Below are positions 1 to 64,000 of a stretch of 64,000 nucleotides of DNA, piece after piece (position 1 is the stretch's first letter; the number at the start of each line of letters is the position of its first letter). Origin of the DNA: Methanocorpusculum labreanum Z (GTDB lineage Archaea > Halobacteriota > Methanomicrobia > Methanomicrobiales > Methanocorpusculaceae); NCBI RefSeq assembly GCF_000015765.1, contig NC_008942.1:759921-823920 (forward strand). The letters run 5' to 3'. The notes beneath the pieces were generated by a model that worked only from the letters and a program-made list of their open reading frames with translations, was not told where the DNA came from and searched no databases. The translations under genes were made by a program, and so were the position numbers.

Positions 1-1
1 C

Positions 2-151
2 CTTGATCCGTATGCGACCAGAAACGCTGTCGTCGGGCTTATCGGGTTTGAGATGAAACCTCCGGAGGATGAGACGATCGTTTTTGATAAGGCCGTTCCC
101 ATTCTCAGGGAAGAGGAAGATGTCTTCGATGCCGATGTCATAGATTCCTGA
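2..151 (+). CDS. C-terminal end of an unidentified protein (5' truncated)
   Basis: An open frame enters from the left edge and gives 49 residues ending at TGA 149-151. The tail is acidic (a run of Glu and Asp near the end) and no domain is recognisable in so short a piece. A T-rich tract follows the stop directly, which fits the end of a transcription unit. Function cannot be assigned from this fragment. Confidence 0.6.
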   Translation, partial: LDPYATRNAVVGLIGFEMKPPEDETIVFDKAVPILREEEDVFDADVIDS

Positions 152-167
152 TTTTTTTCTTTTTTTT
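152..167 (+). terminator. T-rich archaeal-type terminator
   Basis: Fifteen of sixteen bases after the first stop codon are T. Archaeal RNA polymerase terminates at oligo-T tracts without needing a hairpin, and none is seen here. Confidence 0.45.
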
Positions 168-238
168 ACCAAACCGTTCCGCCTGAAATAGCAGAAGATA
201 TGTTATTCTTCAGAACCAAATAGTATTCTTGGAAAATC

Positions 239-1576
239 ATGGAAAAAATACGATACTACGACATTCGGTATGTTCGGGGGACAGTTACATCCATCCAGAC
301 GGAAAACCGTGTGATCGAAAATGCCGGCTCTTCTTTTTATGGTAAAGCTCTCTTCAGGGTCTTAGGCGAAAATGGCTGGGGATACTACTGCGCTTCATCC
401 ATCGATATGGACGATAAAAAATCGAAAGATGCCTGCATCCAGAAAGCCGCAGCCTCGGCACGTCTTGCCGGCGTCCATACCGACATCGCCGATGTGCCGC
501 TTGGATCCCCGCGTTCCTGGGTATGTTCTGCAAAGGAGCAGGCAGAAACTCCTCTTGAGGAGAAAGCCGCGCAGCTTCTTCTTCTCGAAGGATCCGCAAA
601 AATACCGGAGATCTGCAGCACCTCGGCACGATACTCCGAACAGTATCAGGACGTCATCTTTGAAGACTGTAATGATTACTCGGCAACCTCTTCGGTCTGC
701 CGCACGCTCTTCACCATCTCGGCGGTTGCAAACCGCGGAGCCGACATGCAGATGAACTACGAGCAGGAGGCGGTGGTTGGCCCCCTCTCGTTAAAAGAGT
801 ATATTCCCTACGGCGAGAAGTGTGCGAAACGCGCAGTTGAACTTCTGGACGCATCCGTCGTTTCCGGCGGACGCATGCCTGCCGTCCTGGATCCGGCGAT
901 CGGCGGCGTATTTGCTCACGAAGCGGTCGGTCATGCAAGCGAAGGAGACGCCGTAAGAGATGGCGTTTCCGTTCTTGCCGGCAAACTGGGTGAGCAGGTC
1001 GGCTCGTCTCTCGTCACCATCATCGATGATCCTTCCATGCACGGATACGGGTACGAACCCTTCGACGCTGAAGGTGTTGCCTGCGGACCGACAGAACTGA
1101 TCAAAAACGGGGTCATGCACAAATATATGCATTCCCGCGAGACCCTGGCCGCCGTTGGTCTGGAGACCGGTGACGCGGGTCATGCCAGAGCCGAACCTGG
1201 AATGCAGCCTCTGGTTCGTATGAGTAATACCTACATCAAAGAAGGCGATGCCTCGTATGACGAGATCATCGCCGAATGCAGAAAAGGCGTTCTTCTGATC
1301 GGTTCAAGGGGTGGACAGGTCGATCCGGGCCGCGGGGCCTTCCAGTTCAATGCAAAGTATGGATATCTGATCGAAAATGGAGAAACTGGAAAAATGATTC
1401 GTGACGTCTCCCTCTCAGGGGATATTCTCTCGGTGCTGCACAACATCGCTTTGTGCGGCAAAGAACGGAAAATGTCTTCGGGAATGTGCGGCAAAGGTCA
1501 GTCGGTTCCGGTATCTGACGGAGCTCCCCATGTATATCTGACCGAGGCTTTAGTTGGAGGCGGCGGAAATGTCTGA
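239..1576 (+). CDS. tldD: TldD-family metalloprotease
   Basis: 445 residues with the TldD/PmbA fold. The family signature HEAVGH (His227, Glu228, His232, the HExxxH zinc site) lies in GGVFAHEAVGHASEGDA, followed by the conserved C-terminal Asp/Gly-rich segments. TldD pairs with PmbA (TldE) to form a cytoplasmic protease that in bacteria degrades unfolded peptides and matures modified peptides. The partner gene overlaps the 3' end by 8 bp, so the pair is probably co-transcribed and translationally coupled. The archaeal substrate is unknown. Confidence 0.93.
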   Translation: MEKIRYYDIRYVRGTVTSIQTENRVIENAGSSFYGKALFRVLGENGWGYYCASSIDMDDKKSKDACIQKAAASARLAGVHTDIADVPLGSPRSWVCSAKEQAETPLEEKAAQLLLLEGSAKIPEICSTSARYSEQYQDVIFEDCNDYSATSSVCRTLFTISAVANRGADMQMNYEQEAVVGPLSLKEYIPYGEKCAKRAVELLDASVVSGGRMPAVLDPAIGGVFAHEAVGHASEGDAVRDGVSVLAGKLGEQVGSSLVTIIDDPSMHGYGYEPFDAEGVACGPTELIKNGVMHKYMHSRETLAAVGLETGDAGHARAEPGMQPLVRMSNTYIKEGDASYDEIIAECRKGVLLIGSRGGQVDPGRGAFQFNAKYGYLIENGETGKMIRDVSLSGDILSVLHNIALCGKERKMSSGMCGKGQSVPVSDGAPHVYLTEALVGGGGNV

Positions 1577-2861
1577 GCTCGACATTGACCGGATTCTCTC
1601 CTACGGCGGGAAAAATGCCGATGAGGTGGAGGTGTTCATGCTCGATTACACCGACATTTCCCTTGAACAGCGGGAGATGGCCGTCTCTTCGGTTTTCGAA
1701 CATGCTGGCAAATCCATCTATATCAGGGTAGTAAAGGATAACCGCATTGGAATATCCGGCACCTCCGATGCGACGCGTTGGAAGGACTGCTTTGACGTGG
1801 CTATGTCTTCGGCCAAACTTTCAGAACCGGTTCCCGGATGGACCGGTTTCCCGGCAAAATCCATGCTGCCGGACGGCCGCGATCCATTCGATCCAAAGAT
1901 CTCTGTTATGCCGGATCTGGCTGCCGAATATCTGGAACGGATGAATGCCGGAGCCGCCAAACACCCCGAGGCACGCGTGGTCACCGGTGGTGTTTCCCTT
2001 TCGACAGGAACGGCGGTCATCGCCAACTCGAACGGTGTTCATTACACGCGTCAGATTTCCGGTATTTCTCTTGGGATGGATGCCATCTGCGAAAACTCGA
2101 CCGGGTATGACTATGACTCAAGTCCGTTTTTAGACCGAATCAATCCGGAAAAGATTGGTGAAGAAACCACATTCTGGGCGACAGCCTCCCGAAACGGCGC
2201 GGATGTCGAGACAAAGAAATATGACGTCGTCTTCTCCGAACATGTGGTGGCATCGCTTATTCTCGATCTCTTTATCGAGGCCGTGAATGGAAAGAACGTT
2301 CTTTCCGGAAAATCGGTTTTTGCCGGCAAACTGGGTGAAGATGTTATGCACCCATCGGTCTCGATCTCGGACGTTCCCATGGATCCGGCCGGTTCTGCAT
2401 GGAAGCGGTTCGACTCTGAAGGAACGGTAACCTCCGACCTTTCGATCGTTCAAAACGGCGTGCTCTCTGCATTTATGTACGATGTAAAAACCGCATCTCA
2501 GGCAAAAACGGTCTCGACGGGACATGCCCACCGTGCCGGAAACGGGGCGACCTATATCCACCCACACTGTCTTCGGATCGAAGCCCCCGTATCCGATGTC
2601 ATGGACAAACCGTGTCTATTTGTTCGCGAGGTTATAGGAGCGCATACGGCAAACTCCCTCACCGGCGAATTTTCGGTTGAAGTGGCCAATGCATTCTTTG
2701 CCGAGTCCGGGAAATTTGTCCGTCCGGTGAAAAAAGCGATGATCTCAGGGAACGTCTTCGATATTCTCAGAAGCGGTGTGAACATCTCTTCTGAAACTAA
2801 GACGTTTGAAGGTGCAGTTGTTCCGAAGATGCGCATAGATAGTATGCAGGTAATTGGATAG
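1569..2861 (+). CDS. pmbA: PmbA/TldE-family partner of TldD
   Basis: 430 residues of the PmbA/TldE family. Unlike the upstream protein it has no HExxxH, as expected for the non-catalytic subunit; the matching region reads FSEHVVASLI. A TTG at 1554 is also in frame, but ATG 1569 is preferred because a GGAGG lies 8 bases before it, inside the end of tldD. It ends with the family's C-terminal glycine/hydrophobic segment. It probably forms the heterodimeric TldD/E protease with the preceding gene. Confidence 0.92.
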   Translation: MSELDIDRILSYGGKNADEVEVFMLDYTDISLEQREMAVSSVFEHAGKSIYIRVVKDNRIGISGTSDATRWKDCFDVAMSSAKLSEPVPGWTGFPAKSMLPDGRDPFDPKISVMPDLAAEYLERMNAGAAKHPEARVVTGGVSLSTGTAVIANSNGVHYTRQISGISLGMDAICENSTGYDYDSSPFLDRINPEKIGEETTFWATASRNGADVETKKYDVVFSEHVVASLILDLFIEAVNGKNVLSGKSVFAGKLGEDVMHPSVSISDVPMDPAGSAWKRFDSEGTVTSDLSIVQNGVLSAFMYDVKTASQAKTVSTGHAHRAGNGATYIHPHCLRIEAPVSDVMDKPCLFVREVIGAHTANSLTGEFSVEVANAFFAESGKFVRPVKKAMISGNVFDILRSGVNISSETKTFEGAVVPKMRIDSMQVIG

Positions 2862-2911
2862 AATAGGGGTTAATTATATCCCTATTCATGCAGATAGTAT
2901 CAATCACATAA

Positions 2912-3772
2912 ATGCCAGACGATCATACAATGATGCGTGTTCCGACGTACATCACCTCAGTCGATAAAATTCTTGGCGGCGGCGTTCCGATCGGGTCAAC
3001 GATATTACTTATCACCGAGCCCGGTGCGGGAGGACCTGAATTCCTCTTCACCTCCTTGGTAAATTACTGCAGGGAGGTTAAAGGCGATCTCCCTTTGACG
3101 AAAAATTCCAATCGGCCTGATGCAATATATTATATTACACCAAAAACATCCCGGATTCAGTTTGTCAATATGATGAAGCAGCAGTTCAGTTTCCTGAATA
3201 ATATTGATTTCGAAGGGGAACTGCTGGATAAATGTGTTTTTCATATGGATGTGGGTGATGTTTATTTTGCGAGATCCATCGTTCCGCTTTCCTGGTATTC
3301 ACAGAAGACGCTTTCGGAGCATCTCATGGATCTGCCGCCGTACGATGATTACGGCGGTCTTGCCTATCTCGCAGGGATGGTGGAGACTGCCCCTGAGAAT
3401 TCAATGGTGTATATCGATTCACTGACGCCGTATCTCCCGTACTTTAGCGATCAGGACAAATGGCGAAATCTGATCTTTCTGATATATGGTCTCTCCCGTG
3501 CGGCAAAAAAACGGAACATCACGTTCATAATATTACTGACTGCTGGGATTCTCCCTGCGAGCAAGGAAATATCCCTCGGCAATTCATTTGATGCGATCAT
3601 TCGTCTCGTGTGGCAGAAAAGTCAGGAATCAATGTCAAGGCAGCGGCAGATGTACATCGAAAAGTTTGCCAGCGTTCTTCCTCTTCTTTCATCAAGGGAT
3701 ATTGCCACCTATAACGTTTCGATAGCCCCGGAAACCGGTTTTGAGATATCCAATCTCAGGAGAGTGGCATAA
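2912..3772 (+). CDS. KaiC/RecA-superfamily protein with a lost P-loop
   Basis: 286 residues related to the RecA-superfamily signal-transduction ATPases (KaiC, GvpD and ArlH relatives). The N-terminal DKILGGGVPIGSTILLI is the usual KaiC-like lead into Walker A, but the loop reads EPGAGGPEF and lacks the Lys-Ser/Thr needed for ATP binding. The Walker-B-like strand SMVYIDSL is retained. It lies 1 bp upstream of a second KaiC-like gene with its own altered P-loop, so the two may work as a complex. Role unknown; a sensor or scaffold is an inference. Confidence 0.75.
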   Translation: MPDDHTMMRVPTYITSVDKILGGGVPIGSTILLITEPGAGGPEFLFTSLVNYCREVKGDLPLTKNSNRPDAIYYITPKTSRIQFVNMMKQQFSFLNNIDFEGELLDKCVFHMDVGDVYFARSIVPLSWYSQKTLSEHLMDLPPYDDYGGLAYLAGMVETAPENSMVYIDSLTPYLPYFSDQDKWRNLIFLIYGLSRAAKKRNITFIILLTAGILPASKEISLGNSFDAIIRLVWQKSQESMSRQRQMYIEKFASVLPLLSSRDIATYNVSIAPETGFEISNLRRVA

Positions 3773-3773
3773 A

Positions 3774-4490
3774 ATGGATTACGAACCGCAGTCAAAAGTA
3801 ATGATTCCATCAGGCATCCCCGGACTGGATGACATGATCGGCGGAGGTTTCATCAAGGGATCGGTTTTCGTCCTGATCGGCGAGACCGGTACCGGCAGAA
3901 CGATGTTCTCTCTGCAGTATTTATATCAGGGCCTTCTTAACGGCGAGAAAGTGATGTACATCAGTCTGTTCAATCCGGTGGAACAGCTGACGGGAAACTT
4001 CCTCTCGATGTATCCCGAGATGCGGGATCGGATCAACAAGGATATCTATATTGTACAGCTGCCTCCGGAAATTTTTCTGACCTTCTCCTCGCGTCTCGGT
4101 AACAATGTTGCGATCATGATTCAGGAGCTCGGAGTGAGCCGTGTTGTCGTGAATCCGTTCTCTGTTCTTGAGGAGACGCTGGTCACTTCGACAGGATTTC
4201 GATCAACCGATCTAAACATGGTGTATTCGTCTCTGCGTTCGACCGGGGCAACAACAATCCTGCATGTCAATTCAGGTCAGACGAATGTTTTCGCCAGCAA
4301 ATTCGGTTTTTCCGAGGTATTTGCCGACGGGGTCGCATGTATGTTCAGAGAGTTCCCGGATAACGATCATATGAGACCATACCGCATGCCGTTTGTTCTT
4401 TTGAAATCCCGCGGTCTTATAACGAAAACGGCGAAACTTATCAAGTATGACGAGTCCGGGCTGTTTACACTGCACTCGCCGATAAAATAA
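3774..4490 (+). CDS. KaiC-like RecA-superfamily ATPase homologue
   Basis: 238 residues from ATG 3774, which has AGGAG ten bases upstream; an earlier TTG at 3741 is less likely. The start GIPGLDDMIGGGFIKGSVF is typical of single-domain KaiC-like ATPases. Walker A is GETGTGRT, with Arg in place of the invariant Lys, so nucleotide binding or hydrolysis may be weakened. It is spaced one base from the preceding degenerate relative. Candidate roles are regulation of motility, gas vesicles or gene expression by analogy with ArlH and GvpD; the sequence does not decide between them. Confidence 0.78.
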   Translation: MDYEPQSKVMIPSGIPGLDDMIGGGFIKGSVFVLIGETGTGRTMFSLQYLYQGLLNGEKVMYISLFNPVEQLTGNFLSMYPEMRDRINKDIYIVQLPPEIFLTFSSRLGNNVAIMIQELGVSRVVVNPFSVLEETLVTSTGFRSTDLNMVYSSLRSTGATTILHVNSGQTNVFASKFGFSEVFADGVACMFREFPDNDHMRPYRMPFVLLKSRGLITKTAKLIKYDESGLFTLHSPIK

Positions 4491-4527
4491 AACACTCCTT
4501 ATTTTAGCCGCATGCCGTCAGAAATAT

Positions 4528-4555
4528 CTTATTAATACATTAGAAACAATCTAAT
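4528..4555 (+). promoter_or_regulatory. TATA-like box and adjacent palindrome
   Basis: CTTATTAATAC at about 4528-4538 resembles an archaeal TATA box. It is followed at once by the perfect inverted repeat ATTAGA, AACAA spacer, TCTAAT (4539-4555), placed seven bases before the ATG at 4563. A regulator bound there would cover the transcription start. Confidence 0.4.
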
Positions 4556-4562
4556 ATCACGT

Positions 4563-5309
4563 ATGGTTCAGCAGAAGGGCGGGTCCGAACAAACAAGATT
4601 GAATGATCCGTTTCGGAGAAAAAGAAGGAGAAAGGAAGGTTTTTTTACACCGCCGGTTCTTCTGCTTCTAACTGCAGTTTTTGTTGCTCTTATAGGGGTT
4701 TTGCTGATAATGACGAGTACGACCGGTTTTTTCCCGCAGCAATACCCGATGCCAAGCACACTTAATATTACACCCGTCCCATCTCCAACAATTTCTATTC
4801 AGATACCGAAAAACGTCACTCCGTGTTCAGCTGTAGGACAGATATGTGATATCAGTGATCCGTCATTTGTATTCCAGCCGGAAGTTATCGACACAGTTCT
4901 TGGAAATGCAACGCTTCTCTACTTCAATCATATATCGTATCCGTATTACTCAACGTATGGAAACACAACTCTCAAAGCAGTAAATGTCTACCCTGTAACC
5001 GATCTGATCATTGATTATAATGTTCCAAACGTCACGGTCAAAAAAGTGATTGTTGACAAACGGATCATTACAAACGGGGTTTTGACGGATACGACCTACA
5101 AAACGGTGTATGTGACCTATCCCGATCCGGAAGCCAGATTCGAGATCAAGGTCTACAATGCGTTTGGGGATCTGGTGGCCGTTGAAGGATTTGCCGGTCA
5201 GTATGATACCGGCATGACGGATGTTATAACTTTCTTAACCCAAGGAAACTACACAATCGAGATGACGGGAAAGCGGATCGAGTTCAATGTTTCCATCATC
5301 GAAAAATAA
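4563..5309 (+). CDS. Membrane-anchored extracytoplasmic protein
   Basis: 248 residues. A strongly basic N-terminal tail (RRKRRRKEG) is followed by one hydrophobic helix at about residues 29-51 and then a Pro/Thr-rich stretch and an outer domain rich in beta-prone sequence. This is the layout of a type II anchored protein with its C-terminal domain outside. The domain (two Cys, many Asn-x-Thr sites that could be N-glycosylated) is not one I recognise. It follows the KaiC-like pair in the same direction but has its own promoter. Confidence 0.7.
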   Translation: MVQQKGGSEQTRLNDPFRRKRRRKEGFFTPPVLLLLTAVFVALIGVLLIMTSTTGFFPQQYPMPSTLNITPVPSPTISIQIPKNVTPCSAVGQICDISDPSFVFQPEVIDTVLGNATLLYFNHISYPYYSTYGNTTLKAVNVYPVTDLIIDYNVPNVTVKKVIVDKRIITNGVLTDTTYKTVYVTYPDPEARFEIKVYNAFGDLVAVEGFAGQYDTGMTDVITFLTQGNYTIEMTGKRIEFNVSIIEK

Positions 5310-5316
5310 GGTTTGT

Positions 5317-5571
5317 TCAAATCACGATTCCAAAGAATGAAAGGATGATAAGCAGGGCAGCTCCGAGAATACCTCCGACCGCACATACGATCACTTGTGC
5401 GACCGAAAGATCTCCGATCGGTGCAAGATTCAGCCAGGAAACGATAAAGAGGATAATGACACCGCATACTGCATTGATCAGGAGTTTTAGTCCGTTTCTC
5501 AGAATGAAAAACAGTATTGCGCAGATCACGACCGCAATAATGATCATAATGACTGTTGCAAAAATATCCAT
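5317..5571 (-). CDS. BofA-like small membrane protein
   Basis: 84 residues from the ATG at 5571, with three hydrophobic segments (about 3-24, 30-50 and 57-83). The pattern GLKLLINAVCG and LNLAPIGDLSV followed by a Gly-rich final helix matches the pro-sigmaK processing inhibitor BofA family, which in Bacillus restrains an intramembrane protease during sporulation. Archaea do not sporulate, so the role here is unknown. The longer frame extending upstream to 5925 overlaps the next gene's signal peptide and is not used. It converges on the upstream gene with 7 bp between stops. Confidence 0.72.
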   Translation of the reverse strand: MDIFATVIMIIIAVVICAILFFILRNGLKLLINAVCGVIILFIVSWLNLAPIGDLSVAQVIVCAVGGILGAALLIILSFFGIVI

Positions 5572-5691
5572 GTAAGTAGATTCAACTGACCAGAATATAA
5601 AGGATTTGGCTGGATTTGCTTTATCACGCCCGGAAGGTATAATTATAGCATCAGTATAAGTATCATTTATTCTCTCTCGAGGTGTCTTATC

Positions 5692-7311
5692 CTGAAAGCC
5701 AACTATCTTCTTTTGATTTTGATTCTGACGGCAGCCCTGTTTATCCTTCCTGCAGCCGGCACCGTGTCGCTGAATATCCTTCAGCCTTCTATCGATGAAA
5801 CCTATTTTGCCGAGATGCGTGATCTGTATGTGTACGGCAGCTTTGCAAATACCGGCGATCCGGCTGATGTCCGCGTGCGGGTCTACAACCCGGAAGGTGA
5901 GGTTATACGAACACTGCAGAGCCATGTTGATATGACGGGTGAAACCCCGTCGTCTTCGGTCGATATGAGTCTGGTTCCGGAGAACCTGCAGTGGGGTGAT
6001 ATTTTGGCTGTTGAGGGCATCACCGACCCATATGGGTCTGCAAACGGAGGTAATAAGGTCCTAGTAAGTAAAAAGTGGGGTTACTATCTTGCTTTTGTTC
6101 AGGGGGGCGTAACCAAGAATTATTCCGGCATGTACGGTGAAGCTGATGAGGACGGGAACGTGTTCCCGTACACCGAGGATTTCACCTCAGGGATTTATCG
6201 AATCGTTGTCGATGTTCTGGATAAAAACGGACATAATATCCGATTTATCGATGGAAATGGGGAGTCGGTCGACTCAATCGAACTTCCGGTCTCGTTTGGG
6301 CTGACGCATGCCTCACTTGGCATGTTCCGGCCGGATGAAAATCGTGAGAATGTGATCAGCTATGCACGGCAGAATGATCTGCGGTCATATATTGACTGGT
6401 TCCCCGGGTACTTTCAGATCTCCGGTGGTTTGGCTGGGTATCAGATACCTGCCGTGTGGCAGCCGAACAATGGTATCGAGGTAGTTAACTCTCTTGAAGG
6501 AACGATTTATGACACGCCGGAGTATGCAGAAAACACTCTGCTGATGTACAATCTCGGCAGTTCAAGTACCACTGTTCAGCTGGAGCTCGCCCAGATCCTT
6601 CGCGCCGGGTTGGAGGACAGCGAAAAAACGACGTACACGTATTATGACACCGGAGAAATCTCGTACACATGGATAGATGCGGATGACGGGATGTCGAAGA
6701 CGCTTTCCGGGGAGATCACGACATATCCGGATATGGCCGAGCCGGATTTCCGTGTGATCTATACACATGCAGACAGTTCAGAGGATCCAATCCCGCAAAA
6801 CACCATATCACTTCTACCGAATCTGACGAAATCGGTTGATACCTCGCCATATGAGGTCACCGTGACAAGAGGCGAGTATTTGGCTCTCTACGGACTGACC
6901 AGGCCTATTGCAACGACATTGTCTGATGCGGGGACACCTTACCGATATAACGTTGATGACCAAATTATGGGGTTCACCTATACATGCGGTGATGCTGAAT
7001 ATACCTTTGAAGGCCTGTTGAACCGAGTGTTTGTGAATCCTGATGGTTCACTCTATGCGGCGGTGAATACGAACTATGAGTTCGGTCATGTGTTCACAGC
7101 AGAAGATACAGCAAATATGCCCATTGGAACGAATGTCTATGAGGTGAAAGGGTATGATGCGAACGGCACATATGTGGAGAATACAAGTCTGAATATCACG
7201 ATCACGGTTGTGCCGGAAACGTTCACCCCAACGGGTTTTATCCTGCCGCTTTCCATTCTTCTAGCAGGAATTACAATGGGAGCAGCGGTAATCACTATCC
7301 GAAAATTATAG
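5692..7311 (+). CDS. Large secreted surface protein with C-terminal membrane anchor
   Basis: About 539 residues. The first ATG/GTG/TTG codon is a TTG at 5713, which would begin inside the signal peptide and leave it without its basic residue. Reading upstream, CTG at 5692 gives LKANYLLLILILTAALFIL followed by PAAG, a good signal peptide, and has GAGGTG seven bases before it; I therefore place the start at 5692 while noting that CTG is unusual. The body is beta-rich, with a Ser/Asp-rich, acidic composition common in archaeal S-layer-associated proteins. A final helix GFILPLSILLAGITMGAAV with a basic end anchors it. No named domain recognised. Confidence 0.72.
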   Translation: MKANYLLLILILTAALFILPAAGTVSLNILQPSIDETYFAEMRDLYVYGSFANTGDPADVRVRVYNPEGEVIRTLQSHVDMTGETPSSSVDMSLVPENLQWGDILAVEGITDPYGSANGGNKVLVSKKWGYYLAFVQGGVTKNYSGMYGEADEDGNVFPYTEDFTSGIYRIVVDVLDKNGHNIRFIDGNGESVDSIELPVSFGLTHASLGMFRPDENRENVISYARQNDLRSYIDWFPGYFQISGGLAGYQIPAVWQPNNGIEVVNSLEGTIYDTPEYAENTLLMYNLGSSSTTVQLELAQILRAGLEDSEKTTYTYYDTGEISYTWIDADDGMSKTLSGEITTYPDMAEPDFRVIYTHADSSEDPIPQNTISLLPNLTKSVDTSPYEVTVTRGEYLALYGLTRPIATTLSDAGTPYRYNVDDQIMGFTYTCGDAEYTFEGLLNRVFVNPDGSLYAAVNTNYEFGHVFTAEDTANMPIGTNVYEVKGYDANGTYVENTSLNITITVVPETFTPTGFILPLSILLAGITMGAAVITIRKL

Positions 7312-7351
7312 GCCATCCCTCTTTTTCATCAGGATGTCCGGATAAAAAAAG

Positions 7352-8728
7352 TTATTCGAGATAGGGTTTTATCTCGGCAAAAATTTCATCGAGCAGGGTT
7401 TTCGCTTCTGCCGGATCCTGTGACTCGGCAAAGACCCTGACCAGCGGTTCCGTTCCGGATGGTCTGATCAAGGCCCATGCCCCGCCGCGTGTTATCCGCA
7501 TCCCATCACGGTCGTCGATCGGGCAGTCCGCAAAATAGGTTTTCATATGGATTACGATCTCTTTTGCCTGTGCGGTTTTTCGTTTTTCCTGATACATGGT
7601 GAATGACGGAAGTTCTGCGATGAGTTTTGAAAGCGGCTCGGTCTTTCCGGCAACAAATCCGAGCATCGTTGCAGCGCTCATTCCGCCGTCTCTGCAGAAC
7701 TGGTGCTTTGGATAAATGATCCCGCCGTTTCCTTCCCCGCCGATGACGACATTTTCTCCGTTTGCGATGAGTTCGCGCATGGTCCGTGCCACGTAGATGC
7801 TCCCGACAACCGTGTAGGTGGTCGTGCAGTTGTATTTTTTCCCGACTTCTTCGACGATGCCGGATGTGCTGACCGGAGTTACGATCGTACCTCCTGGGTT
7901 TTTCTCGCAGAAGTAGGAGGCGAGCAGGGCAAACGTGATGTTTCCGTCCATGAAAGTCCCGTTTTCATCAACGAAGATCGCCCGATCCGCATCCCCGTCG
8001 TGCGCCACTCCGAATGCTGCGCCGGTTGCCTGGACCAGGGCTGAGAGATTTGCAAGTCCTTCAGGACTCGGTTCGGGAAGTCTGCCCGGGAAGAGTCCGT
8101 TGAACTCGGCATTGATGGTGTGAACATTACATCCAAGTCTGCGCAGGATTTCGGGGGTCGTAGCGGCTGCCGGACCGTTTCCCGGATCGACAACGACCGT
8201 TATCCCTTTGCCGCAGTCTTTTGGGAACTGTGCGACGATTGAATCGATATAGAGTTTACGTGCCTCTGGTTCTTCCGTGCATTCACCGACTTTGTCCCAG
8301 GCGGAGACGACCGAGCCGTTTTGGATCATGAGCTCTTCGAGTTCGAGTGTTCGTTCGTCTCCCATCTCGGTTCCGTCAGCTTCGATGATTTTTATGCCGT
8401 TGTACTCGGGCGGGTTGTGGGATGCGGTGATCATGACACCGCCGTCAAGTTTGTGATCAAGAACGAGGTACTGGAGGCCCGGTGTCGGGATCACATCGAA
8501 GTCGACAACGTCGCATCCGCATGCCATAAGCCCTGAGCGGACCGCAGAACTCAGCGCAGGTCCCGAGGTTCTGGTGTCGCGGCCGACCCCCACCTTTTTG
8601 CCTTCGCCGAGCATTGTTCCGAATGCCTCGGCGACACTGAGAGCAAATACCGGGGTCATATCGACTCCGGTCACTCCGCGGACACCGTTTGTACCAAAGT
8701 ATTTCTTCTCGCGTTTTTCGAATGCCAT
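7352..8728 (-). CDS. glmM: Phosphoglucosamine mutase / phosphomannomutase
   Basis: 458 residues of the alpha-D-phosphohexomutase family. Active-site serine loop TASHNPPEYNG (Ser103), metal-binding loop DGDADRAI, sugar-binding loop GEGNGG and the C-terminal phosphate-binding loop RPSGTEPLVR are all present. The GlmM-like start FGTNGVRG and length favour phosphoglucosamine mutase, which converts glucosamine-6-phosphate to glucosamine-1-phosphate for UDP-GlcNAc; archaeal paralogues often act on mannose or glucose phosphates, so substrate is open. It converges on the surface-protein gene. Confidence 0.93.
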   Translation of the reverse strand: MAFEKREKKYFGTNGVRGVTGVDMTPVFALSVAEAFGTMLGEGKKVGVGRDTRTSGPALSSAVRSGLMACGCDVVDFDVIPTPGLQYLVLDHKLDGGVMITASHNPPEYNGIKIIEADGTEMGDERTLELEELMIQNGSVVSAWDKVGECTEEPEARKLYIDSIVAQFPKDCGKGITVVVDPGNGPAAATTPEILRRLGCNVHTINAEFNGLFPGRLPEPSPEGLANLSALVQATGAAFGVAHDGDADRAIFVDENGTFMDGNITFALLASYFCEKNPGGTIVTPVSTSGIVEEVGKKYNCTTTYTVVGSIYVARTMRELIANGENVVIGGEGNGGIIYPKHQFCRDGGMSAATMLGFVAGKTEPLSKLIAELPSFTMYQEKRKTAQAKEIVIHMKTYFADCPIDDRDGMRITRGGAWALIRPSGTEPLVRVFAESQDPAEAKTLLDEIFAEIKPYLE

Positions 8729-8801
8729 ATTTACAACCGTCTGTGTAAGAGTATGGGCGGTTTATAATTATAAGGGTTGAGAAAAAGAGGCGGGTTAGAT
8801 A

Positions 8802-9407
8802 TTATAGTGCGTCTTCGTCTTCATCTTCCTCGTCATCGCTTTCGGATTCGCCGCGTCTGCTGCTTAAAAGCACGTTTGCGGATTCGCCGAGTTTACGCAT
8901 GATCTCGCTGATCTTGTCTTCGATGTCGATCTCATCATCGATTTCCAGGGATGTTCCTTCGATCTCCAGCAGGAATCTGGCGACTTCGCTTGATTCGAAG
9001 AGGATGTCATCGAGTTCATCGAGTGTGAAAAACCCGCACATCGCTCCGTAGAAGAAGGTCGCTCCTGATTTTCTGACCTTTCTTTTGAACGAGTTGCGTG
9101 CCTGATTGACGGCCTGGGGGCTGTATGTTTCTTCCATAAACGGACAGAGTTCGGGAAGGTGTTCTCCGATGAACGTCATCTCTGCGCCGTACGGTGTTTT
9201 GAAGTCGGAACAGAGGCGTGCGATCGCCCATTCCCGGGCGGTTATATAGGTTCTTTTTCTGAGGAAGACGTTGACTTTTCGATAGGTGGCTCCGTCAACT
9301 TTTTTGAATTTCTGATACTTGTTTATCTCTTCGCTGCGGTCTTCCTCGGCAAAGCGGTCGTTTTGCACCAAAGGAGTGTCTTCAATGAGATGTTCGTATT
9401 CGTCCAT
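8802..9407 (-). CDS. Conserved archaeal protein, DUF5806-like
   Basis: 201 residues. The core from about residue 28 to 150 (KYQKFKKVDGATYRKVN, TYITAREWAIARLCSDF, TYSPQAVNQARNSF) is strongly conserved-looking and, from memory, matches the archaeal DUF5806 family of unknown function. The C-terminus is an acidic tail of Ser, Asp and Glu. The arrangement of helices with Arg/Lys-rich patches suggests nucleic-acid binding, but this is only inference. It lies 73 bp upstream of the start of glmM in the same direction. Confidence 0.75.
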   Translation of the reverse strand: MDEYEHLIEDTPLVQNDRFAEEDRSEEINKYQKFKKVDGATYRKVNVFLRKRTYITAREWAIARLCSDFKTPYGAEMTFIGEHLPELCPFMEETYSPQAVNQARNSFKRKVRKSGATFFYGAMCGFFTLDELDDILFESSEVARFLLEIEGTSLEIDDEIDIEDKISEIMRKLGESANVLLSSRRGESESDDEEDEDEDAL

Positions 9408-9584
9408 TGCTGTTATCAGAATATAGGGGTTCTAAGTATATTTTAGGGTTTGCCGGTTTGGAAATGCAGGTCATTTTTCATATCGCATCATATGGTTTAT
9501 TTCATGTGTTGATAAGGTGCATTCGCGTGGAAATGTGGTGTCCAGTTGGGTAATTCACAATACGTATTCAAAAAAAAGAGAGGA

Positions 9585-10499
9585 TTATTCGCCGTTTGCC
9601 AGCGGGAAGTAGCTGCGGTACGCCTTTCTACGCTCGTCGATGTCGGTATGGATGTAGATTTCTGTTGTCTGGATGGAGTTGTGTCCGAGATTTTCCTGGA
9701 CTACACGGAGATTGTGCGAACGTTTGTAGAGTTCGCTGGCATAACTATGCCGGATTTTATGGGGAGTAATTCCCGGAGGTGCGTAGATGTTGAAAATATG
9801 CTGAACGGTTCTGGGGGAGATGGCGTTCCCGTTTCGTCCTTCGAAAACCGGGCCGCTTTTTTTGCCGTTCAGATGCTCGCGGATTTTGTTCAGCGTGTCT
9901 GAATCGCAAAATACGATGCGGATCTTTCCACCTTTTCCCCTAACGCGAATCGTTTCTTCTTCGAAGTCGATGTGTTCTGCAAGAAGCCCGCATATCTCGG
10001 AGATACGCATTCCGGTGGCGTAGATCGTTCGGATGAGAAGGGCATTTCTCGGATTTTCTATCGAGTTGATGAACGCCACCACTTCATTGTGCTTTAGGTA
10101 TTTGAGTTCCCGGTCCTTGATTTTCGGTCGGTCTACTTTGGTCATGGGATTTGCTTCTGTGATGTCCTGATTGATCAGATATCCGTAAAATGAGCTGAGA
10201 GCAGAGTCGTATTGGCGCAGACTCGCCGGGCTTAACTGCCGTTCATTTCGTAGAAGGGTAAAAAAATCCCCGATTTCATAGGAGTTCGTGTCGATTTCAG
10301 CTCCCATGCCGAAATTATTCAGCTCTTCGCTGGATGTCGGCACGCTTCCGTCGTTTTCTTTCAGGTAGGTTTCGTATGTTGCAAAAAGTTTCAGGATCCT
10401 CCCGTATGCCTCGATGGTATTTTCTGCATAATTCTTCGTCTGCAGATTGCTGAGGTATCTCGGAATCCAGATGCTGAAGGTTCGTTTTGGGGGTGCCAT
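9585..10499 (-). CDS. xerA: Archaeal tyrosine recombinase XerA
   Basis: 304 residues from ATG 10499, close to the usual length of archaeal XerA; the frame stays open to 10811 but that part is not protein-like. It has an N-terminal SAM-like domain (about 8-115) and a catalytic domain with all active residues: Arg165 (ATGMRISEI), Lys189 (RGKGGK), His247 and Arg250 (TPHKIRH), His273 (LGHNSIQTTEIYIH) and nucleophile Tyr282. XerA resolves chromosome dimers at dif. A dif-like 28-bp palindrome lies 40 bp upstream of this start. Confidence 0.92.
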   Translation of the reverse strand: MAPPKRTFSIWIPRYLSNLQTKNYAENTIEAYGRILKLFATYETYLKENDGSVPTSSEELNNFGMGAEIDTNSYEIGDFFTLLRNERQLSPASLRQYDSALSSFYGYLINQDITEANPMTKVDRPKIKDRELKYLKHNEVVAFINSIENPRNALLIRTIYATGMRISEICGLLAEHIDFEEETIRVRGKGGKIRIVFCDSDTLNKIREHLNGKKSGPVFEGRNGNAISPRTVQHIFNIYAPPGITPHKIRHSYASELYKRSHNLRVVQENLGHNSIQTTEIYIHTDIDERRKAYRSYFPLANGE

Positions 10500-10538
10500 T
10501 TCCGTCTGATTACTTCTTGGTTCTTGGTGTAGATAATG

Positions 10539-10566
10539 ATTGCGCATAATAGACATTATGCGCAAT
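10539..10566. other. Candidate dif recombination site for XerA
   Basis: Two perfect 11-bp inverted arms, ATTGCGCATAA and TTATGCGCAAT, separated by the 6-bp spacer TAGACA, total 28 bp. This is the geometry of bacterial and archaeal dif sites (11-6-11), and the spacer-proximal ATAA/TTAT resembles the Pyrococcus site as I remember it. It lies just upstream of xerA on the opposite side of its start. An operator for autoregulation of xerA would look the same, so function is inferred. Confidence 0.6.
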
Positions 10567-11392
10567 ATTTTGATTGTTTTTCGAATCAAAAATAAGCTCA
10601 AAATGAGTTTTATTTTAAAAACAAATGGATTTAAACGGTTTTTAGATTTTTGATGGAAATCGGCATAATTCCTAAGGTCCGTCCGGGTCGTTTTTTCTCG
10701 TCCTGCTGCTTTAGGGAAATAACGGGGTTTTGAGAGGTTGTGATGCTTTGAACGATGGATCATATTGCTGGGGTCTCGAAAGGGCTGTAAAACGAAGATA
10801 TGAAAGAGCAATTTTTCGCGATCCGGAAATTTTTCTGCAGCAGGGGGGGTGATAGTTTTTCCTTCCTCCTTGTTTAGTTTGAAAAACGAGATCTTCGATG
10901 GTTTGAGTGGAAATGAACGAGGGGTGAATCCCTCTTCAATAATTTAGAATGTCGGGAGATTGGAAGTTCTCTTCAAATATGGGGCAGATTCAAACAATTG
11001 ATCAAAAACTATGAAATTGCTCAACGTCTGATTATAATCTGATTTTCATCGATCGGGTGAAGTATGTGTCCCAATAGGTTTCCACTTGATTCTTCGAAGA
11101 GCAAAAAACTGTATGAAATCCGTCATTATGGGGTGCTGTCGATGATTCGGGTTTTTTTTCCATACCCTCATGTGGTTTTTCCTTTGTGGATTGGTCTGTA
11201 TTCTGCCGATGTCGGGGCAACTGTGTAATTTTTTTGTTTTTTCTCGTAAGTTCCACTGGAACAATCCTTGTGGGGTTACCTAATAAACCATATGATGCTA
11301 TATCGCCTCGTGTTTTCAAACAACTCCTCTTCTGCTCATCTCGTGCATGAAAACCATTATTATCTCTCCCGCATCATCTAACGAAGAACATC
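10567..11392. other. Long intergenic region without a supported gene
   Basis: Beyond the dif-like site this stretch has several short open frames on the minus strand (for example 11032-11319) with Lys/His-rich, low-complexity translations and no ribosome-binding sites. I see no tRNA, repeat copy or clear hairpin. It may include the promoter of the gene starting at 11393. Confidence 0.5.
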
Positions 11393-12472
11393 ATGGCAAT
11401 CCTGAAAATAAGGGGAGGGGATCTCGACCTCGTCGAGTATGACTTCACCTCCTTTCGTCCCGGAGAACACATTTACACAGACATTCCTGTCGTAAAAGCT
11501 CCAATTCCGCAAAAAGGATCATTCAATGTCACCGTACCATCGCGTATCCACCTTTCTGTTCTGGATATGAACCGTTTCTCTCCGGGCATGCCTGGAGGGG
11601 GGGGACTCGGATTCGCTTTACAGATCTACAGCAATGCGACCGTGTCCTGTACGTCTGGAGACAACGTCATTGACTCCCCGCGTATTCTTTTGATCGAGCA
11701 TCTGGTTGCCGCATTCAAAGCGGTTACCGGCTATGCTGGAGGCTTCATCATCCAGACTCAGGATCACGGCAAAGAACACGTAGGTCTCGGCTCCACCTGT
11801 ACAATTGCTTCGGCGGTCGTTGCTGCAATGAATGAAGCAACGGGATGCCCGCTAACTAATGATACCATCCGCCGACTTATCGGCCACAACTATGTTGAAG
11901 AGACCAATGAGCCGGGAATGATCGCATTCGGCTTTGAAACGGGTGTCGGTGCGGCAACATCGATATACGGCGGCATGAACATCCTCGGCGATCAGCTGAC
12001 TCATGTATACCAGCACCCGTTCGCTGAAGACAAAAACGTCTTCATCATCACGCCGAACATTCATGCCGAGGACGACAATGCGGGTCTGGAAGAGTTCTCT
12101 CTTCTCATGAACCGGGCACGGACCCTTGACTACCGTGATCGGGAACTCAAAGCCTACATGATTATGATGGATATGATCCCCGCGATCGAAAAAGGCGATC
12201 TTATCAAAATGGGAGATATCATGTGGGAGATCGAGTTCCGCGGTTCGAAACGTGCCGAGGTCCAGCATCACACATTTATTATATATCAGCACATGAATGC
12301 CCTCAGGCAGGCCGGACTCGAGTTCGTGGCAATGAGTTCGGTCGGTCCCTCGATCTGTGTGGTCACCGCAAAAACCGAGCAGGAGATGAAACCGATCCTT
12401 GATTCTCTCGGCCTGGAGATCTCCGTCAGCACGAAAGTCGACAACACCGGGATGAAAATCACGCAAAATTAA
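11393..12472 (+). CDS. mptG: GHMP-family protein, probable beta-ribofuranosylaminobenzene 5'-phosphate synthase
   Basis: 359 residues of the GHMP superfamily. PSRIHLSVLDMN near the N-terminus, the nucleotide loop HVGLGSTCTIAS, the helix MDMIPAIEKGDL and the C-terminal AMSSVGPSICVV line up with the same elements of methanogen beta-RFAP synthase, which joins p-aminobenzoate (or 4-hydroxybenzoate) to PRPP in methanopterin synthesis. The glycine loop GGGGLGFAL replaces the usual GGIGLAL, and the protein is longer than the jannaschii enzyme, so a divergent paralogue is possible. The window also holds mptD, another step of the pathway. Confidence 0.68.
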   Translation: MAILKIRGGDLDLVEYDFTSFRPGEHIYTDIPVVKAPIPQKGSFNVTVPSRIHLSVLDMNRFSPGMPGGGGLGFALQIYSNATVSCTSGDNVIDSPRILLIEHLVAAFKAVTGYAGGFIIQTQDHGKEHVGLGSTCTIASAVVAAMNEATGCPLTNDTIRRLIGHNYVEETNEPGMIAFGFETGVGAATSIYGGMNILGDQLTHVYQHPFAEDKNVFIITPNIHAEDDNAGLEEFSLLMNRARTLDYRDRELKAYMIMMDMIPAIEKGDLIKMGDIMWEIEFRGSKRAEVQHHTFIIYQHMNALRQAGLEFVAMSSVGPSICVVTAKTEQEMKPILDSLGLEISVSTKVDNTGMKITQN

Positions 12473-12500
12473 CTACAACCTGACGCCTGAATAATACCAC

Positions 12501-12536
12501 AGAGAAAAGTATTAACCTTCATCTCTTCCAAGAATA
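12501..12536 (+). promoter_or_regulatory. Promoter copy 1 of the duplicated lipoprotein genes
   Basis: GAGAAAAGTATTAAC followed by CATCTCTTCCAA and a short A-rich run ends six bases before the ATG. The same block recurs at 13485-13520 before the next paralogue, so promoter and gene were duplicated together. AAGTATTAAC is a plausible BRE/TATA element. Confidence 0.5.
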
Positions 12537-12542
12537 GAATGT

Positions 12543-13322
12543 ATGAATGTTAAACTTCTTGGAGGTGTGTTTGCCGTCTTAGTAGTCTGCGTGTGTGTCG
12601 CAGGCTGCATCGGGACCCAGACCCCGCCAGCGGAAACTGCTCCGGATGCCCTGGTAGGTACCTGGGTAGGCGTAGAAAGTGGTCTGCTCGTTTCCTATGA
12701 TCTGACTCTTGTGTGTAATGAAGACGGTACGGCAAAACTTACCGGAAGTTTCAGTGGTGGAGGCTTGAGCAAAACCCTGAATGCAAACCTTAAATGGGAG
12801 TATGTATCGGGCAACCAGTATGTTGGAAAGAGCGGTGATAATTCACTTGCGATTTATCTGACTGGGGATACCCTTACCATTACGGTGAACCCGAAGAAGA
12901 TGGGTATTGCAGACTTCGATATTGATTACGATGTCCACATGACCCGTTCGAGCGGTGCTGTTTCGACAGCAACTCCAACGACTACGGCCACGGTAGCTCC
13001 AACCACCACGACCCCCGATGCGGTTGTTGGAAGTTGGAAAGGTTCTGAAAATGGTGTTGTTTCCTACGAGCTCACCATGGTCTACACGGCAGACGGAAAT
13101 GGTGTGATCACCGGTACCTTTGATGTAATGGGACAGAAAAAGTCCTTTACCAAAGATGTGACCTGGGAGTATCTGAACGAAAACAAGTATCAGGCAAACT
13201 ACGGCTCTGAAACGCTGCCTCTGCAGCTCATCGGTACGGAACTTGTTGTAACGCTTGTCCCGTCCAAGCTCGGCATCGAGGGAATGGACAACCCGCTCTC
13301 GATTCCGACGAGCAAAATATAA
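12543..13322 (+). CDS. Lipoprotein with two related beta-rich domains
   Basis: 259 residues. N-terminal signal with lipobox VAGC (Cys22) predicts a lipid-anchored exported protein. After a short linker come two similar domains, about residues 34-145 and 165-259, each opening PDA(L/V)VG(T/S)W and containing a TxxWEY strand and a final NP/PSK(M/L)GI segment. A Thr-rich linker joins them. The GTW start and repeated strands recall lipocalin-like folds, which I cannot confirm. First of three related genes in a row. Residues 76-102 are identical to residues 73-99 of the next gene product. Confidence 0.75.
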   Translation: MNVKLLGGVFAVLVVCVCVAGCIGTQTPPAETAPDALVGTWVGVESGLLVSYDLTLVCNEDGTAKLTGSFSGGGLSKTLNANLKWEYVSGNQYVGKSGDNSLAIYLTGDTLTITVNPKKMGIADFDIDYDVHMTRSSGAVSTATPTTTATVAPTTTTPDAVVGSWKGSENGVVSYELTMVYTADGNGVITGTFDVMGQKKSFTKDVTWEYLNENKYQANYGSETLPLQLIGTELVVTLVPSKLGIEGMDNPLSIPTSKI

Positions 13323-13484
13323 CCCAATCTTTTTTCACATTCTTTTCCTCAAACATTGAGTCCGGTGATCGTGAGACAGGTATCTGCGTTGCTGTCTTGA
13401 TGATATCCGTCAACACGAAATGGAGTAATGCCGGGATCTGTAGCATCATAAAATAACTGCCGCAATGTTTTTGACTCATGTTAC

Positions 13485-13520
13485 CGAGAAAAGTATTAAC
13501 CCCCATCTCTTCCAAAAATA
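13485..13520 (+). promoter_or_regulatory. Promoter copy 2 of the duplicated lipoprotein genes
   Basis: Nearly identical to the block at 12501-12536: GAGAAAAGTATTAAC then CATCTCTTCCAA, ending six bases before the start codon. A shortened remnant (TAGAGAAAAGTAT) also precedes the third gene at about 14314. Confidence 0.5.
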
Positions 13521-13526
13521 ACTCCT

Positions 13527-14276
13527 ATGAATAGTAAACTGCTTTTTGGAATGCTTATCACGCTCATTGTCTGCATAAGTGCTGCAGGTTGTACTGCAGC
13601 GCCCAACGATCCAGCCCCGTATGAATTAGCCGGCACCTGGGTGAGCGTAGATGGTGGTTCGCCTGTAATCTCTGATCTGACTCTTGTATGTTATGACAAT
13701 GGTACGGCAAAATTAATCGGAAGTATCAGCGGCGGAGGCATGAGCAAAACCCTGAATGCAAACCTTAAATGGGAGTATGTGTCAGGCAACCAGTATGTTG
13801 GAAAGAGTGGTGACAATTCACTTCCGATTTCACTGTCAGGAAATACCATTAAAATTACGGTAAACCCGAAAAAGCTGGGTATTGCCGACATTGATATCGA
13901 TTATGAGCTCTCCATGAATCGTTTAGCTTCTTCTCCCGATGCACTTGTCGGACTCTGGAATGGTACAATAGAGGGTACTGTCTCAAATGAAGTTATGATC
14001 GACTTTCTGAAAGATGGAACCGGCTCTATCAGCGTGATTTATTATCTTGACGGCATTGAAAAGCAGGAAAAAAAGGATATGGCGTGGGAGTATGTTGATG
14101 GAAACAAGTATCAGGCAACGTATGATTCCAATACTGTGTCCCTCGAATTGTTTGGCGACGTGCTGACGATCAGTCTGATCCCATCAGAGTTTATTCCAGG
14201 AACATCAAATAGTCCGGTCACTGTCTTAACCAAATCGTTTATTCTCCCTACTCCATATATTGAATCTCCCGTCTGA
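13527..14276 (+). CDS. Lipoprotein paralogue with two related beta-rich domains
   Basis: 249 residues. Lipobox AAGC (Cys22) after a short signal helix. The two domains (about 30-135 and 139-245) match those of the upstream gene in order; the first is the closer match, with 27 identical residues in the segment SKTLNANLKWEY onward, while the second has drifted (PDALVGLWNG). No Thr-rich linker is present between domains. The uneven similarity suggests recent duplication or gene conversion of the first domain. Function unknown; surface exposure is inferred from the lipobox. Confidence 0.75.
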   Translation: MNSKLLFGMLITLIVCISAAGCTAAPNDPAPYELAGTWVSVDGGSPVISDLTLVCYDNGTAKLIGSISGGGMSKTLNANLKWEYVSGNQYVGKSGDNSLPISLSGNTIKITVNPKKLGIADIDIDYELSMNRLASSPDALVGLWNGTIEGTVSNEVMIDFLKDGTGSISVIYYLDGIEKQEKKDMAWEYVDGNKYQATYDSNTVSLELFGDVLTISLIPSEFIPGTSNSPVTVLTKSFILPTPYIESPV

Positions 14277-14328
14277 AGGAAATATCACCCAAACTTTTTT
14301 TCGTCTCTGAGCCTAGAGAAAAGTATCA

Positions 14329-15012
14329 ATGGGAAAAGTTCTGACGATCGTGCTCTGCCTCCTCTGTATTGCCGCCGGAGCAGCAGTAGGGATGAATTAT
14401 GATCGTATTTCCCCGTATCTACCTTCATTCCTGCAGGATCTTACCGGATCGGATGACCCTTCTTCCCCCACGCCTGTGCCAACTTCCACACAAACAATAC
14501 CGCCCACGCCCACACCAACGAAAACACCCAGTACATCAACTCCAACCCCTACACCGACCAAAACTGCGGCTCCTACTCTTACTTCAACTCCTACAAAAAC
14601 CCCTACACCAACGGTCTCACCAACGCCTACCAGTACCCCGACTCCGGTCGTAACACCCGTTCCCCTGCCGGAAGGAACGAAAGAGATCGTCGGCACCTGG
14701 GTCGGTTCCAAGACCATCAACCTGTTCATTCTTAAAGCATCCGCCGACTTCCAGGTTGTCTTCAACGCCGACAATACCGCTCATCTGACCGGAACGCTGG
14801 ATGCGCCCGGTTACGATAATGTCCCCATTGCCAAATCCTTCACCTGGTCCTACCTTGGAAACGGCAGATACCGCGGAACCTATGGTGACAAATCGATCAT
14901 TTTTGAGATTGAGGGGGATCTCATGACCATGACCGTAAACCCGTATGATCTTGGCCTTACCGAGAATAAGTTTCTTGATATGAACATCGATGTCGAGCTC
15001 CGAAAAGTGTAA
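14329..15012 (+). CDS. Anchored surface protein, third member of the lipoprotein family
   Basis: 227 residues: an uncleaved or cleavable hydrophobic N-terminus (GKVLTIVLCLLCIAAGAAVG) without a lipobox, a Pro/Thr/Ser-rich stalk of about 65 residues encoded by CCNACN repeats (about 14470-14655), then one copy of the same domain (about 120-227) opening IVGTWVG and ending in the NPYDLGL segment. The stalk probably lifts the domain through the cell wall layer and may be O-glycosylated. The ATG sits directly in a remnant of the promoter block shared with its two upstream relatives. Confidence 0.74.
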   Translation: MGKVLTIVLCLLCIAAGAAVGMNYDRISPYLPSFLQDLTGSDDPSSPTPVPTSTQTIPPTPTPTKTPSTSTPTPTPTKTAAPTLTSTPTKTPTPTVSPTPTSTPTPVVTPVPLPEGTKEIVGTWVGSKTINLFILKASADFQVVFNADNTAHLTGTLDAPGYDNVPIAKSFTWSYLGNGRYRGTYGDKSIIFEIEGDLMTMTVNPYDLGLTENKFLDMNIDVELRKV

Positions 15013-15044
15013 ATCATTTTTCCGCGGGTTATTTATTCCGTGCA

Positions 15045-15059
15045 GTTCATATATTGAAC
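15045..15059 (+). promoter_or_regulatory. Palindrome upstream of pyrB
   Basis: GTTCA, spacer TATAT, TGAAC is a perfect inverted repeat 23 bases before the pyrB ATG and about 12 bases after a TATA-like TTATTTATT. Its place at or just after the probable transcription start suits a repressor site. Regulator unknown. Confidence 0.4.
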
Positions 15060-15082
15060 ACTGAAATTCTCGGGCACCATTC

Positions 15083-15994
15083 ATGACACACGAACAAAAA
15101 AATATCCTCTCTGTACGGGATATGGAACGTGAAGAAATCGACAAACTTCTCTGTTCCGCTGCCGCATTTGATCGTGGAAATTATACCGGCCGCGAACTGG
15201 AAGGCAAAATCCTGGCCGTCCTCTTTTTCGAACCAAGCACCCGGACCCGCATGTCCTTCTCCGCTGCGATGATGCGTCTTGGGGGCAAAATTCTGAATCT
15301 CGGCTCGGTTGAAGCTACCTCCATCACTAAAGGTGAGACTCTTTCCGACACGATCCGCGTCATTTCCGGATACTGCGATGCGATCGTTCTGCGCCACCCC
15401 AAAGAGGGTGCCGCCCGTCTTGCAAGCGAGGTCGCTTCCGTTCCCGTCATCAACGGCGGGGACGGAGCAGGTCAGCATCCCTCCCAGACATTACTCGATC
15501 TCTTTACCATTCGCGAGTCGATGCGGATCGAAAACATCGACGTCGGACTCCAGGGCGATCTTCGGTATGGCCGGACCGTCCACTCTCTTGCTTTCGCCCT
15601 GGCCAAATACAATAATGTGCGGCTCCATACGATCGCTCCCGACGGACTCGATTTTCCCAGATATATTAAAGAGGATCTTCGCGATATCGGCGTCGAACTT
15701 ATCGCCCATGACCATATCGAGCAGGCACTTCCCGAACTCGATGTCCTGTATGTGACCCGTCTTCAGCGGGAACGTTTCCCCGACCCGGTTGCTTTTGCAA
15801 ACTATGCCTCCACCTACCGGATCACGCCCGAACTTCTGGAATGTGCCAAACCCGGCATGATCGTGCTCCATCCCCTCCCCCGTGTGGACGAGATCGATCC
15901 GGCGGTCGATTCCCTTCCATGTGCCAAATACTTCGAACAGGCGCACAACGGAGTGCCGATTAGAATGGCGATGCTGAACGAGGTGATCAACTAA
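15083..15994 (+). CDS. pyrB: Aspartate carbamoyltransferase catalytic subunit
   Basis: 303 residues, the normal length. Carbamoyl-phosphate motif FEPSTRTRMSF (Ser52-Thr-Arg-Thr-Arg), HPxxG-like HPLPRVDEI for aspartate binding, and GDGAGQHPSQTLLDL are intact. It catalyses condensation of carbamoyl phosphate with aspartate, the committed step of pyrimidine synthesis, in the cytoplasm. The next gene encodes the regulatory subunit and overlaps by one base (TAATG), so the allosteric PyrB6-PyrI6 type enzyme is expected. Confidence 0.97.
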   Translation: MTHEQKNILSVRDMEREEIDKLLCSAAAFDRGNYTGRELEGKILAVLFFEPSTRTRMSFSAAMMRLGGKILNLGSVEATSITKGETLSDTIRVISGYCDAIVLRHPKEGAARLASEVASVPVINGGDGAGQHPSQTLLDLFTIRESMRIENIDVGLQGDLRYGRTVHSLAFALAKYNNVRLHTIAPDGLDFPRYIKEDLRDIGVELIAHDHIEQALPELDVLYVTRLQRERFPDPVAFANYASTYRITPELLECAKPGMIVLHPLPRVDEIDPAVDSLPCAKYFEQAHNGVPIRMAMLNEVIN

Positions 15995-16461
15995 TGGTCA
16001 GGGCAATATCCGACGGAATCGTGATTTCGCCGATCAAAAATGGTACGGTCATCGACCACATCACTCCGGGCGAGGGGCTTACCGTTCTTCGCATCCTTGG
16101 AATTCGCGACGGAACAAATGTTACGGTCATCGTAGCGTCCAATGTCCCAAGTTCCCGCGGGGGCAGAAAAGACATGGTCAAGATCGAGAACCGCGAACTC
16201 TTAAAAGACGAAGTGGATAAGATCGCTCTTGTCGCTCCCGACGCAACGATCAGTATCATCAGAAACTTCAAAGTCTCGGTCAAAAAACCCGTCGAGGTCC
16301 CAAAGCAGATCATCGGCGTGATCAAATGCCCGAATCCGAACTGTATTACCAATACCAAAGAGCCGGTCCAGAGCAGATTCGTAGTACACCCGCGGGGATT
16401 CCGCTGTCAGTACTGTGATTCCCTCATCTCCTGCGAGATGGACATCGGCGACTACATCTGA
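15994..16461 (+). CDS. pyrI: Aspartate carbamoyltransferase regulatory subunit
   Basis: 155 residues. N-terminal nucleotide-binding domain (GTVIDHITPG, VASNVPS) and C-terminal zinc domain with four cysteines in CPNPNC and CQYC. It carries effector sites for ATP/CTP and bridges catalytic trimers. The start codon shares one base with the pyrB stop. Its 3' end overlaps the convergent trm1 gene by 10 bp. Confidence 0.96.
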   Translation: MVRAISDGIVISPIKNGTVIDHITPGEGLTVLRILGIRDGTNVTVIVASNVPSSRGGRKDMVKIENRELLKDEVDKIALVAPDATISIIRNFKVSVKKPVEVPKQIIGVIKCPNPNCITNTKEPVQSRFVVHPRGFRCQYCDSLISCEMDIGDYI

Positions 16462-17591
16462 AGATTTTTGGCATTCCAGAGACGGATCTTCTCCTCGATA
16501 AGAGGCAGAGGAGCCGTCGTTTTTATCCCGGTATCGCAGAAATGGGTTCGGGTCGTATAATACCCGGCCTCATTCAGGCTTGCGATCAGCTCTTCCATAT
16601 TGGGCGGCGAGACCTTCATGTTCCGGGAAATGATGTGATAATCGTAATACGTGCAGGTCTCGGGTTCTGCGAGCAGAAACGTCAGCATTTTTTCCATCTG
16701 CCGTTTGGTTCCAAACTGCAGCTCTGCGAGGGCGGTCTGCATTTCGGCAAGGATCTCCTTTTCCTGCAGAGGTCCCATCCACAAGGGCCCAACAGGTACG
16801 GTCTCGACGCCGCAGTGGGGACAGATATGCATTTTCGGGTAGAGAGAGCCTTTCTGTTCTTCCCGGTAGAGACACTTTGGGCACTGCATGACAAAACCGA
16901 TCTGTGCAAGTGTTTCGTCGGCGGCCGTGACTTTGCCTAAAACCCTGACATGCGAGCGGAAGTAGTGGGACTTCGCATAACTCAGGATCGGCTTCATGCC
17001 GCGGTCGTATTTCACGAGTTCCCGGGCCATCGTCCCCATCATCATCCGAAGGCCCACTTCTGCGTGATACTCTGTGTTTCTCGGCGTCGCAAAATATCTG
17101 CGGCACCCGGCTTTGAAATGAGCTCCGCAGAGAGGGGCCGTATCCGTCGCCGTGACAAAAAGATAATGTTTTGCGGCCCTGGACGCGGCATCGAGAAAAG
17201 GAACAGGCGTTCCGAACGGATCGAGGTCGATCGAATCGAACCGGGACGTGCACATCAGCCGGTTCGCATCATCGCAGGTCACACTGATATCGCCGCCGAG
17301 CTTCTCTGCATTGTATTTGATGATTTTGACCGCCTGCTCGTCCCGGTCATTGATCGTGACCGGAATCTTTGCCTCGTTGGCGATCCTAAGTCCGCGGACT
17401 CCCGTCGCCGCCATCGCGTCCAGATAATCCTCCGGCTGAACGATTTTTGTTAAGAGCACCGTCATATCACGGTTGAACTCCATTTTGGTATTGTAAAAAA
17501 CCGGCGCCGACCCTGGTGGAAACTGCGTAGTTTCATCCTGCACCGGAGCGGTAAACGTAGTGCTCCCTTCCGTGATCTCCCTGCATTCCAT
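16452..17591 (-). CDS. trm1: tRNA (guanine-26-N2)-dimethyltransferase
   Basis: 379 residues of Trm1. SAM-binding segment LDAMAATGVRGLRIA, catalytic-type motif DLDPFGTPVPF, and the C-terminal zinc cluster CPKCLYRE with CPHCG match the archaeal enzyme. It makes N2,N2-dimethylguanosine at position 26 of tRNAs. A tRNA-Arg gene in the same orientation lies 22 bp upstream of its start, so the two might share a transcript. The 3' end overlaps pyrI on the other strand. Confidence 0.95.
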   Translation of the reverse strand: MECREITEGSTTFTAPVQDETTQFPPGSAPVFYNTKMEFNRDMTVLLTKIVQPEDYLDAMAATGVRGLRIANEAKIPVTINDRDEQAVKIIKYNAEKLGGDISVTCDDANRLMCTSRFDSIDLDPFGTPVPFLDAASRAAKHYLFVTATDTAPLCGAHFKAGCRRYFATPRNTEYHAEVGLRMMMGTMARELVKYDRGMKPILSYAKSHYFRSHVRVLGKVTAADETLAQIGFVMQCPKCLYREEQKGSLYPKMHICPHCGVETVPVGPLWMGPLQEKEILAEMQTALAELQFGTKRQMEKMLTFLLAEPETCTYYDYHIISRNMKVSPPNMEELIASLNEAGYYTTRTHFCDTGIKTTAPLPLIEEKIRLWNAKNLQM

Positions 17592-17613
17592 GATTGAACC
17601 CCAAAAATGTAAA

Positions 17614-17688
17614 CGGGCATGTAGGGATTCGAACCCTAGATCTTCAGCTTAGGAGGCTGATGCCATATCCTGGCTTGGCTACATGTCC
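17614..17688 (-). tRNA. tRNA-Arg (CCT anticodon)
   Basis: Read on the minus strand: acceptor GGACATG with CATGCCC, D stem GCCA/TGGC with GG in the loop, anticodon stem TCAGC/GCTGA around loop CTCCTAA (anticodon CCT, reading AGG), five-base variable loop, T arm TAGGG/CCCTA around TTCGAAT, discriminator G. No intron and no encoded CCA. Position 3-70 is an A:C mismatch, which is uncommon. A TATA-like CATATGTAT lies roughly 15 bases upstream. Confidence 0.93.
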
Positions 17689-17758
17689 TGATTCCAATAC
17701 ATATGTGCGGCACGGGGGGATATCTTTTTCGAAGCGGCACACCCAATCATACAGATAC

Positions 17759-18607
17759 ATGAGTCTGGCTGGTTATGGAAAAATCATCCGTCCGATGAAC
17801 GCGGGCGTTTCGGGAGTTACGGCAGGAATCGCCTACTTTATCGCCGGGGGCACGCAGCCGCTGTTTTCGGTTCTGCTGTTTTTTATCGTGCTGGTGATCT
17901 GCGGGGCAGGGAACGTCCTGAACGATTACTTCGATCTGGAGATCGACAAAGTGAACAGGCCGGACCGCCCGATCCCGTCGGGAAAAGTTTCTCCGAAAGG
18001 AGCGGTCGTCTGGGCAGGGATTTTGTTTGCTGCCGGCGTCGCCGCCGCCTGCTTTACGAACATCTGGTGTCTGGCAATCGCTCTTGTCAATGTCGTTCTT
18101 CTGATCATCTATGCGGCAAAGTTCAAGGGGATCCCCTTCCTTGGTAATCTGAGCGTAGCCTATCTTTCGGGCAGCATTTTTCTCTTCGGAGGATTCCTGG
18201 TCGGGCCGGAGTCGTTCCTTGTGATGCTGCCCTTGTTTGCCATCACGTTCTTTGGCACTCTCGCCCGCGAACTTCTCAAGGATGCAGAAGACATCGAAGG
18301 GGACCGGCTCGGCGGGGCCCGGACCCTTCCGATGCAGATCGGGGTCAGAAAAACCTCAGTCCTTGCCGTGATCTTTGTTCTGTTCGCCGTTCTCTGCAGT
18401 TTCGTTCCGTTCCTGACTTGGGGGGTCGTGTATTTGGTGCTGATCGGCGTCGTGGATGCGTTCATCCTTCTTGTAACACTGAGGGCGCTGAAGTTTGAAA
18501 CGTCCACGGAGCTGACCGCGTCGAACTGCACGACGTATCTGAAGTATGGGATGTTTGCGGCCCTCTTTGTGTTTCTGCTGATGGAAATCCTGGCGGTTTT
18601 TCTTTGA
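17759..18607 (+). CDS. UbiA-family prenyltransferase, probable geranylgeranylglyceryl-phosphate geranylgeranyltransferase
   Basis: 282 residues from ATG 17759; the frame is open further upstream, but that part is the complement of the tRNA gene. About eight to nine hydrophobic helices. Both Asp-rich motifs are present: [21 protein letters not shown] and [17 protein letters not shown]. This is the pattern of archaeal DGGGP synthase, which adds the second geranylgeranyl chain to make the diether core of archaeal lipids in the membrane. Menaquinone- or heme-type members are less likely in this organism. Confidence 0.88.
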
Positions 18608-18624
18608 AGCACGATAATTCAGAA

Positions 18625-18662
18625 CATATTAATATGCCTGAGGTAGAAGGATTAATAAGCAT
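18625..18662 (+). promoter_or_regulatory. Promoter region of the bactofilin-like gene
   Basis: A perfect 12-bp palindrome CATATTAATATG (18625-18636) is followed by a TATA-like ATTAATAAGCATA (from 18651), 12 to 24 bases before the ATG. Either could serve as the promoter. Confidence 0.35.
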
Positions 18663-18674
18663 ACTTGGGGTAGC

Positions 18675-19085
18675 ATGAAGGTAGTAGTAAAAGATAATCT
18701 GCACACTGCAGAGGCAGGATCGTACTTTCGCGGCTCGGTTAGAATCGAAGGGGACTTTCTTGTCCCGCCCCGTACGTATTTTTGGCGTGATCTTGTCGTT
18801 ACCGGCAGACTTTTGTTATGCCCCGAGTCCCATGTTGCCGGCAACGTGACCTGTAATGGTGCGGTGATCTGTCATGATTCGATCATCGAAGGGGAGCTGA
18901 ATTCGGGAGCTGAGCAGCTTACCGTGTGCGATAATGCGAAAGTCCGGGTTATTAGGTCGGACGGGAACGTTCTGCTTCGCCCGGGTGTCGTTTCAGCCGA
19001 GGTCCGCGGTGTTAATATTCTGGTGATGGGCAAGGTCCAGTGCGGGAAACTGATGGGCAAAAATACCCGCGTTGTTAAGAACTAA
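18675..19085 (+). CDS. Bactofilin-like beta-helix protein
   Basis: 136 residues of short repeating strands (GSVRIEGDFLVP, DLVVTGRLLLC, GNVTCNGAVIC, KVRVIRSDGNVLL, VNILVMGKVQCGKL), the pattern of a right-handed beta helix as in bactofilins (polymer-forming cytoskeletal proteins). There is no signal peptide or membrane helix, so it is probably cytoplasmic and may self-assemble. Six cysteines are spread through it. Family assignment is by pattern only. Confidence 0.65.
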   Translation: MKVVVKDNLHTAEAGSYFRGSVRIEGDFLVPPRTYFWRDLVVTGRLLLCPESHVAGNVTCNGAVICHDSIIEGELNSGAEQLTVCDNAKVRVIRSDGNVLLRPGVVSAEVRGVNILVMGKVQCGKLMGKNTRVVKN

Positions 19086-19137
19086 CATACGAACTAACAT
19101 CCATCTTTTTTTTACTTCTGCGGGACAAGTATTAGGT

Positions 19138-19707
19138 ATGACAGATGTCGTTTTGATCTCCGGAAGCCCGCGGGCGAAAGGAAACACCGAGTTTGCACTG
19201 AATGTCTGCAAAGATGCGATCGAGAAGAGAGGGCTCTCGGCAAAGATCATCTCTCTTCGCGGGAATCCGATCCAGGGATGTATTGCCTGCGGCGAGTGCG
19301 GCAAAAACGGAAAATGCTGCCTGAAAGACGGGCTGAACGATATGCTCGATGATATCAAAGAGGCGGATGGTCTTATTCTCGGAGCACCGGTCTACTTCGG
19401 AACGGCCCGCGGGGATATGATGAATCTTATCCAGCGTGTTTCGATGGTTGCGAGAGCAAACGGGAACTGGCTTTCAGGAAAAGTCGGCGGTCCGGTTGTC
19501 GTGGCACGCCGCGGCGGTCTGACCTCGACTCTGCAGGAGATGCTGATGTCCTTTTTTATTTCGGATATGATCGTCTGCGGGTCTTCCTACTGGAATATCG
19601 CATTCGGCCATGCACCGGGCGATGTCGCTAAGGATGCAGAAGGCATGGCAACGCTGGAGAAGTTCGGCGATAATGTTGCGAAGCTGATCATTCAGCTGAG
19701 AAAATAA
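19138..19707 (+). CDS. Iron-sulfur flavoprotein (Isf family)
   Basis: 189 residues from ATG 19138 (an upstream start would add an unlikely leader). Flavodoxin-like fold with FMN phosphate loop SGSPRAKGNT, and the compact cluster motif CIACGECGKNGKC (Cys-x2-Cys-x2-Cys-x5-Cys) that in Methanosarcina Isf binds a 4Fe-4S cluster next to FMN. The conserved GAPVYFGTARGDM also fits. Isf proteins pass electrons, with proposed roles against oxidative stress. Stand-alone transcription unit. Confidence 0.9.
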   Translation: MTDVVLISGSPRAKGNTEFALNVCKDAIEKRGLSAKIISLRGNPIQGCIACGECGKNGKCCLKDGLNDMLDDIKEADGLILGAPVYFGTARGDMMNLIQRVSMVARANGNWLSGKVGGPVVVARRGGLTSTLQEMLMSFFISDMIVCGSSYWNIAFGHAPGDVAKDAEGMATLEKFGDNVAKLIIQLRK

Positions 19708-19790
19708 TCCTTTTCTTTTTTAGAATTTGCATGGGATACAGCGTATGCTGACGAAGAAAATTTAGAGCCTCCTAAATCTGACGGTTAACA

Positions 19791-20074
19791 GGATATCTCC
19801 ACCGCGGGACGCTCCACGCCGGATCGCAAATCTTTGGTTTGCTCAGCTGAGGTCGGCCGCTTTCAGCGTCCAACCCGCAGTCACCCCCCGCACCCCGGAA
19901 TGAGAAAAAAATAACAAACAAAAAGAAAAACCCGCGGGCGGGTTTTTCCCAGCATTTTTCCAGACGGCGTGCGATTCCTGCGCAGGCGATCAGCCGGAGC
20001 AGAGCACGGCGGCGCAAGAAAAATGCGATTCGCGTTAATTCGCGAGGATTCGCGGTTGGTTTTTCTCATGTGTC
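19791..20074. repeat. Composite intergenic repeat (block B, hairpin module, block D)
   Basis: Starts with GGATATCTCCACCGCGGGAC (block B, also at 26.8, 49.1 and 56.4 kb), then a hairpin GCAAATC-TTT-GGTTTGC with CTCAGCTGAGGTCGG and CAACCCGC (hairpin module), then CCCCGCACCCCGG. From 19926 a second unit begins with hairpin AACCCGCGGGCGGGTT and runs through GCGATTCCTGCGCAGGCGAT and AGCCGGAGCA (block D, also at 49.2 kb), ending in GATTCGCGGTTGGTTTTTCT, which is the end sequence of block A elsewhere. No coding content; it fills most of the gap between isf and fdhD. Confidence 0.8.
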
Positions 20075-20157
20075 CACACAGAACCATGCCCTTCGCTAAT
20101 TGAATAATACGTACCGCACACGTGAATTTAACAAGGCGATTGACTATTATTTTACGC

Positions 20158-20790
20158 TCAATACACCAGCGTCAGCTTGCCGTTCTTGGCCACTTCGGCC
20201 GCGAGATGGGTCGGCGGCAATTTCGACGCCAGCACCGAGATCTTTGCATGCAGACATTTTCTAACGAGGTCTGCCGTCACTTTTCCCGAGACAAGGACTG
20301 CGGTGCTTTCCGGCGGGATCCCTTCCAAAAGGAGCCGGCCGACCACCTTGTCCAAAGCCGTAAACTGCCCGATATCTTCCGCACATGCCGCGCCCATTCC
20401 TTCGGCAAACGCCGCCGCCCCAAACCCTCCTGCTTTGATAACCTCGCTGGAAAATGTATGGTTCAAAATATCCTTTGGGACCGGGATGCAGGACTCAAGC
20501 ACCGGCAGCTTCTCCGGATCCAGATAGGACGCCGTCCCCCCGCAACCCGAGACCACGCTTTTTTTCGGCAGCAGGACCTTGAACGGATTCTTCGTCAGCA
20601 CGCTCACGCCCGTTTCCGTCTGCATCACCGACTCGATATCCGCATACGGCACGATCCCTTCCGTCGTCAGATACCCGGCCGCAAACTCCTCGGTCATGTC
20701 TTTCAGCATCATCACGGTCACAAGCCCCCGTCCGTTTACCGTCAGGGAAACCGGCTGTTCATTCAGTAAACCATTCAGAAATGCTGTCAT
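20158..20790 (-). CDS. fdhD: FdhD-like sulfurtransferase for formate dehydrogenase
   Basis: 210 residues, shorter than bacterial FdhD (about 270) and lacking the extended N-terminus. EFAAGYLTTEGIVPY and the C-terminal VLVSGKVTADLVRKC, ASKLPPTHLAAEVAKNGKL follow the family. FdhD carries sulfur from IscS to the molybdenum or tungsten cofactor of formate dehydrogenase. The usual CxxC reads SGCGGTAS, keeping one Cys only; this is an oddity to check. Formate use would suit a Methanomicrobiales methanogen. Confidence 0.82.
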   Translation of the reverse strand: MTAFLNGLLNEQPVSLTVNGRGLVTVMMLKDMTEEFAAGYLTTEGIVPYADIESVMQTETGVSVLTKNPFKVLLPKKSVVSGCGGTASYLDPEKLPVLESCIPVPKDILNHTFSSEVIKAGGFGAAAFAEGMGAACAEDIGQFTALDKVVGRLLLEGIPPESTAVLVSGKVTADLVRKCLHAKISVLASKLPPTHLAAEVAKNGKLTLVY

Positions 20791-20886
20791 TGTTATGATA
20801 GAGTATGGGTTTAGTACATTAAAAAGAATGGCGGGTGTATCATTGTGGTATCTTTACGTATGTCCATCCTATACATAATCTGTTGT

Positions 20887-21253
20887 TGGTGTAATTCGAT
20901 TTCGTGTACGGAATTCTTTTTAATGTGTTCATCCATCACACGAAATCCACGAAAAATATACAAAAACACGAAAAAAGAAATATTTGTTGGGTGGGCCCCT
21001 GAAGCACCCTCCCCCGTCCCCCGCACCAAATCCACCAAACCGCAAACCTTCGGTTTGCTCGGCTGAGGTCGGCCGCTTTCAGCGTCCAACCCGCCAACGA
21101 AAGGCACGAAATGGGGGACGGGGGAGGGTACGATGTACAATCACCTTACAACCGATCTATCTATATTTCGTGTTTTTGTGTATTTTTCGTGAATTTCGTG
21201 TGATGACTCATACCACCCTAAAGAATCCCGTACACGAAACCAAAGTACACCCA
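20887..21253. repeat. Long imperfect palindrome (MITE-like element)
   Basis: The two ends are inverted copies. Outer arms 20887-20921 and 21221-21253 share TTTCGTGTACGG and ATTCTTT; inner arms 20934-20982 and 21162-21205 share CATCACACGAAAT, CACGAAAAATA and CAAAAACACGAAA; a third pair, ACCCTCCCCCGTCCCCC (about 21006) and its complement (21113-21129), lies further in. The centre (21041-21093) is a copy of the hairpin module, GCAAACC-TTC-GGTTTGC. No transposase is encoded. It occupies the gap between fdhD and the next gene. Confidence 0.75.
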
Positions 21254-21430
21254 AGAAATGAAAAACTACGAAAGATCTTATTGCGCATTGACCTATTCTG
21301 TTGTCCAACTGCCTGCAAACTAAAAAAATAATAGGAGCAGGAGTAATACTTTTTCTCCAAGAAGTAGAAGTAAGAAGCCGGATATTGGCTTAGTAAAACT
21401 ATAAAATGTCCCCTCTCATATTATTAACCA

Positions 21431-21826
21431 ATGTTAATACAGGGACGAAGCATTGCAAAAGGGACCGGAACCGGCCCTCTCCTGATAACCGATACACCCA
21501 TATCCTTCCTCGGAGGCGTCGATCCGAAAACCGGCATCGTCATCGACGAAACCCACCCCCTCTTCGGCAAATCGGTCGCCGGAAAAGTCCTGGTATTCCC
21601 GTACGGAAAAGGTTCGACCGTCGGCTCCTATGTCTTATATGCCCTCGCGAAAAACCATGTCGCTCCTGCCGCGATCATCAACACCGAATGCGAAACGATC
21701 ATCGCGACCGGGGCGATCATTGCGGAGATCCCGACCGTCGACCGCCTCAAGGGCGATCTTCCAAAAGACGGGATCGTCACCGTTGACGGAACCAGCGGGA
21801 CGGTCTCTTTCGCACAATGCGGGTAA
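21431..21826 (+). CDS. Phosphomevalonate dehydratase small subunit (aconitase X swivel domain)
   Basis: 131 residues of the DUF126/aconitase X small-subunit family: GRSIAKGTGTGPLL, PYGKGSTVGSYVLYALA and the C-terminal VDGTSGTV loop. In archaea the large and small AcnX subunits form phosphomevalonate 5-dehydratase of the modified mevalonate pathway to isoprenoids. The large subunit is not in this window. The 3' end overlaps the next gene by 10 bp. Confidence 0.9.
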   Translation: MLIQGRSIAKGTGTGPLLITDTPISFLGGVDPKTGIVIDETHPLFGKSVAGKVLVFPYGKGSTVGSYVLYALAKNHVAPAAIINTECETIIATGAIIAEIPTVDRLKGDLPKDGIVTVDGTSGTVSFAQCG

Positions 21827-22917
21827 CCTGGCGTTTCATCGCAGCGGCCCGAAACTCGTATGCTGCCCTGTATGCCGCGTCCGAAAAATACGGCTACATC
21901 CTCGAACCGGTCGATTCACCCGCTGACGGCGGGGACGTGATCTGTTATAGTCTGAATAGTCTCGACTATCCAAAATACGTCGACGAGATCAAATCCGCCG
22001 AGCAGATCACGATTGTCGGGGGGCCGCATCCTTCTGCCTGCCCAAACGAGGTCTCTCTTATCGCGGACTATGTCGTGGTCGGCGAAGGAGAACGGACGTT
22101 GCCGCGTCTTCTTGCCGCTCTCGAGAGGGGAGAGGACGCGACGAAAATACCGGGCGTTGCCTTCCGTGGCTCCGCCCCCATCCCGATCGACCATGCGGTC
22201 AGACTGGATGCGTTCCCTTCGTTTTCCCGGATGAAAGGGTATATCGAACTTTCCCGCGGCTGCCCTTTTTCCTGTGCCTACTGTCAGACCCCGTGCCTGC
22301 ACGGAAGAAAAATGCGTCACCGATCCCGGGAGGCGATTGTTTCGATGGCCGAAAAATATCAGGATGCCCGGTTCGTCACGCCGAACGCCTTCGCCTACGG
22401 TTCTGCAGACGGCCGGGTTCCGGATGTGGAAAAACTTCGCCGGCTTTTGTCTTCGATGCCGAAGAACAACATCTACTTCGGCACGTTTCCGTCCGAGGTC
22501 CGGCCCGAGTTTGTCATACAGGAGACCGCCGAACTCATCACGGAGTTCTGTTCGAACACCAAGCTCCATTTCGGGGCACAGTCGGGTTCGGACGCCGTTT
22601 TACGGAAGATGGGCAGGGGGCATACGGTCGTCGATGTCTATTCGGCGCTCGAGACCTGCAAAAAAGTCGGGCTGACTCCCGTGGTCGACGTGATCTTCGG
22701 CTTCCCGTTTGCGTCAGACGAGGATGAGGAGGCGACCCTCTCCCTCGTTCGCGAAGTGACCCGTTATGGTACGGCCCACGTGCATTATCTGACCCCCCTT
22801 CCGGGAACGCCGCTTGAGGGGTCCACCCCCCGGGATATCCTGCCGGAGGTCGACAAGCGGCTTGGGCAGCTCGCGCTGAGCGGCCGGGTCACCGGATACT
22901 GGCACGATAAATTCTAA
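21817..22917 (+). CDS. B12-binding-domain radical SAM protein (TIGR04013-like)
   Basis: 366 residues. An N-terminal cobalamin-binding-like domain (about 1-115, TIVGGPHPSACP) precedes a radical SAM core with the cluster motif CPFSCAYC (Cys149, Cys153, Cys156). The methanogen-restricted TIGR04013 family has this layout and no known reaction. It overlaps the AcnX subunit by 10 bp, so the two are co-expressed, but a link to isoprenoid synthesis is not shown. Confidence 0.85.
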   Translation: MRVTWRFIAAARNSYAALYAASEKYGYILEPVDSPADGGDVICYSLNSLDYPKYVDEIKSAEQITIVGGPHPSACPNEVSLIADYVVVGEGERTLPRLLAALERGEDATKIPGVAFRGSAPIPIDHAVRLDAFPSFSRMKGYIELSRGCPFSCAYCQTPCLHGRKMRHRSREAIVSMAEKYQDARFVTPNAFAYGSADGRVPDVEKLRRLLSSMPKNNIYFGTFPSEVRPEFVIQETAELITEFCSNTKLHFGAQSGSDAVLRKMGRGHTVVDVYSALETCKKVGLTPVVDVIFGFPFASDEDEEATLSLVREVTRYGTAHVHYLTPLPGTPLEGSTPRDILPEVDKRLGQLALSGRVTGYWHDKF

Positions 22918-23348
22918 GTTGTCCCCGTTAACACCGAGAATGTCAGCTCATTGGGCGACAAATAGGTCCAATAGGCTTTATGCAGGCCGTCTTCGTACTG
23001 TTCGCGGATCGTCACGTCTTTTATTTCGAGTGCGTCCCCATACTTGGCCGCGTGATACTCTCTGACCGCGGTGAGTGCCTCTTCGCACTTCGTTTGCCAG
23101 TCATTCTCCGGGATGACTCCTTCGTTAAAATTGATTCCGTAGATTATTTTCTCGGCTGTCTCATCGATGTACTCCCACATGACGAAGTCATCGTAGGCGT
23201 ACATGTTGAAGAGCCCGCCTATCTCCGGCGTCGTTGAAGTGTAAGGCTCTTTGTCCGTGTCGAGATGTATGGCCTGATATGTGCATCCAGCTGTCGAAAT
23301 TACGGCAAAAATCAGGATGACCGCCAGGAGAAATGCACGTTTCCTCAT
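22914..23348 (-). CDS. Small lipoprotein
   Basis: 144 residues from ATG 23348 (MRKRAFLL); an earlier in-frame ATG adds an implausible leader. Signal helix then lipobox STAGC, so membrane-anchored outside the cell. The mature part has acidic and aromatic residues and no recognised domain. It converges on the radical SAM gene with a 4-bp overlap. Confidence 0.72.
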   Translation of the reverse strand: MRKRAFLLAVILIFAVISTAGCTYQAIHLDTDKEPYTSTTPEIGGLFNMYAYDDFVMWEYIDETAEKIIYGINFNEGVIPENDWQTKCEEALTAVREYHAAKYGDALEIKDVTIREQYEDGLHKAYWTYLSPNELTFSVLTGTT

Positions 23349-23433
23349 AGGTGTAGAGTTGCCTGCAGGCACCTTATATGTATCGCGAATCCGGGTTTTC
23401 GAAATCCGACTGTTTCAAAAAAGGAATTGGCCG

Positions 23434-24702
23434 TCAGACCATTTTTTCGGGAGCGGCCTGCATGAACTCCCGTGCGACGGTGGTCGCATAATGGCCGGGC
23501 GGCAGAACGAAGTTCAGCTGCACGTTGTTTTCAAACACCGCGGTTTCTACTTCGGTTGCGAGGGAGATCCTTCGGTGGGCGCCGTCGAAGTTGGTTTTTA
23601 CAAACTCTGTTGCGTCGGCAAAGCTCTGCATGGAGATGTTGTCCTTTTCCATCTGGGCAAACATCGTTTCTTCGAGAGGACCGGGGGCCACGGGCAGGGT
23701 CTTTCCGGGCATCCAGCCGACGATGAAGCATCGGCCGCGTTTCATGTGCTGGCGGGCGGTCGCGATGTTTTTCTCGGTGACGGTGTCGACGCGTCCGTTG
23801 GTGAATTCGAGGTGTTCGCCGACTCTCGGCTCGTTGAGGGGGGCGTTTTCTTCGCACCGTTTGGAAAGGGCGATGTTGAAGAGCCAGGACTGGTATGCCG
23901 AGACGAACATGGAGAGGAGTTTTGGGGGCATTGCCTGAAGGGCCGCTCCGTAGTCGCCGGGGTTTTTGGCGAGGGAGTCGAGCATGATCCGCTCATACGA
24001 GAGCCAGGGCGGCAGTTCGTAGAGGGCGGTTTTTGCGTCGCCGGTCTCGGCGAAGTTTTTGCGGGCGGTTTGGACCTGTTCGGATTCGTAGGGGAAGCAG
24101 CCTCCGACGTAGAGATCGACGGCTTCTTTGAATTCTTTTCTGAGGATGTGGTAACCCATTTTGTGGGTGACGGGTTTGAGGGCGCCGAATCTCTGGAGTC
24201 CGTAGTAGTTGGGGATTCCTGCAGCGATTTCGCCGGAGATTTCAGCGGTGTTTTTTGCGAGATCGTTCGGTTCGCAGTCCCGAAGGGTGATCTTGAATCT
24301 GTTTCCAAGGAGGTTTCCAAGGCCGAGGGAGAACTGGTGGGTCGCGACCGGTTCGATGGTCATGTCTTTGATGTTGAGGTTGGCGGCGGCTTCGGCGGGG
24401 ACGTTGTAGAGGGAGATGTACTGGGTGGTGACGGCGTTTTTGTCTTTGGTGCCTGCCCATCCGATGCGTTTCTGGCTGATGCGCAGCCGGTTGGTGATTT
24501 CGTGCATGGCGTGCTGGTGTTCCCAGGAGCGTTTGGTGAGTTTGCAGATGGTGTAGGGGCCGGTGTTGGTGAAGGTGATGGGCAGTTCTTCGACGACGAA
24601 GTCTTCGGGGGTGGTTCGGAGACGTCCGCCGATTCCGGGCTGGCTGGTGGCGTAGTACCGCATGCCGAGGTCGATTTCGAGGGGGTGGGTGGATGGTTTC
24701 AT
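23434..24702 (-). CDS. truD: tRNA pseudouridine synthase D
   Basis: 422 residues. The TruD motif WAGTKDKNAVTTQ contains the catalytic Asp (about residue 87); FVVEELP near the N-terminus, NRFKITLRD and NYYGLQRFG follow the family. It makes pseudouridine at position 13 of tRNAs. It starts one base after the end of pth2 on the same strand, forming a two-gene tRNA-related unit. A 485-codon open frame on the other strand is its shadow. Confidence 0.95.
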   Translation of the reverse strand: MKPSTHPLEIDLGMRYYATSQPGIGGRLRTTPEDFVVEELPITFTNTGPYTICKLTKRSWEHQHAMHEITNRLRISQKRIGWAGTKDKNAVTTQYISLYNVPAEAAANLNIKDMTIEPVATHQFSLGLGNLLGNRFKITLRDCEPNDLAKNTAEISGEIAAGIPNYYGLQRFGALKPVTHKMGYHILRKEFKEAVDLYVGGCFPYESEQVQTARKNFAETGDAKTALYELPPWLSYERIMLDSLAKNPGDYGAALQAMPPKLLSMFVSAYQSWLFNIALSKRCEENAPLNEPRVGEHLEFTNGRVDTVTEKNIATARQHMKRGRCFIVGWMPGKTLPVAPGPLEETMFAQMEKDNISMQSFADATEFVKTNFDGAHRRISLATEVETAVFENNVQLNFVLPPGHYATTVAREFMQAAPEKMV

Positions 24703-24703
24703 G

Positions 24704-25069
24704 TCAGAGGAGGGGGAGGTGTCCGGTTATTTTATTGATGATTTCGGCTTTTGCGGGTCCTATTCCAAGCGCCGTGACCGTTCCCGGGGGGATTTCGGTG
24801 TAGCCGGCGTCAACGATCAAAGAGACGGGGACGCCGTGCATTTCGGCGACGACTTTGAGTTCGTAGAGGGCACGTTCGCTTGGGGCTTTGAGGGCGACTT
24901 TTTTCTGGCCTTCCCGGAGCCATTCTTTTTTGTCGGCAAGGGAGGCTTTTTCGTAGGCGCCAATCGAGGCATGGGCTGCCTGGGCACACATTTTTCCGCA
25001 GCTGAGTTTTAGGTCGCTTCTGAGGATGAGGCACTGTTTATATTTGAATTCTTCTTCTCCGCCTTTCAT
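24704..25069 (-). CDS. pth2: Peptidyl-tRNA hydrolase, Pth2 type
   Basis: 121 residues. FKYKQCLILRSDLKLSCGK, QAAHASIGAY and the C-terminal DAGYTEIPPGTVTALGIGP are the archaeal/eukaryotic Pth2 signature. It frees tRNA from peptidyl-tRNA that has dropped off the ribosome. Upstream partner of truD. Confidence 0.96.
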   Translation of the reverse strand: MKGGEEEFKYKQCLILRSDLKLSCGKMCAQAAHASIGAYEKASLADKKEWLREGQKKVALKAPSERALYELKVVAEMHGVPVSLIVDAGYTEIPPGTVTALGIGPAKAEIINKITGHLPLL

Positions 25070-25076
25070 TGGTGCG

Positions 25077-25110
25077 GTACTATTTGGGGTGAAGGGGGAT
25101 AAAGTAGTAC
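25077..25110 (+). promoter_or_regulatory. Inverted repeat in the divergent promoter before the two-gene module
   Basis: GTACTATTT (25077-25085) and AAAGTAGTAC (25101-25110) form a near-perfect inverted repeat around GGGGTGAAGGGGGAT. It lies between pth2 and the divergent gene at 25118. The right arm overlaps a TATA-like ATAAAGTAG. It may control the downstream pair. Confidence 0.4.
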
Positions 25111-25117
25111 ATTCAAA

Positions 25118-26155
25118 ATGAAGAAAACTTTAGACATTTGGCTAAAACAGGATATACAGTTAGATAAGATGTATGGGGGATTTGGAAGTTACATATATGT
25201 ATTTCGACAGATGAATATACTACACATGGTCATAGAGTTAACTCGTACAGTCCGCTTTTTTGAGTTAGATTTTATTCATGCTGAACATCCCCATTGTTCT
25301 TTACCCGAGAAATCCGTACAAAAGATATTATTAGAGAAGAATATTATTGATTTTGGAAATGCTGAGCGCAGGGTGATAACTCCTTGTAAGGATTATTTAT
25401 CAGATGTTGAGGGGATTAGTTGCTGGTCAGTATCACGGATTCGTCAGCATGATATCCCAAGAATATCTGATATGTTAGCACATAATTCAAAAGAAATCCC
25501 CTTGGGAGAGGATGAAGGAATATGCGATACAGCACACTTTATGATGTTTTTGGATGGTGCGGTTATTGGTGTTGAGTCTTGCCAACAGGCAGGATCAATA
25601 TCCACAGCCTTGACAATTTCAATCTCTACATGGTGTCGTGAACATCCTGAAGCAGGATTACAAGGAGTAAATATAAATCCAATAAAACGAAGTAGGATAG
25701 ATTTGGATAAATTACAAAAAATACGAAAAATTCACTTGCGCACGTCTCCAAACATTAGTGAAAATTATAATCCAAATGTTAAAGAACTTGGAAGACTCTT
25801 TGCTATGAATGATGATTCGGGGATTGAAATAACTCTTCGTGAGGATAAAAAAGAAAAGAAAGGTATTCAAGGAGCAATTGAGTGGGTGAAAGCTCAATTT
25901 GCAGATGATAATGCCGTTGAAAAGTTAAGTCTCCTAAAAATTGAGGCTGTTGTTCAAAATGGTTCTGGAAAATATGAAGAAATTGATCTTTTAGACTCTT
26001 TTCTTATTGCAAAAAAACGTGTTATAAAACTAGACAGTAAGACAAAAGGTGTAAGTTCCCAGTCAATGTATGAACAAATTAATAATACATATGAAGATTT
26101 TAAAACAGAAATACTTGCAAGAAAACCTTATTATGTTCTCTCAGAAATACGTTGA
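25118..26155 (+). CDS. Unrecognised soluble protein, first gene of an AT-rich pair
   Basis: 345 residues, no signal peptide or membrane helix. The C-terminal third (about 225-345) is highly charged and Lys/Glu-rich; the middle holds a moderately hydrophobic core (FMMFLDGAVIGVES, ISTALTISISTW). I recognise no catalytic motif. Base composition is clearly more AT-rich than neighbouring core genes, and codons ending in A/T dominate, which suggests transfer. Its stop touches the start of a membrane protein gene (TGA then ATG), so the two are translated together. Such soluble-plus-membrane pairs are common among anti-phage systems such as Kiwa, but no homology to them is seen. Confidence 0.75.
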   Translation: MKKTLDIWLKQDIQLDKMYGGFGSYIYVFRQMNILHMVIELTRTVRFFELDFIHAEHPHCSLPEKSVQKILLEKNIIDFGNAERRVITPCKDYLSDVEGISCWSVSRIRQHDIPRISDMLAHNSKEIPLGEDEGICDTAHFMMFLDGAVIGVESCQQAGSISTALTISISTWCREHPEAGLQGVNINPIKRSRIDLDKLQKIRKIHLRTSPNISENYNPNVKELGRLFAMNDDSGIEITLREDKKEKKGIQGAIEWVKAQFADDNAVEKLSLLKIEAVVQNGSGKYEEIDLLDSFLIAKKRVIKLDSKTKGVSSQSMYEQINNTYEDFKTEILARKPYYVLSEIR

Positions 26156-26617
26156 ATGACACATATTCTATCTATTTATCAAATAAAAGAAGCAAAAATT
26201 GATTTTATATTAGCCATAGCTTTCACAATTTTAGTCTGTATCATATTATCCAACATGAATTCACTGTATATGATACTCACATACTTGGAAATATGTTGCA
26301 CGGTTGCGGCCACATTACTTGGATTTTTGTTAGCTGCGTATGCCTTGCTTCTTGCCTTCCCAAAAGAGGGTTACATGAACTTGATCACTCTTCACCCCAA
26401 TTACCCCTTCTTATATCGCTATTTTATCCTTGCACTATATGTTATTGTTGGATATTTAATTGTAGCATTTACTGGGTTATTATTTCCCGTACTTCATAGC
26501 CGTTTTGAGATTCCCTTTTGTGTTCTGCTAATATTTCTTTTAGTATATTCCTTAATAATTATTATTAGGATCATATCTCTGTTGAATCAGTTAACTGATC
26601 AACTTTTTAAAAAATAG
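26156..26617 (+). CDS. Four-helix membrane protein, second gene of an AT-rich pair
   Basis: 153 residues with four strong hydrophobic segments (about 16-34, 42-68, 85-110 and 117-140) and short loops. The second segment holds ATLLGFLLAAYALLLAF. The N- and C-termini are short and polar, probably both in the cytoplasm. No transport or enzyme motif is seen. It starts immediately after the upstream stop codon and shares that gene's low G+C. A membrane effector or anchor for the soluble partner is an inference from arrangement only. Confidence 0.75.
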   Translation: MTHILSIYQIKEAKIDFILAIAFTILVCIILSNMNSLYMILTYLEICCTVAATLLGFLLAAYALLLAFPKEGYMNLITLHPNYPFLYRYFILALYVIVGYLIVAFTGLLFPVLHSRFEIPFCVLLIFLLVYSLIIIIRIISLLNQLTDQLFKK

Positions 26618-26804
26618 GGTATTATAATTCTCAACTTTTTTTAAATCGTAATATTACTTTTAATTTTTTGATATTACTGAGTGTGCTTTACTATCTCTGA
26701 GATTTGCTTCGCTGAGTTCGTTACCATGAGGCCGCTCCCTCCCAACACGTTACCTCAAATGGGGGACTTGGGCGGAAGGCCGGGAGATTTTTTTTTCATA
26801 TTTT

Positions 26805-26855
26805 GGGGTGCGGGGACGCGACTTCGGCGCGGAGCGTCCCGCGGTGGAAATATCT
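26805..26855 (-). repeat. Intergenic repeat block B
   Basis: On the minus strand this reads ATATTTCCACCGCGGGACGC, then TCCGCGCCGAAGTCGCGTCC, then CCGCACCCC, almost identical to the copies at 49107-49158 and 56428-56480. It lies in a gene-poor stretch from 26618 to 27601. Confidence 0.8.
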
Positions 26856-27128
26856 TAATTTTTGGGACTAATGAACAATCTTGGTGGCTCACTTCTATCC
26901 AAAAACATTCTCACATAACCAAAATCCCTCATCAAATCCCCATCAACTCCGCCCTCACCCCCTCAAGCTCAACTCGAAAACCCAATTTGCGAATGGAAAA
27001 TCCCGCATCTCTCCACACACGTTCTCTTAGCGAAAGCCCGGAAAAAGCCCACTCAGCGGCCATCTTTCCCGCCGATCTCCTCGATTTCCGCCCATTGAAT
27101 CCGTATTTCGTCTGGGAAAATCCCCTAT

Positions 27129-27410
27129 ACAGATGTGTATCTACATATCTATACGTGTTGAAAAAAAAGACAGGGGGTAAGGACTACGTCCGTAAGTAAG
27201 TAAATACGGGAAGAAAAAGTGCTCATCAATCACTTTTTTTTTATAAGTATAGTCGTATTATTATTATTTTATGTACAGTACAGACGAGAGAGAGAGAGAG
27301 AGAGAAATCACATTTATGTGTGTATGTAAGTACGTCTTTCCTTCCGTCCGGACGTAGTCTGGAGGGGGACATCATTTTTTCAATCTGTATAGATAAACAC
27401 ATAGATAGAC
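27129..27410. repeat. Long imperfect inverted repeat with a low-complexity centre
   Basis: Left arm (27129-27200): ATGTGTATCTACATATCTAT, then GTTGAAAAAAAAGACAGGGG, then GGACTACGTCCG. Right arm (27340-27410) is its inverse: CGGACGTAGTC, GGGGGACATCATTTTTTCAA, then TCTGTATAGATAAACACATA. The centre has nine GA dinucleotides (about 27284-27303) and runs of T. No protein gene is supported between 26618 and 27601; the open frame at 26681-27199 is built partly from the block B repeat. It resembles a MITE or transposon remnant. Confidence 0.6.
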
Positions 27411-27601
27411 ACATAGATGGATACAACGAATTGCGGGAGAATGAGAATGCATACAATGCAAAGGACAGAAATATGCATCAGGAGCATCTCGCTGCGAAAT
27501 ACTTCTCGGATCAAAAAGCCAGATAGTATTTTTATCAAAGAAACTAATCAATACGAAACAAACACATGACCACCCCACCCCCCGCATCCACGAAAACAGA
27601 A

Positions 27602-28570
27602 ATGAAAAAAATACTAATAACCGGCCTGCCCCCTTCAGACGAAATGAAGACGTTTATGAAAAATCAGGGCTATGAGATCCTCTCTCCCGGAGTGCTAAAG
27701 GAAGACGAGATCATCGAAGCATTAGCGGGAGTCGATGCATACATTCCCGGCGGGGAAGAAGTGGTTACTGAAAAAATAATCGCCTCTGCGAAGAACACCC
27801 TCAAAGTAATATCGTTTAACGGTGTGGGATATGGATATTATGTGGATGTACCGGCAGCAAAAAAACATAATATCGCCGTGACCAATGTCCCGCATGCCAA
27901 TTCATTAGCAGTCTCTGAATTCACCGTGGCTCTCATCCTGACCCTCATGAAAAAAATACCTATTATGAATAAAGAAACGAAATCCGGTTTATGGCACAAA
28001 TATATATCCCAGGATGTGTCTGATAAAACCATTGGTATTGTTGGCATGGGAAGTATAGGCAGGTTGGTTGCAAAGAAAATGTACTACGGGTTTGGGTGTA
28101 AAATACTCTATTACAGCAGAACCCGTGAGTCTGACATTGAACAGGAATTAGATGCAAAATTTGTAGAATTGCATGACTTATGTCGTTTATCGGATGTAAT
28201 TACGCTGCACCTCCCTTACACTTCAGAGACTCGGCATATAATCGATGAAAAATGTTTTCATGAAATGAGTCCGGACACATGTTTAATCAATACCGCCAGG
28301 GCCGAGCTGGTATCACCCATTGCTTTACGAGACGCCTTACTTTCTAATAAGATCAATGCGGCAGCATTTGACTGTTATTATTCCGGAAAGGTGCCCTCTG
28401 ATCCATCAGAAGATACCTTTGGTCTGCTGAATTTGCCGGACGATAAATTCATTCTTACCCCGCATGCCGCATATAACACGGTGAACAGTAATACAGAGGT
28501 GGATAAGATCGCCTTGCAAAATATTGTGGATATATTCAATACTGGATCTTGCACGAATCAGGTAATGTAA
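27602..28570 (+). CDS. D-isomer-specific 2-hydroxyacid dehydrogenase family protein
   Basis: 322 residues from ATG 27602 (MKKILITG); an upstream ATG at 27566 would add a Pro-rich leader, and neither has a clear ribosome-binding site. NAD-binding motif IGIVGMGSIGRLVAKKM, catalytic Arg in NTARAELV and catalytic His in TPHAAYNT are present. The catalytic Glu position (normally DVFxxEP) reads DCYYSGK, so Glu is replaced by Gly, which questions ordinary dehydrogenase activity. It begins an AT-leaning group of genes of bacterial appearance. Confidence 0.82.
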   Translation: MKKILITGLPPSDEMKTFMKNQGYEILSPGVLKEDEIIEALAGVDAYIPGGEEVVTEKIIASAKNTLKVISFNGVGYGYYVDVPAAKKHNIAVTNVPHANSLAVSEFTVALILTLMKKIPIMNKETKSGLWHKYISQDVSDKTIGIVGMGSIGRLVAKKMYYGFGCKILYYSRTRESDIEQELDAKFVELHDLCRLSDVITLHLPYTSETRHIIDEKCFHEMSPDTCLINTARAELVSPIALRDALLSNKINAAAFDCYYSGKVPSDPSEDTFGLLNLPDDKFILTPHAAYNTVNSNTEVDKIALQNIVDIFNTGSCTNQVM

Positions 28571-28701
28571 CTCCGTCACACCTGAAAATTACTGCAAAAC
28601 GTGTGGTTATTCCAAATAATATTTGTATTCTTTACAAGCCTCATTCAATCTTTATAGAACGAAACAGAGAAGGTAGAACGCAGTATTCTCACAGGAAATC
28701 T

Positions 28702-29205
28702 TCAATCAAAATCACTCTGCGTCGCTTCAACGCCCTCAATATATGCCAAAAGCCGTAATGAAGCCTCCTTAATTTCTAAAAGAACCCGCCCTCCATCGGA
28801 TATATCCATACTCTGATCCAGGGGAATTCTCAAAATGTAATCACTTCTCTTGGGATCCTCGGTCAGGAAAAAGGGCTGTTTCGTATCTTTCAGCAGTTCA
28901 TAATATCTGCATTGAAATTTACGGTTGAATCCGGAAAGCCAGACTTCGAATTGGAAATTTCTGTGGACAAAAGTAACCGCAATTTTCAATCCTTTCTTTT
29001 TCAGCGTATCGTTGGTAAACTGAAAATAGGAATAATCCATACCGTTCTCTACAATATTTCCCTGAAACCGATAGTCAGGTATCTCTTTTTCCAGCTCGAT
29101 CCGTAAAAACCGAAAGAGTCTGAGAAACTCCTGATAGCTTTTTTCCAGTTCCATTGTCTGTACTAATTTCTTATACGTCATTAAGAGATTTTTATCGAAA
29201 TTCAT
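28702..29205 (-). CDS. DUF7000-like protein
   Basis: 167 residues from ATG 29205, which has GGAGG about nine bases upstream; the frame stays open further but without a better start. YRFQGNIVENGMDYSYFQFT, LKIAVTFVHRNFQFEVWLSG and FLTEDPKRSDYILRIP match, from memory, the DUF7000 family of Firmicutes proteins, of unknown function. Its taxonomic flavour and AT-leaning bases suggest transfer from bacteria. Confidence 0.65.
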   Translation of the reverse strand: MNFDKNLLMTYKKLVQTMELEKSYQEFLRLFRFLRIELEKEIPDYRFQGNIVENGMDYSYFQFTNDTLKKKGLKIAVTFVHRNFQFEVWLSGFNRKFQCRYYELLKDTKQPFFLTEDPKRSDYILRIPLDQSMDISDGGRVLLEIKEASLRLLAYIEGVEATQSDFD

Positions 29206-29364
29206 TCCCTCTTCCCTCCAAAAAATTCGATTTATAGCTATATCTCTTTGTACTATTATAACACTTAACTCTGATTTGCTAGAACACATCTCAGCCCGCC
29301 GATTATAAAAATGGAGCTGAATGTAGAGGGGATTTTTCCCCGTTTTGTTTATGACAAAAGCGGA

Positions 29365-30003
29365 TCAGTTTTCCTTGCCGGACGGCAAACTCTGCATGAG
29401 GGCAAAGAAATATTCAGGCTTACCGGTACTAAAGTAATCATACCAGGCTTCCAGCGTGTTTGATTCAAAAACACCTAAATGCTCAATAATTTGTTTGGCC
29501 CACAATAAACCTCCGGTGGAACCTGCAGTAATCAGATTATTATCTGCTACGGACGGCTCGTCTACATAGAAACTCTGCCCTTTATACCCGGGACAAAACA
29601 TCTCAAGAAATCCCGGTCCGTTACTGGTATGCGGACGCTTATCCAGAAGCCCGAGGTTGGCAAGTGCAGCAGTAGCCCCGCAGATAGCACACACCGTAGC
29701 GCCGATCGAAAGAAATTCGCCGGCTTTCTCGAGAATTGCGGAATGCTTTGGGTCGTTCCAGGTATTTGCGCCCGGTAAAATCAGCACGCTAGTTTCACTC
29801 ACAACAATATCATCAATCAAGCAATCGGGCACGATCGTCATCCCGCCCATTGTAGTGATCGGCTCGTTAGAATAACTCACCGTTTTGAGCGAGACACGCT
29901 CCGCACCTTTTTTGAAAAACCGCCCGGAGTTCAGCTCCGAAGTAACATACCCCGTTTCCCAGTCGGCTAACGTATCAAGAACATACACATAGATTGTAAA
30001 CAT
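29365..30003 (-). CDS. DJ-1/PfpI-family protein (class I glutamine amidotransferase-like)
   Basis: 212 residues. DJ-1/PfpI fold with the nucleophile elbow AICGATAAL (Cys) and preceding VLILPGANTW. The start FTIYVYVLDTLADWETG and overall length resemble Bacillus YoaZ. Relatives act as glyoxalases, deglycases or chaperones; the substrate here is unknown. Same strand as the DUF7000-like gene, and together with the dehydrogenase it forms a small group that looks bacterial. Confidence 0.82.
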   Translation of the reverse strand: MFTIYVYVLDTLADWETGYVTSELNSGRFFKKGAERVSLKTVSYSNEPITTMGGMTIVPDCLIDDIVVSETSVLILPGANTWNDPKHSAILEKAGEFLSIGATVCAICGATAALANLGLLDKRPHTSNGPGFLEMFCPGYKGQSFYVDEPSVADNNLITAGSTGGLLWAKQIIEHLGVFESNTLEAWYDYFSTGKPEYFFALMQSLPSGKEN

Positions 30004-30164
30004 ATCTTCCCTTCATTTTTACTGTATGTATATTTTTAGGTCCTGAAATTATTTCGCTTTGTTTCATTCTATTCTCCAGCCGTTTACACCTCGCCACCCA
30101 AACCTCCTCCCCCGCGAACAATTGGATACGACGCTCAATATATTTAAGGTGCCTCTCGTCCTAC

Positions 30165-30917
30165 ATGAGATTCATGAGACGAATCTTTGCGTTTCTCCTG
30201 ATTCTTGTTATCATCTTCTCTGCCGGCTGCCTGATTCCCGCAGTAAATGACCCCCAGCCGGGAGAAAACCTCCAGACCCTGATCCTGCCGGCCTCGGTCA
30301 TGAACGGGAAGATACAGGAGAACCAGACGATCTGTTCCTTTCCGGCGTCCTCTGTTCTCGTGCCCTACATGATGCTTGAAGGCACCTCTGGAAAATACGA
30401 CATCTCCGTTGCAAAAATGCTCGGGCCAAACGATCCCGTCGTGATTCTCAAAATCGACTCCGCCGAATATGTCGACCTCATCTCCCACACCCCTCCGGAC
30501 CGAATCATGGTCCCGCTCAAATATATTTCTGATTCCGGCGAAAACCTGTCGACAGCACTCGACCGGCTCGTCCCGGCATATACTCCCCCCACGGGGGGGG
30601 AGGATCTTTCCATAAACATCCTCTTCCCGACCGAAGGCGGAGAAGCCTCCTACGGCGATGTAGTTCCGCCTTGGGGAGTTGTCCGGGCGTTCATCTCGTC
30701 GAAAAACGAGATCGCCGACGTCTTCGTCCGGTCGATGAGTTACGGTGAGGAAAAAATCACGCATCTGGATCCCTATCCTTGCGTCGTTGGCGATTTTCCG
30801 ACAACTCCGGGTAATACCAGCATCACGCTTGTGGTAACCGATGTTCTTGGAAACACCGCGGAACAAACCGTAAACTTCACGATTGTAAGGGTGGTTCCGG
30901 TGCCTCCAAAGCCGTGA
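30165..30917 (+). CDS. Lipoprotein with C-terminal Ig-like domain
   Basis: 250 residues. Basic N-terminus MRFMRRI, hydrophobic core and lipobox FSAGC predict a lipid-anchored exported protein. The last 90 residues (INILFPTEGGEASYGDVVPP through GNTAEQTVNFTIV) look like a fibronectin/Ig-type beta-sandwich used in surface proteins. An ATG at 30174 would also work. It is followed after 4 bp by another lipoprotein gene. Confidence 0.72.
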   Translation: MRFMRRIFAFLLILVIIFSAGCLIPAVNDPQPGENLQTLILPASVMNGKIQENQTICSFPASSVLVPYMMLEGTSGKYDISVAKMLGPNDPVVILKIDSAEYVDLISHTPPDRIMVPLKYISDSGENLSTALDRLVPAYTPPTGGEDLSINILFPTEGGEASYGDVVPPWGVVRAFISSKNEIADVFVRSMSYGEEKITHLDPYPCVVGDFPTTPGNTSITLVVTDVLGNTAEQTVNFTIVRVVPVPPKP

Positions 30918-30921
30918 CCGC

Positions 30922-31503
30922 ATGAAAAGCATCATTCCGATCTTCATCACCCTCCTGTGTCTTGGCATGCTTTGCACGGCGGGTTGTGTTTTTCCCTGGA
31001 CCGATCACCCGGAACCGGACCTCCCCGACTTTATGCCCGGCATCCTTGACAAAGGGCTCTATATATTTCCCAGAGATGTTGCCGGAACACCCGTGGATTC
31101 CGCCCTGGAATGGCGGTTCGATCTTGAAAACTGCTCCGGGTTTGAAAAGTTCGGCCGCATCGATGCGGTCTCAAATCGCGTTCCGGTGTTCGTGGTGGAT
31201 CCTGAATCGCCGGGAAAGATCGCGATCCGTATCTCTGCCCCCGAGCAGGATATCGATGTGTATCTGAAAGAAATCGTCGACCTCCCGGAAGGCCTGCATC
31301 TTTCCCTGCCGGATGACGTCATACACATACCCAAAGGAGAGAGCGTGGATACGTATCTGCTTCTCGAATCCGACGGTCCGATAGGCGAAACGAATGGCTA
31401 CACGATTATCTATCTCGGGACCGAAGACGGCTGGGGGCTTGGGTGGGGGAGCATGTTTTTCGCACCGGATTCGCCTGATATTCCGGCAATTGTAGAGGAA
31501 TGA
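30922..31503 (+). CDS. Lipoprotein of unknown function
   Basis: 193 residues. Signal helix with lipobox CTAGC. The mature region is acidic, with two beta-rich halves and an aromatic C-terminus (DGWGLGWGSMFF). It shares no clear sequence similarity with the lipoprotein just upstream, though the two are probably co-transcribed. No domain recognised. Confidence 0.7.
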   Translation: MKSIIPIFITLLCLGMLCTAGCVFPWTDHPEPDLPDFMPGILDKGLYIFPRDVAGTPVDSALEWRFDLENCSGFEKFGRIDAVSNRVPVFVVDPESPGKIAIRISAPEQDIDVYLKEIVDLPEGLHLSLPDDVIHIPKGESVDTYLLLESDGPIGETNGYTIIYLGTEDGWGLGWGSMFFAPDSPDIPAIVEE

Positions 31504-31519
31504 AAAAAAGAGAAAATAT

Positions 31520-32725
31520 CTACTTATACTCTTTCCCGATCAAAAACCGGTAAAGCACCATGTATTTTGCCGCCGACCGCGGGATCTTCGACTCGACCTC
31601 GTAATACGTCCCGTCGTGCAGCGAGAAAAGGATCTTCATCTGCAGGGAAAACGCGAACCCTTCGATATCCGCGAACGGGAACACGAACTTCCCCTTGTCC
31701 CCGTCGAACTCGAGTCTGTCCACATAGATCGAAAATTTGCCGGTGCCGAGATCCTCCACCGACTTCAGCGCTCCGATCTTTCCAAGGATCTGTCCCTCGT
31801 CCGATTCGATCGGGACATCTTTCGGGGTTGTCAGATACGCCGGCAGACTCTCCTTGATCAGATCACGCTGCCAGTGATCCCAGGACACGATATTGTCGTG
31901 GTGCAGCGGATGACCCGACGCCGGCTCGAACAGACCGAACTCGTTGAACTTCACCGAGTAGCCGCATTCGCAGGAAAGAATATCCCCTTTGCTGTGAAGT
32001 TTGCCCATCTGCTTACACTCCGGGCAGATGTAGAGGATCGTCTCCAGATATTCGGCAAGATCCGTCCCTGTGTAGGGAAGCGGGTTCTTTTTCTGGTCGT
32101 CGAAGGTATTCACATACAGATCGCGGTTGATCGCCTCGTTGATCTGATCGACTGTCATGCCCTTCAATTCATCCGGCGAGTATTCGTGCACGAACTCCCC
32201 CCACATCTTGCCGTCACGCGGCGTCTTGCCCCATCTTGGGCGGCGCAGATATCCGCCGTGCATCCGGTAGGTTATGAGAGCGGCGCCGAGCTCTCCGCAC
32301 TCCTTGACCAGTTTTCCTGTCCCCGGCGAGATGAACGCCGTCTCGCCGTTGATCGATCTGACCCCTTCGGGAGACATCCAGACGTTATTTCCCGCACCGA
32401 GCCGCTCTTTGATATCGCGGATGACTTCACCAGCCGGGGCTCCTTTTTTGCGGATGATCGGATCGAGCAGAAACGCTCCGATAAACCGTGTCGATTTTTT
32501 TCTGAAAAGATGTTCGCCGGCCACATAGAACATGTGCCCTTTGACCGCCATGCCGATCATCAGGTGGTCCCAGAGGGTTGTGTGGTTGGAGAAGACCATA
32601 TAGGGGGTATGCTTTGGAATAACGATATCGTAGGTATACTGTAATTTCCGTCCAATGGCCGGACTGGCAAGGAAACGTGCGGTCATATACACGCTCTTAT
32701 ACCAGCAAACGCGAAGGCTCTGCAT
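31520..32725 (-). CDS. PlsC-like acyltransferase-family protein with zinc ribbon
   Basis: 401 residues. N-terminal half carries the glycerolipid acyltransferase motifs NHTTLWD (His-x4-Asp) and SPEGVRS. The middle has a small zinc ribbon, CPECKQ and CECG (about residues 228-252), and the C-terminal third a separate beta-rich domain (IYVDRLEFDGDKGKFVFPF). No membrane helix is certain. Bacterial relatives acylate lysophosphatidate; archaeal lipids are ether-linked, so the acceptor here is unclear. A 342-codon opposite-strand frame is its shadow. Confidence 0.8.
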   Translation of the reverse strand: MQSLRVCWYKSVYMTARFLASPAIGRKLQYTYDIVIPKHTPYMVFSNHTTLWDHLMIGMAVKGHMFYVAGEHLFRKKSTRFIGAFLLDPIIRKKGAPAGEVIRDIKERLGAGNNVWMSPEGVRSINGETAFISPGTGKLVKECGELGAALITYRMHGGYLRRPRWGKTPRDGKMWGEFVHEYSPDELKGMTVDQINEAINRDLYVNTFDDQKKNPLPYTGTDLAEYLETILYICPECKQMGKLHSKGDILSCECGYSVKFNEFGLFEPASGHPLHHDNIVSWDHWQRDLIKESLPAYLTTPKDVPIESDEGQILGKIGALKSVEDLGTGKFSIYVDRLEFDGDKGKFVFPFADIEGFAFSLQMKILFSLHDGTYYEVESKIPRSAAKYMVLYRFLIGKEYK

Positions 32726-32842
32726 TGACCTATATTATAGGAATTTACCCATGATATAGCTGAGGGTACAACAAAAGGAAAATGGAGTTAGCTTTTCTCC
32801 GGGCGTATTCGGATAAAAAAGAAGAAGGCCGATGGCCACCGA

Positions 32843-33241
32843 TTACCGGCTCTCTACGCCCAGTGCCCGGTATGCCGCCGCTTTGATCAACTCGACCGGC
32901 AGATCCTCGAAAATTTTGTCTCCGATCCCGATCGCCCGGCAGCATGTGCTTTCTCCTGCAAGTTCCCCGCAGGACGGACAGTCCGTAGAGACCACCGAGG
33001 CAGAGAGCAGTTTGTCCAGCAGAACTCCGTTCATCCTGACCTCATTCGACTCCGCGATCCGGGTCTTGTCAAGCAGCGTCTCGGTCAGATTGATCTTCAC
33101 GCCTAAGGAGAAAAACTCCTCCCGAAGTTCGCCAACGGCGGCACGGAGTGCCTCTCCCGTCTGTCCGCACCTCTCGCAGGTGGCGTCTCCAACTGCGAAA
33201 TGTTTCCATTCGATCTCAAGCCGCCTGATTTTAGGGATCAT
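32843..33241 (-). CDS. DUF2703-family protein
   Basis: 132 residues from ATG 33241. LEIEWKHFAV, CERCGQTGEALRAAVGEL, ESNEVRMNGV and the Cys group DCPSCGELAGESTCC fit DUF2703, a family found near arsenic and metal genes; role unknown. The pattern of a thioredoxin-like fold with extra Cys pairs suggests metal or thiol chemistry. Last gene of a five-gene minus-strand operon; its ATG overlaps the stop of the preceding gene by one base. Confidence 0.75.
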   Translation of the reverse strand: MIPKIRRLEIEWKHFAVGDATCERCGQTGEALRAAVGELREEFFSLGVKINLTETLLDKTRIAESNEVRMNGVLLDKLLSASVVSTDCPSCGELAGESTCCRAIGIGDKIFEDLPVELIKAAAYRALGVESR

Positions 33242-33582
33242 CAGCGTTTTACCTGCAGAACACTGTTTACGACCTTCTCGATCTCGACGAACTGCACGTC
33301 GGCCATGCCGTTTTTCGTGATTCCGATCTCCGTTGCGACGAGATGGTGATCGGGTCTGAATCCGGCTTCGGCAAGTTTTTTTTCCGCACAGCAGTCCGTG
33401 CATCCGTCGAGCACGATCACCTCGTCCGCATCTTCGATCTCGTCGGCAAACGTTTCCGTGCCCTGGTGGGCACGCACCCAGACATAACCGCCCGGTCTTC
33501 TCTGCAGAAGAGCGAGAGCGGCCTGGGTGGTCAGTTTGCCGGTGTTTGAAACGCCCGAGCAGGTAATCAGCGTAATCGGCAA
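33241..33582 (-). CDS. DGC-domain putative zinc-binding protein
   Basis: 113 residues if started at TTG 33582, which has GGAG about eight bases upstream and removes a Lys-rich leader that overlaps the preceding gene. TCSGVSNTGKLTTQAA and the signature VLDGCTDCCAEKKL match the DGC domain family named after Asp-Gly-Cys. The family has conserved cysteines thought to bind metal. It repeats the fold of the gene before it, with about 16 bp between them. Confidence 0.75.
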   Translation of the reverse strand: MPITLITCSGVSNTGKLTTQAALALLQRRPGGYVWVRAHQGTETFADEIEDADEVIVLDGCTDCCAEKKLAEAGFRPDHHLVATEIGITKNGMADVQFVEIEKVVNSVLQVKR

Positions 33583-33598
33583 GCTTGACTCCGTCCGC

Positions 33599-34048
33599 TC
33601 ACTCGCAGGATCCGCCGCATCCGCAGCTGCAGGTACAATGTCCTTCTTTTTCTTCTTCGCTCTCGCGTCCTCTGCCCATCCAGCAGGCGGCCGCGACCTT
33701 TTCGACGTCATCGTCCGTGTACGAACGCGACGGTCCTTTGACGAATCCAAGATCCGTCATCACAAGATTCTGAGTAGGAACGACTCCTTGTGCTGCGGCG
33801 ATCTTTGCTGCACACTTCATCTTGCAGCCGTCAAGGATGACCACGTCTTCGGCTGCATTCAGTTTCTCGACCAGTCCTTCGTTTCCGGTTGCGAGCAGAG
33901 CAACGCAGATGGTTTTTCCAAATCCCTCATCGGTCAGCTGGATCGCAGCAGCGTTCGTGATCTGACCGGTATTTGCCTGTCCGGCGCAGGGGATTATGAA
34001 GCGTTTCTTTTCGTTCTGTCCGCAGGAACAGGTTGTTTGTTCTGTCAT
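33599..34048 (-). CDS. DGC-domain putative zinc-binding protein with Cys-rich ends
   Basis: 149 residues. IPCAGQANTGQITNAAA and VILDGCKMKCAAKIA define the DGC domain. Extra cysteines occur at both ends: CSCG at residues 7-10 and the tail CTCSCGCGGSC. The tail could bind As(III) or a soft metal. It lies in an arsenic-linked operon between a thioredoxin-like gene and a second DGC protein. Confidence 0.8.
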   Translation of the reverse strand: MTEQTTCSCGQNEKKRFIIPCAGQANTGQITNAAAIQLTDEGFGKTICVALLATGNEGLVEKLNAAEDVVILDGCKMKCAAKIAAAQGVVPTQNLVMTDLGFVKGPSRSYTDDDVEKVAAACWMGRGRESEEEKEGHCTCSCGCGGSCE

Positions 34049-34055
34049 GATATTT

Positions 34056-34292
34056 TCACTCCGATAACAATGCTTTGATCTCTTTTACATCCGGGACCCG
34101 ACCCTCGGCCACGATCTCGTCATTGATGATTAATGCCGGTGTCATCATCACGCCGCGTTCGGCGATCTGGTCGAGCGTCTCGATCTTTACCAGATCGACC
34201 GTGATATTCAGTTCTTTAATTGCCTGTTCGGTGTTGGCGAAAAGCCGTTTGCATTTCGCACATCCGGTTCCAAGTACTTCGATTTTCGTCAT
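34056..34292 (-). CDS. Small thioredoxin-like redox protein
   Basis: 78 residues, the size of the MTH895/TM0996-type redox-active disulfide proteins. Active site GTGCAKCKRL (Cys-Ala-Lys-Cys) and cis-Pro loop VMMTPALIIN. Homologues often sit beside DUF318 permeases, as here, and could supply reducing power to an arsenate reductase or the adjacent DGC proteins. Cytoplasmic. Confidence 0.88.
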   Translation of the reverse strand: MTKIEVLGTGCAKCKRLFANTEQAIKELNITVDLVKIETLDQIAERGVMMTPALIINDEIVAEGRVPDVKEIKALLSE

Positions 34293-34349
34293 GATAGCTC
34301 CAATGGATATTCAACTTTTTTTGTATTAGATGTTTGTGATCGGGAAACC

Positions 34350-35423
34350 TCACGGGAAGAATATCCCAAACAGGAATCCCGCAATCGTCGCAAAACCGAC
34401 CACGAGGGCGGTATATACGAGGGTTTTCTTCGCGCCGATCAGCCGGTAGATAACCAGCAGGCTCGGCAGACTGATCGTCGGTCCGGTGAGAAGCAGGGAA
34501 AGGGCCGGGCCTTTTGCCATTGCTCCGCTAAGGTATCCAAGCGTCGTTCCGATCACCGGCACTTCCAAAAGGGTCGGGATGTAGAGGATCATTCCCACCA
34601 CGGACGCTAAGAACGTGGATATAAGCGAGGTCTCGCCGAAGTACGGTCTGAAGAACTCTGCCGGCAGGAAGAATGAAAGCACACCGAGCGCGAAGGTCCC
34701 GATGATCAGGATCGGGAAGATCTTTTTCGTCAGATCCCAGATCTCCATTCCCCAGTCGGTGACTTCATCTCTCGTGAAGTAGTAGATCAGCAGAAGGGCG
34801 ATCCCAATCGAAAGGGCATACACGATTCCAAGGCGGATGAACGCATCAAGGGCTGAGGTCCCGACCAGAAGGATCGCAACGAGCATGACGAAGAAGAGCG
34901 GGACCACCCATCTGGGCCGGGTCGCCTCCTGGGCCATAACGGCTTTTCGTGCGGCGCCGAAGGTTTTCTTCGTCTCGGTGTCGTGGGCGGGAAACAGTTT
35001 CATCATGATCAGACCGATCAAAATCGATATGCCGACCGCAGCCACTGCCCGGGCGACGCCGATATCCAGACCGAGCACCTGCGCCGTATAGACGATCGCC
35101 AGAATGTTGATCGCCGGTCCTGCGACGAGGAACGTTATTGCCGGGCCAAGCCCGCTCCCTTTTTTCAGGATGCCGGCAAACATCGGCAGGATCGTGCAGC
35201 TGCAGACGGCAAGCACCGTGCCCGATATGGACGCGATCCCATAGGATACGGTCTTTTTCGTTTCAGGACTGAAATACTTCAGAATGGCATCTTTTTTGAC
35301 GAACGTCGCGATCGCGCCGGCGATGAAAAACGCCGGAACAAGGCATGTAATAACGTGCTGTGAAAGATAGCCGATCAGCGTGTCCCAACCGAGAAGGAGC
35401 GAACCGAGTAGTATGTCAATCAT
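34350..35423 (-). CDS. DUF318/ArsP-type permease
   Basis: 357 residues with eight or more hydrophobic helices in two halves. The first half carries SGTVLAVCSCTILPMFAG, the Cys-Ser-Cys motif of the ArsP/DUF318 permeases, and a repeat-like PTLLEVPVIGTTLG in the second half. ArsP members export trivalent organoarsenicals; others are linked to metal or thiol transport. First gene of the five-gene minus-strand operon, divergent from an arsR across a promoter with two matching palindromes. Confidence 0.87.
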   Translation of the reverse strand: MIDILLGSLLLGWDTLIGYLSQHVITCLVPAFFIAGAIATFVKKDAILKYFSPETKKTVSYGIASISGTVLAVCSCTILPMFAGILKKGSGLGPAITFLVAGPAINILAIVYTAQVLGLDIGVARAVAAVGISILIGLIMMKLFPAHDTETKKTFGAARKAVMAQEATRPRWVVPLFFVMLVAILLVGTSALDAFIRLGIVYALSIGIALLLIYYFTRDEVTDWGMEIWDLTKKIFPILIIGTFALGVLSFFLPAEFFRPYFGETSLISTFLASVVGMILYIPTLLEVPVIGTTLGYLSGAMAKGPALSLLLTGPTISLPSLLVIYRLIGAKKTLVYTALVVGFATIAGFLFGIFFP

Positions 35424-35447
35424 CGTTTCTTAACCTCATGGATCATC

Positions 35448-35466
35448 ATTTCAATTTTTGTTGAAT
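35448..35466. promoter_or_regulatory. Operator-like palindrome 1, permease side
   Basis: ATTTCAA, spacer TTTTG, TTGAAT is an interrupted inverted repeat 25 bases from the permease start. Its half-site ATTTCA recurs in palindrome 2 beside arsR, so one regulator could control both directions. Confidence 0.45.
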
Positions 35467-35500
35467 CACTTATTGACAGACAAAAGATATATAGTTATGC

Positions 35501-35520
35501 ATTTCATAATATTTTGAAAT
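35501..35520. promoter_or_regulatory. Operator-like palindrome 2, arsR side
   Basis: ATTTCA and TGAAAT arms around TAATATTT, ending two bases before the arsR ATG, downstream of a TATA-like AGATATATAG (about 35483-35493). ArsR repressors commonly bind AT-rich palindromes overlapping their own promoter. Confidence 0.5.
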
Positions 35521-35522
35521 AG

Positions 35523-35921
35523 ATGACCGATACGCCATTACCCGTTTCAAGCGAAGCTGAAGAAGAGTGCAGTGTCCGGTGCGAGATTCCGGAAGTAATC
35601 AGAGATGACCTGGTTCAGATCGGCGGTATTCCGGGACTGAAGACACGTCTCCCATCTCCGGAACGTATCGGCGAGATCAGCGCGACGCATCACGCGCTTT
35701 CCGATCCGGTCCGGGTCTCGATCCTGCATCTCCTTGCAGTCCAGCCGCTTTGCGTCTGCGTGATACGGGAATGCATAGGGATTTCAGGTTCGAAACTCTC
35801 CTACCATCTGAATATTTTAAAAGAGAACGGCCTGATCACCGCAGAGCAGCAGGGAAACTGGATCATCTACCGGATCACGGCGAAGGGCGGCATCTTCGCC
35901 GAAGAACCGGTAAGGATGTAG
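35523..35921 (+). CDS. arsR: ArsR-family transcriptional regulator
   Basis: 132 residues. A winged-helix domain in the second half (SDPVRVSILHLLA, GSKLSYHLNILKENGLI, GNWIIYRIT). The helix that carries the ELCVCD metal site in arsenic sensors reads LCVCVIREC, keeping the Cys pair plus a third Cys. Two more Cys (EECSVRCE) lie in the extended N-terminus and may complete an As(III) site. It faces acr3 with one base between stops and diverges from the permease operon. Confidence 0.9.
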   Translation: MTDTPLPVSSEAEEECSVRCEIPEVIRDDLVQIGGIPGLKTRLPSPERIGEISATHHALSDPVRVSILHLLAVQPLCVCVIRECIGISGSKLSYHLNILKENGLITAEQQGNWIIYRITAKGGIFAEEPVRM

Positions 35922-35922
35922 G

Positions 35923-36981
35923 TCAGTCCAGTTCCCGATTCGGGAACCGGTCTTTCGTGGCGTTCGCGATCTTTACGAGCATCAGCATGACCGGCACTTC
36001 GACGAGAACCCCGACGATCGTTGCGAGAGCGACCGGACTGTTTGTTCCATACAGTGCAATGGAAACGGCGACGGCTAATTCGAAGAAGTTCGAGGCGCCG
36101 ATCATGCCTGCCGGAGCGGCGATGCTGTGGGGAAGGTTCAGCACTCTGCCTGCCCCGTAGGTGAGGAAGAAGATCAGCACGGTTTGAATAATCAGGGGCA
36201 CGGCGATCAAAACGATGTGCAGCGGATTTTCCAGAATAAGTGTTCCCTGGAACGAGAAGATGATCACGAGCGTGAGCAGCAGACCAACGATGGTTATGTG
36301 GTCGAACTTCGGGATGAACGTCTGGGTAAAATACTCCTCGCCTTTTTTCCTGATGAGATACACTCTGGTCAGGACCCCGCCGAGAAGTGGGATCACGACG
36401 AACAGGACGACCGAAAGAAACAGCGTTGCCCAGGGAACGGTGACGCCGGAAATTCCGAGCAGGAACGCGACGATCGGAACGAATGCGACAAGAATGATCA
36501 GATCATTGGTCGCGACCTGGACGACCGTGTAGGCGGCGTTCCCTTTTGTTAGATAACTCCATACAAACACCATCGCCGTACAGGGTGCGGCGCCTAAAAG
36601 AACTGCGCCGATCAGATAATCCTGGGCGAGCTCCGGAGGGATGAGGGCGCTGAATACGACGTAGAAGAAGAATGCCGCGATCGCAAACATGGTGAACGGT
36701 TTGATCAGCCAGTTGACGATCCAGGTAAGGATGAGTCCTTTGGGATTTTTTCCGACGTATTTTACGCTCTTGAAATCCACTTTCAGCATCATCGGGTAGA
36801 TCATAACCCAGATGAGTATCGCAATCGGGATGGAGACGTTCGCATACTCGAACGTGCCAAGAAATGCCGGGATGGACGGCAGGAACCTGCCGATCAGAAC
36901 ACCGACGATCATGCAGATGATCACCCAGAGGGTGAGGTATTTGCCGAACATCCCAAGACCTGCAGAATTGTTTTTTGTCAT
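35923..36981 (-). CDS. arsB: ACR3-type arsenite efflux transporter
   Basis: 352 residues with about ten membrane helices. ACR3 family motif GAAPCTAMVFVWSYL contains the essential Cys134, and GASNFFELAVAVSIALYG the conserved Glu. It expels As(III) with proton exchange across the cell membrane. Last gene of the six-gene minus-strand operon beginning at 39083, four bases after arsC. Confidence 0.95.
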   Translation of the reverse strand: MTKNNSAGLGMFGKYLTLWVIICMIVGVLIGRFLPSIPAFLGTFEYANVSIPIAILIWVMIYPMMLKVDFKSVKYVGKNPKGLILTWIVNWLIKPFTMFAIAAFFFYVVFSALIPPELAQDYLIGAVLLGAAPCTAMVFVWSYLTKGNAAYTVVQVATNDLIILVAFVPIVAFLLGISGVTVPWATLFLSVVLFVVIPLLGGVLTRVYLIRKKGEEYFTQTFIPKFDHITIVGLLLTLVIIFSFQGTLILENPLHIVLIAVPLIIQTVLIFFLTYGAGRVLNLPHSIAAPAGMIGASNFFELAVAVSIALYGTNSPVALATIVGVLVEVPVMLMLVKIANATKDRFPNRELD

Positions 36982-36985
36982 AGCA

Positions 36986-37363
36986 TCACTCTTTCAATGA
37001 TTTTATCTTTGCTTCGATCTCGGCGATCGCCTGGAAATATGCCTCATCTCCTTTGCCGACCGGGTCGTCGATCTGCCATGCGATCCGCTTTACCCCGGGG
37101 ATCACGGGACAGGCGACCCCGCATCCCATCGTGACGATTATGTCGATATCCGGCAGGTCGGAGATGTGTTTCGGCCGCATTTTTGCAAGATCGATCCCGT
37201 AGATCTCCTGCATAAGACGGACGGCTGTCGGATCGACCTTGTCTCCCGGCTCGCTGCCTGCCGAGAAGCAGGCGAACCTGTCCCCTGTGAAATGCCGACA
37301 GAGCGCTTCTGCGATCTGGGATCTGCAGGAGTTTTTGATGCAGAGAAAGGCGACCCGCTTCAT
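36986..37363 (-). CDS. arsC: Arsenate reductase, low-molecular-weight phosphatase type
   Basis: 125 residues. Phosphate loop CIKNSCRSQIAE (Cys8-x5-Arg14) and redox pair in MGCGVACP, as in the thioredoxin-coupled ArsC of Staphylococcus and Bacillus. Converts As(V) to As(III) for export by ACR3. The 5' end overlaps the preceding permease stop by 4 bp. The thioredoxin-like protein at 34056-34292 is a possible electron donor. Confidence 0.95.
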   Translation of the reverse strand: MKRVAFLCIKNSCRSQIAEALCRHFTGDRFACFSAGSEPGDKVDPTAVRLMQEIYGIDLAKMRPKHISDLPDIDIIVTMGCGVACPVIPGVKRIAWQIDDPVGKGDEAYFQAIAEIEAKIKSLKE

Positions 37364-38241
37364 ACGATCACCTGGACAGTAATTCCCGTCAGCACGGCCG
37401 CAAGAAAGATCGTCGCAACAAAAACCATCACGAACTGTTTTTTGAATATCGCCGAAAGCATGGTGATTTCAGGGATACTCATTCCTGCCCCGCCGATCAA
37501 AAGGGCGGCCACGGTACCAACGCCCATTCCTTTACTCAAGAGGGCAGCACTGATCGGAAGGATCGTCTCCGCTCTGATGTAGAGCGGGATCCCGATGATC
37601 GCGGCGACGGGTATCGCAAACAGATTCTGCGGTCCCGCGACGGCTAAGATCCAGTCGGCCGGCAGAAATCCGTAGATGAATGCCCCGATCGCGGCTCCGA
37701 GGAGGAGGTAGGGGATCATCTGCCGGAATGTCGTCCAGGCAAACATAATGATCCTTTTCCGTTTCGAGCCGGTTGCTTCGGTCATTCCTTCGACGGCGAC
37801 GGGCTTGACGTATTTTTTGAACCCGAGCCGCTCAAGCACGAGACCGATAAGAACGGCCGCCGTAAACATCATGACGGCATACACGACCGTGATCTCGGGA
37901 CCGAAAACGACGAGCATCATCGCAAGAATGACCGGATTCAGAAGAGGGGAGGCGAACAAAAAAGACATGGCGCTCGAAAACGCCACGCCGGATTTCAGAA
38001 ATCCAAGTGTCACAGGGATCGTCGAGCAGGAGCAAAACGGCGTGATCGCGCCGAACGCGGCCCCAATCACGCTTCCCCTGACCGAGCCGGAGTGCCCGAG
38101 CACTTTCTGCATCTTCTCTTTTGGGACATAGACGTTTAGAGCCCCAACTATCAGACAAACGACGATAAAGAGTGCCGTAAGCTCCAGAGCGATGACCAGA
38201 AAATACTGGGCGGCCGCGAGGAGTGTTTCCGTAAAACTCAT
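37360..38241 (-). CDS. DUF318-type permease (second copy)
   Basis: 293 residues with about eight helices. Motif AITPFCSCSTIPVTLGFLKSG carries the Cys-Ser-Cys of the family, and AETILPISAALLSKGMG the second-half element. Distinct in sequence from the permease at 34350-35423. Its ATG shares ATGA with the stop of the small Cys-rich gene, and its 3' end overlaps arsC, so it is embedded in the arsenic operon. Probable exporter of an arsenic species, not proven. Confidence 0.87.
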   Translation of the reverse strand: MSFTETLLAAAQYFLVIALELTALFIVVCLIVGALNVYVPKEKMQKVLGHSGSVRGSVIGAAFGAITPFCSCSTIPVTLGFLKSGVAFSSAMSFLFASPLLNPVILAMMLVVFGPEITVVYAVMMFTAAVLIGLVLERLGFKKYVKPVAVEGMTEATGSKRKRIIMFAWTTFRQMIPYLLLGAAIGAFIYGFLPADWILAVAGPQNLFAIPVAAIIGIPLYIRAETILPISAALLSKGMGVGTVAALLIGGAGMSIPEITMLSAIFKKQFVMVFVATIFLAAVLTGITVQVIV

Positions 38242-38411
38242 TCGGATTTTCCAGAGCAGCAGTTTTCTTTACAGTTTCCGTTTGATTCGTCTTTTTCGTC
38301 ACAGCAGGGCTTTTCCGGCACGATTTTGATATTACAGCAGCAGGAACAGTTTTCTGCGGTGATCGCTTTCTTCATCTTTCCAAATATCGAGGTCTTTTTT
38401 TCTTCGGTCAT
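38238..38411 (-). CDS. 57-residue Cys-rich protein
   Basis: MTEEKKTSIFGKMKKAITA is followed by nine cysteines in the last 37 residues: NCSCCC, PCC, NC and NCC. Start and stop each overlap a neighbour by ATGA (arsR upstream, permease downstream), strong evidence that it is a real gene. Cysteine spacing suits binding of As(III) or another soft metal, like a small metallothionein or chaperone. No family recognised. Confidence 0.85.
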   Translation of the reverse strand: MTEEKKTSIFGKMKKAITAENCSCCCNIKIVPEKPCCDEKDESNGNCKENCCSGKSE

Positions 38412-38761
38412 GATTCATCACATGGTGTACTTGAGTGCATTTCTCTGAGTTTTTGTAAGAGGGCTTTGTCGGCGTTTGTTGTCGGGAGACCGGCGCAGAT
38501 CTTTTCCAGGGCTTTGGAAAGATCCGGGAATGCGGCGGCAAAATCATCGCTGATTTTGTAGTAGGTCCATTGCGCCTGTTTTCTGCTCTGAATGATGCCG
38601 GCGTTTTTCAGGATCGTCAGACTGCGCGAGGCGTTTGGCTGGGAGAGGGAAAGCGCCGCTTCGATCTCGCAGACGCATAACTCATTACCCTGCAGAAGGG
38701 CAAGGATCCGAAGTCTGGTCGTGTCGCCGCAGGCTTTGAAGATCGTTTCCGGATCACTCAT
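38408..38761 (-). CDS. arsR: ArsR-family regulator of the arsenic operon
   Basis: 117 residues from ATG 38761. Winged-helix ArsR protein with GDTTRLRILALL, the metal-sensing helix NELCVCEIEAAL (Cys-Val-Cys) and recognition helix QPNASRSLTILKNAG. Its stop overlaps the Cys-rich gene start (ATGA) and its start lies inside the end of the ArsD-like gene. It probably represses this operon and is released by As(III). Confidence 0.93.
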   Translation of the reverse strand: MSDPETIFKACGDTTRLRILALLQGNELCVCEIEAALSLSQPNASRSLTILKNAGIIQSRKQAQWTYYKISDDFAAAFPDLSKALEKICAGLPTTNADKALLQKLREMHSSTPCDES

Positions 38762-39083
38762 CGCATTCGTATCCGGGAATGCAGCAGCAGCCGCAATGCG
38801 TTTTTCGTTCGATAAGGCTGTCGGAAACGTGGAGGATCTGTCTGACCTCGTCATCGGTTGGATACCTGCCGGTGATCATCACAAAGTTGTTGACGACGAC
38901 GGCCGGAAGGAGCTTTTCCCCGTTCAGGGATATGAGACGGGCAACATTTGGGTTGGTGTCGTATCTTGCCCGCTCGATCAGAATGCCTTTGGGTTTGAGT
39001 TTTTCGATCAGTTCGGTTATCCTGATGTACTCGGGGTGGGTCGTATCCGGGTCTTTTGCTTCGTAAAGACACATTGATGACAT
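38754..39083 (-). CDS. arsD: ArsD-like arsenic metallochaperone
   Basis: 109 residues. MCLYEAKDP at the start and LPAVVVNNFVMITGRYPTDDEVRQIL follow ArsD, which passes As(III) to an efflux pump. It lacks the N-terminal Cys pair of classic ArsD but ends with GCCCIPGYEC, so its metal ligands may have moved to the tail. First gene of the six-gene operon; a palindromic site lies just upstream. Confidence 0.75.
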   Translation of the reverse strand: MSSMCLYEAKDPDTTHPEYIRITELIEKLKPKGILIERARYDTNPNVARLISLNGEKLLPAVVVNNFVMITGRYPTDDEVRQILHVSDSLIERKTHCGCCCIPGYECDE

Positions 39084-39096
39084 AAAAGAGTATATT

Positions 39097-39128
39097 CACA
39101 TATTTGTATATAATAATTTTCAAATGTG
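39097..39128 (-). promoter_or_regulatory. Palindromic operator-like site before the arsenic operon
   Basis: CACATATTTG and CAAATGTG arms enclose an AT-rich stretch TATATAATAATTTT that also serves as a TATA box for the minus strand. It is 14 bases before the start of the ArsD-like gene. Confidence 0.45.
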
Positions 39129-39132
39129 TTGG

Positions 39133-39434
39133 TTATTCCGCGACACCCCAGACCAGGCCCATGGCTTTGAGCATGATCTCGATCTCTTCTGCTTTTCTCA
39201 GCCACTCTTTTTCTTTGGCGGGCCGACCTGCAGGGGCGGCCTTAGCGGAGCAAATCTTTGATTTGCGACTGCAGGGTCCTTTGCCACGCCGAGTAGGTAG
39301 ATCGCGTCAACGTTTCCTTCGCCCGCTTCTCTCTCCAGCCGGGAAATTACCGGTTCAAAGGGAATGCCGGGCGCGGGACCGGCGTCTGCCGGCTGGGGTG
39401 GATCGGCGAAGATTCGGAGTATTTTCTGCAGCAT
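39133..39434 (-). pseudogene. Small gene split by insertion of a hairpin repeat
   Basis: From ATG 39434 the frame reads MLQKILRIFADPPQPADAG to YLLGVAKDPAV. Then the hairpin repeat at 39218-39270 breaks in. After it, a different frame resumes as AKEKEWLRKAEEIEIMLKAM and GLVWGVAE up to TAA at 39133-39135. Both halves have normal codon use and composition, so they are probably one original gene of about 80-85 codons. If translated as is, the product is 78 residues with a foreign tail from the repeat. Original function unknown. Confidence 0.6.
39218..39270 (-). repeat. Hairpin-module repeat inside a coding sequence
   Basis: On the minus strand: GCAAATC-AAA-GATTTGC, then TCCGCTAAGGCCGCCCCTGC, then AGGTCGGCCCGCC. 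The copy embedded in the 59.5 kb element reads GCAAGGC-AAA-GCCTTGC, TCGGCTGAGGCCTCCCCTGC, GGGTCAGCCCGCC, the same module with paired changes in the stem. It interrupts the small gene at 39133-39434. Confidence 0.75.
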
Positions 39435-39480
39435 GGTTGTTGAAGGTATCGTTGCCTCTTGAAAAAAAGATTGCCCCGGT

Positions 39481-41019
39481 CTAAATCAGCGTAAACACGC
39501 CCGTCCTTCCCGGAAGATCAAGCATCGTAATATTCACGCTCTGCACGTTCTCGTCACTATCGAAGGTGAAGTAGACACCGGTGCCGGTCGTCGGCTCGTA
39601 AAAGGCATCCCCGTCATACGGCGTAAGGACGTACTGCATTTCGGCCGGTCCGAGATACAGATTAAGGCCGCTGTCTCCCTCTTCGACCGTTATCGTACCG
39701 TAATAATCCTGATAATACGATCCGCAGTAGTTTACCAGATCCCGGGGCGATGACGCATTTTCCGGAGCCTCTGGAAGCGTTGAATATGGACTCAGCACCG
39801 AAGATCCCGGCTCCATGGCTGCATTGATCTCCTCCTCGATCTCCGCGTACCAGTCATTCTGCACGGAACCCGTGAAGTACATATCTTCCCAGCCCCGCAC
39901 AACGGCTTTTTTCAGGACATGCCCTCCAGGAAAGCCGTTCGTTAAAACAACGATGCCCATCCCTTCTGCCGGGTAGAGGGTGATCAGCGTGGAGACACCA
40001 CTCGTAAAGTCGCCGCCGTGTTCGACCCTGACCCTGCCGTCCGCAGATACCACGTCCCATCCAAGACCGTATGCCGAGATGGTGGTATAGTCGGAGAGCA
40101 GGATGTTCTGGGCTTTGTGGGTCTCGCTCAGCGCAGAGGCATCGATCACCTGCACGCCGTCGAGATTTCCGTCGTTCAACTGCAGGCGGAGATATCTGAT
40201 CATATCGTTCAGCGTCGAACTGACTCCCCCGGCCGGACTGTTCGCATCATCGTTGAACAGAACTGCGGTTTGTTCCGCAACGCCGTTCGTCACGACATAG
40301 GTGTCGGCATGGTTCTCGGCCTCGGCAAAGTCGGAAAAGACCGCACTCGAGTTCGTCATACCTGCCGGGATGAAGATCCTCTCAGAAATCAGTTCATCCC
40401 AAGGAATTCCGGCTTTTATCGCCGCAGTTTCGGCGGCTGCAGTGATCCCGAGATTCGAGTAGGCGTAACTCGAGCGGAACGCGCCCGTCAGTGCAAGATA
40501 TCTGAGTTTAAAGAGGGTTTCCGAACGGTTGTATCCGAACTCGGCCAGCTCGTCGCCGGCATACTCGGGAAGTCCCGTCCGGTGCGAAAGAAGATCGCGA
40601 ATGGTCACATGTTCCGTGATCCATGGATCCGAAAACTGAAGGTCAGGATTGATTTCCACGGCCGAATCATCCCATGCAAGATCGCCGGTCCCGACCATCG
40701 ACGCAATCGTCGCGGTCGTAAAGGACTTCGAGATGGAGGCGAGCTGGAACCGCGTATCGGCATTTACCGGCTCCTGCGTCGTGAGATTGATCACGCCGAA
40801 GCATTTTTCGTAGACGACCGTATCGTTTTGAATAATCGCGACCGCCATGCCCGGGATGCCGCTTTTGTTGAAGAGTTCTTCTGTGTAGAGATCGAACTCA
40901 GGAATCGTTTTATCGAGATCTCCTGCCGCCGGCGTCTGGTCATAGGCCGCCGTAATGCATCCCGATACCAGGATTATACAGAATAATCCGAGAATTAGTG
41001 CTGTAACCGGTTTAAAAAT
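39481..41019 (-). CDS. Secreted serine hydrolase, beta-lactamase class C-like
   Basis: About 512 residues. Penicillin-binding/class C motifs: SISKSF (Ser-x-x-Lys), YAYSNLG (Tyr-x-Asn) and VEHGGD as the third box; a C-terminal beta-rich domain (about 400-512) follows. The first ATG (40848) would lose the N-terminus, yet the frame continues upstream as FKPVTALILGLFCIILVSGC, a signal peptide with lipobox VSGC. No ATG, GTG or TTG starts it; ATT at 41019 or 41022, with GAGGGG upstream, is the best position. Probably an extracellular esterase or peptidase. Confidence 0.82.
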   Translation of the reverse strand: MFKPVTALILGLFCIILVSGCITAAYDQTPAAGDLDKTIPEFDLYTEELFNKSGIPGMAVAIIQNDTVVYEKCFGVINLTTQEPVNADTRFQLASISKSFTTATIASMVGTGDLAWDDSAVEINPDLQFSDPWITEHVTIRDLLSHRTGLPEYAGDELAEFGYNRSETLFKLRYLALTGAFRSSYAYSNLGITAAAETAAIKAGIPWDELISERIFIPAGMTNSSAVFSDFAEAENHADTYVVTNGVAEQTAVLFNDDANSPAGGVSSTLNDMIRYLRLQLNDGNLDGVQVIDASALSETHKAQNILLSDYTTISAYGLGWDVVSADGRVRVEHGGDFTSGVSTLITLYPAEGMGIVVLTNGFPGGHVLKKAVVRGWEDMYFTGSVQNDWYAEIEEEINAAMEPGSSVLSPYSTLPEAPENASSPRDLVNYCGSYYQDYYGTITVEEGDSGLNLYLGPAEMQYVLTPYDGDAFYEPTTGTGVYFTFDSDENVQSVNITMLDLPGRTGVFTLI

Positions 41020-41170
41020 AATGATAATCCCCTCTGATAAGTAAAGTAACTTCCATCTTCACAATATATCTGTATTGCGGTATTTTTGCCGGATCGGGTG
41101 AATGGGAAAAATAAAAAAGCGGATCCGGTTCGGCAGGATACCGAAGGGATCGAATGGATGTTCTGTTTTC

Positions 41171-41572
41171 TTAGAGGCCGGCCCGCTCGACGATAACGTC
41201 GGCGACCGATTTCGCGCTCGTGAACGGGAAATCTGCGCTCGTTAGAAGGGTGCCTGCTTCGCCTGCGGTCATCTTCAGATCGCCGACCTGACAGGTCGTG
41301 TCTGCACCGTCTGGAAACGCGACGATGAGAGCGGCTGGGGTGTCGATCGGAAACGATGCTCCCGCGAGTGCCCCGCTGATCTGGGCATGGATCTGCTCTT
41401 TTACGGTAAGGGGAACAAATCCGGGCATGCCGGCAACCTCTCCCGCGGCTTTTGCGATCGGGCAGTCGGCGCTGTGGGTTTCGCATCCGAAGCATGCTCC
41501 CTTGATTGCTTTGAGGGACTCTTCTGCCTTTGTCTGCGAGACGTCTTTACCTGTGTAACTCCATGTTGGCAT
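41171..41572 (-). CDS. MTH865-family protein with a Cys-bearing N-terminus
   Basis: 133 residues. The C-terminal 80 residues (VKEQIHAQISGALAGASFPI, AFPDGADTTCQVGD, DFPFTSAKSVADVIVERAGL) are the MTH865 domain, an EF-hand-like fold of unknown role in methanogens. The N-terminal 45 residues add CFGC and DC (Cys27, 30, 37) that could bind a metal or sense redox state. Divergent from a Cys-containing winged-helix gene. Confidence 0.85.
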   Translation of the reverse strand: MPTWSYTGKDVSQTKAEESLKAIKGACFGCETHSADCPIAKAAGEVAGMPGFVPLTVKEQIHAQISGALAGASFPIDTPAALIVAFPDGADTTCQVGDLKMTAGEAGTLLTSADFPFTSAKSVADVIVERAGL

Positions 41573-41598
41573 CTTGTTTCACCGGATACCTATTGTCT

Positions 41599-41681
41599 TG
41601 TTATATTTATATACAAAATCGTCATTAGAATATATAACACTGTTTGATACAGAATTATGACCCTGCGGGTTAATGATTCTG
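41599..41681. promoter_or_regulatory. Divergent promoter with two inverted repeats
   Basis: TGTTATAT (41599-41606) and ATATAACA (41632-41639) form one inverted repeat across probable TATA boxes. A second, CAGAAT to ATTCTG (41650-41681) with ACCC/GGGT inside, lies 35 bases before the winged-helix gene. The divergent pair may share a regulator. Confidence 0.45.
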
Positions 41682-41715
41682 CATTACCAATATATCAATC
41701 AGCAAAGGAGGGATC

Positions 41716-42471
41716 ATGGCAACAACACTGAGTTCATCACTGACGGAGATCCGAGAACTGAAAAAGGAGGTCACCGGGCTGCGTATGGATCTGAAGCGCT
41801 TTATCGAGCATGCGAACCAGCAGCATGTCCAAAACGCCCTTACCGATCTCAAACAGAATTATGCCGGTCTTTTCGCAAACGATCAGGTGGAAACGGCAAA
41901 ATCCGAGCTTTCTTCGAATATGGTCGCAGACTGCGGGATGCGGGACAAATGCTACGGCGTTTTTCTGGAGTTCCTGCAGAACACCTCACAGCATATCAAA
42001 GACGGCCGTGTTTCTGAAGAGATCATTCAGTCCTATCGTGACCAGTTGAAAAACATGCGGGAAGCGGGTCCTTTCGACCGGTGCGACACATGTTTTTCGC
42101 AGGTCTACCGGCTTTTTGAAAAGCAGGTCGATCTCATGCAGTCTCTCGGCATTTATGAAGACAGCAGCCGGGAACAGGAGAGCATTACCGATATCCCGGA
42201 GGAAACGGCGGTCAGTGAACTCTTGGAGCCGATCGCAAACGTCCTGCGTTTCCAGATTTTGAAATCGCTTGCGGTACAAACGCGGACATTTTCTGATCTC
42301 TCCGGCCTGACCGGGCTTCGCGGCGGGAACCTGCTGTTTCATATCAAAAAACTCACCGAATCCGGCATGATCCTGCAGAGTCATGACCGTGGGGATTACG
42401 TGATCACGGATAAGGGATTCAAAGCGCTGAACGCCGTTTCGGCGCTCTACCGCGAGACCCATCACGCCTAA
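41716..42471 (+). CDS. Winged-helix regulator with coiled coil and Cys pairs
   Basis: 251 residues. Start fixed by GGAGG five bases upstream. N-terminal coiled coil (about 8-45), a middle domain with two Cys pairs, CGMRDKC (Cys73, Cys79) and CDTC (Cys123, Cys126), and a C-terminal ArsR-like winged helix (LRFQILKSLA, GGNLLFHIKKLTESGMI, GDYVITDKG). The cysteines suggest a redox, iron-sulfur or metal sensor. It probably controls itself and the divergent MTH865 gene. Confidence 0.8.
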   Translation: MATTLSSSLTEIRELKKEVTGLRMDLKRFIEHANQQHVQNALTDLKQNYAGLFANDQVETAKSELSSNMVADCGMRDKCYGVFLEFLQNTSQHIKDGRVSEEIIQSYRDQLKNMREAGPFDRCDTCFSQVYRLFEKQVDLMQSLGIYEDSSREQESITDIPEETAVSELLEPIANVLRFQILKSLAVQTRTFSDLSGLTGLRGGNLLFHIKKLTESGMILQSHDRGDYVITDKGFKALNAVSALYRETHHA

Positions 42472-42506
42472 TGCGTTCAAAAAAAGGAAAAAATATTTTT
42501 TTGGAT

Positions 42507-43283
42507 TTATACGAGCTCGGTTCCGCCTGCCACGACCACAAACTGGCCGGTGACGTAGCTTGACATGTCGCTTGAGAAGTAGAGGATCGTTCCGTTCAGT
42601 TCGCCGCGTTTTGCCGGGCGGTTCAGCGGGCAGACTCTGCTGTACTGCGCGAGGAACTCGGATGATTTGAATAATGTGCCTTCCGTCATCTCGGATTCGA
42701 AGAGACCTGGACCGACCGCATTGACCGTGATGTTGTTTTGTCCATAGGAGGTTGCCATACCCATGGTCAGACCAAGCACGGCGGCCTTCGACGTGTTGTA
42801 GACATGGCGGACGAACATGTCTCCTTTGTCGCCGATGATCGCATTAATCGAGGCGGTGTTGACGATCTTACCGTAATTCTGGGCTTTCATGTGCGGCACG
42901 ACATACTTGCTCATGAGGTAGATGCCTTTGACGTTCGTGTCCATCGATCTGTCCCATTCTTCTACGGTGAGGGTCTCGACGGTTCCGCGCTGGGCGATTC
43001 CGGCGTTGTTGAAGAGGATGTGGATCGTTCCGTAATGTTTGACGATCGCATCAACCGCCTCTTTCACGCTCTGTTCGTTCGTTACATCGCACGGATAGGT
43101 GAAAACGTCCCCGCCTTTTTCGGCGATTTCTTTTGCGACTGCTTCGAGTTTGTCTGTTCTGCGTGCAAGCATGGCGACTTTTGCTCCGGCTTCTGCGTAT
43201 GCTCTTGCCGCGTCGGCGCCAAGACCGCTGGAAGCTCCGGCGACGACCGCCACTTTTCCTGTCAAATCACAATAGTTAATCAT
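42507..43283 (-). CDS. Short-chain dehydrogenase/reductase
   Basis: 258 residues. NAD(P) motif AGASSGLGADAA, NNAG motif FNNAGIAQRG, catalytic Ser in NTASINAI and Tyr-Lys in YNTSKAAV. The closest remembered types are FabG and gluconate 5-dehydrogenase relatives; substrate unknown. Cytoplasmic. A long gap (246 bp) separates it from the divergent TrmB gene, which might regulate it. Confidence 0.9.
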   Translation of the reverse strand: MINYCDLTGKVAVVAGASSGLGADAARAYAEAGAKVAMLARRTDKLEAVAKEIAEKGGDVFTYPCDVTNEQSVKEAVDAIVKHYGTIHILFNNAGIAQRGTVETLTVEEWDRSMDTNVKGIYLMSKYVVPHMKAQNYGKIVNTASINAIIGDKGDMFVRHVYNTSKAAVLGLTMGMATSYGQNNITVNAVGPGLFESEMTEGTLFKSSEFLAQYSRVCPLNRPAKRGELNGTILYFSSDMSSYVTGQFVVVAGGTELV

Positions 43284-43528
43284 TTTCTGTCAAGCTGATA
43301 CTTACCCGTTTGGAATAATAAAGAAAATGCCACTGAAAAACCGGAATACACAGCGTTTTTCCATGTAGAATCACATGGGGATTTTTCCGGAGAATACGGG
43401 CCTGAAATACAAAACAGCGGCAGGAAAAACGCAATTTTGCGGACCGGCACCGGGGGCCCTGAAGCGAATTCAGAAACTTTATCTCGAAACAGTGTGTTTA
43501 TGAGATATAATGAAAGAGATAGGCAGGT

Positions 43529-44323
43529 ATGACGGACGCTGGTATGTCTGAAGATCCCCTTCTGTCGATCCAGCAGAGATTGATCTCCTGCGGGATGCGG
43601 GAGTATGAAGCCAAAATCTATGTGACTATTTTCAGCCGCGGGATTCTGACCGCTTATGAGATCCATCAGTTCAGCGGTGTTCCCCGCGGCAGAGTGTACG
43701 ATGTTTTAACGGCTCTCGAGCAGAAAGGCTTCATTTCACGTTCATGGGAGAAACCGGTCTATTATACTGCCGAGCCGGTGGAAAAGGTCTCGATTCGTCT
43801 GGTGAAGGATACGCTGGCAAATCTGGAACATATGACCGACTGTCTCAACGAACTTCAGGATGTCTGCTATCCCCTGGGAGGAAAAATCGTCGGCGTGCAT
43901 GAATTCCAGACCGATCTTGCGATCGACACGCAGATCCGGATGGAACTCAGACGTTCCTGCAAGGAAGTTTTGATTCTCTGTTTCGATGAGCGGATCCTGC
44001 AAAGGTATGCCGATGATATTAAGGAAGCCGCAAAACGGATCCCGGTGTATGTCGTCGTTAAAGATAAGAAAATGGCAAAGTTCTCTCCGATAAAATGCTA
44101 TATGGTCAAACGCGGGATCCCTATGACGACGATGGAGATGCCGGTCTCCTCCAAAAAACAGCGGCTCCCCGTCCTTGCACAGTTCTATCACGATCGTCAG
44201 GGCACGATCGCGATTCTTGAACATAAGGGTCAGATGATCTGTCTTGGTCTTGTGAACAATGTTTCGGTGTTTGTGGCGCAGAGTATTCTTCAAAATATCG
44301 AACGGATCGATCCGGAAGAGTGA
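43529..44323 (+). CDS. TrmB-family transcriptional regulator
   Basis: 264 residues. N-terminal winged helix (MREYEAKIYVTIFSRGILTA, PRGRVYDVLTALEQKGFI) and a C-terminal ligand domain (VLILCFDERILQRY, ITFIILL-like strands absent, AILEHKGQMICLGLVNN). TrmB proteins sense sugars or other metabolites and repress or activate transport and metabolism genes. A second in-frame ATG at 43544 is possible. The target may be the divergent SDR gene. Confidence 0.88.
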   Translation: MTDAGMSEDPLLSIQQRLISCGMREYEAKIYVTIFSRGILTAYEIHQFSGVPRGRVYDVLTALEQKGFISRSWEKPVYYTAEPVEKVSIRLVKDTLANLEHMTDCLNELQDVCYPLGGKIVGVHEFQTDLAIDTQIRMELRRSCKEVLILCFDERILQRYADDIKEAAKRIPVYVVVKDKKMAKFSPIKCYMVKRGIPMTTMEMPVSSKKQRLPVLAQFYHDRQGTIAILEHKGQMICLGLVNNVSVFVAQSILQNIERIDPEE

Positions 44324-44351
44324 GTTCGGCAGCTTTTCGTTCCAACCCGCC

Positions 44352-44565
44352 CATCACACGAACTTCACAAAAAAGCCCACGAAAACACGAAAATATAAAG
44401 AATAAAATACGGTGGGAAAGATGTAGTGCTCTCCCCCATCCCTCGCAAGTCTATCGACTTGCTCGGCTGAGGTCGTCGACTTCGTCGCCAACCCGCCCCC
44501 ACACGAAATTTTCGAAAATCAACGAAATGCACGAAAAGGGGGGGCAGGGGGTGGAGGTATAGGGG
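44352..44565. repeat. Second, incomplete copy of the MITE-like element
   Basis: Left part CATCACACGAACTTCACAAA and CCCACGAAAACACGAAAATA match the left arm at 20934-20982. The middle is a hairpin module, GCAAGTC-TAT-CGACTTGC, with TCGGCTGAGGTCGTCGACTT and CGTCGCCAACCCGCC. The right part CAACGAAATGCACGAAAA and its G-run follow the inner right arm of the first copy, but the distal right arm is missing. Confidence 0.65.
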
Positions 44566-44614
44566 GGTTGGGTGTGAGATTCGGGATGGTGTATGGGAGG
44601 GTGTGGAAGCATTA

Positions 44615-44762
44615 GAAAAACCAACCGCGAATCGGCGCGAATCCGCCCTTCGGGCGAGCGAATCGGATTTGCTATTCCTCACTCTCGCAATCCAGCTACG
44701 CTGTCTTGCTCCCCCCTCATCGGGAACGTTCGGGCAAATCCTTTCGCCGCCCCAGCGGCTCA
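44615..44762 (+). repeat. Intergenic repeat block A, left bracket of the nuclease gene
   Basis: Begins GAAAAACCAACCGCGAATCG, contains hairpin CGCCC-TTC-GGGCG and CACTCTCGCAA, and ends GGGCAAATCCTTTCGCCGCC then CCAGCGGCT. It matches the reverse complement of 46788-46942 and the direct copy at 59488-59686, with different sequence in the two variable hairpin positions. Confidence 0.8.
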
Positions 44763-44831
44763 TACTTTTCTTTATTATGTTCTCAATCAACGTAAATCTA
44801 TTTCTCTTGCTTAAACAACACAATACATATT

Positions 44832-46745
44832 ATGGGTACAATAAAAAATGATTCAAAGTCAGAATTGGGCACACTCGGAGTGAATAAAGTATATGGAGCA
44901 ATTGGTTGTTATGATATTCTTTCTGATGCCCGAGCATTTACTTCTTGGATAGAGAAATAATATCCGGATATCAATATACACGAACTCTTTCCCGGTTATT
45001 CATACTGCATTGATTTAATTGTGGGGCTGTTTGCTAGAGGAATTCATGATGACGAAACATTTGGATTAACATCTGATATTGCTTTTGACCGCGCTGTGTT
45101 CTATGGAATTCCTCCTGAGAAAATGGATCTCAACTGTGAAAAAGGACGTTTACTTTATATCCTGAAGGACAATGTTACAAAGATCAATTCATCAAAAAAC
45201 TTTTCAAAATCCCGACATCCACTCAACGACTTAAAGCGTAATGTTCTGGATATCTTTGCCAATCATCTCAAAGAAAATGCCTATTCAAATCTTCCTAATC
45301 CTAAAAACGAGTTATATTCATATTTAATTGAAGGAACTGTATGGCTGTATTTTTCAAATATTGTGGGTCGTGGGATTCCATACGCTGAGGCATCAACTCC
45401 ATTACGTTCCGCTAATGAGAAGGATGTAATAAGAGAGGAAACTCCTGAATGGGAGGAATACATAAAATCAGATGAGTATGGGGCGAAGGACACTCTTATT
45501 CGAGGTTACTGTTATTCTCTGGAATATCTGATAGATCAACTATCTCCAAATTTACTGGATACAGAATCTTTGAACTATTTACATAATATTGATAATTGGA
45601 ATGAAATCAATCATATTTTTGACTATTTATATAAACAAATATTTATCAATCTTGATAAAATCCATGAAAATATCTGGTATATTTCTTCATTCAAAAATGA
45701 TAAGAAACTTTCAAAAAAGTCACTTTCAACTATATTTGACAAATCAATAAAACTACCTAAAAAATCATTAAAAGAACAACTAGACCAAATTTTTCTTTGG
45801 TATGAGGTGGGTTTTCTTGATGCTTCAGCTGGCCCTTTCTCTGGAATGATCGCTCTCAGGACATTGTTGACAGGAGCAGTTACTAAACAAAAGGAAAGGG
45901 AAATTTCAGAACCAATTCAGATTCGCATTTTCAAACATCAATGTTTTGCGGGTTATAATTATAGTTATGCAATTCTGATGGAAGGGTATGGCTTCGCAAT
46001 GGATTATTCTGGTTGGATTGTATTTTTTGATACTGATACTGATTATTCGGGAACAAGTGGTCATTATCATCAGTTGATTGATAACGATATTCAACGATAT
46101 AAGGAATATCTTAATGTTGTTTCATTTGAGGTTAAAAAAGAGAAATTTGAAGATTATGTTATGGGAATTGATGCTGCAACCCAAAATGGACATTCGGTTA
46201 CGGTCATTAAACGCCAAGATAAAGAAATAGAGCGAGCAAATCAGAAAGTACGTGAAATCCAAAACAAGCTTCAAAGAACACAAGATGTACTTCATTCTGC
46301 AAGGGGATTGATAATGGAATTGCTGACATATTATGATTTATCTCGCAATCCCGACACTTCAAAGAACTTAGATTGGAATATTGCTCAAAATAAACATGAA
46401 ATTGATGTAACCTATGTGCGTAATGATGATACCGTAATCTTTGGGGAATGCAAGGTTTCAGCGAAGACAACTGATCTTGATGGAGAGATGAAAAATCTGG
46501 TTAATAAAATGAAAAATTGGCAACCTAACGTTGGTAATAAAATGGGACATTTCTTCTTTTTTGATGAATTATCTGAGACGGAAGTTGCCAATTACAATAA
46601 ATTAAAAAAGAAGCATTCTCGAGGTGATGTGGTTATAGGTGAGTATGATGTATTATCTGAAAAGATATACTGGGATCAAAATTGGAAAAGTAAGGCTAGA
46701 GATAAATTAGACTATATTCTGAAATATAATGATAAAAAAATATAA
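44832..46745 (+). pseudogene. PD-(D/E)xK nuclease-like gene with an early in-frame stop
   Basis: From ATG 44832 one frame runs to 46745 (637 codons), broken only by TAA at 44958-44960 (codon 43). The remaining 574 codons from GTG 45021 could still be made, but no ribosome-binding site is evident. A large alpha-rich region is followed by a coiled coil (KEIERANQKVREIQNKLQRT) and a C-terminal domain with EIDV (Asp525) and FGECKV (Glu539, Lys541), a PD-(D/E)xK nuclease arrangement. Strong AT bias, and bracketed by inverted repeats. Probably a transferred defence-type gene, recently inactivated or sequenced with an error. Confidence 0.7.
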
Positions 46746-46787
46746 AAATCATCATATTGTTTGGTAAGGATGCTAACTGATTCTTAT

Positions 46788-46942
46788 GGGAGCCGCCGGG
46801 GCGGCGACAGGATTTGCCCGAACGTTCCCGATGAGGGAGGAGCAAGACTGCAAAGCAGGCTTGCGAGAGTGAGGAACAGCAAATCCGATTCTGGGAGCCC
46901 GTAGGGCTCAGATTCGCGCCGATTCGCGGTTGGTTTTTCTCA
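46788..46942 (-). repeat. Intergenic repeat block A, right bracket of the nuclease gene
   Basis: Inverted relative to 44615-44762. On the minus strand it starts ATGAGAAAAACCAACCGCGA and ends TCCTGTCGCCGCCCCGGCGG. Variable hairpins: GAGCCC-TAC-GGGCTC where the left copy has CGCCC-TTC-GGGCG, and GCAAGCCTGCTTTGCAGTC where the left copy has a different stem. Starts 42 bases after the nuclease stop. Confidence 0.8.
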
Positions 46943-47035
46943 TGCACCCACAACAATCCCGTACATGAAACCAACGTGCACTTCCGCAAAAAAGAGAAAA
47001 AACCTCTTCCGAATCAAATAAAAAGACATCCCGAC

Positions 47036-47195
47036 GTGGGACGCTCCGCGCCGAATCGCAAGGCAAAGCCTTGCTCGGCTAAGGGATCTAAAGATCCCCG
47101 CCTCAGCTGAGGTCGTCGACTTCGTCGCCAACCCGCAGTCGCAAGTTTCCTTCGAAAACTTGCTCAGCTGAGGGCGAGCCTATCGGCTCACCCCG
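47036..47195. repeat. Array of distinct hairpins joined by GCTGAGG-type linkers
   Basis: After GGGACGCTCCGCGCCGAATC (end of block B) come GCAAGGC-AAA-GCCTTGC, linker TCGGCTAAGG, GGATCT-AAA-GATCCC, a TCAGCTGAGG linker, GTCGTCGACTTCGTCGCC and AACCCGC, GCAAGTTTCCTTCGAAAACT then TGC, linker TCAGCTGAGG, and GGGCGAGCC-TAT-CGGCTCACCC. It ends two bases from the stop of the aldehyde dehydrogenase gene and may serve as its terminator. Confidence 0.75.
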
Positions 47196-47197
47196 CT

Positions 47198-48565
47198 TCA
47201 CCCAAACAGAATACTCTTCGGCTCCGTGTACTCATACACGAAGTCCCGTCCGTTTTCCCGTCCGAATCCTGAGTTCCCCACCCCGCCAAACGGCATCTCC
47301 GGTGGAAGCGTCAGATGCTTGTTCACCCAGACGACCCCGCACTTCAGCGACTCGGCAAACGTACGGGCCGTTCCTATATCGGTGGTCCAGACCGAAGACC
47401 CCAGGCCATACTGGGTGGAGTTTGCGATATCGAGCGCCTCGTCGGGAGTATTGAACGGGATCACCGACATCACCGGTCCGAAGATCTCCTCCGAGACCGC
47501 GAGCGGACTCACGTTTTTCAGCAGGGTCGGCGCGTAGAAGTTGCCGGGTATCTCCAGTCTCTTCCCGCCGTAAACCAGCTGAGCGTCGCCATTAGCGAGG
47601 ATGTTTTCCACCGACGCTTCTATCTGGGCCAGCTGATCGGGATTGTTCACCGGTCCCATATTCACTTTTTCAAGACCGTTTCCAACAACGTAGCCCGAAA
47701 GCATAACCTCGGCTTTGTGCACGAACTCATCGGCAAGCGATGCGTCGACCAAGATCCGCTTGGCAGACGTGCAGACCTGGCCGCAGTTGTAGAACCGGTT
47801 TCTGACCGCCGCTTTCACCGCGGCGTCGATGTCGGCCGTCTTCGTCACGATGAAACTGTCGTTCCCGCCAAGCTCCAGCGTCAGTTTTTTCAGATGCGGG
47901 GCGGCCAGAAGCGAAACCGCCTTTCCAGAAACGACCGATCCGGTAAACGAGATGTGACGGACATCCGGGTGCGAGACGAGCGCGGCGCCGGCCTCTCCGC
48001 CGGATCCCGTCACGATCTGCAGGGCTTCTTTGGGAAAGCCTCCTTCGTACAGGGCCTCGGCGATCTTTAAGATCGTCAGAGACGCAGTCTTCGACGGCTT
48101 TGCAAGAACCGCGTTCCCGCAGGCAAGTGCGGCTCCTGCTTTCCACGCAAAGATCATCACCGGCATGTTCCAGGGAATGATCGCGGCGCAGACCCCGAGC
48201 GGTTTTCGAACAACGTTCAGATAGCCGTATCCCGGAAGATTACGGGCATCACCCGGGATACTCCCCGAGACCGAGGCATAATACTCGAATACATGGGCGG
48301 ACCCGAGGATCTCGTCACGTGCTTCCCGAAGCGGTTTTCCCTGTTCGGTCGTCAGCAGAACGGCAAGTTCCTCCACCCGTGCCCGCATCAAAGACGCGGC
48401 GTTCACAAACATCACGGCACGCTTTGATGCTGCCGTCTTCTCCCAGGTCGGCAGGATATCGGCGGCCGCATTCACAAAATTGTCCACATCATCGGGCGCG
48501 GCGTTTGGTATTGTGCCGATGACTTCATTCGTGGCAGGATTTCTCACGTCGAGAGATGATTGCAT
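47198..48565 (-). CDS. NAD(P)-dependent aldehyde dehydrogenase (succinate-semialdehyde type)
   Basis: 455 residues. Catalytic Cys in YNCGQVCTSAKR, general base Glu in LTLELGGNDS, cofactor loop FTGSVVSGKAV, and C-terminal EEIFGPVMSV. Sequence resembles succinate-semialdehyde/lactaldehyde dehydrogenases. Substrate not decided. Single gene, divergent from the thioesterase, with its stop codon beside the hairpin array. Confidence 0.9.
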   Translation of the reverse strand: MQSSLDVRNPATNEVIGTIPNAAPDDVDNFVNAAADILPTWEKTAASKRAVMFVNAASLMRARVEELAVLLTTEQGKPLREARDEILGSAHVFEYYASVSGSIPGDARNLPGYGYLNVVRKPLGVCAAIIPWNMPVMIFAWKAGAALACGNAVLAKPSKTASLTILKIAEALYEGGFPKEALQIVTGSGGEAGAALVSHPDVRHISFTGSVVSGKAVSLLAAPHLKKLTLELGGNDSFIVTKTADIDAAVKAAVRNRFYNCGQVCTSAKRILVDASLADEFVHKAEVMLSGYVVGNGLEKVNMGPVNNPDQLAQIEASVENILANGDAQLVYGGKRLEIPGNFYAPTLLKNVSPLAVSEEIFGPVMSVIPFNTPDEALDIANSTQYGLGSSVWTTDIGTARTFAESLKCGVVWVNKHLTLPPEMPFGGVGNSGFGRENGRDFVYEYTEPKSILFG

Positions 48566-48654
48566 GCTGGAGTATTATTCCGTAGCCTATTTAGACCTGT
48601 CCGTCGAAGCAGAAAATCGGAAATCTCTTTTTCGCGGAAAGAGAATCTATTCAC

Positions 48655-49071
48655 ATGCACGAATACGCTGAAAAGATCGCATCGATAGGTGCCGCTGCCA
48701 ACCCGACGTTCATGACCCTTGGGATCACCCCGGTCTCATGGGGGAACGGGCAGGCAGTTCTCAAGATGAAAGCCTCGGATAAAATGCACAACGGTGTTGG
48801 ATTCCTGCAGGGAGGGTTTTACGTCATCCTCGCCGACGAGGCGATCGCTTTGGCCGTATTAGCAGAGCTCGATCCCGGATCCGGCACCACGACCATCTCC
48901 GAAACGACGGAATTTATCCGCGGCACGAAAGATGACGAGATCTTCGCCGTCGCAAAAATCATCCAGAAAGGAAGACGGATCGTCTTTGCCGAAGCGGAAG
49001 TCAGACGCGGCAGCGTCGAAGGCGATCTCCTTTCAAAAACCACGGCCTCGTATCTGGTCACGCAGTGCTGA
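48655..49071 (+). CDS. PaaI-type hotdog thioesterase
   Basis: 138 residues. Hotdog-fold pattern MHNGVGFLQGGFYVILADEA, with an Asp-Glu in the active helix and strands TTISETTEFIRG and RIVFAEAEVRRG. Such enzymes hydrolyse acyl- or aryl-CoA esters. The expected HGG reads QGG, with His47-equivalent at MHNG. Alone on its strand between two divergent or repeat-bounded regions. Confidence 0.85.
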   Translation: MHEYAEKIASIGAAANPTFMTLGITPVSWGNGQAVLKMKASDKMHNGVGFLQGGFYVILADEAIALAVLAELDPGSGTTTISETTEFIRGTKDDEIFAVAKIIQKGRRIVFAEAEVRRGSVEGDLLSKTTASYLVTQC

Positions 49072-49106
49072 CGAACTACCTGAAATGGTTTTGGGACGCA
49101 GAAATA

Positions 49107-49320
49107 GGATATCTCCACCGCGGGACGCTCCGCGCCGGAGTCGCGTCCCCGCACCCCAAATCAAAATAAAATGAATGATACCTCAACAGAAAAACCCGCA
49201 CGCGGGTTTTTCCGATAGCATTTTTCAAGTGAGGGTGCGATTCCTGCGCAGGCGATAAGCCGGAGCATAGCACCCGAACGTAAGGAAAATGCGATTCGCG
49301 AGGATTCGCGGAGATTTGCG
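49107..49320. repeat. Composite repeat (blocks B and D) upstream of mcm
   Basis: Block B (49107-49158): GGATATCTCCACCGCGGGAC, GCTCCGCGCCGGAGTCGCGT, CCCCGCACCCC. Block D (49190-49320): hairpin AAAAACCCGC-ACG-CGGGTTTTT, GTGCGATTCCTGCGCAGGCG and AAGCCGGAGCATAGCACC, ending GCGATTCGCGAGGATTCGCG. The same order of blocks occurs at 19791-20074. A short GGTTGGTTCTTTCTCATCCA at about 49385 repeats the end of block A. The rest of the gap to 49488 holds the mcm promoter. Confidence 0.8.
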
Positions 49321-49487
49321 GTAAAATAATCTCTTGTCTCCCCACCCAACCTTACCCTTTCCGAATCTCAGCCCTTATTCGCGGTTGGTTCTTTCTCATC
49401 CATCACCACGTGGCCCTATCCCTCCTTCCTAGAAAAAATGACAGATTCATATCACCTCACGCCAAAGTATAACGATTATGGAGGAGC

Positions 49488-51641
49488 ATGGCTGTTGAAC
49501 TGGAAGTCGTAGACCGGGTCGAAGAGTGGACCGGGTTTCTGAAAAAGAAATACAAAAGCGAACTCAATAAAATATCCCGTGAATACCCAAGCGAACGTTC
49601 CCTGGAAATAGACTACGGCGTTCTGGAAAAATACGGAAAGATCGGTGTCGTTCTCGCCGACGAACTCCTCGAACACCCGGGAAAAACCCTCGAGGACGTC
49701 AAAGACGCGATTAGGACGTCGCGCCTCATCACCGGCAAAGATGTCGAAGGAAACGACATCTCCGACACCATAATCGGGAAAGTCAATATACGGTTCGTCC
49801 GCCTCCCGCGAAAGACCCAGATCAGGGACATCCGGGCAGACGACATCAATAAATTCATCAGCATCGACGGGATCGTGCGCCGGGTCACCGAGGTCCGCCC
49901 CCGGCTCGTCACCGGAGCGTTCCGGTGCGTGAACGGGCACATCACCTACAAAAAACAGGAGTACGGCTCCTACTCCGAGCCGGACATGTGTGGGCATGCC
50001 GAGTGTACGCTGAAAAAGCTCGAACTCGTGCAGAGCAAATCGACCTTCATCGACTCGCAGAAACTCCGTGTCCAGGAGACGCCCGAAGGACTTCGCGGCG
50101 GCGAGCAGCCCCAGAACATCGACATCGACACGATCGACGATCTCTGCGGCAAAGTCTCGCCGGGCGACCGCGTTATCGTGAACGGAATCCTTCGAAGCGT
50201 GCAAAGAGTCGTCGGCGGTCAGAAAAGCACCGTCTTCGACCTCTACATCGAATGCAACTCGATCGAGATCTCCATAAAAGAGTTCGAAGAGGTCAACATC
50301 TCCGAAGAGGATGAGGTCACGATCAAAGATATGGCCGCCGACCCCGGCGTATACGGGAAGATCGCCAGATCGATCGCCCCGACCATCTACGGAAACGACG
50401 AGGTCAAGGAAGCCATCGCTCTCCAGATGTTCGGCGGGATCCCAAAGGAAATGCCGGACGGATCCAGTCTTCGAGGCGATATCCATATCCTCCTCGTTGG
50501 TGACCCGGGTATTGCAAAATCCCAGCTGCTTCGCTACGTCATCAAACTCGCTCCGCGTGGGATCTACACCTCCGGAAAATCCGCATCCTCGGCAGGTCTG
50601 ACGGCAGCCGCCGTGAAAGATGATCTTGGAGACGGCCGCTGGACGCTTGAAGCCGGAGCACTCGTTCTCGCGGACAAAGGTATCGCCGCGGTGGACGAAA
50701 TGGACAAAATGCAGAAAGACGACCGCTCCTCTCTGCACGAAGCAATGGAGCAGCAGTCCGTTTCGATCGCGAAGGCCGGCATCAATGCTACGCTAAGGAC
50801 CCGCTGTTCCCTGCTCGGCGCGGCCAACCCAAAGCTCGGCAGATTCGACGAGTATGCCAACATCTCCGAACAGATCAACATGCCGCCGTCCCTTCTCTCC
50901 CGTTTCGATCTGATCTTCATCATGAAGGATCAACCGGACGCTACAAGGGATCTCAACATCGCCCGGCACATCTTAAAGGCCCACTCGGCCGGTGAGAAGA
51001 TCATGCGGCACAAGAAGTACCCGATCCCGGGAGCGGACGACGAGTACTTCCAGCGCGAACTTGCTCCGGTCACGCCGGAGATCGACGCCGCGATGCTTCG
51101 AAAATATCTGGCCTACGCAAAACGAAACTGCTTCCCGCTTTTAAAAGACGAGGCGAAGGAAGTTCTCGTCCAGTATTATCAGAGCCTTCGAAGCGTCGCC
51201 TACGAAAACTCCGACAAACCGGTCCCGATCACCGCCCGTCAGCTGGAGGCACTCGTCCGTCTCGCAGAAGCGAGCGCCCGGGTCCGGCTGGCCGACGAGG
51301 TGGAGCAGGAGGATGCGGAACGCGTGGTCAAGATCGTGGATGCCTGTCTGAGACAGGTGGCTTACGATGCGAAGACCGGCTCTCTTGATATCGACAAGAT
51401 CACCACCGGAACATCCAGATCGGGCCGTGCGATCCGCCGCGAACTCAAAGAGACGATCGAGACGCTGATCCAGGCAAGCGACGACCGGGTCGCGAAGGTC
51501 GATCAGATCATGGAGACGATGGAGAACAAGTATCATTATAAGAGGGATGAGGTGGAACACATTCTCGAAAGAATGAGGATGGACGGGGAAGTGTTCCAGC
51601 CGAGGAACGGCCTGATCAAATTCACCGCACCCATGAGGTAA
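49488..51641 (+). CDS. mcm: MCM replicative DNA helicase
   Basis: 717 residues, start fixed by GGAGG three bases before ATG. N-terminal domain with zinc site (FRCVNGH, CGHAEC), AAA+ core with Walker A GDPGIAKSQ (about 338), Walker B and MCM signature near VDEMDKM (about 402), arginine finger LLSRFDLIF, and a C-terminal winged helix. It unwinds DNA at replication forks as a hexamer. First of three genes with short spacing (5 bp, then overlap). A 420-codon minus-strand frame is its shadow. Confidence 0.98.
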   Translation: MAVELEVVDRVEEWTGFLKKKYKSELNKISREYPSERSLEIDYGVLEKYGKIGVVLADELLEHPGKTLEDVKDAIRTSRLITGKDVEGNDISDTIIGKVNIRFVRLPRKTQIRDIRADDINKFISIDGIVRRVTEVRPRLVTGAFRCVNGHITYKKQEYGSYSEPDMCGHAECTLKKLELVQSKSTFIDSQKLRVQETPEGLRGGEQPQNIDIDTIDDLCGKVSPGDRVIVNGILRSVQRVVGGQKSTVFDLYIECNSIEISIKEFEEVNISEEDEVTIKDMAADPGVYGKIARSIAPTIYGNDEVKEAIALQMFGGIPKEMPDGSSLRGDIHILLVGDPGIAKSQLLRYVIKLAPRGIYTSGKSASSAGLTAAAVKDDLGDGRWTLEAGALVLADKGIAAVDEMDKMQKDDRSSLHEAMEQQSVSIAKAGINATLRTRCSLLGAANPKLGRFDEYANISEQINMPPSLLSRFDLIFIMKDQPDATRDLNIARHILKAHSAGEKIMRHKKYPIPGADDEYFQRELAPVTPEIDAAMLRKYLAYAKRNCFPLLKDEAKEVLVQYYQSLRSVAYENSDKPVPITARQLEALVRLAEASARVRLADEVEQEDAERVVKIVDACLRQVAYDAKTGSLDIDKITTGTSRSGRAIRRELKETIETLIQASDDRVAKVDQIMETMENKYHYKRDEVEHILERMRMDGEVFQPRNGLIKFTAPMR

Positions 51642-51646
51642 TATAA

Positions 51647-51970
51647 ATGGCAACAGACAGAGAAAACGCCGTGTTCGAAGCGGCAATCAAACTCGGGGCG
51701 CTCTACCATCAGTTCGTGGGAACGCCCATCTCACGTTCGACCGCAGAGATCGTTGAGGCCGCAATCGAAAGTGCGGTCTCTCTTCAGCCGTATGTGACGA
51801 AGATCACGGTCCGGCTGGACAAATCCTTAATGAATGAAAATCCGTTCGGCTACTCGGAACTTACCGGGGCGATGTACGATGCCGTTATCGAAACGAAGTA
51901 CGGCGACGCGGTCTGCCGTGCAAGCCTGAAGTTCGAGAACGGCTATCCGCTGATGAAGATCATCGAGTAA
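51647..51970 (+). CDS. mptD: Archaeal dihydroneopterin aldolase MptD
   Basis: 107 residues of the DUF372 family: AAIKLGALYHQFVGTPISRS and AAIESAVSLQPYVTKITVRL. It converts 7,8-dihydro-D-neopterin to 6-hydroxymethyl-7,8-dihydropterin in methanopterin synthesis. It is 5 bp after mcm and its stop overlaps the next ATG by one base (TAATG). Confidence 0.93.
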   Translation: MATDRENAVFEAAIKLGALYHQFVGTPISRSTAEIVEAAIESAVSLQPYVTKITVRLDKSLMNENPFGYSELTGAMYDAVIETKYGDAVCRASLKFENGYPLMKIIE

Positions 51971-52791
51971 TGGAAAAATTTCCGATCCTCGACGATCATT
52001 TTCATATCAACCGGAGAACGGGCGTCGGCCCGTCGGTCGTGAAAGAGTTCATGCGTTCCGGCGGGACGCACATAGTGCTCGTTTCGCTCCCCTCCTGGTC
52101 GTGCGGTGTTACGCCGGTCACGCCCGATGACTACCGTGAGGTCTTCGACGAGCTGCTGACGGTTTCGGCGATGGTGAACGAACTCGGATGCGTCTGTTAT
52201 CCGGTCGCGGGCGTCCACCCGGCCGAGATCGGGCGGCTTTCAGAGAGGCTCGGACTTTCGGCTGCCGAGGAGCTGATGTGCGGGGCGCTGGATGTCGCCG
52301 CCGAGTATGTCCGCGAGGGCAAATGTATCGGGCTGAAGTCCGGCCGGCCGCATTATCCGGTGACGCCCGATGTCTGGGAAGCGTCAAACCGTGTTCTTGA
52401 AAGAGCCCTTACGCTGTCGGGCGAGCTTGGCTGTTCTCTGCAGATCCATGCCGAGTCCGGCCCGTGCGAGGACGTGCCGGATCTCGCAAAATCCTGCGGG
52501 ATGGATCCGTCCCGGGTCGTGAAGCATTTTGCGACCTGCGAGACGCCGCTTCATCCATCGATCACGGTCAGAGAGCCGTTTTTGAATCAGTGGTTTGCGG
52601 AAAAACGGGAGTTCACGCTCGAGAGTGATTATATGGATGATCTATCAAGGCCGGGTGCGGTGAACGGACCTCGGTCGGTCCCTCGCAGGATGCAGAAACT
52701 TCTTCAGGAAGGCGCAGTAAATCCCGAGGATATGTGGCGTGTTCACGGCTCGGTGCCGAAACGGATATACGGCGTCTATTTCGATATTTGA
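51970..52791 (+). CDS. TatD-like metal-dependent hydrolase
   Basis: 273 residues. Metal ligand motif DDHFHINRRTG near the start, GVHPAEIG, then GLKSGRPHYP, LQIHAESG and VVKHFATCE in the order seen in archaeal TIM-barrel hydrolases related to TatD. Final metal Asp in LESDYMDD. Substrate unknown. Overlaps mptD by one base. Confidence 0.85.
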   Translation: MEKFPILDDHFHINRRTGVGPSVVKEFMRSGGTHIVLVSLPSWSCGVTPVTPDDYREVFDELLTVSAMVNELGCVCYPVAGVHPAEIGRLSERLGLSAAEELMCGALDVAAEYVREGKCIGLKSGRPHYPVTPDVWEASNRVLERALTLSGELGCSLQIHAESGPCEDVPDLAKSCGMDPSRVVKHFATCETPLHPSITVREPFLNQWFAEKREFTLESDYMDDLSRPGAVNGPRSVPRRMQKLLQEGAVNPEDMWRVHGSVPKRIYGVYFDI

Positions 52792-52897
52792 TAGTTAGAA
52801 GATAATTCGATATTATTTTTCTTTATTTTCGCGGTATGTCTTATATTGTTTGAGAATAATTTTGAATTTTGTTCACAACAAATAGTATTATGTAGAT

Positions 52898-53131
52898 GCG
52901 GGTCTATTAGTCAATTGGAGATAAAATGTTTGGCATGTGCTCTTGAGTTATGCCATTAAGGTTTACGCCCGGAGAAATCCCGCGGCGATCAAAAAGCAAT
53001 GATGCCCCTTCATTTGTTGTTTGATTGCGATAACCGCGCCTGAAAAGAAGGCGATAAATTCAAAACTTATAACGGATGGATAGAAACATTTGCGGGTGAG
53101 CCAGCCCATTGGGGGGAGGGTAACACCCAAT
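52898..53131 (+). ncRNA. Candidate structured RNA in the leader of the asparagine-synthetase genes
   Basis: A G+C-rich stretch of about 230 bases in an AT-rich, gene-free gap of 503 bp. Hairpins: GCGGG with CCCGC (52898 and 52979) enclosing GGCAT/ATGCC (52932-52954); CGCGGCGATCAAA pairing with TTTGATTGCGATAACCGCG (52981-53038); CGCCT/AGGCG alternative (53037-53053); ATTGGG/CCCAAT (53108-53131). No open frame fits. The 5' part has a D-arm-like text but no T loop, so it is not a tRNA. No known family recognised. Confidence 0.35.
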
Positions 53132-53181
53132 CTCCACGTTACGTATCATTTTCTCTTTTCTGAATGCTGTTTATTTATAAT

Positions 53182-53259
53182 GTTACAAATCGTAACGCTA
53201 TTTTTCACCACAATTACATTTTGTAACATACTTGCGAACAGATGGTTACAAAATGTTAC
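53182..53259 (+). promoter_or_regulatory. Three repeated GTTACAAA-type operator palindromes
   Basis: GTTACAAATCGTAAC (53182-53196), TTACATTTTGTAAC (53215-53228, inverted) and GTTACAAAATGTTAC (53245-53259) are variants of one site spaced about 32 and 30 bases, ending 35 bases before ATG 53295. Regular spacing near three helical turns suggests cooperative binding of one regulator over the promoter. The small gene just downstream could encode it. Confidence 0.6.
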
Positions 53260-53294
53260 ATATAAATCATCAGGCTTCGAATATTAGATACAGC

Positions 53295-53495
53295 ATGGCA
53301 ACGAAAGTCGTACGCGTCTCAGAGGATGCAATCGAGATCACCGGCAGATATGCCAAAGACATCAGCGAAGGGATCCGGATGATGCAGAAACTCATTGAGG
53401 AAAAAAGCACGCCGCAGATCGATATGAAAGCTCTCGAGAAGATGATGAGAGACTGCATCGCCGAAGAGTTTGAAAACCTCCAGAGGGGGTACTGA
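53295..53495 (+). CDS. Small ribbon-helix-helix-like protein
   Basis: 66 residues. Starts MATKVVRVSEDAIEITGRYA, a short strand followed by two helices, like an RHH regulator or antitoxin; the second half is a charged helix (MKALEKMMRDCIAEEF). TGA touches the ATG of the asparagine-synthetase gene. A DNA-binding role at the repeated palindromes upstream is inferred. Confidence 0.65.
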   Translation: MATKVVRVSEDAIEITGRYAKDISEGIRMMQKLIEEKSTPQIDMKALEKMMRDCIAEEFENLQRGY

Positions 53496-54455
53496 ATGCA
53501 GCTTACCGGCTGGATGGAAGAGAACGGCCGGCTGCTCGACCGTGCCGAGATCGAAATCTTTTCTGTATCCAGACTCTCGGCATGCGGCGGCGAGTTTCTT
53601 CTGGAGACGGATGATTGCTTCATCCGCGACAAATACCACATCATGCCCGGGAACCCAAAAGGGAAGCCGGTCATCACCGCCGAACCAATAGTTTCCGGCA
53701 TGTCCCTCGATGAAGCGATCCAAACGGCCGTTTCGCTCCGGGCATCCGATGACGCCGTGACCACGCTTTCAGGCGGCGTGGACTCATCCCTCGTCGCTGC
53801 CCTTGCCGGACTCCCCTGCATCGCGGTAGGGCTTTCCGGTTCGCATGATCTTATCGCCGCACAACAGACTGCCGAGATCCTCGACCTCCCGATCACCGTA
53901 AAAGAGATTGGTATCGACGATATTCGGGCGGCACTCGACGACGTTCTTGAAATCATCCCGCGGGTCACACCGCTCGACGTCGAGATCGGGATCACCGGAT
54001 ACTTCATCGCCGCTCTCGCAAAAGAGACCGGGGCAAAAAGGATACTTACCGGTCAGGCAGCCGATGAACTCTTCGGCGGATACGCACGATACGGCAGATC
54101 CTCCGATCTTCGTGCCGATCTTGAAGCCGACTTTGCCGGCCTTGTCCAGCAAAGGGAAAGGGACGCGGCGGTTGCCTCGCATTTCGGCGTCTGGTATTCC
54201 CTGCCCTTTATGGACGAGCGGGTCGTTCGTGCATCCCGGACGTTCAGCCCCGAAGAACTGGTAAAGGGCGACCTTCGAAAGATCGCCATTCGAAGTGTTG
54301 CCGCCAAACATCTCCCGGAAGAGATCGCCTGGAGACCAAAAAAAGCCATGCAGTATGGAAGCGGCATCTCCTCGGCGTTAGCAAAAATCGCAAAATCGGA
54401 AGGATGCAAAGGATGCCGGGAACTGATTCAAAAACTCGTCCCGGATAAGCTATAA
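53496..54455 (+). CDS. Asparagine-synthetase-type ATP pyrophosphatase protein
   Basis: 319 residues. PP-loop LSGGVDSSLVAALAG and GQAADELFGGYARYG are those of the asparagine synthetase C-terminal domain; the N-terminal glutaminase domain is absent, so ammonia or another amine would be used. Archaeal single-domain forms exist with unknown or tRNA-related roles. Directly follows the small RHH-like gene. Confidence 0.88.
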   Translation: MQLTGWMEENGRLLDRAEIEIFSVSRLSACGGEFLLETDDCFIRDKYHIMPGNPKGKPVITAEPIVSGMSLDEAIQTAVSLRASDDAVTTLSGGVDSSLVAALAGLPCIAVGLSGSHDLIAAQQTAEILDLPITVKEIGIDDIRAALDDVLEIIPRVTPLDVEIGITGYFIAALAKETGAKRILTGQAADELFGGYARYGRSSDLRADLEADFAGLVQQRERDAAVASHFGVWYSLPFMDERVVRASRTFSPEELVKGDLRKIAIRSVAAKHLPEEIAWRPKKAMQYGSGISSALAKIAKSEGCKGCRELIQKLVPDKL

Positions 54456-54482
54456 GTTGGCCCGGTCCAATATCAATAAGAA

Positions 54483-54770
54483 ATGACTGATATATCCGGA
54501 TTTGAACTGACCGGCCTCGCAGGTATAATCGGCTTCATCCTTATCTGTCTCATCCTCGTCATCGTGTTTACAAAACTGGAACAGAGATTCGCCAAAAAAC
54601 CTGCTTCTAACAAGCAGCCCGCTCCTGAGGTGCCACGAAAGGAAAACGAATCCGCTCCCTCCGAGGAGGGACAGCCCGTATTCATCGTCGGCCAGGTGTA
54701 TCAGATGGAGGACGGATCCCTCGCAGAGTATGCCGCTGACGGGACGTTTCGCAAAATAAAAGAGAAGTGA
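54483..54770 (+). CDS. Small single-helix membrane protein
   Basis: 95 residues. One membrane helix (about 11-31, GLAGIIGFILICLILVIVF) then a Lys/Pro/Glu-rich tail and a small compact end FIVGQVYQMEDGSLAEYAAD. Probably the tail is in the cytoplasm. Unknown function; 27 bp after the asparagine-synthetase gene. Confidence 0.65.
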   Translation: MTDISGFELTGLAGIIGFILICLILVIVFTKLEQRFAKKPASNKQPAPEVPRKENESAPSEEGQPVFIVGQVYQMEDGSLAEYAADGTFRKIKEK

Positions 54771-54801
54771 TCCTGGAAATTTGAGATGAGGGTGGAACCC
54801 C

Positions 54802-55242
54802 TTACCCTGCCGTTGTGGAGTTATACAGGTCGGCGACGACGCCGTCTTTAAACGTCCCGACAACTATCACCGAGTATATCGTATCGCCTATATTTGGAGG
54901 AATTTTATAGGTGATTCTGATTCCCGGACTGTAGGTTTCCGGCAGATTGACCGGTTCGGCCTTAATTCCGTTGATATAAACGTCCAGCAGTACAAGACCT
55001 GCCATATCCTTGCCGCTTACGAGCTCGAGTTCGATCTGCTGATCATCGGAGCTTGCGGTCAGTCCTACGATTTTTATGATATATGCGCCGCCGCTGTAGG
55101 TATTGAGGATGAACATACTTACGATGATGGTCAAAAGAATCGCGATGGCCAAACCTAAAGCAAAACCTATCAGTGTCGGAGCAGGAAGGGTCTTTCCGGA
55201 AAAATAGTCCCAAAAGACATCAAGGAACGTTGCCACTGTCAC
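54802..55242 (-). CDS. Membrane-anchored protein with pilin-like architecture
   Basis: 146 residues. A hydrophobic helix at about 23-47 (TLIGFALGLAIAILLTIIVS) then a beta-rich domain. The layout recalls archaeal type IV pilin-like or secreted small proteins, but no clear processing site is present. Converges on the small membrane protein gene. Confidence 0.6.
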   Translation of the reverse strand: MTVATFLDVFWDYFSGKTLPAPTLIGFALGLAIAILLTIIVSMFILNTYSGGAYIIKIVGLTASSDDQQIELELVSGKDMAGLVLLDVYINGIKAEPVNLPETYSPGIRITYKIPPNIGDTIYSVIVVGTFKDGVVADLYNSTTAG

Positions 55243-55359
55243 GGAATTGGAGTTAATTAACTATAAACATTCTCTTACAGACACTTTCGATTCCGCGAAA
55301 TATCAGGTACGAATGGGTATTCCGCTTCCCTTATCATGCAAAAAAACCAATAGGAACGC

Positions 55360-56286
55360 ATGATTTGTATTGTCACCGGAGGAGCGGGATTCATCGGCTC
55401 GCATTTGGTGGATCTCCTTGTTGAAAACCATCATCAGGTCATTGTGATCGACTCGATGGTTGCCGGAAGAATGGCCAATATCGAAAAGAATCTTGCAGAG
55501 ATAACCTTCGTTCAGGCCGACTTGCTTGAAGACGGCTGGCAGAAGCATTTCGCCGGCGCCGACAGAGTATATCACATCGCGGCCGATCCGGATGTCCGCG
55601 GCTCCGCACGCAAATCCTTTGAGGTGTATGAGAACAACGTGACGGCAACTATCCGGGTCCTCGAAGCGATGAAGGAGCACGGCGTGAAAGAGATCGTTTT
55701 CACGTCGACTTCCACCGTGTACGGCGAAGCTTCGGTGATCCCGACGCCCGAGACCTACTCTCCCATGATCCCGATCTCGATCTACGGGGCAAGCAAACTT
55801 GCCTGCGAAGCGATGATCTCTTCGTATGCTGCGACCTACGGCTGGAAGGCCTGGGTCTACCGGTTTGCAAACATCGTCGGCGCCCGCAGTACGCACGGGA
55901 TCATCTATGACTTCGTCCAGAAACTCAGAGCGAACCCTAAGGAGCTGGAGATCCTCGGCGACGGGCGGCAGAGCAAATCCTATCTTGCCGTTGAAAACTG
56001 CGTGAAGGCGATGATCTTCGCACCCGAGGTCTCGAACGACACCTTCAACTTCTTCAATATCGGATCGGAAGACTGGGTGAACGTGAAAAGGATCGCAGAA
56101 CTGATCGTCGAGGAGATGGGATTGGAAAATGTGAAGTTCAACTTCACCGGCGGCGACAGAGGGTGGGTCGGAGATGTTCCCCTGATGAGACTCGGCGTCG
56201 ACAAAATGAAGTCGCTCGGCTGGGACCCGGAGATCACTTCCGAAGAGAGCGTCCGGCGTGCGATCCGGGCCACGATTGCTGAGTGA
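55360..56286 (+). CDS. NAD-dependent sugar-nucleotide epimerase
   Basis: 308 residues. Extended SDR with TGGAGFIGSHLVDLL, catalytic Thr/Ser in TSTSTVYGEA and Tyr-x3-Lys in YGASKLACE. Close to UDP-glucose/UDP-glucuronate 4-epimerases of archaea, which supply sugars for glycans. Single gene, divergent from the minus-strand protein at 54802-55242. Confidence 0.9.
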   Translation: MICIVTGGAGFIGSHLVDLLVENHHQVIVIDSMVAGRMANIEKNLAEITFVQADLLEDGWQKHFAGADRVYHIAADPDVRGSARKSFEVYENNVTATIRVLEAMKEHGVKEIVFTSTSTVYGEASVIPTPETYSPMIPISIYGASKLACEAMISSYAATYGWKAWVYRFANIVGARSTHGIIYDFVQKLRANPKELEILGDGRQSKSYLAVENCVKAMIFAPEVSNDTFNFFNIGSEDWVNVKRIAELIVEEMGLENVKFNFTGGDRGWVGDVPLMRLGVDKMKSLGWDPEITSEESVRRAIRATIAE

Positions 56287-56427
56287 AGAATAAAAATACT
56301 CAGAAAATTCTATTCAATCCATCCTATTTTTGAATATACTTTCCAACTATTCATTATCTAATTTATTTCAAGCGAAATTTGTCATATACTCTAACAAAAA
56401 AATACCTTTTCCGAATACAAAGCCCAA

Positions 56428-56484
56428 GGATATATCCACCGCGGGACGCTCCGCGCCGAAGTCGCGTCCCCGCACCCCGAAAAA
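56428..56484 (+). repeat. Intergenic repeat block B
   Basis: GGATATATCCACCGCGGGAC, GCTCCGCGCCGAAGTCGCGT, CCCCGCACCCCG. Without the hairpin module or block D. It lies in the 270-bp gap between the epimerase and DUF368 genes, which converge. Confidence 0.8.
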
Positions 56485-56556
56485 GAGAGATAGATTACAA
56501 CGTGTGATTCCTCATTATCAAAAAAGTATTTTGACCAAAAAAGTCAGTGTCGGTTT

Positions 56557-57441
56557 TTACGCCGATTTCTTCTCTGCTCTCTTCTTCATAAACTGCAGTC
56601 CGGCAAGGATCGCCGCTCCAAGTAAGAAGAACAGAATGCTGAACGTTTCAAAACTCATTGCAGGTCTTGGCACATCCAGCGTGGTCGCGCCCAGAACGAT
56701 CGCATACAGCGAGCCGATCAGAAGCCCGATACTCAGATAGATCGTCTGAGACCGGTATTTTTCCAGACAGTGCCGCAGAAGTTTCGCGATAAAAACGAGC
56801 CCCGTGATCATCCCAAGACCGAAAACGATCAGCATCGGCACATACTGGAACTGGAGATGAACGACTGCGCTCACTGCCGAGATCAACGGGACATACAGCC
56901 CCATGATCAGAAGCATCGTCGAGCCTGAGATCCCTGGAAGAACCATCACCGAGATCGAAAGCACCGCGGCAATGAAAAGAAACAGACCGAGCTGGGGAGA
57001 AATCTGGGTCAGATCGACCGAACTTTCCCGGGTCACCGGATTGAAGTACATCAGAAGAGGAACCGCCGCCACGCCGATCACCGCAAAGATACTGTGCAGA
57101 TAGTGTTTCTTCAGGACCTCTTTTTCCTCCATCACCACGATTGGAACGGCGCAGACGGTCAGACCGATGAAAAGCGAACTTATTTCATACACATACGTAT
57201 CGAAAAGATTTGCGAGGATCACGGCGCAAATGAGAAACGCAGCGGCCCAGCCGACGGCAAGTTTCAGCAGGAAAGGAAGCGCCGCCTTTTTTTCCGCCAT
57301 CGTCCCGGTCAGCAGATCATCCACCGAGGAGATGAATTTATCATAAAATCCAAGTAAAAATGCGATCGTCCCGCCGGAAACTCCCGGCACGCTGTCGGCG
57401 ACCGCCATGCACGCTCCTCTGATGATATCCATACTTATCAT
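56557..57441 (-). CDS. DUF368 polyprenyl-phosphate translocase-like membrane protein
   Basis: 294 residues with about eight helices. Family motif MAVADSVPGVSGGTIAFLLG at the N-terminus, repeated as VLPGISGSTMLLIMG in the second half. Bacterial DUF368 (PopT) proteins return undecaprenyl phosphate across the membrane. In archaea a dolichol-type carrier for glycosylation would be the expected lipid. Basic short C-terminus. Confidence 0.85.
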   Translation of the reverse strand: MISMDIIRGACMAVADSVPGVSGGTIAFLLGFYDKFISSVDDLLTGTMAEKKAALPFLLKLAVGWAAAFLICAVILANLFDTYVYEISSLFIGLTVCAVPIVVMEEKEVLKKHYLHSIFAVIGVAAVPLLMYFNPVTRESSVDLTQISPQLGLFLFIAAVLSISVMVLPGISGSTMLLIMGLYVPLISAVSAVVHLQFQYVPMLIVFGLGMITGLVFIAKLLRHCLEKYRSQTIYLSIGLLIGSLYAIVLGATTLDVPRPAMSFETFSILFFLLGAAILAGLQFMKKRAEKKSA

Positions 57442-57539
57442 ATGTATTGGACGTGCCTTCCATAATTATCGTTCGTTCTTTCTGTGTCGCAACCAAGTAA
57501 TTTATTCCGCGAACGCCCAGATATATAAGAGAGATTCCC

Positions 57540-58703
57540 ATGAAATATATTCTAATTCTGGCTGACGGTGCAGCAGACGAGCCTCTTGCAGAGCTTGGGG
57601 GCAAGACCCCGCTCGAAGCGGCAAATAAACCCAATATGGACAGGATCGCCCGCGAAGGAAGATGCGGCATGCTGAAAACGGTGGACGACTCGCTGTCCCC
57701 GGGATCCGATGTCGCCAATATGTCGATCCTCGGCTATGATCCGATGAAATACTATACAGGCCGCGGAGCGATCGAAGCGCTCAGCATGGGGATTCCCTTT
57801 AAAGAGGGCGACCTTGCCTACCGGTGCAATCTGGTCACGGTCGAGAATGGGAAGATGAAGGATTTCGCCGCCGGCCATATCACAAGTATTGAGGGAGCAC
57901 AGCTTTTCGAGACGCTCAAAGAGAAGATTCCAGAAGCAGGCTGGTACTCCGGCGTCTCCTACCGAAATGTCATGATGCTTCCAAACGGCAAAGGATCAGA
58001 TACGACCGCACCCCACGACATCGTCGGCGAGGTCATCAATGAGTATCTCCCGAAAGGTGAGGATGCCGAGCGTCTGATGAACTTCATCGTTCGGGCCTCC
58101 GATGCCTTCGAGAACCACCCGGTAAATAAGCAGCGTATCGCCGCAGGGAAAAACCCGGCGACGACGATCTGGCCGTGGAGCGGAGGGTCGAAGCCCGCGA
58201 TGCCGCCCTTCTCTGAAAAATATCACAAGAAGGGAGCGGTCATCTCTGCGGTCGATCTGCTGTTCGGTCTTGCAAAATGCGCCGGCATGGAAGTCGTCAC
58301 GGTCCCCGGAGCAACCGGGTATCTCGATACGAACTTCCTTGGAAAAGCACAGGCGGCAGTCGAGACCGCGAACGGCGATGCGGACTTCGTGTACATGCAT
58401 GTCGAGGCAACCGACGAGGCAGGACACCTCGGAAGCTTGGAAGAGAAGATCAAAGCGATCGAGAATCTGGACAAGGCGATCGGGTATATCCTCGACAACT
58501 TCGACGGCTGCATTATGCTGATGCCCGACCACCCGACCCCGATCGCGAAAAAGACCCACACGAACGACCCGGTCCCGTTCGCGATCCGCGGACTCGGCGA
58601 GCCGGACGAAGTCTCTGTCTACACCGAAAAAGAGGTGCAGGCGAAGGGTTCCTACGGACTGATCCAGGCGGTCGATCTCCTGGATATGGTGTTCAAGGAG
58701 TAG
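57540..58703 (+). CDS. apgM: Cofactor-independent phosphoglycerate mutase, archaeal type
   Basis: 387 residues. LILADGAADEPL, EAANKPNMDRIA, and PGSDVANMSILGYDP (metal-site and Ser region) with the C-terminal DGCIMLMPDHPTPI match archaeal ApgM. It interconverts 3- and 2-phosphoglycerate in central carbon metabolism. A TATA-like AGATATATAAG lies only about ten bases upstream, pointing to a very short or absent leader, or a promoter further up. The next gene begins 4 bp later. Confidence 0.95.
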   Translation: MKYILILADGAADEPLAELGGKTPLEAANKPNMDRIAREGRCGMLKTVDDSLSPGSDVANMSILGYDPMKYYTGRGAIEALSMGIPFKEGDLAYRCNLVTVENGKMKDFAAGHITSIEGAQLFETLKEKIPEAGWYSGVSYRNVMMLPNGKGSDTTAPHDIVGEVINEYLPKGEDAERLMNFIVRASDAFENHPVNKQRIAAGKNPATTIWPWSGGSKPAMPPFSEKYHKKGAVISAVDLLFGLAKCAGMEVVTVPGATGYLDTNFLGKAQAAVETANGDADFVYMHVEATDEAGHLGSLEEKIKAIENLDKAIGYILDNFDGCIMLMPDHPTPIAKKTHTNDPVPFAIRGLGEPDEVSVYTEKEVQAKGSYGLIQAVDLLDMVFKE

Positions 58704-58707
58704 GCGG

Positions 58708-59424
58708 ATGCGGGAAGAGGTCACAGCCTTCATCGAAGCGTATGTGAAGGACGCTTCCTACTTACGAAAACCGCTGGTCGGTTTTGCCGACTGCGCTTCC
58801 CCGATGTTTCCGGCCCTGAAAAACGTCGTGATGCCGGGACATCTTATGCCGGCCGAGATCCTTTCCGATCCGACGGTCGTCATTTCCTATTTTTTGCCGT
58901 TTCAAAAGGAGGTTGCCCTTTCGAATGTTTCCGGGAGATACGCCTCGAAGCGTTGGACCGAGTGTTATGTCGAGACGAACCGGCTGATCGCTTACCTGAA
59001 TGCCGCTTTGATCGATTATCTGAAGGATCGCGGATTTCGGGCAGCATATTCGGAGAATGCTATACATCTGGACGACCAGACCCTGATGAGCTGCTGGTCC
59101 CAGCGGCACGTCGCGGAGATCGCGGGTCTCGGGAAATTCGGTCTGAACAATCTTCTGATCACCCGGGTCGGTTCGTGCGGCCGGTTCGGTTCGCTTGTTA
59201 CGGATCTGCCTATCACGCCGGATGTGCCGGAAACGGAAGAACGGTGTTTGTATAAGCTGACCGGCAAGTGTTTGAAGTGCGTGAAAAACTGCCCGACGGG
59301 AGCATTGACCGAGGACAAGTTTGACCGGTGGGTCTGCTTTTCGCTGTGTCAGGAAAATGAGATGCGATACGGGGCGAATGACTGCGGGAAATGCGCCGTG
59401 GATATCCCGTGCGGGTTTCTCTGA
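58708..59424 (+). CDS. Epoxyqueuosine-reductase-like 4Fe-4S protein
   Basis: 238 residues. C-terminal ferredoxin-like cluster motif CLKCVKNCPTGAL (Cys188, Cys191, Cys195) and further Cys in SLCQENEM, NDCGKC and IPCGF. The AEIAGLGKFGLNNLLIT segment resembles QueG, but the protein is much shorter than QueG (about 380) and lacks its cobalamin domain layout, so a different redox role is likely. Co-transcribed with apgM. Confidence 0.8.
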   Translation: MREEVTAFIEAYVKDASYLRKPLVGFADCASPMFPALKNVVMPGHLMPAEILSDPTVVISYFLPFQKEVALSNVSGRYASKRWTECYVETNRLIAYLNAALIDYLKDRGFRAAYSENAIHLDDQTLMSCWSQRHVAEIAGLGKFGLNNLLITRVGSCGRFGSLVTDLPITPDVPETEERCLYKLTGKCLKCVKNCPTGALTEDKFDRWVCFSLCQENEMRYGANDCGKCAVDIPCGFL

Positions 59425-59487
59425 AAGGGTTTGGGCGGTGTTGGGGCGAGTTTAATTCGGGAAGGGTATGGCTGGTTGTGGACACAA

Positions 59488-59686
59488 GAGAAAAACCAAC
59501 CGCGAATCGGCGCAAATCCGCCCTTCGGGCGAGATAATCGGATTTGCTTCTCCTCACTCTCGCAAGTCTCTCGCAAGGCAAAGCCTTGCTCGGCTGAGGC
59601 CTCCCCTGCGGGTCAGCCCGCCCTCGACTTGCTCGTCCCTTCATCGGGACCGTTCGGGCAAATCCTGTCGCCGCCCCAGCGGCTCC
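59488..59686 (+). repeat. Intergenic repeat block A with an inserted hairpin module
   Basis: Begins GAGAAAAACCAACCGCGAAT and ends CCTGTCGCCGCCCCAGCGGC, same ends as 44615-44762 and the inverse of 46788-46942. At the second variable hairpin it carries an added module GCAAGGC-AAA-GCCTTGC, TCGGCTGAGGCCTCCCCTGC, GGGTCAGCCCGCC, which makes it about 50 bp longer. It ends 137 bp before hsdM. Confidence 0.8.
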
Positions 59687-59823
59687 TTTTATTGATTGCT
59701 GTAAAAATGTATAATATATCAATACTTCGCGATACAAAAAGTAATCCTCGCGGTTTTTATAAGTTGCCACACCCCAATTAATACTACAGAGATTTCTATT
59801 GAATAATTTAGGGATAGCCAAAA

Positions 59824-61650
59824 ATGAATCAAATACATGCTGCACAGGTCTCAAAGATCGCGAGTTTTATCTGGAATATTGCAGATGATTGTCTAAGAGA
59901 TGTTTACTCCCGCGGAAAATACCGGGATGTAATTCTTCCAATGACGGTCATCCGCCGCATAGATGCAGTCCTTGAACCAACTAAGGAGAAGGTTATAGCA
60001 CAGAAGAAGATGCTGGATAAAGCCAATATAAAGGCACAATCTGACGCTCTTTGTCTTGCTTCGGGTCAGGCATTTTACAATAGTTCACCATTTTGTTTGA
60101 AGGATCTGACATCTCGTGCAAAGCCTCAGCAGCTTAAGGCTGATTTTATTGCATATCTGGATGGATATTCTCCAAATATTCAGGAGATCCTGAATAAGTT
60201 CAAATTCAGAAATCAGATCGATACAATGATCGAAGCCGGTATTTTAGGGGCTGTCATTGAGAAGTTTGTGAGTTCAGAAATCAACCTGAGCATGAATGAT
60301 ATTCTGGATAAGCAGGGGGGAGTGAGAATGCCGGGTCTCGATAATCATATGATGGGGACTCTTTTTGAGGAGCTTTTGAGAAAGTTCAATGAAGAAAATA
60401 ACGAGGAGGCCGGAGAGCATTTTACACCGCGTGATGTTGTTGAGCTGATGGCGGATTTGGTGTTCATGCCGATTGCTGATAAAATCGAGGACGGCACGTA
60501 TCTTCTTTATGATGATGCGTGTGGTACCGGCGGTATGCTGACGGTTGGAGAGCAGCGTCTGAATGAACTGGCAATAAAATACAATAAAAAGTTCTCTGTG
60601 CATTTGTTTGGTCAGGAAACAGTTCCTGAGACGTATGCGATCTGCAAGTCAGATATGCTGTTGAAGGGTAAGGGCGAACAGGCTGAACATATTTTCTATG
60701 GTTCGACGTTGTCAAACGATGGATTTGCAGGGCACGAGTTTGATTTTATGATCTCAAATCCCCCGTATGGTAAGTCGTGGAAGACCGACGCTGAAAAGAT
60801 GGGCGGTAAAAAAGATATTTCAGACCCGCGTTTTGTTGTTCTGCACAAAAACGAAGAGCTTTCTCTGATTCCTAGGGTGAGCGATGGTCAGATGCTTTTC
60901 CTTGCAAATAATGTGAGCAAGATGAAGAGTAAGACGAAGCTTGGAAGCCGTATTGCAGAGGTCCATAATGGTTCGTCTTTGTTTACAGGGGACGCCGGTT
61001 CTGGTGAGAGTAATTTCAGGCGTTATATTATTGAGAATGACTTGGTTGAAGCCATTATTGCTTTGCCTGAAAACATCTTTTACAACACAGGTATTGCAAC
61101 ATATATCTGGGTCCTCTCGAATAAAAAATCTGAATCACGCCGTGGAAAAGTTCAGCTGATCGATGCAACATCATTCAAGACCCCGCTTAGAAAGAACCTT
61201 GGTAAGAAAAACTGCGAAGTTTCATTTGAACAGAAGAACGAGATCGTTAAACTGTTAATCGACTTCAAAGAGAACGAATTTTCAAAAATTTTCAGGAACG
61301 AGGAGTTCCTTTACTGGAGCATCACTGTTGAAAGACCGAAAGTAGATGAAGCAGGAAATGTGGTGAAGGATAAGAAAGGTAGCCCGAAGGCGGATGCAGA
61401 TCTGCGTGACGTTGAAATGGTTCCTTACGTGTATGAAGGAGGCATTGAGGCATTTATGAAAAATGAAGTGCTGCCGTATTCTCCGGATGCATGGGTCGAC
61501 GATAAGAAGACAGAAACTGGATGCGAACTGAGTTTTACAAAGTATTTCTATAAGCCGGTCGAACTTCGTTCTCTTGATGAGATAGTTGCCGATATTCGTG
61601 CTCTTGAAAAGGAATCTGATGGTATGCTTGAAGACATCCTGAGGGATTAA
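59824..61650 (+). CDS. hsdM: Type I restriction-modification DNA methyltransferase
   Basis: 608 residues. SAM site YDDACGTGGMLTVGEQRL (about 228-245) and N6-adenine motif IV NPPYGKSW (about 312-319), HsdM N-terminal helix bundle with DVILPMTVIRRIDAVLEP, and ALPENIFYNTGIATYIWVLS. With HsdS it methylates adenine in the recognition site. Begins a three-gene operon hsdM-hsdS-hsdR. Moderately AT-rich against the window. Confidence 0.97.
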   Translation: MNQIHAAQVSKIASFIWNIADDCLRDVYSRGKYRDVILPMTVIRRIDAVLEPTKEKVIAQKKMLDKANIKAQSDALCLASGQAFYNSSPFCLKDLTSRAKPQQLKADFIAYLDGYSPNIQEILNKFKFRNQIDTMIEAGILGAVIEKFVSSEINLSMNDILDKQGGVRMPGLDNHMMGTLFEELLRKFNEENNEEAGEHFTPRDVVELMADLVFMPIADKIEDGTYLLYDDACGTGGMLTVGEQRLNELAIKYNKKFSVHLFGQETVPETYAICKSDMLLKGKGEQAEHIFYGSTLSNDGFAGHEFDFMISNPPYGKSWKTDAEKMGGKKDISDPRFVVLHKNEELSLIPRVSDGQMLFLANNVSKMKSKTKLGSRIAEVHNGSSLFTGDAGSGESNFRRYIIENDLVEAIIALPENIFYNTGIATYIWVLSNKKSESRRGKVQLIDATSFKTPLRKNLGKKNCEVSFEQKNEIVKLLIDFKENEFSKIFRNEEFLYWSITVERPKVDEAGNVVKDKKGSPKADADLRDVEMVPYVYEGGIEAFMKNEVLPYSPDAWVDDKKTETGCELSFTKYFYKPVELRSLDEIVADIRALEKESDGMLEDILRD

Positions 61651-61654
61651 AAAG

Positions 61655-62995
61655 ATGCTGAAAGGTTATGAGGAGTATATGGATACTGGATATGATTGGA
61701 TTCCTCAGGTTCCAAAAACATGGGAGCAAAGACCAATTCATTCAATTACAACTCTGTCTAACGAACGAAATGGAAAGAGAAAAGATTTGGAGCTTTTGTC
61801 TGTTTACAGGGAGTTTGGAGTAATCAAAAAATCATCCCGTGACGATAATCATAATGTTGAAAGTCAAGATTTGTCTAATTACAAGTATGTCAATTCAGGT
61901 TATCTTGTAATGAACAAAATGAAAATGTGGCAAGGTTCTCTTGGGATTTCACAATATGAGGGCATAGTCAGTCCTGCATATATTGTATGTAAAGTGGATC
62001 AAGATATAATTGGAAAATACCTCCATTATCTTCTTCGGTCATCTCACTTCAAGATATTTTACAATCGTATTTCATATGGTGTAAGAGTTGGTCAATGGGA
62101 TTTACGATATAATGATTTGAAAAATCTGAAAATATATCTGCCAACATCCGACGAACAAAACCAAATCGTCCGCTATCTCAATGCAAAAGTCGCAAAAATC
62201 AACCGCCTTATTTCTGCAAAGAAAAAAGAGATCGCGCTGCTGAAGGAGTATAAGCAGGCAATAATTACAAGGGCGGTTACGAAAGGGATCTGTGCGGGCG
62301 TTCCCATGAAGGAGAGCGGGGTCGAGTGGATCGGGGAGATACCGGAGGGGTGGGAAGAAAGAAAATTGAAGTATTTATGCTCAATTAATACTGGGGACAA
62401 AGACACAATTAATCGAAATGATGATGGGTTATATCCATTCTATGTACGTTCTCCAAAAATTGAGCATATTGACACATATTCATTTGATGGAGAAGCAGTG
62501 TTAATGGCAGGAGACGGGGTTGGGGCTGGAAAAGTATTCCATTACGTTAGTGGCAAATTTGACTATCATCAAAGAGTCTACAATCTCCATTATTTCAAGG
62601 ATGTATGTGGAAAATACATATATTATTATTTAAAAGAGAATTTCTGGAGAAAAATTGAGGAGGCAAGTGCAAAGTCTACCGTAGACTCAGTCAGACTTCC
62701 AATGTTATTAGAGTTCCCAGTTGTATTTGGTCAAATAGGTGAACAACAACAGATTGTTTCGTATCTCGACGCAAAATGCTCTGCTATCGACGCGACGATC
62801 CAGAAACGGGAGCTTGCTATCGAAAAGCTGACCGCGTATAATCAGAGCCTCATCTACGAGTGCGTCACAGGAAAAGTCGACGTTCGCGGGATACACGTTG
62901 AAGAAGTTCCGGAAGCTGAATTGATTGAGGAAATGGACGAAGAAATTGTTGCCGAGTTCGATGATGAAACATCCGAAGAAGAGAATACTGAATAA
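61655..62995 (+). CDS. hsdS: Type I restriction-modification specificity subunit
   Basis: 446 residues with two target-recognition domains (about 8-160 and 225-375). Each is followed by a matching coiled-coil dimer: EQNQIVRYLNAKVAKINRLI and EQQQIVSYLDAKCSAIDATI. The recognition domains are more AT-rich than the conserved helices, as expected for exchange of specificity modules. An acidic tail ends the protein. It follows hsdM by 4 bp. Confidence 0.95.
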   Translation: MLKGYEEYMDTGYDWIPQVPKTWEQRPIHSITTLSNERNGKRKDLELLSVYREFGVIKKSSRDDNHNVESQDLSNYKYVNSGYLVMNKMKMWQGSLGISQYEGIVSPAYIVCKVDQDIIGKYLHYLLRSSHFKIFYNRISYGVRVGQWDLRYNDLKNLKIYLPTSDEQNQIVRYLNAKVAKINRLISAKKKEIALLKEYKQAIITRAVTKGICAGVPMKESGVEWIGEIPEGWEERKLKYLCSINTGDKDTINRNDDGLYPFYVRSPKIEHIDTYSFDGEAVLMAGDGVGAGKVFHYVSGKFDYHQRVYNLHYFKDVCGKYIYYYLKENFWRKIEEASAKSTVDSVRLPMLLEFPVVFGQIGEQQQIVSYLDAKCSAIDATIQKRELAIEKLTAYNQSLIYECVTGKVDVRGIHVEEVPEAELIEEMDEEIVAEFDDETSEEENTE

Positions 62996-63065
62996 AATCA
63001 CCCCAAACAATAATCTCTCACAACAACATATTATGAATTACTGATAACTTTTAAAGAAAATAACA

Positions 63066-64000
63066 ATGCCAACCAACACAAAAGAAATCGGACTCGAAGA
63101 CTTGATCGTACAACATCTCACAAGTCAGAACGGATACGAACTGGGGATCGCAAGTGAATATATCCGGTCTTCGGCCTTTGATGAAGGAAGGCTGTTTAGA
63201 TTCCTTGAAACGACCCAGGGAACCAAACTCTCACAATACGGAATACTCGAAAGCGAGAAAAAAAGAGAACAACTTGCAACAAGAATACAAGGGGAAATTG
63301 AAAAACGCGGAACGATCGATGTACTCAGAAATGGTGTTAACTTCTATCCCGCTGGAAACATCGACCTCTACTACTTCCAGCCCTCAGAAAAAAATCCGGC
63401 TGCCAAAGCAAACTTTGAAAAAAATATCTTCAGTGTAACAAGACAACTGATGTATGCCCAGAGCGGCTCAAATGAAGCTCTCGACTTCTGCATATTCATC
63501 AACGGACTCCCGGTAATAACCGCTGAACTCAAAAACCAGTTCACCCATCAGAATTACGAAAACGCGATCGAACAATACAAAAAAGATAGAAATCCCCGTG
63601 AATTACTGTTTCACTTTGGAAGATGCATAGTTCACTTCGCAATTGATGACAGTGAAATTCACATGTGTACAAAACTGGAAGGCCAAAACTCCTGGTTCTT
63701 ACCCTTCAACAAAGGATACAAAGACGGAGCCGGCAACCCCCCAAATCCCGCAGGACTCAAAACAGACTACCTCTGGACCCATACACTCACAAAAAATGAA
63801 CTATCCGACATCATAGAAAACTATGCTCAGATACTTGAAGAAAAAGATCCTGACACAGGAAAAACAAAACGAAAACAAATATTCCCCAGATACCATCAGC
63901 TGTCAGTCGTCAGAGCCTTACTCGCCGACGCAAAAGAAAACGGAGTCGGGAAAAGATACCTCATTCAGCACTCCGCAGGAAGCGGAAAATCCAACTCCAT
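63066..64000 (+). CDS. hsdR: Type I restriction endonuclease subunit, 5' part
   Basis: At least 311 codons, cut by the window edge. N-terminal HsdR nuclease domain with LDFCIFINGLPVITAELKNQ (Asp and Glu-x-Lys of the PD-(D/E)xK site, about 139-158), then FPRYHQLSVVRALLADA and Walker A region ending QHSAGSGKSNS. Translocates and cuts unmodified DNA in complex with HsdM and HsdS. Not seen by eye in the far 3' half. Starts 70 bp after hsdS. Confidence 0.95.
   Translation, partial: MPTNTKEIGLEDLIVQHLTSQNGYELGIASEYIRSSAFDEGRLFRFLETTQGTKLSQYGILESEKKREQLATRIQGEIEKRGTIDVLRNGVNFYPAGNIDLYYFQPSEKNPAAKANFEKNIFSVTRQLMYAQSGSNEALDFCIFINGLPVITAELKNQFTHQNYENAIEQYKKDRNPRELLFHFGRCIVHFAIDDSEIHMCTKLEGQNSWFLPFNKGYKDGAGNPPNPAGLKTDYLWTHTLTKNELSDIIENYAQILEEKDPDTGKTKRKQIFPRYHQLSVVRALLADAKENGVGKRYLIQHSAGSGKSNS

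What the first reader, a model, noticed from the sequence alone, without database searches (positions are those of the whole stretch)
44615..46942. Nuclease-like gene bracketed by inverted repeats and split by one stop codon
Seen: block A copies in inverted orientation at 44615-44762 and 46788-46942 enclose only the gene at 44832-46745 and its AT-rich sequence. The gene is open over 637 codons except for TAA at 44958. Its C-terminus has a PD-(D/E)xK layout (Asp525, Glu539, Lys541) after a coiled coil. Inference: a transferred nuclease cassette that moved or recombined through its flanking repeats and was recently silenced, or is regulated by inversion between the repeats.
Basis: partly seen in the sequence, partly recalled or inferred. 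Interest (0 to 1): 0.72.

Follow-up and report, generated by a model that had tools for sequence, protein, structure and literature searches.

The report
Repeat-bracketed defence cassettes in a methanogen
In a methane-making archaeon, a broken nuclease gene sits between two mirror-image repeats that, elsewhere in this genome and in its relatives, enclose other anti-virus defence genes and can hold different ones at the same chromosomal site, which suggests these repeats are the ends of exchangeable defence cassettes.

Summary
Two ~150-bp arms (91-93% complementary) bracket one 637-codon gene with an in-frame TAA at codon 43. The C-terminus carries a PD-(D/E)XK nuclease motif: E496, D525, E539 and K541 are invariant in eight family members. 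The arms are not unique. They are a dispersed, genus-restricted family (14 inverted pairs in this genome). The short copies sit in MITEs with TAGGANTTACGCGGTGT ends and 6-bp target duplications. Gene-sized pairs enclose defence genes: type I R-M, Dcm/Vsr, Gabija, Dsr1, CRISPR-Cas I-C, PDDEXK_3 nucleases and, in a second arm family, PD-Lambda-4. At one site, one species has an unknown 1133-aa protein and a relative has Gabija between the same flanks. At another, Dcm/Vsr is replaced by HEC-01A/OLD/Fic. At the window's own site the gene differs between two species at dS 0.22, its neighbours at 0.62-0.66, so it was exchanged separately from its flanks. Best reading: a transposase-less, MITE-ended defence cassette carrying a new single-gene candidate defence protein with interchangeable C-terminal domains, probably disrupted in this strain. 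Regulation by inversion is not supported. Structure prediction failed; nothing was tested experimentally.

The parts
44602..44762 (+). left arm (block A), hairpin-rich, with the first bases of its outer extension
44832..46745 (+). gene X: 637 codons, new family with a conserved N-terminal module and a C-terminal PD-(D/E)XK domain
44958..44960 (+). in-frame TAA, codon 43; frame intact in the G039 orthologue
45021..46745 (+). longest intact reading frame (GTG start, 574 aa), possible shortened product
46275..46742 (+). PD-(D/E)XK nuclease-like domain; E496 at 46317, D525 at 46404, E539 at 46446, K541 at 46452
46788..46952 (-). right arm (block A, inverted)
59490..59685 (+). left arm of a second cassette of the same family, carrying a type I restriction-modification system (its HsdM and HsdS genes follow in the window; HsdR and the right arm lie beyond the window end)

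Best explanation
The locus is a non-autonomous, MITE-ended cassette that carries one defence gene. The ~150-bp arms are the subterminal parts of a Methanocorpusculum MITE family (shown by shared sequence). In the short form these elements have TAGGANTTACGCGGTGT terminal repeats and 6-bp target duplications, so the family has transposed (shown). In the long form the space between the arms holds a known or candidate defence gene or operon (17 of 18 pairs, counting candidates). The cargo is exchanged independently of its chromosomal neighbours (shown by different cargo at the same site and by dS). I infer that exchange happens in two ways: original insertion by a transposase supplied in trans, and later replacement by homologous recombination through the similar arms. 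Gene X is inferred to be a single-gene defence effector: a conserved N-terminal sensor or assembly module coupled to an interchangeable C-terminal effector, here a PD-(D/E)XK nuclease that would cut DNA on infection. In this strain it is probably inactive because of the early stop.
For: Arms: 14 inverted pairs in G000, also in G039, G042, G028 and G029, none outside the genus among 31 genomes. MITE ends and duplications: TIR pattern 45 hits against 1 for the control; 22 complete elements, mean 4.64/6 flank matches against 3.22 shuffled, 0 of 10,000. Cargo: type I R-M, Vsr+Dcm+GHKL+response regulator; Gabija, Dsr1, CRISPR I-C, PDDEXK_3, DUF4062. A prediction written down beforehand for three unread pairs of a second arm family gave PD-Lambda-4_A (1.7e-78), a DUF4062-like protein, and one YdjM-like protein. 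All five PDDEXK_3 genes of G000 lie inside long inverted repeats. Same site, different cargo. Decoupled divergence: gene X dS 0.22 [0.17-0.29] against 0.62, 0.62 and 0.66 for neighbours; the reverse at the PDDEXK_3 site (0.63 against 0.17). Type I R-M cassette: homology to G042 stops within a few bases of the degenerate TIR. Gene X homologues neighbour R-M genes in G269 and G420. C-terminal domain swaps: PD-(D/E)XK in most, Schlafen AlbA_2 in G157, another in G001.
Against: The window's own copy has no intact outer TIR and no target duplication, so its mobility today is not shown. No autonomous partner was found; DDE_Tnp_1 is absent from G000 and other transposase families were not searched. 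At one swapped site (L014/L111) about 190 bp inside the right arm is shared, so the exchange point there was not in that arm. One enclosed gene (YdjM-like) is not a defence gene. No background rate of defence genes was computed for the genome. No defence model recognises gene X itself. Arms of a pair differ by ~10%, so recombination through them is not recent.
Confidence: 0.68

Rival explanations
1. The arms are only insertion-tolerant landmarks: MITEs land in already variable defence islands, and pairs around defence genes are a by-product of tolerated insertions, with no role in moving the cargo.
For: Intergenic variable regions accept insertions; short MITE pairs also occur next to ordinary genes; some defence loci have only one arm (L110, L111).
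Against: Enclosure is tight and inward-facing: one system per pair and no housekeeping genes, for pairs found by arm sequence alone. Single 450-bp PDDEXK_3 genes are individually bracketed five times out of five in G000. For type I R-M the boundary coincides with the MITE end.
Confidence: 0.2
2. A phase-variation device: recombination between the arms inverts the gene to switch it on and off.
For: Long inverted repeats allow inversion; the central tract of the arms is swapped between G000 and G039, and the GAAC-type arm variant changes sides at the L012/L074 site.
Against: Same gene orientation in both genomes. The gene lies wholly between the arms, with its own upstream sequence. Arms enclose multi-gene operons of up to 10-12 kb, including genes in both directions.
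Confidence: 0.05
3. The cassette is as described, but gene X is not a defence gene; it is a nuclease serving some other role, such as mobility of the element.
For: No defence family model matches it and its N-terminal module has no known fold; another PD-(D/E)XK family (PDDEXK_3) is a repeated cargo.
Against: The family occurs in other archaeal families without these arms and beside R-M genes; C-terminal effector swaps are typical of conflict proteins.
Confidence: 0.2

Closest known systems
Mobile insertion cassettes (MICs, e.g. MIC231 of Bacillus cereus, cited in PMC6542083; qnrS2 cassette of Aeromonas, PMC5444012)
   Same: Passenger gene between transposon-type inverted ends, no transposase, thought to move in trans
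   Different: Here many unrelated defence cargos share one end family in an archaeon, the ends include ~150-bp hairpin-rich arms, and cargo is swapped at fixed sites; trans-mobilisation not shown
TIMEs and their composite derivatives (Tn3-derived miniature elements, PMC4133298)
   Same: Miniature inverted-repeat elements that form composite elements around captured DNA
   Different: TIMEs are Tn3-related and usually single copy; here duplications are 6 bp, the TIR differs and the family is multicopy
Defence islands and defence hotspots
   Same: Variable defence content at fixed chromosomal positions
   Different: Each system is individually bounded by a recognisable repeat pair
PD-(D/E)XK nuclease superfamily (weak matches to DUF234, NERD, Card1/Can2 endonuclease, PDDEXK_9)
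   Same: E-D-ExK motif order in the C-terminal domain
   Different: N-terminal ~450 residues belong to no Pfam, PADLOC, NCBIfam or PDB family found here

Membership tests
MITE / mobile insertion cassette | terminal inverted repeats | tested here: met
   Family level: TIR TAGGANTTACGCGGTGT, 45 hits against 1 control in G000. Degenerate or missing in the window's own copy.
MITE / mobile insertion cassette | target-site duplication | tested here: met
   Family level: 6 bp, 22 elements, 0 of 10,000 shuffles reach the observed mean. Not found at the window copy.
MITE / mobile insertion cassette | passenger gene without transposase | tested here: met
   Cargo lists
MITE / mobile insertion cassette | matching autonomous element or demonstrated trans-mobilisation | tested here: inconclusive
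   DDE_Tnp_1 absent from G000; other transposase families not searched
PD-(D/E)XK nuclease | E-D-ExK catalytic residues conserved | tested here: met
   Invariant in eight members
PD-(D/E)XK nuclease | core fold | tested here: inconclusive
   Model pLDDT 32; PDB profile matches to AF1548 and Can2 not significant
PD-(D/E)XK nuclease | nuclease activity | not testable with these tools
   Needs an assay
Known anti-phage defence systems (PADLOC) | match to a curated model | tested here: not met
   No match for the window protein or its intact orthologue
Rfam structured RNA (arms) | match to a known RNA family | tested here: not met
   None in 44000-47500

The most novel reading that the evidence does not exclude
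Methanocorpusculum uses dispersed, hairpin-rich inverted arms as docking sites: any arm-bounded defence cassette entering the cell can replace the cargo at any arm-bounded site by recombination through the arms, giving a modular, genus-wide exchange system for immune genes without a dedicated integrase.
Probability: 0.3. Interest if true: 0.85.

Novelty: new variant of a known kind. Interest (0 to 1): 0.66.

Why it matters
How defence systems change places in archaeal genomes is poorly known. If MITE arms bound exchangeable immune cassettes, the arms become a search tool: whatever lies between a long pair is a candidate defence gene. That logic correctly pointed to PD-Lambda-4 and a DUF4062-like gene here, and it nominates gene X and the 1133-aa protein of L012 as new systems. 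The shared N-terminal module with swapped C-terminal effectors is itself a testable new family.

Tried and rejected
Structure prediction of the read-through protein with the one eligible homologue: pLDDT 32, so no fold search was run. Profile comparison of the nuclease domain with PDDEXK_3: no similarity. PDB searches: no significant hit. Arms as a structured RNA: no Rfam match, and only 1 of 28 predicted pairs has changes on both sides, so selected structure is not claimed. Gene X in phages or viral contigs: none; only a weak relative on a Haloarcula plasmid. Exchange exactly at the arms in every case: rejected for L014/L111. The 4.2-kb TIR pair at L089 as an autonomous element: no transposase recognised by eye. 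Literature searches found no description of this in Methanocorpusculum; the library is incomplete.

Full report
What is there. The gene is open over 637 codons apart from TAA at codon 43, and the segment is markedly AT-rich. The genome is a single 1,804,962-base contig. I recall this size as that of Methanocorpusculum labreanum, but no tool named it; a distant homologue lies in a record titled Methanomicrobiales archaeon, and the genus name is used here on that basis.

The arms are a family. The left arm matches 48 places in this genome. They form 14 inward-facing inverted pairs: eight short ones of about 0.4-0.5 kb, one with a second MITE nested inside, and five enclosing genes. The arms occur strongly in four other genomes of the same genus and weakly in two more, and in none of the 10 other genera sampled. 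Aligning the short copies outward reveals terminal repeats TAGGANTTACGCGGTGT. Twenty-two complete elements are flanked by 6-bp duplications (mean 4.64 of 6 matching, 3.22 when shuffled, 0 of 10,000). These are therefore transposed miniature elements. A second arm family B shares the terminal repeat and a first stretch of the arm and has about 60 hits.

What the long pairs hold. G000: gene X; an unknown 1133-aa protein (L012); Vsr, a GHKL ATPase, a response regulator and a Dcm-type methylase (L014); HsdM, HsdS and HsdR (L021, whose left half lies in this window at 59490 onward); a PDDEXK_3 nuclease (L013). G039: intact gene X; Dsr1 split in two frames; Gabija GajA/GajB; a cluster with a HerA-like protein, an HSP90-type ATPase, a radical SAM protein and a DUF3427/type IV restriction-like protein. 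G042: a DUF4062 pair and PDDEXK_3. G028: a type I-C CRISPR-Cas locus, a 1245-aa homologue of L012, and PDDEXK_3. G029: PDDEXK_3. Before reading three long pairs of family B, I noted the prediction that they would hold defence genes. They hold PD-Lambda-4_A, a protein resembling the DUF4062 cargo of G042, and a YdjM-like membrane protein, so two of three; the DUF4062 and YdjM readings of these two are by eye. Of 18 pairs chosen by arm sequence alone, 7 hold curated or probable defence systems, 4 hold PDDEXK_3 nucleases, 2 DUF4062, 2 gene X, 2 the L012 family and 1 YdjM; none holds a housekeeping gene. Separately, all five PDDEXK_3 genes of G000 lie within 137-215-bp inverted repeats. I did not compute a genomic background rate.

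Exchange of cargo. At the L012 site the same two flanks enclose the 1133-1245-aa protein in G000 and G028, but Gabija in G039. At the L014 site the flanks (phosphoesterase, CPBP protein) enclose Vsr/Dcm in G000 and HEC-01A, OLD and Fic genes in G039; the left arms there are 96% identical while the flanks are 84%, and the right arm is missing in G039. At the cbiQ site G000 has the YdjM pair and G039 a PDC-S61-like protein with an A arm. At the window's site the relative G042, and G024, have a different 335-aa gene and no A arms. Synonymous divergence between G000 and G039 is 0.62, 0.62 and 0.66 for three neighbours but 0.22 [0.17-0.29] for gene X, so the cassette moved between the lineages after the neighbours diverged. 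At the PDDEXK_3 site (G000 against G042) the reverse holds, 0.63 against 0.17. Between G000 and G039 a central tract of the two arms of gene X has changed sides while inner and outer edges have not, which I read as gene conversion between arms.

Gene X. The intact orthologue is in G039 (81% identity). A profile search of 393 genomes of the phylum finds about ten full-length or nearly full-length members in several families. The N-terminal ~450 residues are conserved and match no Pfam, NCBIfam, PADLOC or PDB family. The C-terminus varies: E-D-ExK in eight aligned members, Schlafen AlbA_2 in G157 (E 1.8e-19), and an unrelated domain in G001. In one homologue four nuclease-type Pfam families match the C-terminus weakly (E 2e-4 to 0.012). 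Two homologues adjoin restriction-modification genes. The ratio dN/dS of gene X is 0.47 against 0.06-0.09 for its neighbours, fitting a fast-evolving or relaxed gene. In this strain the stop at codon 43 leaves at best a 574-aa product from a GTG with no evident ribosome-binding site.

How it most likely works. Shown: MITE-family arms, defence cargo, cargo turnover at fixed sites, exchange of gene X separately from its neighbours, conserved nuclease motif. Inferred: insertion by a transposase in trans, later swaps through the arms, and action of gene X as an infection-triggered nuclease. No transposase partner was identified (one search covers only DDE_Tnp_1).

Place among known things. It works like a mobile insertion cassette (PMC5444012 and PMC4133298 describe the kind) and meets its tested defining features at family level, though the window copy has lost its own termini. 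The specialisation for immune cargo, and the swapping at fixed sites in an archaeon, I could not find described.

Noticed in passing
window 49188-49322 and 19922-20069: Single copies of the second arm family B; the one at 49188 lies in a ~364-bp stretch absent from G042 at the same gene junction (empty site).
   Followed up: partly
L012:2346-6112 and L076:1819-5553: Unknown 1133-1245-aa arm-bounded protein; split in two frames in G000, intact in G028, matches PHROG 18693 (5e-67) but no Pfam or PADLOC family: a candidate new defence protein.
   Followed up: partly
L152, L153, L154, L155 (G000): With L013, five separate single-gene PDDEXK_3 (GxxExxY) cassettes in one genome, all bracketed by long inverted repeats of at least two arm types.
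   Followed up: partly
L162:1374-2832: An endonuclease/exonuclease/phosphatase-like gene bracketed by a third repeat type (CACGAAATGCACGAAAA-like) beside a family B arm.
   Followed up: no
L139:7598-11044 and L066:4853-6859: The C-terminal domain of the G001 gene X homologue resembles, by eye, the C-terminus of a HEAT-like repeat protein encoded next to another gene X homologue in G363.
   Followed up: no
L013:2435-3001, L070, L089, L096, L106, L088: A ~188-aa protein gene of unknown function repeated at 87-96% identity near many of these elements.
   Followed up: no
L073:1999-5357: Dsr1 (SIR2 defence protein) in G039 is in two reading frames, so possibly broken as well.
   Followed up: no
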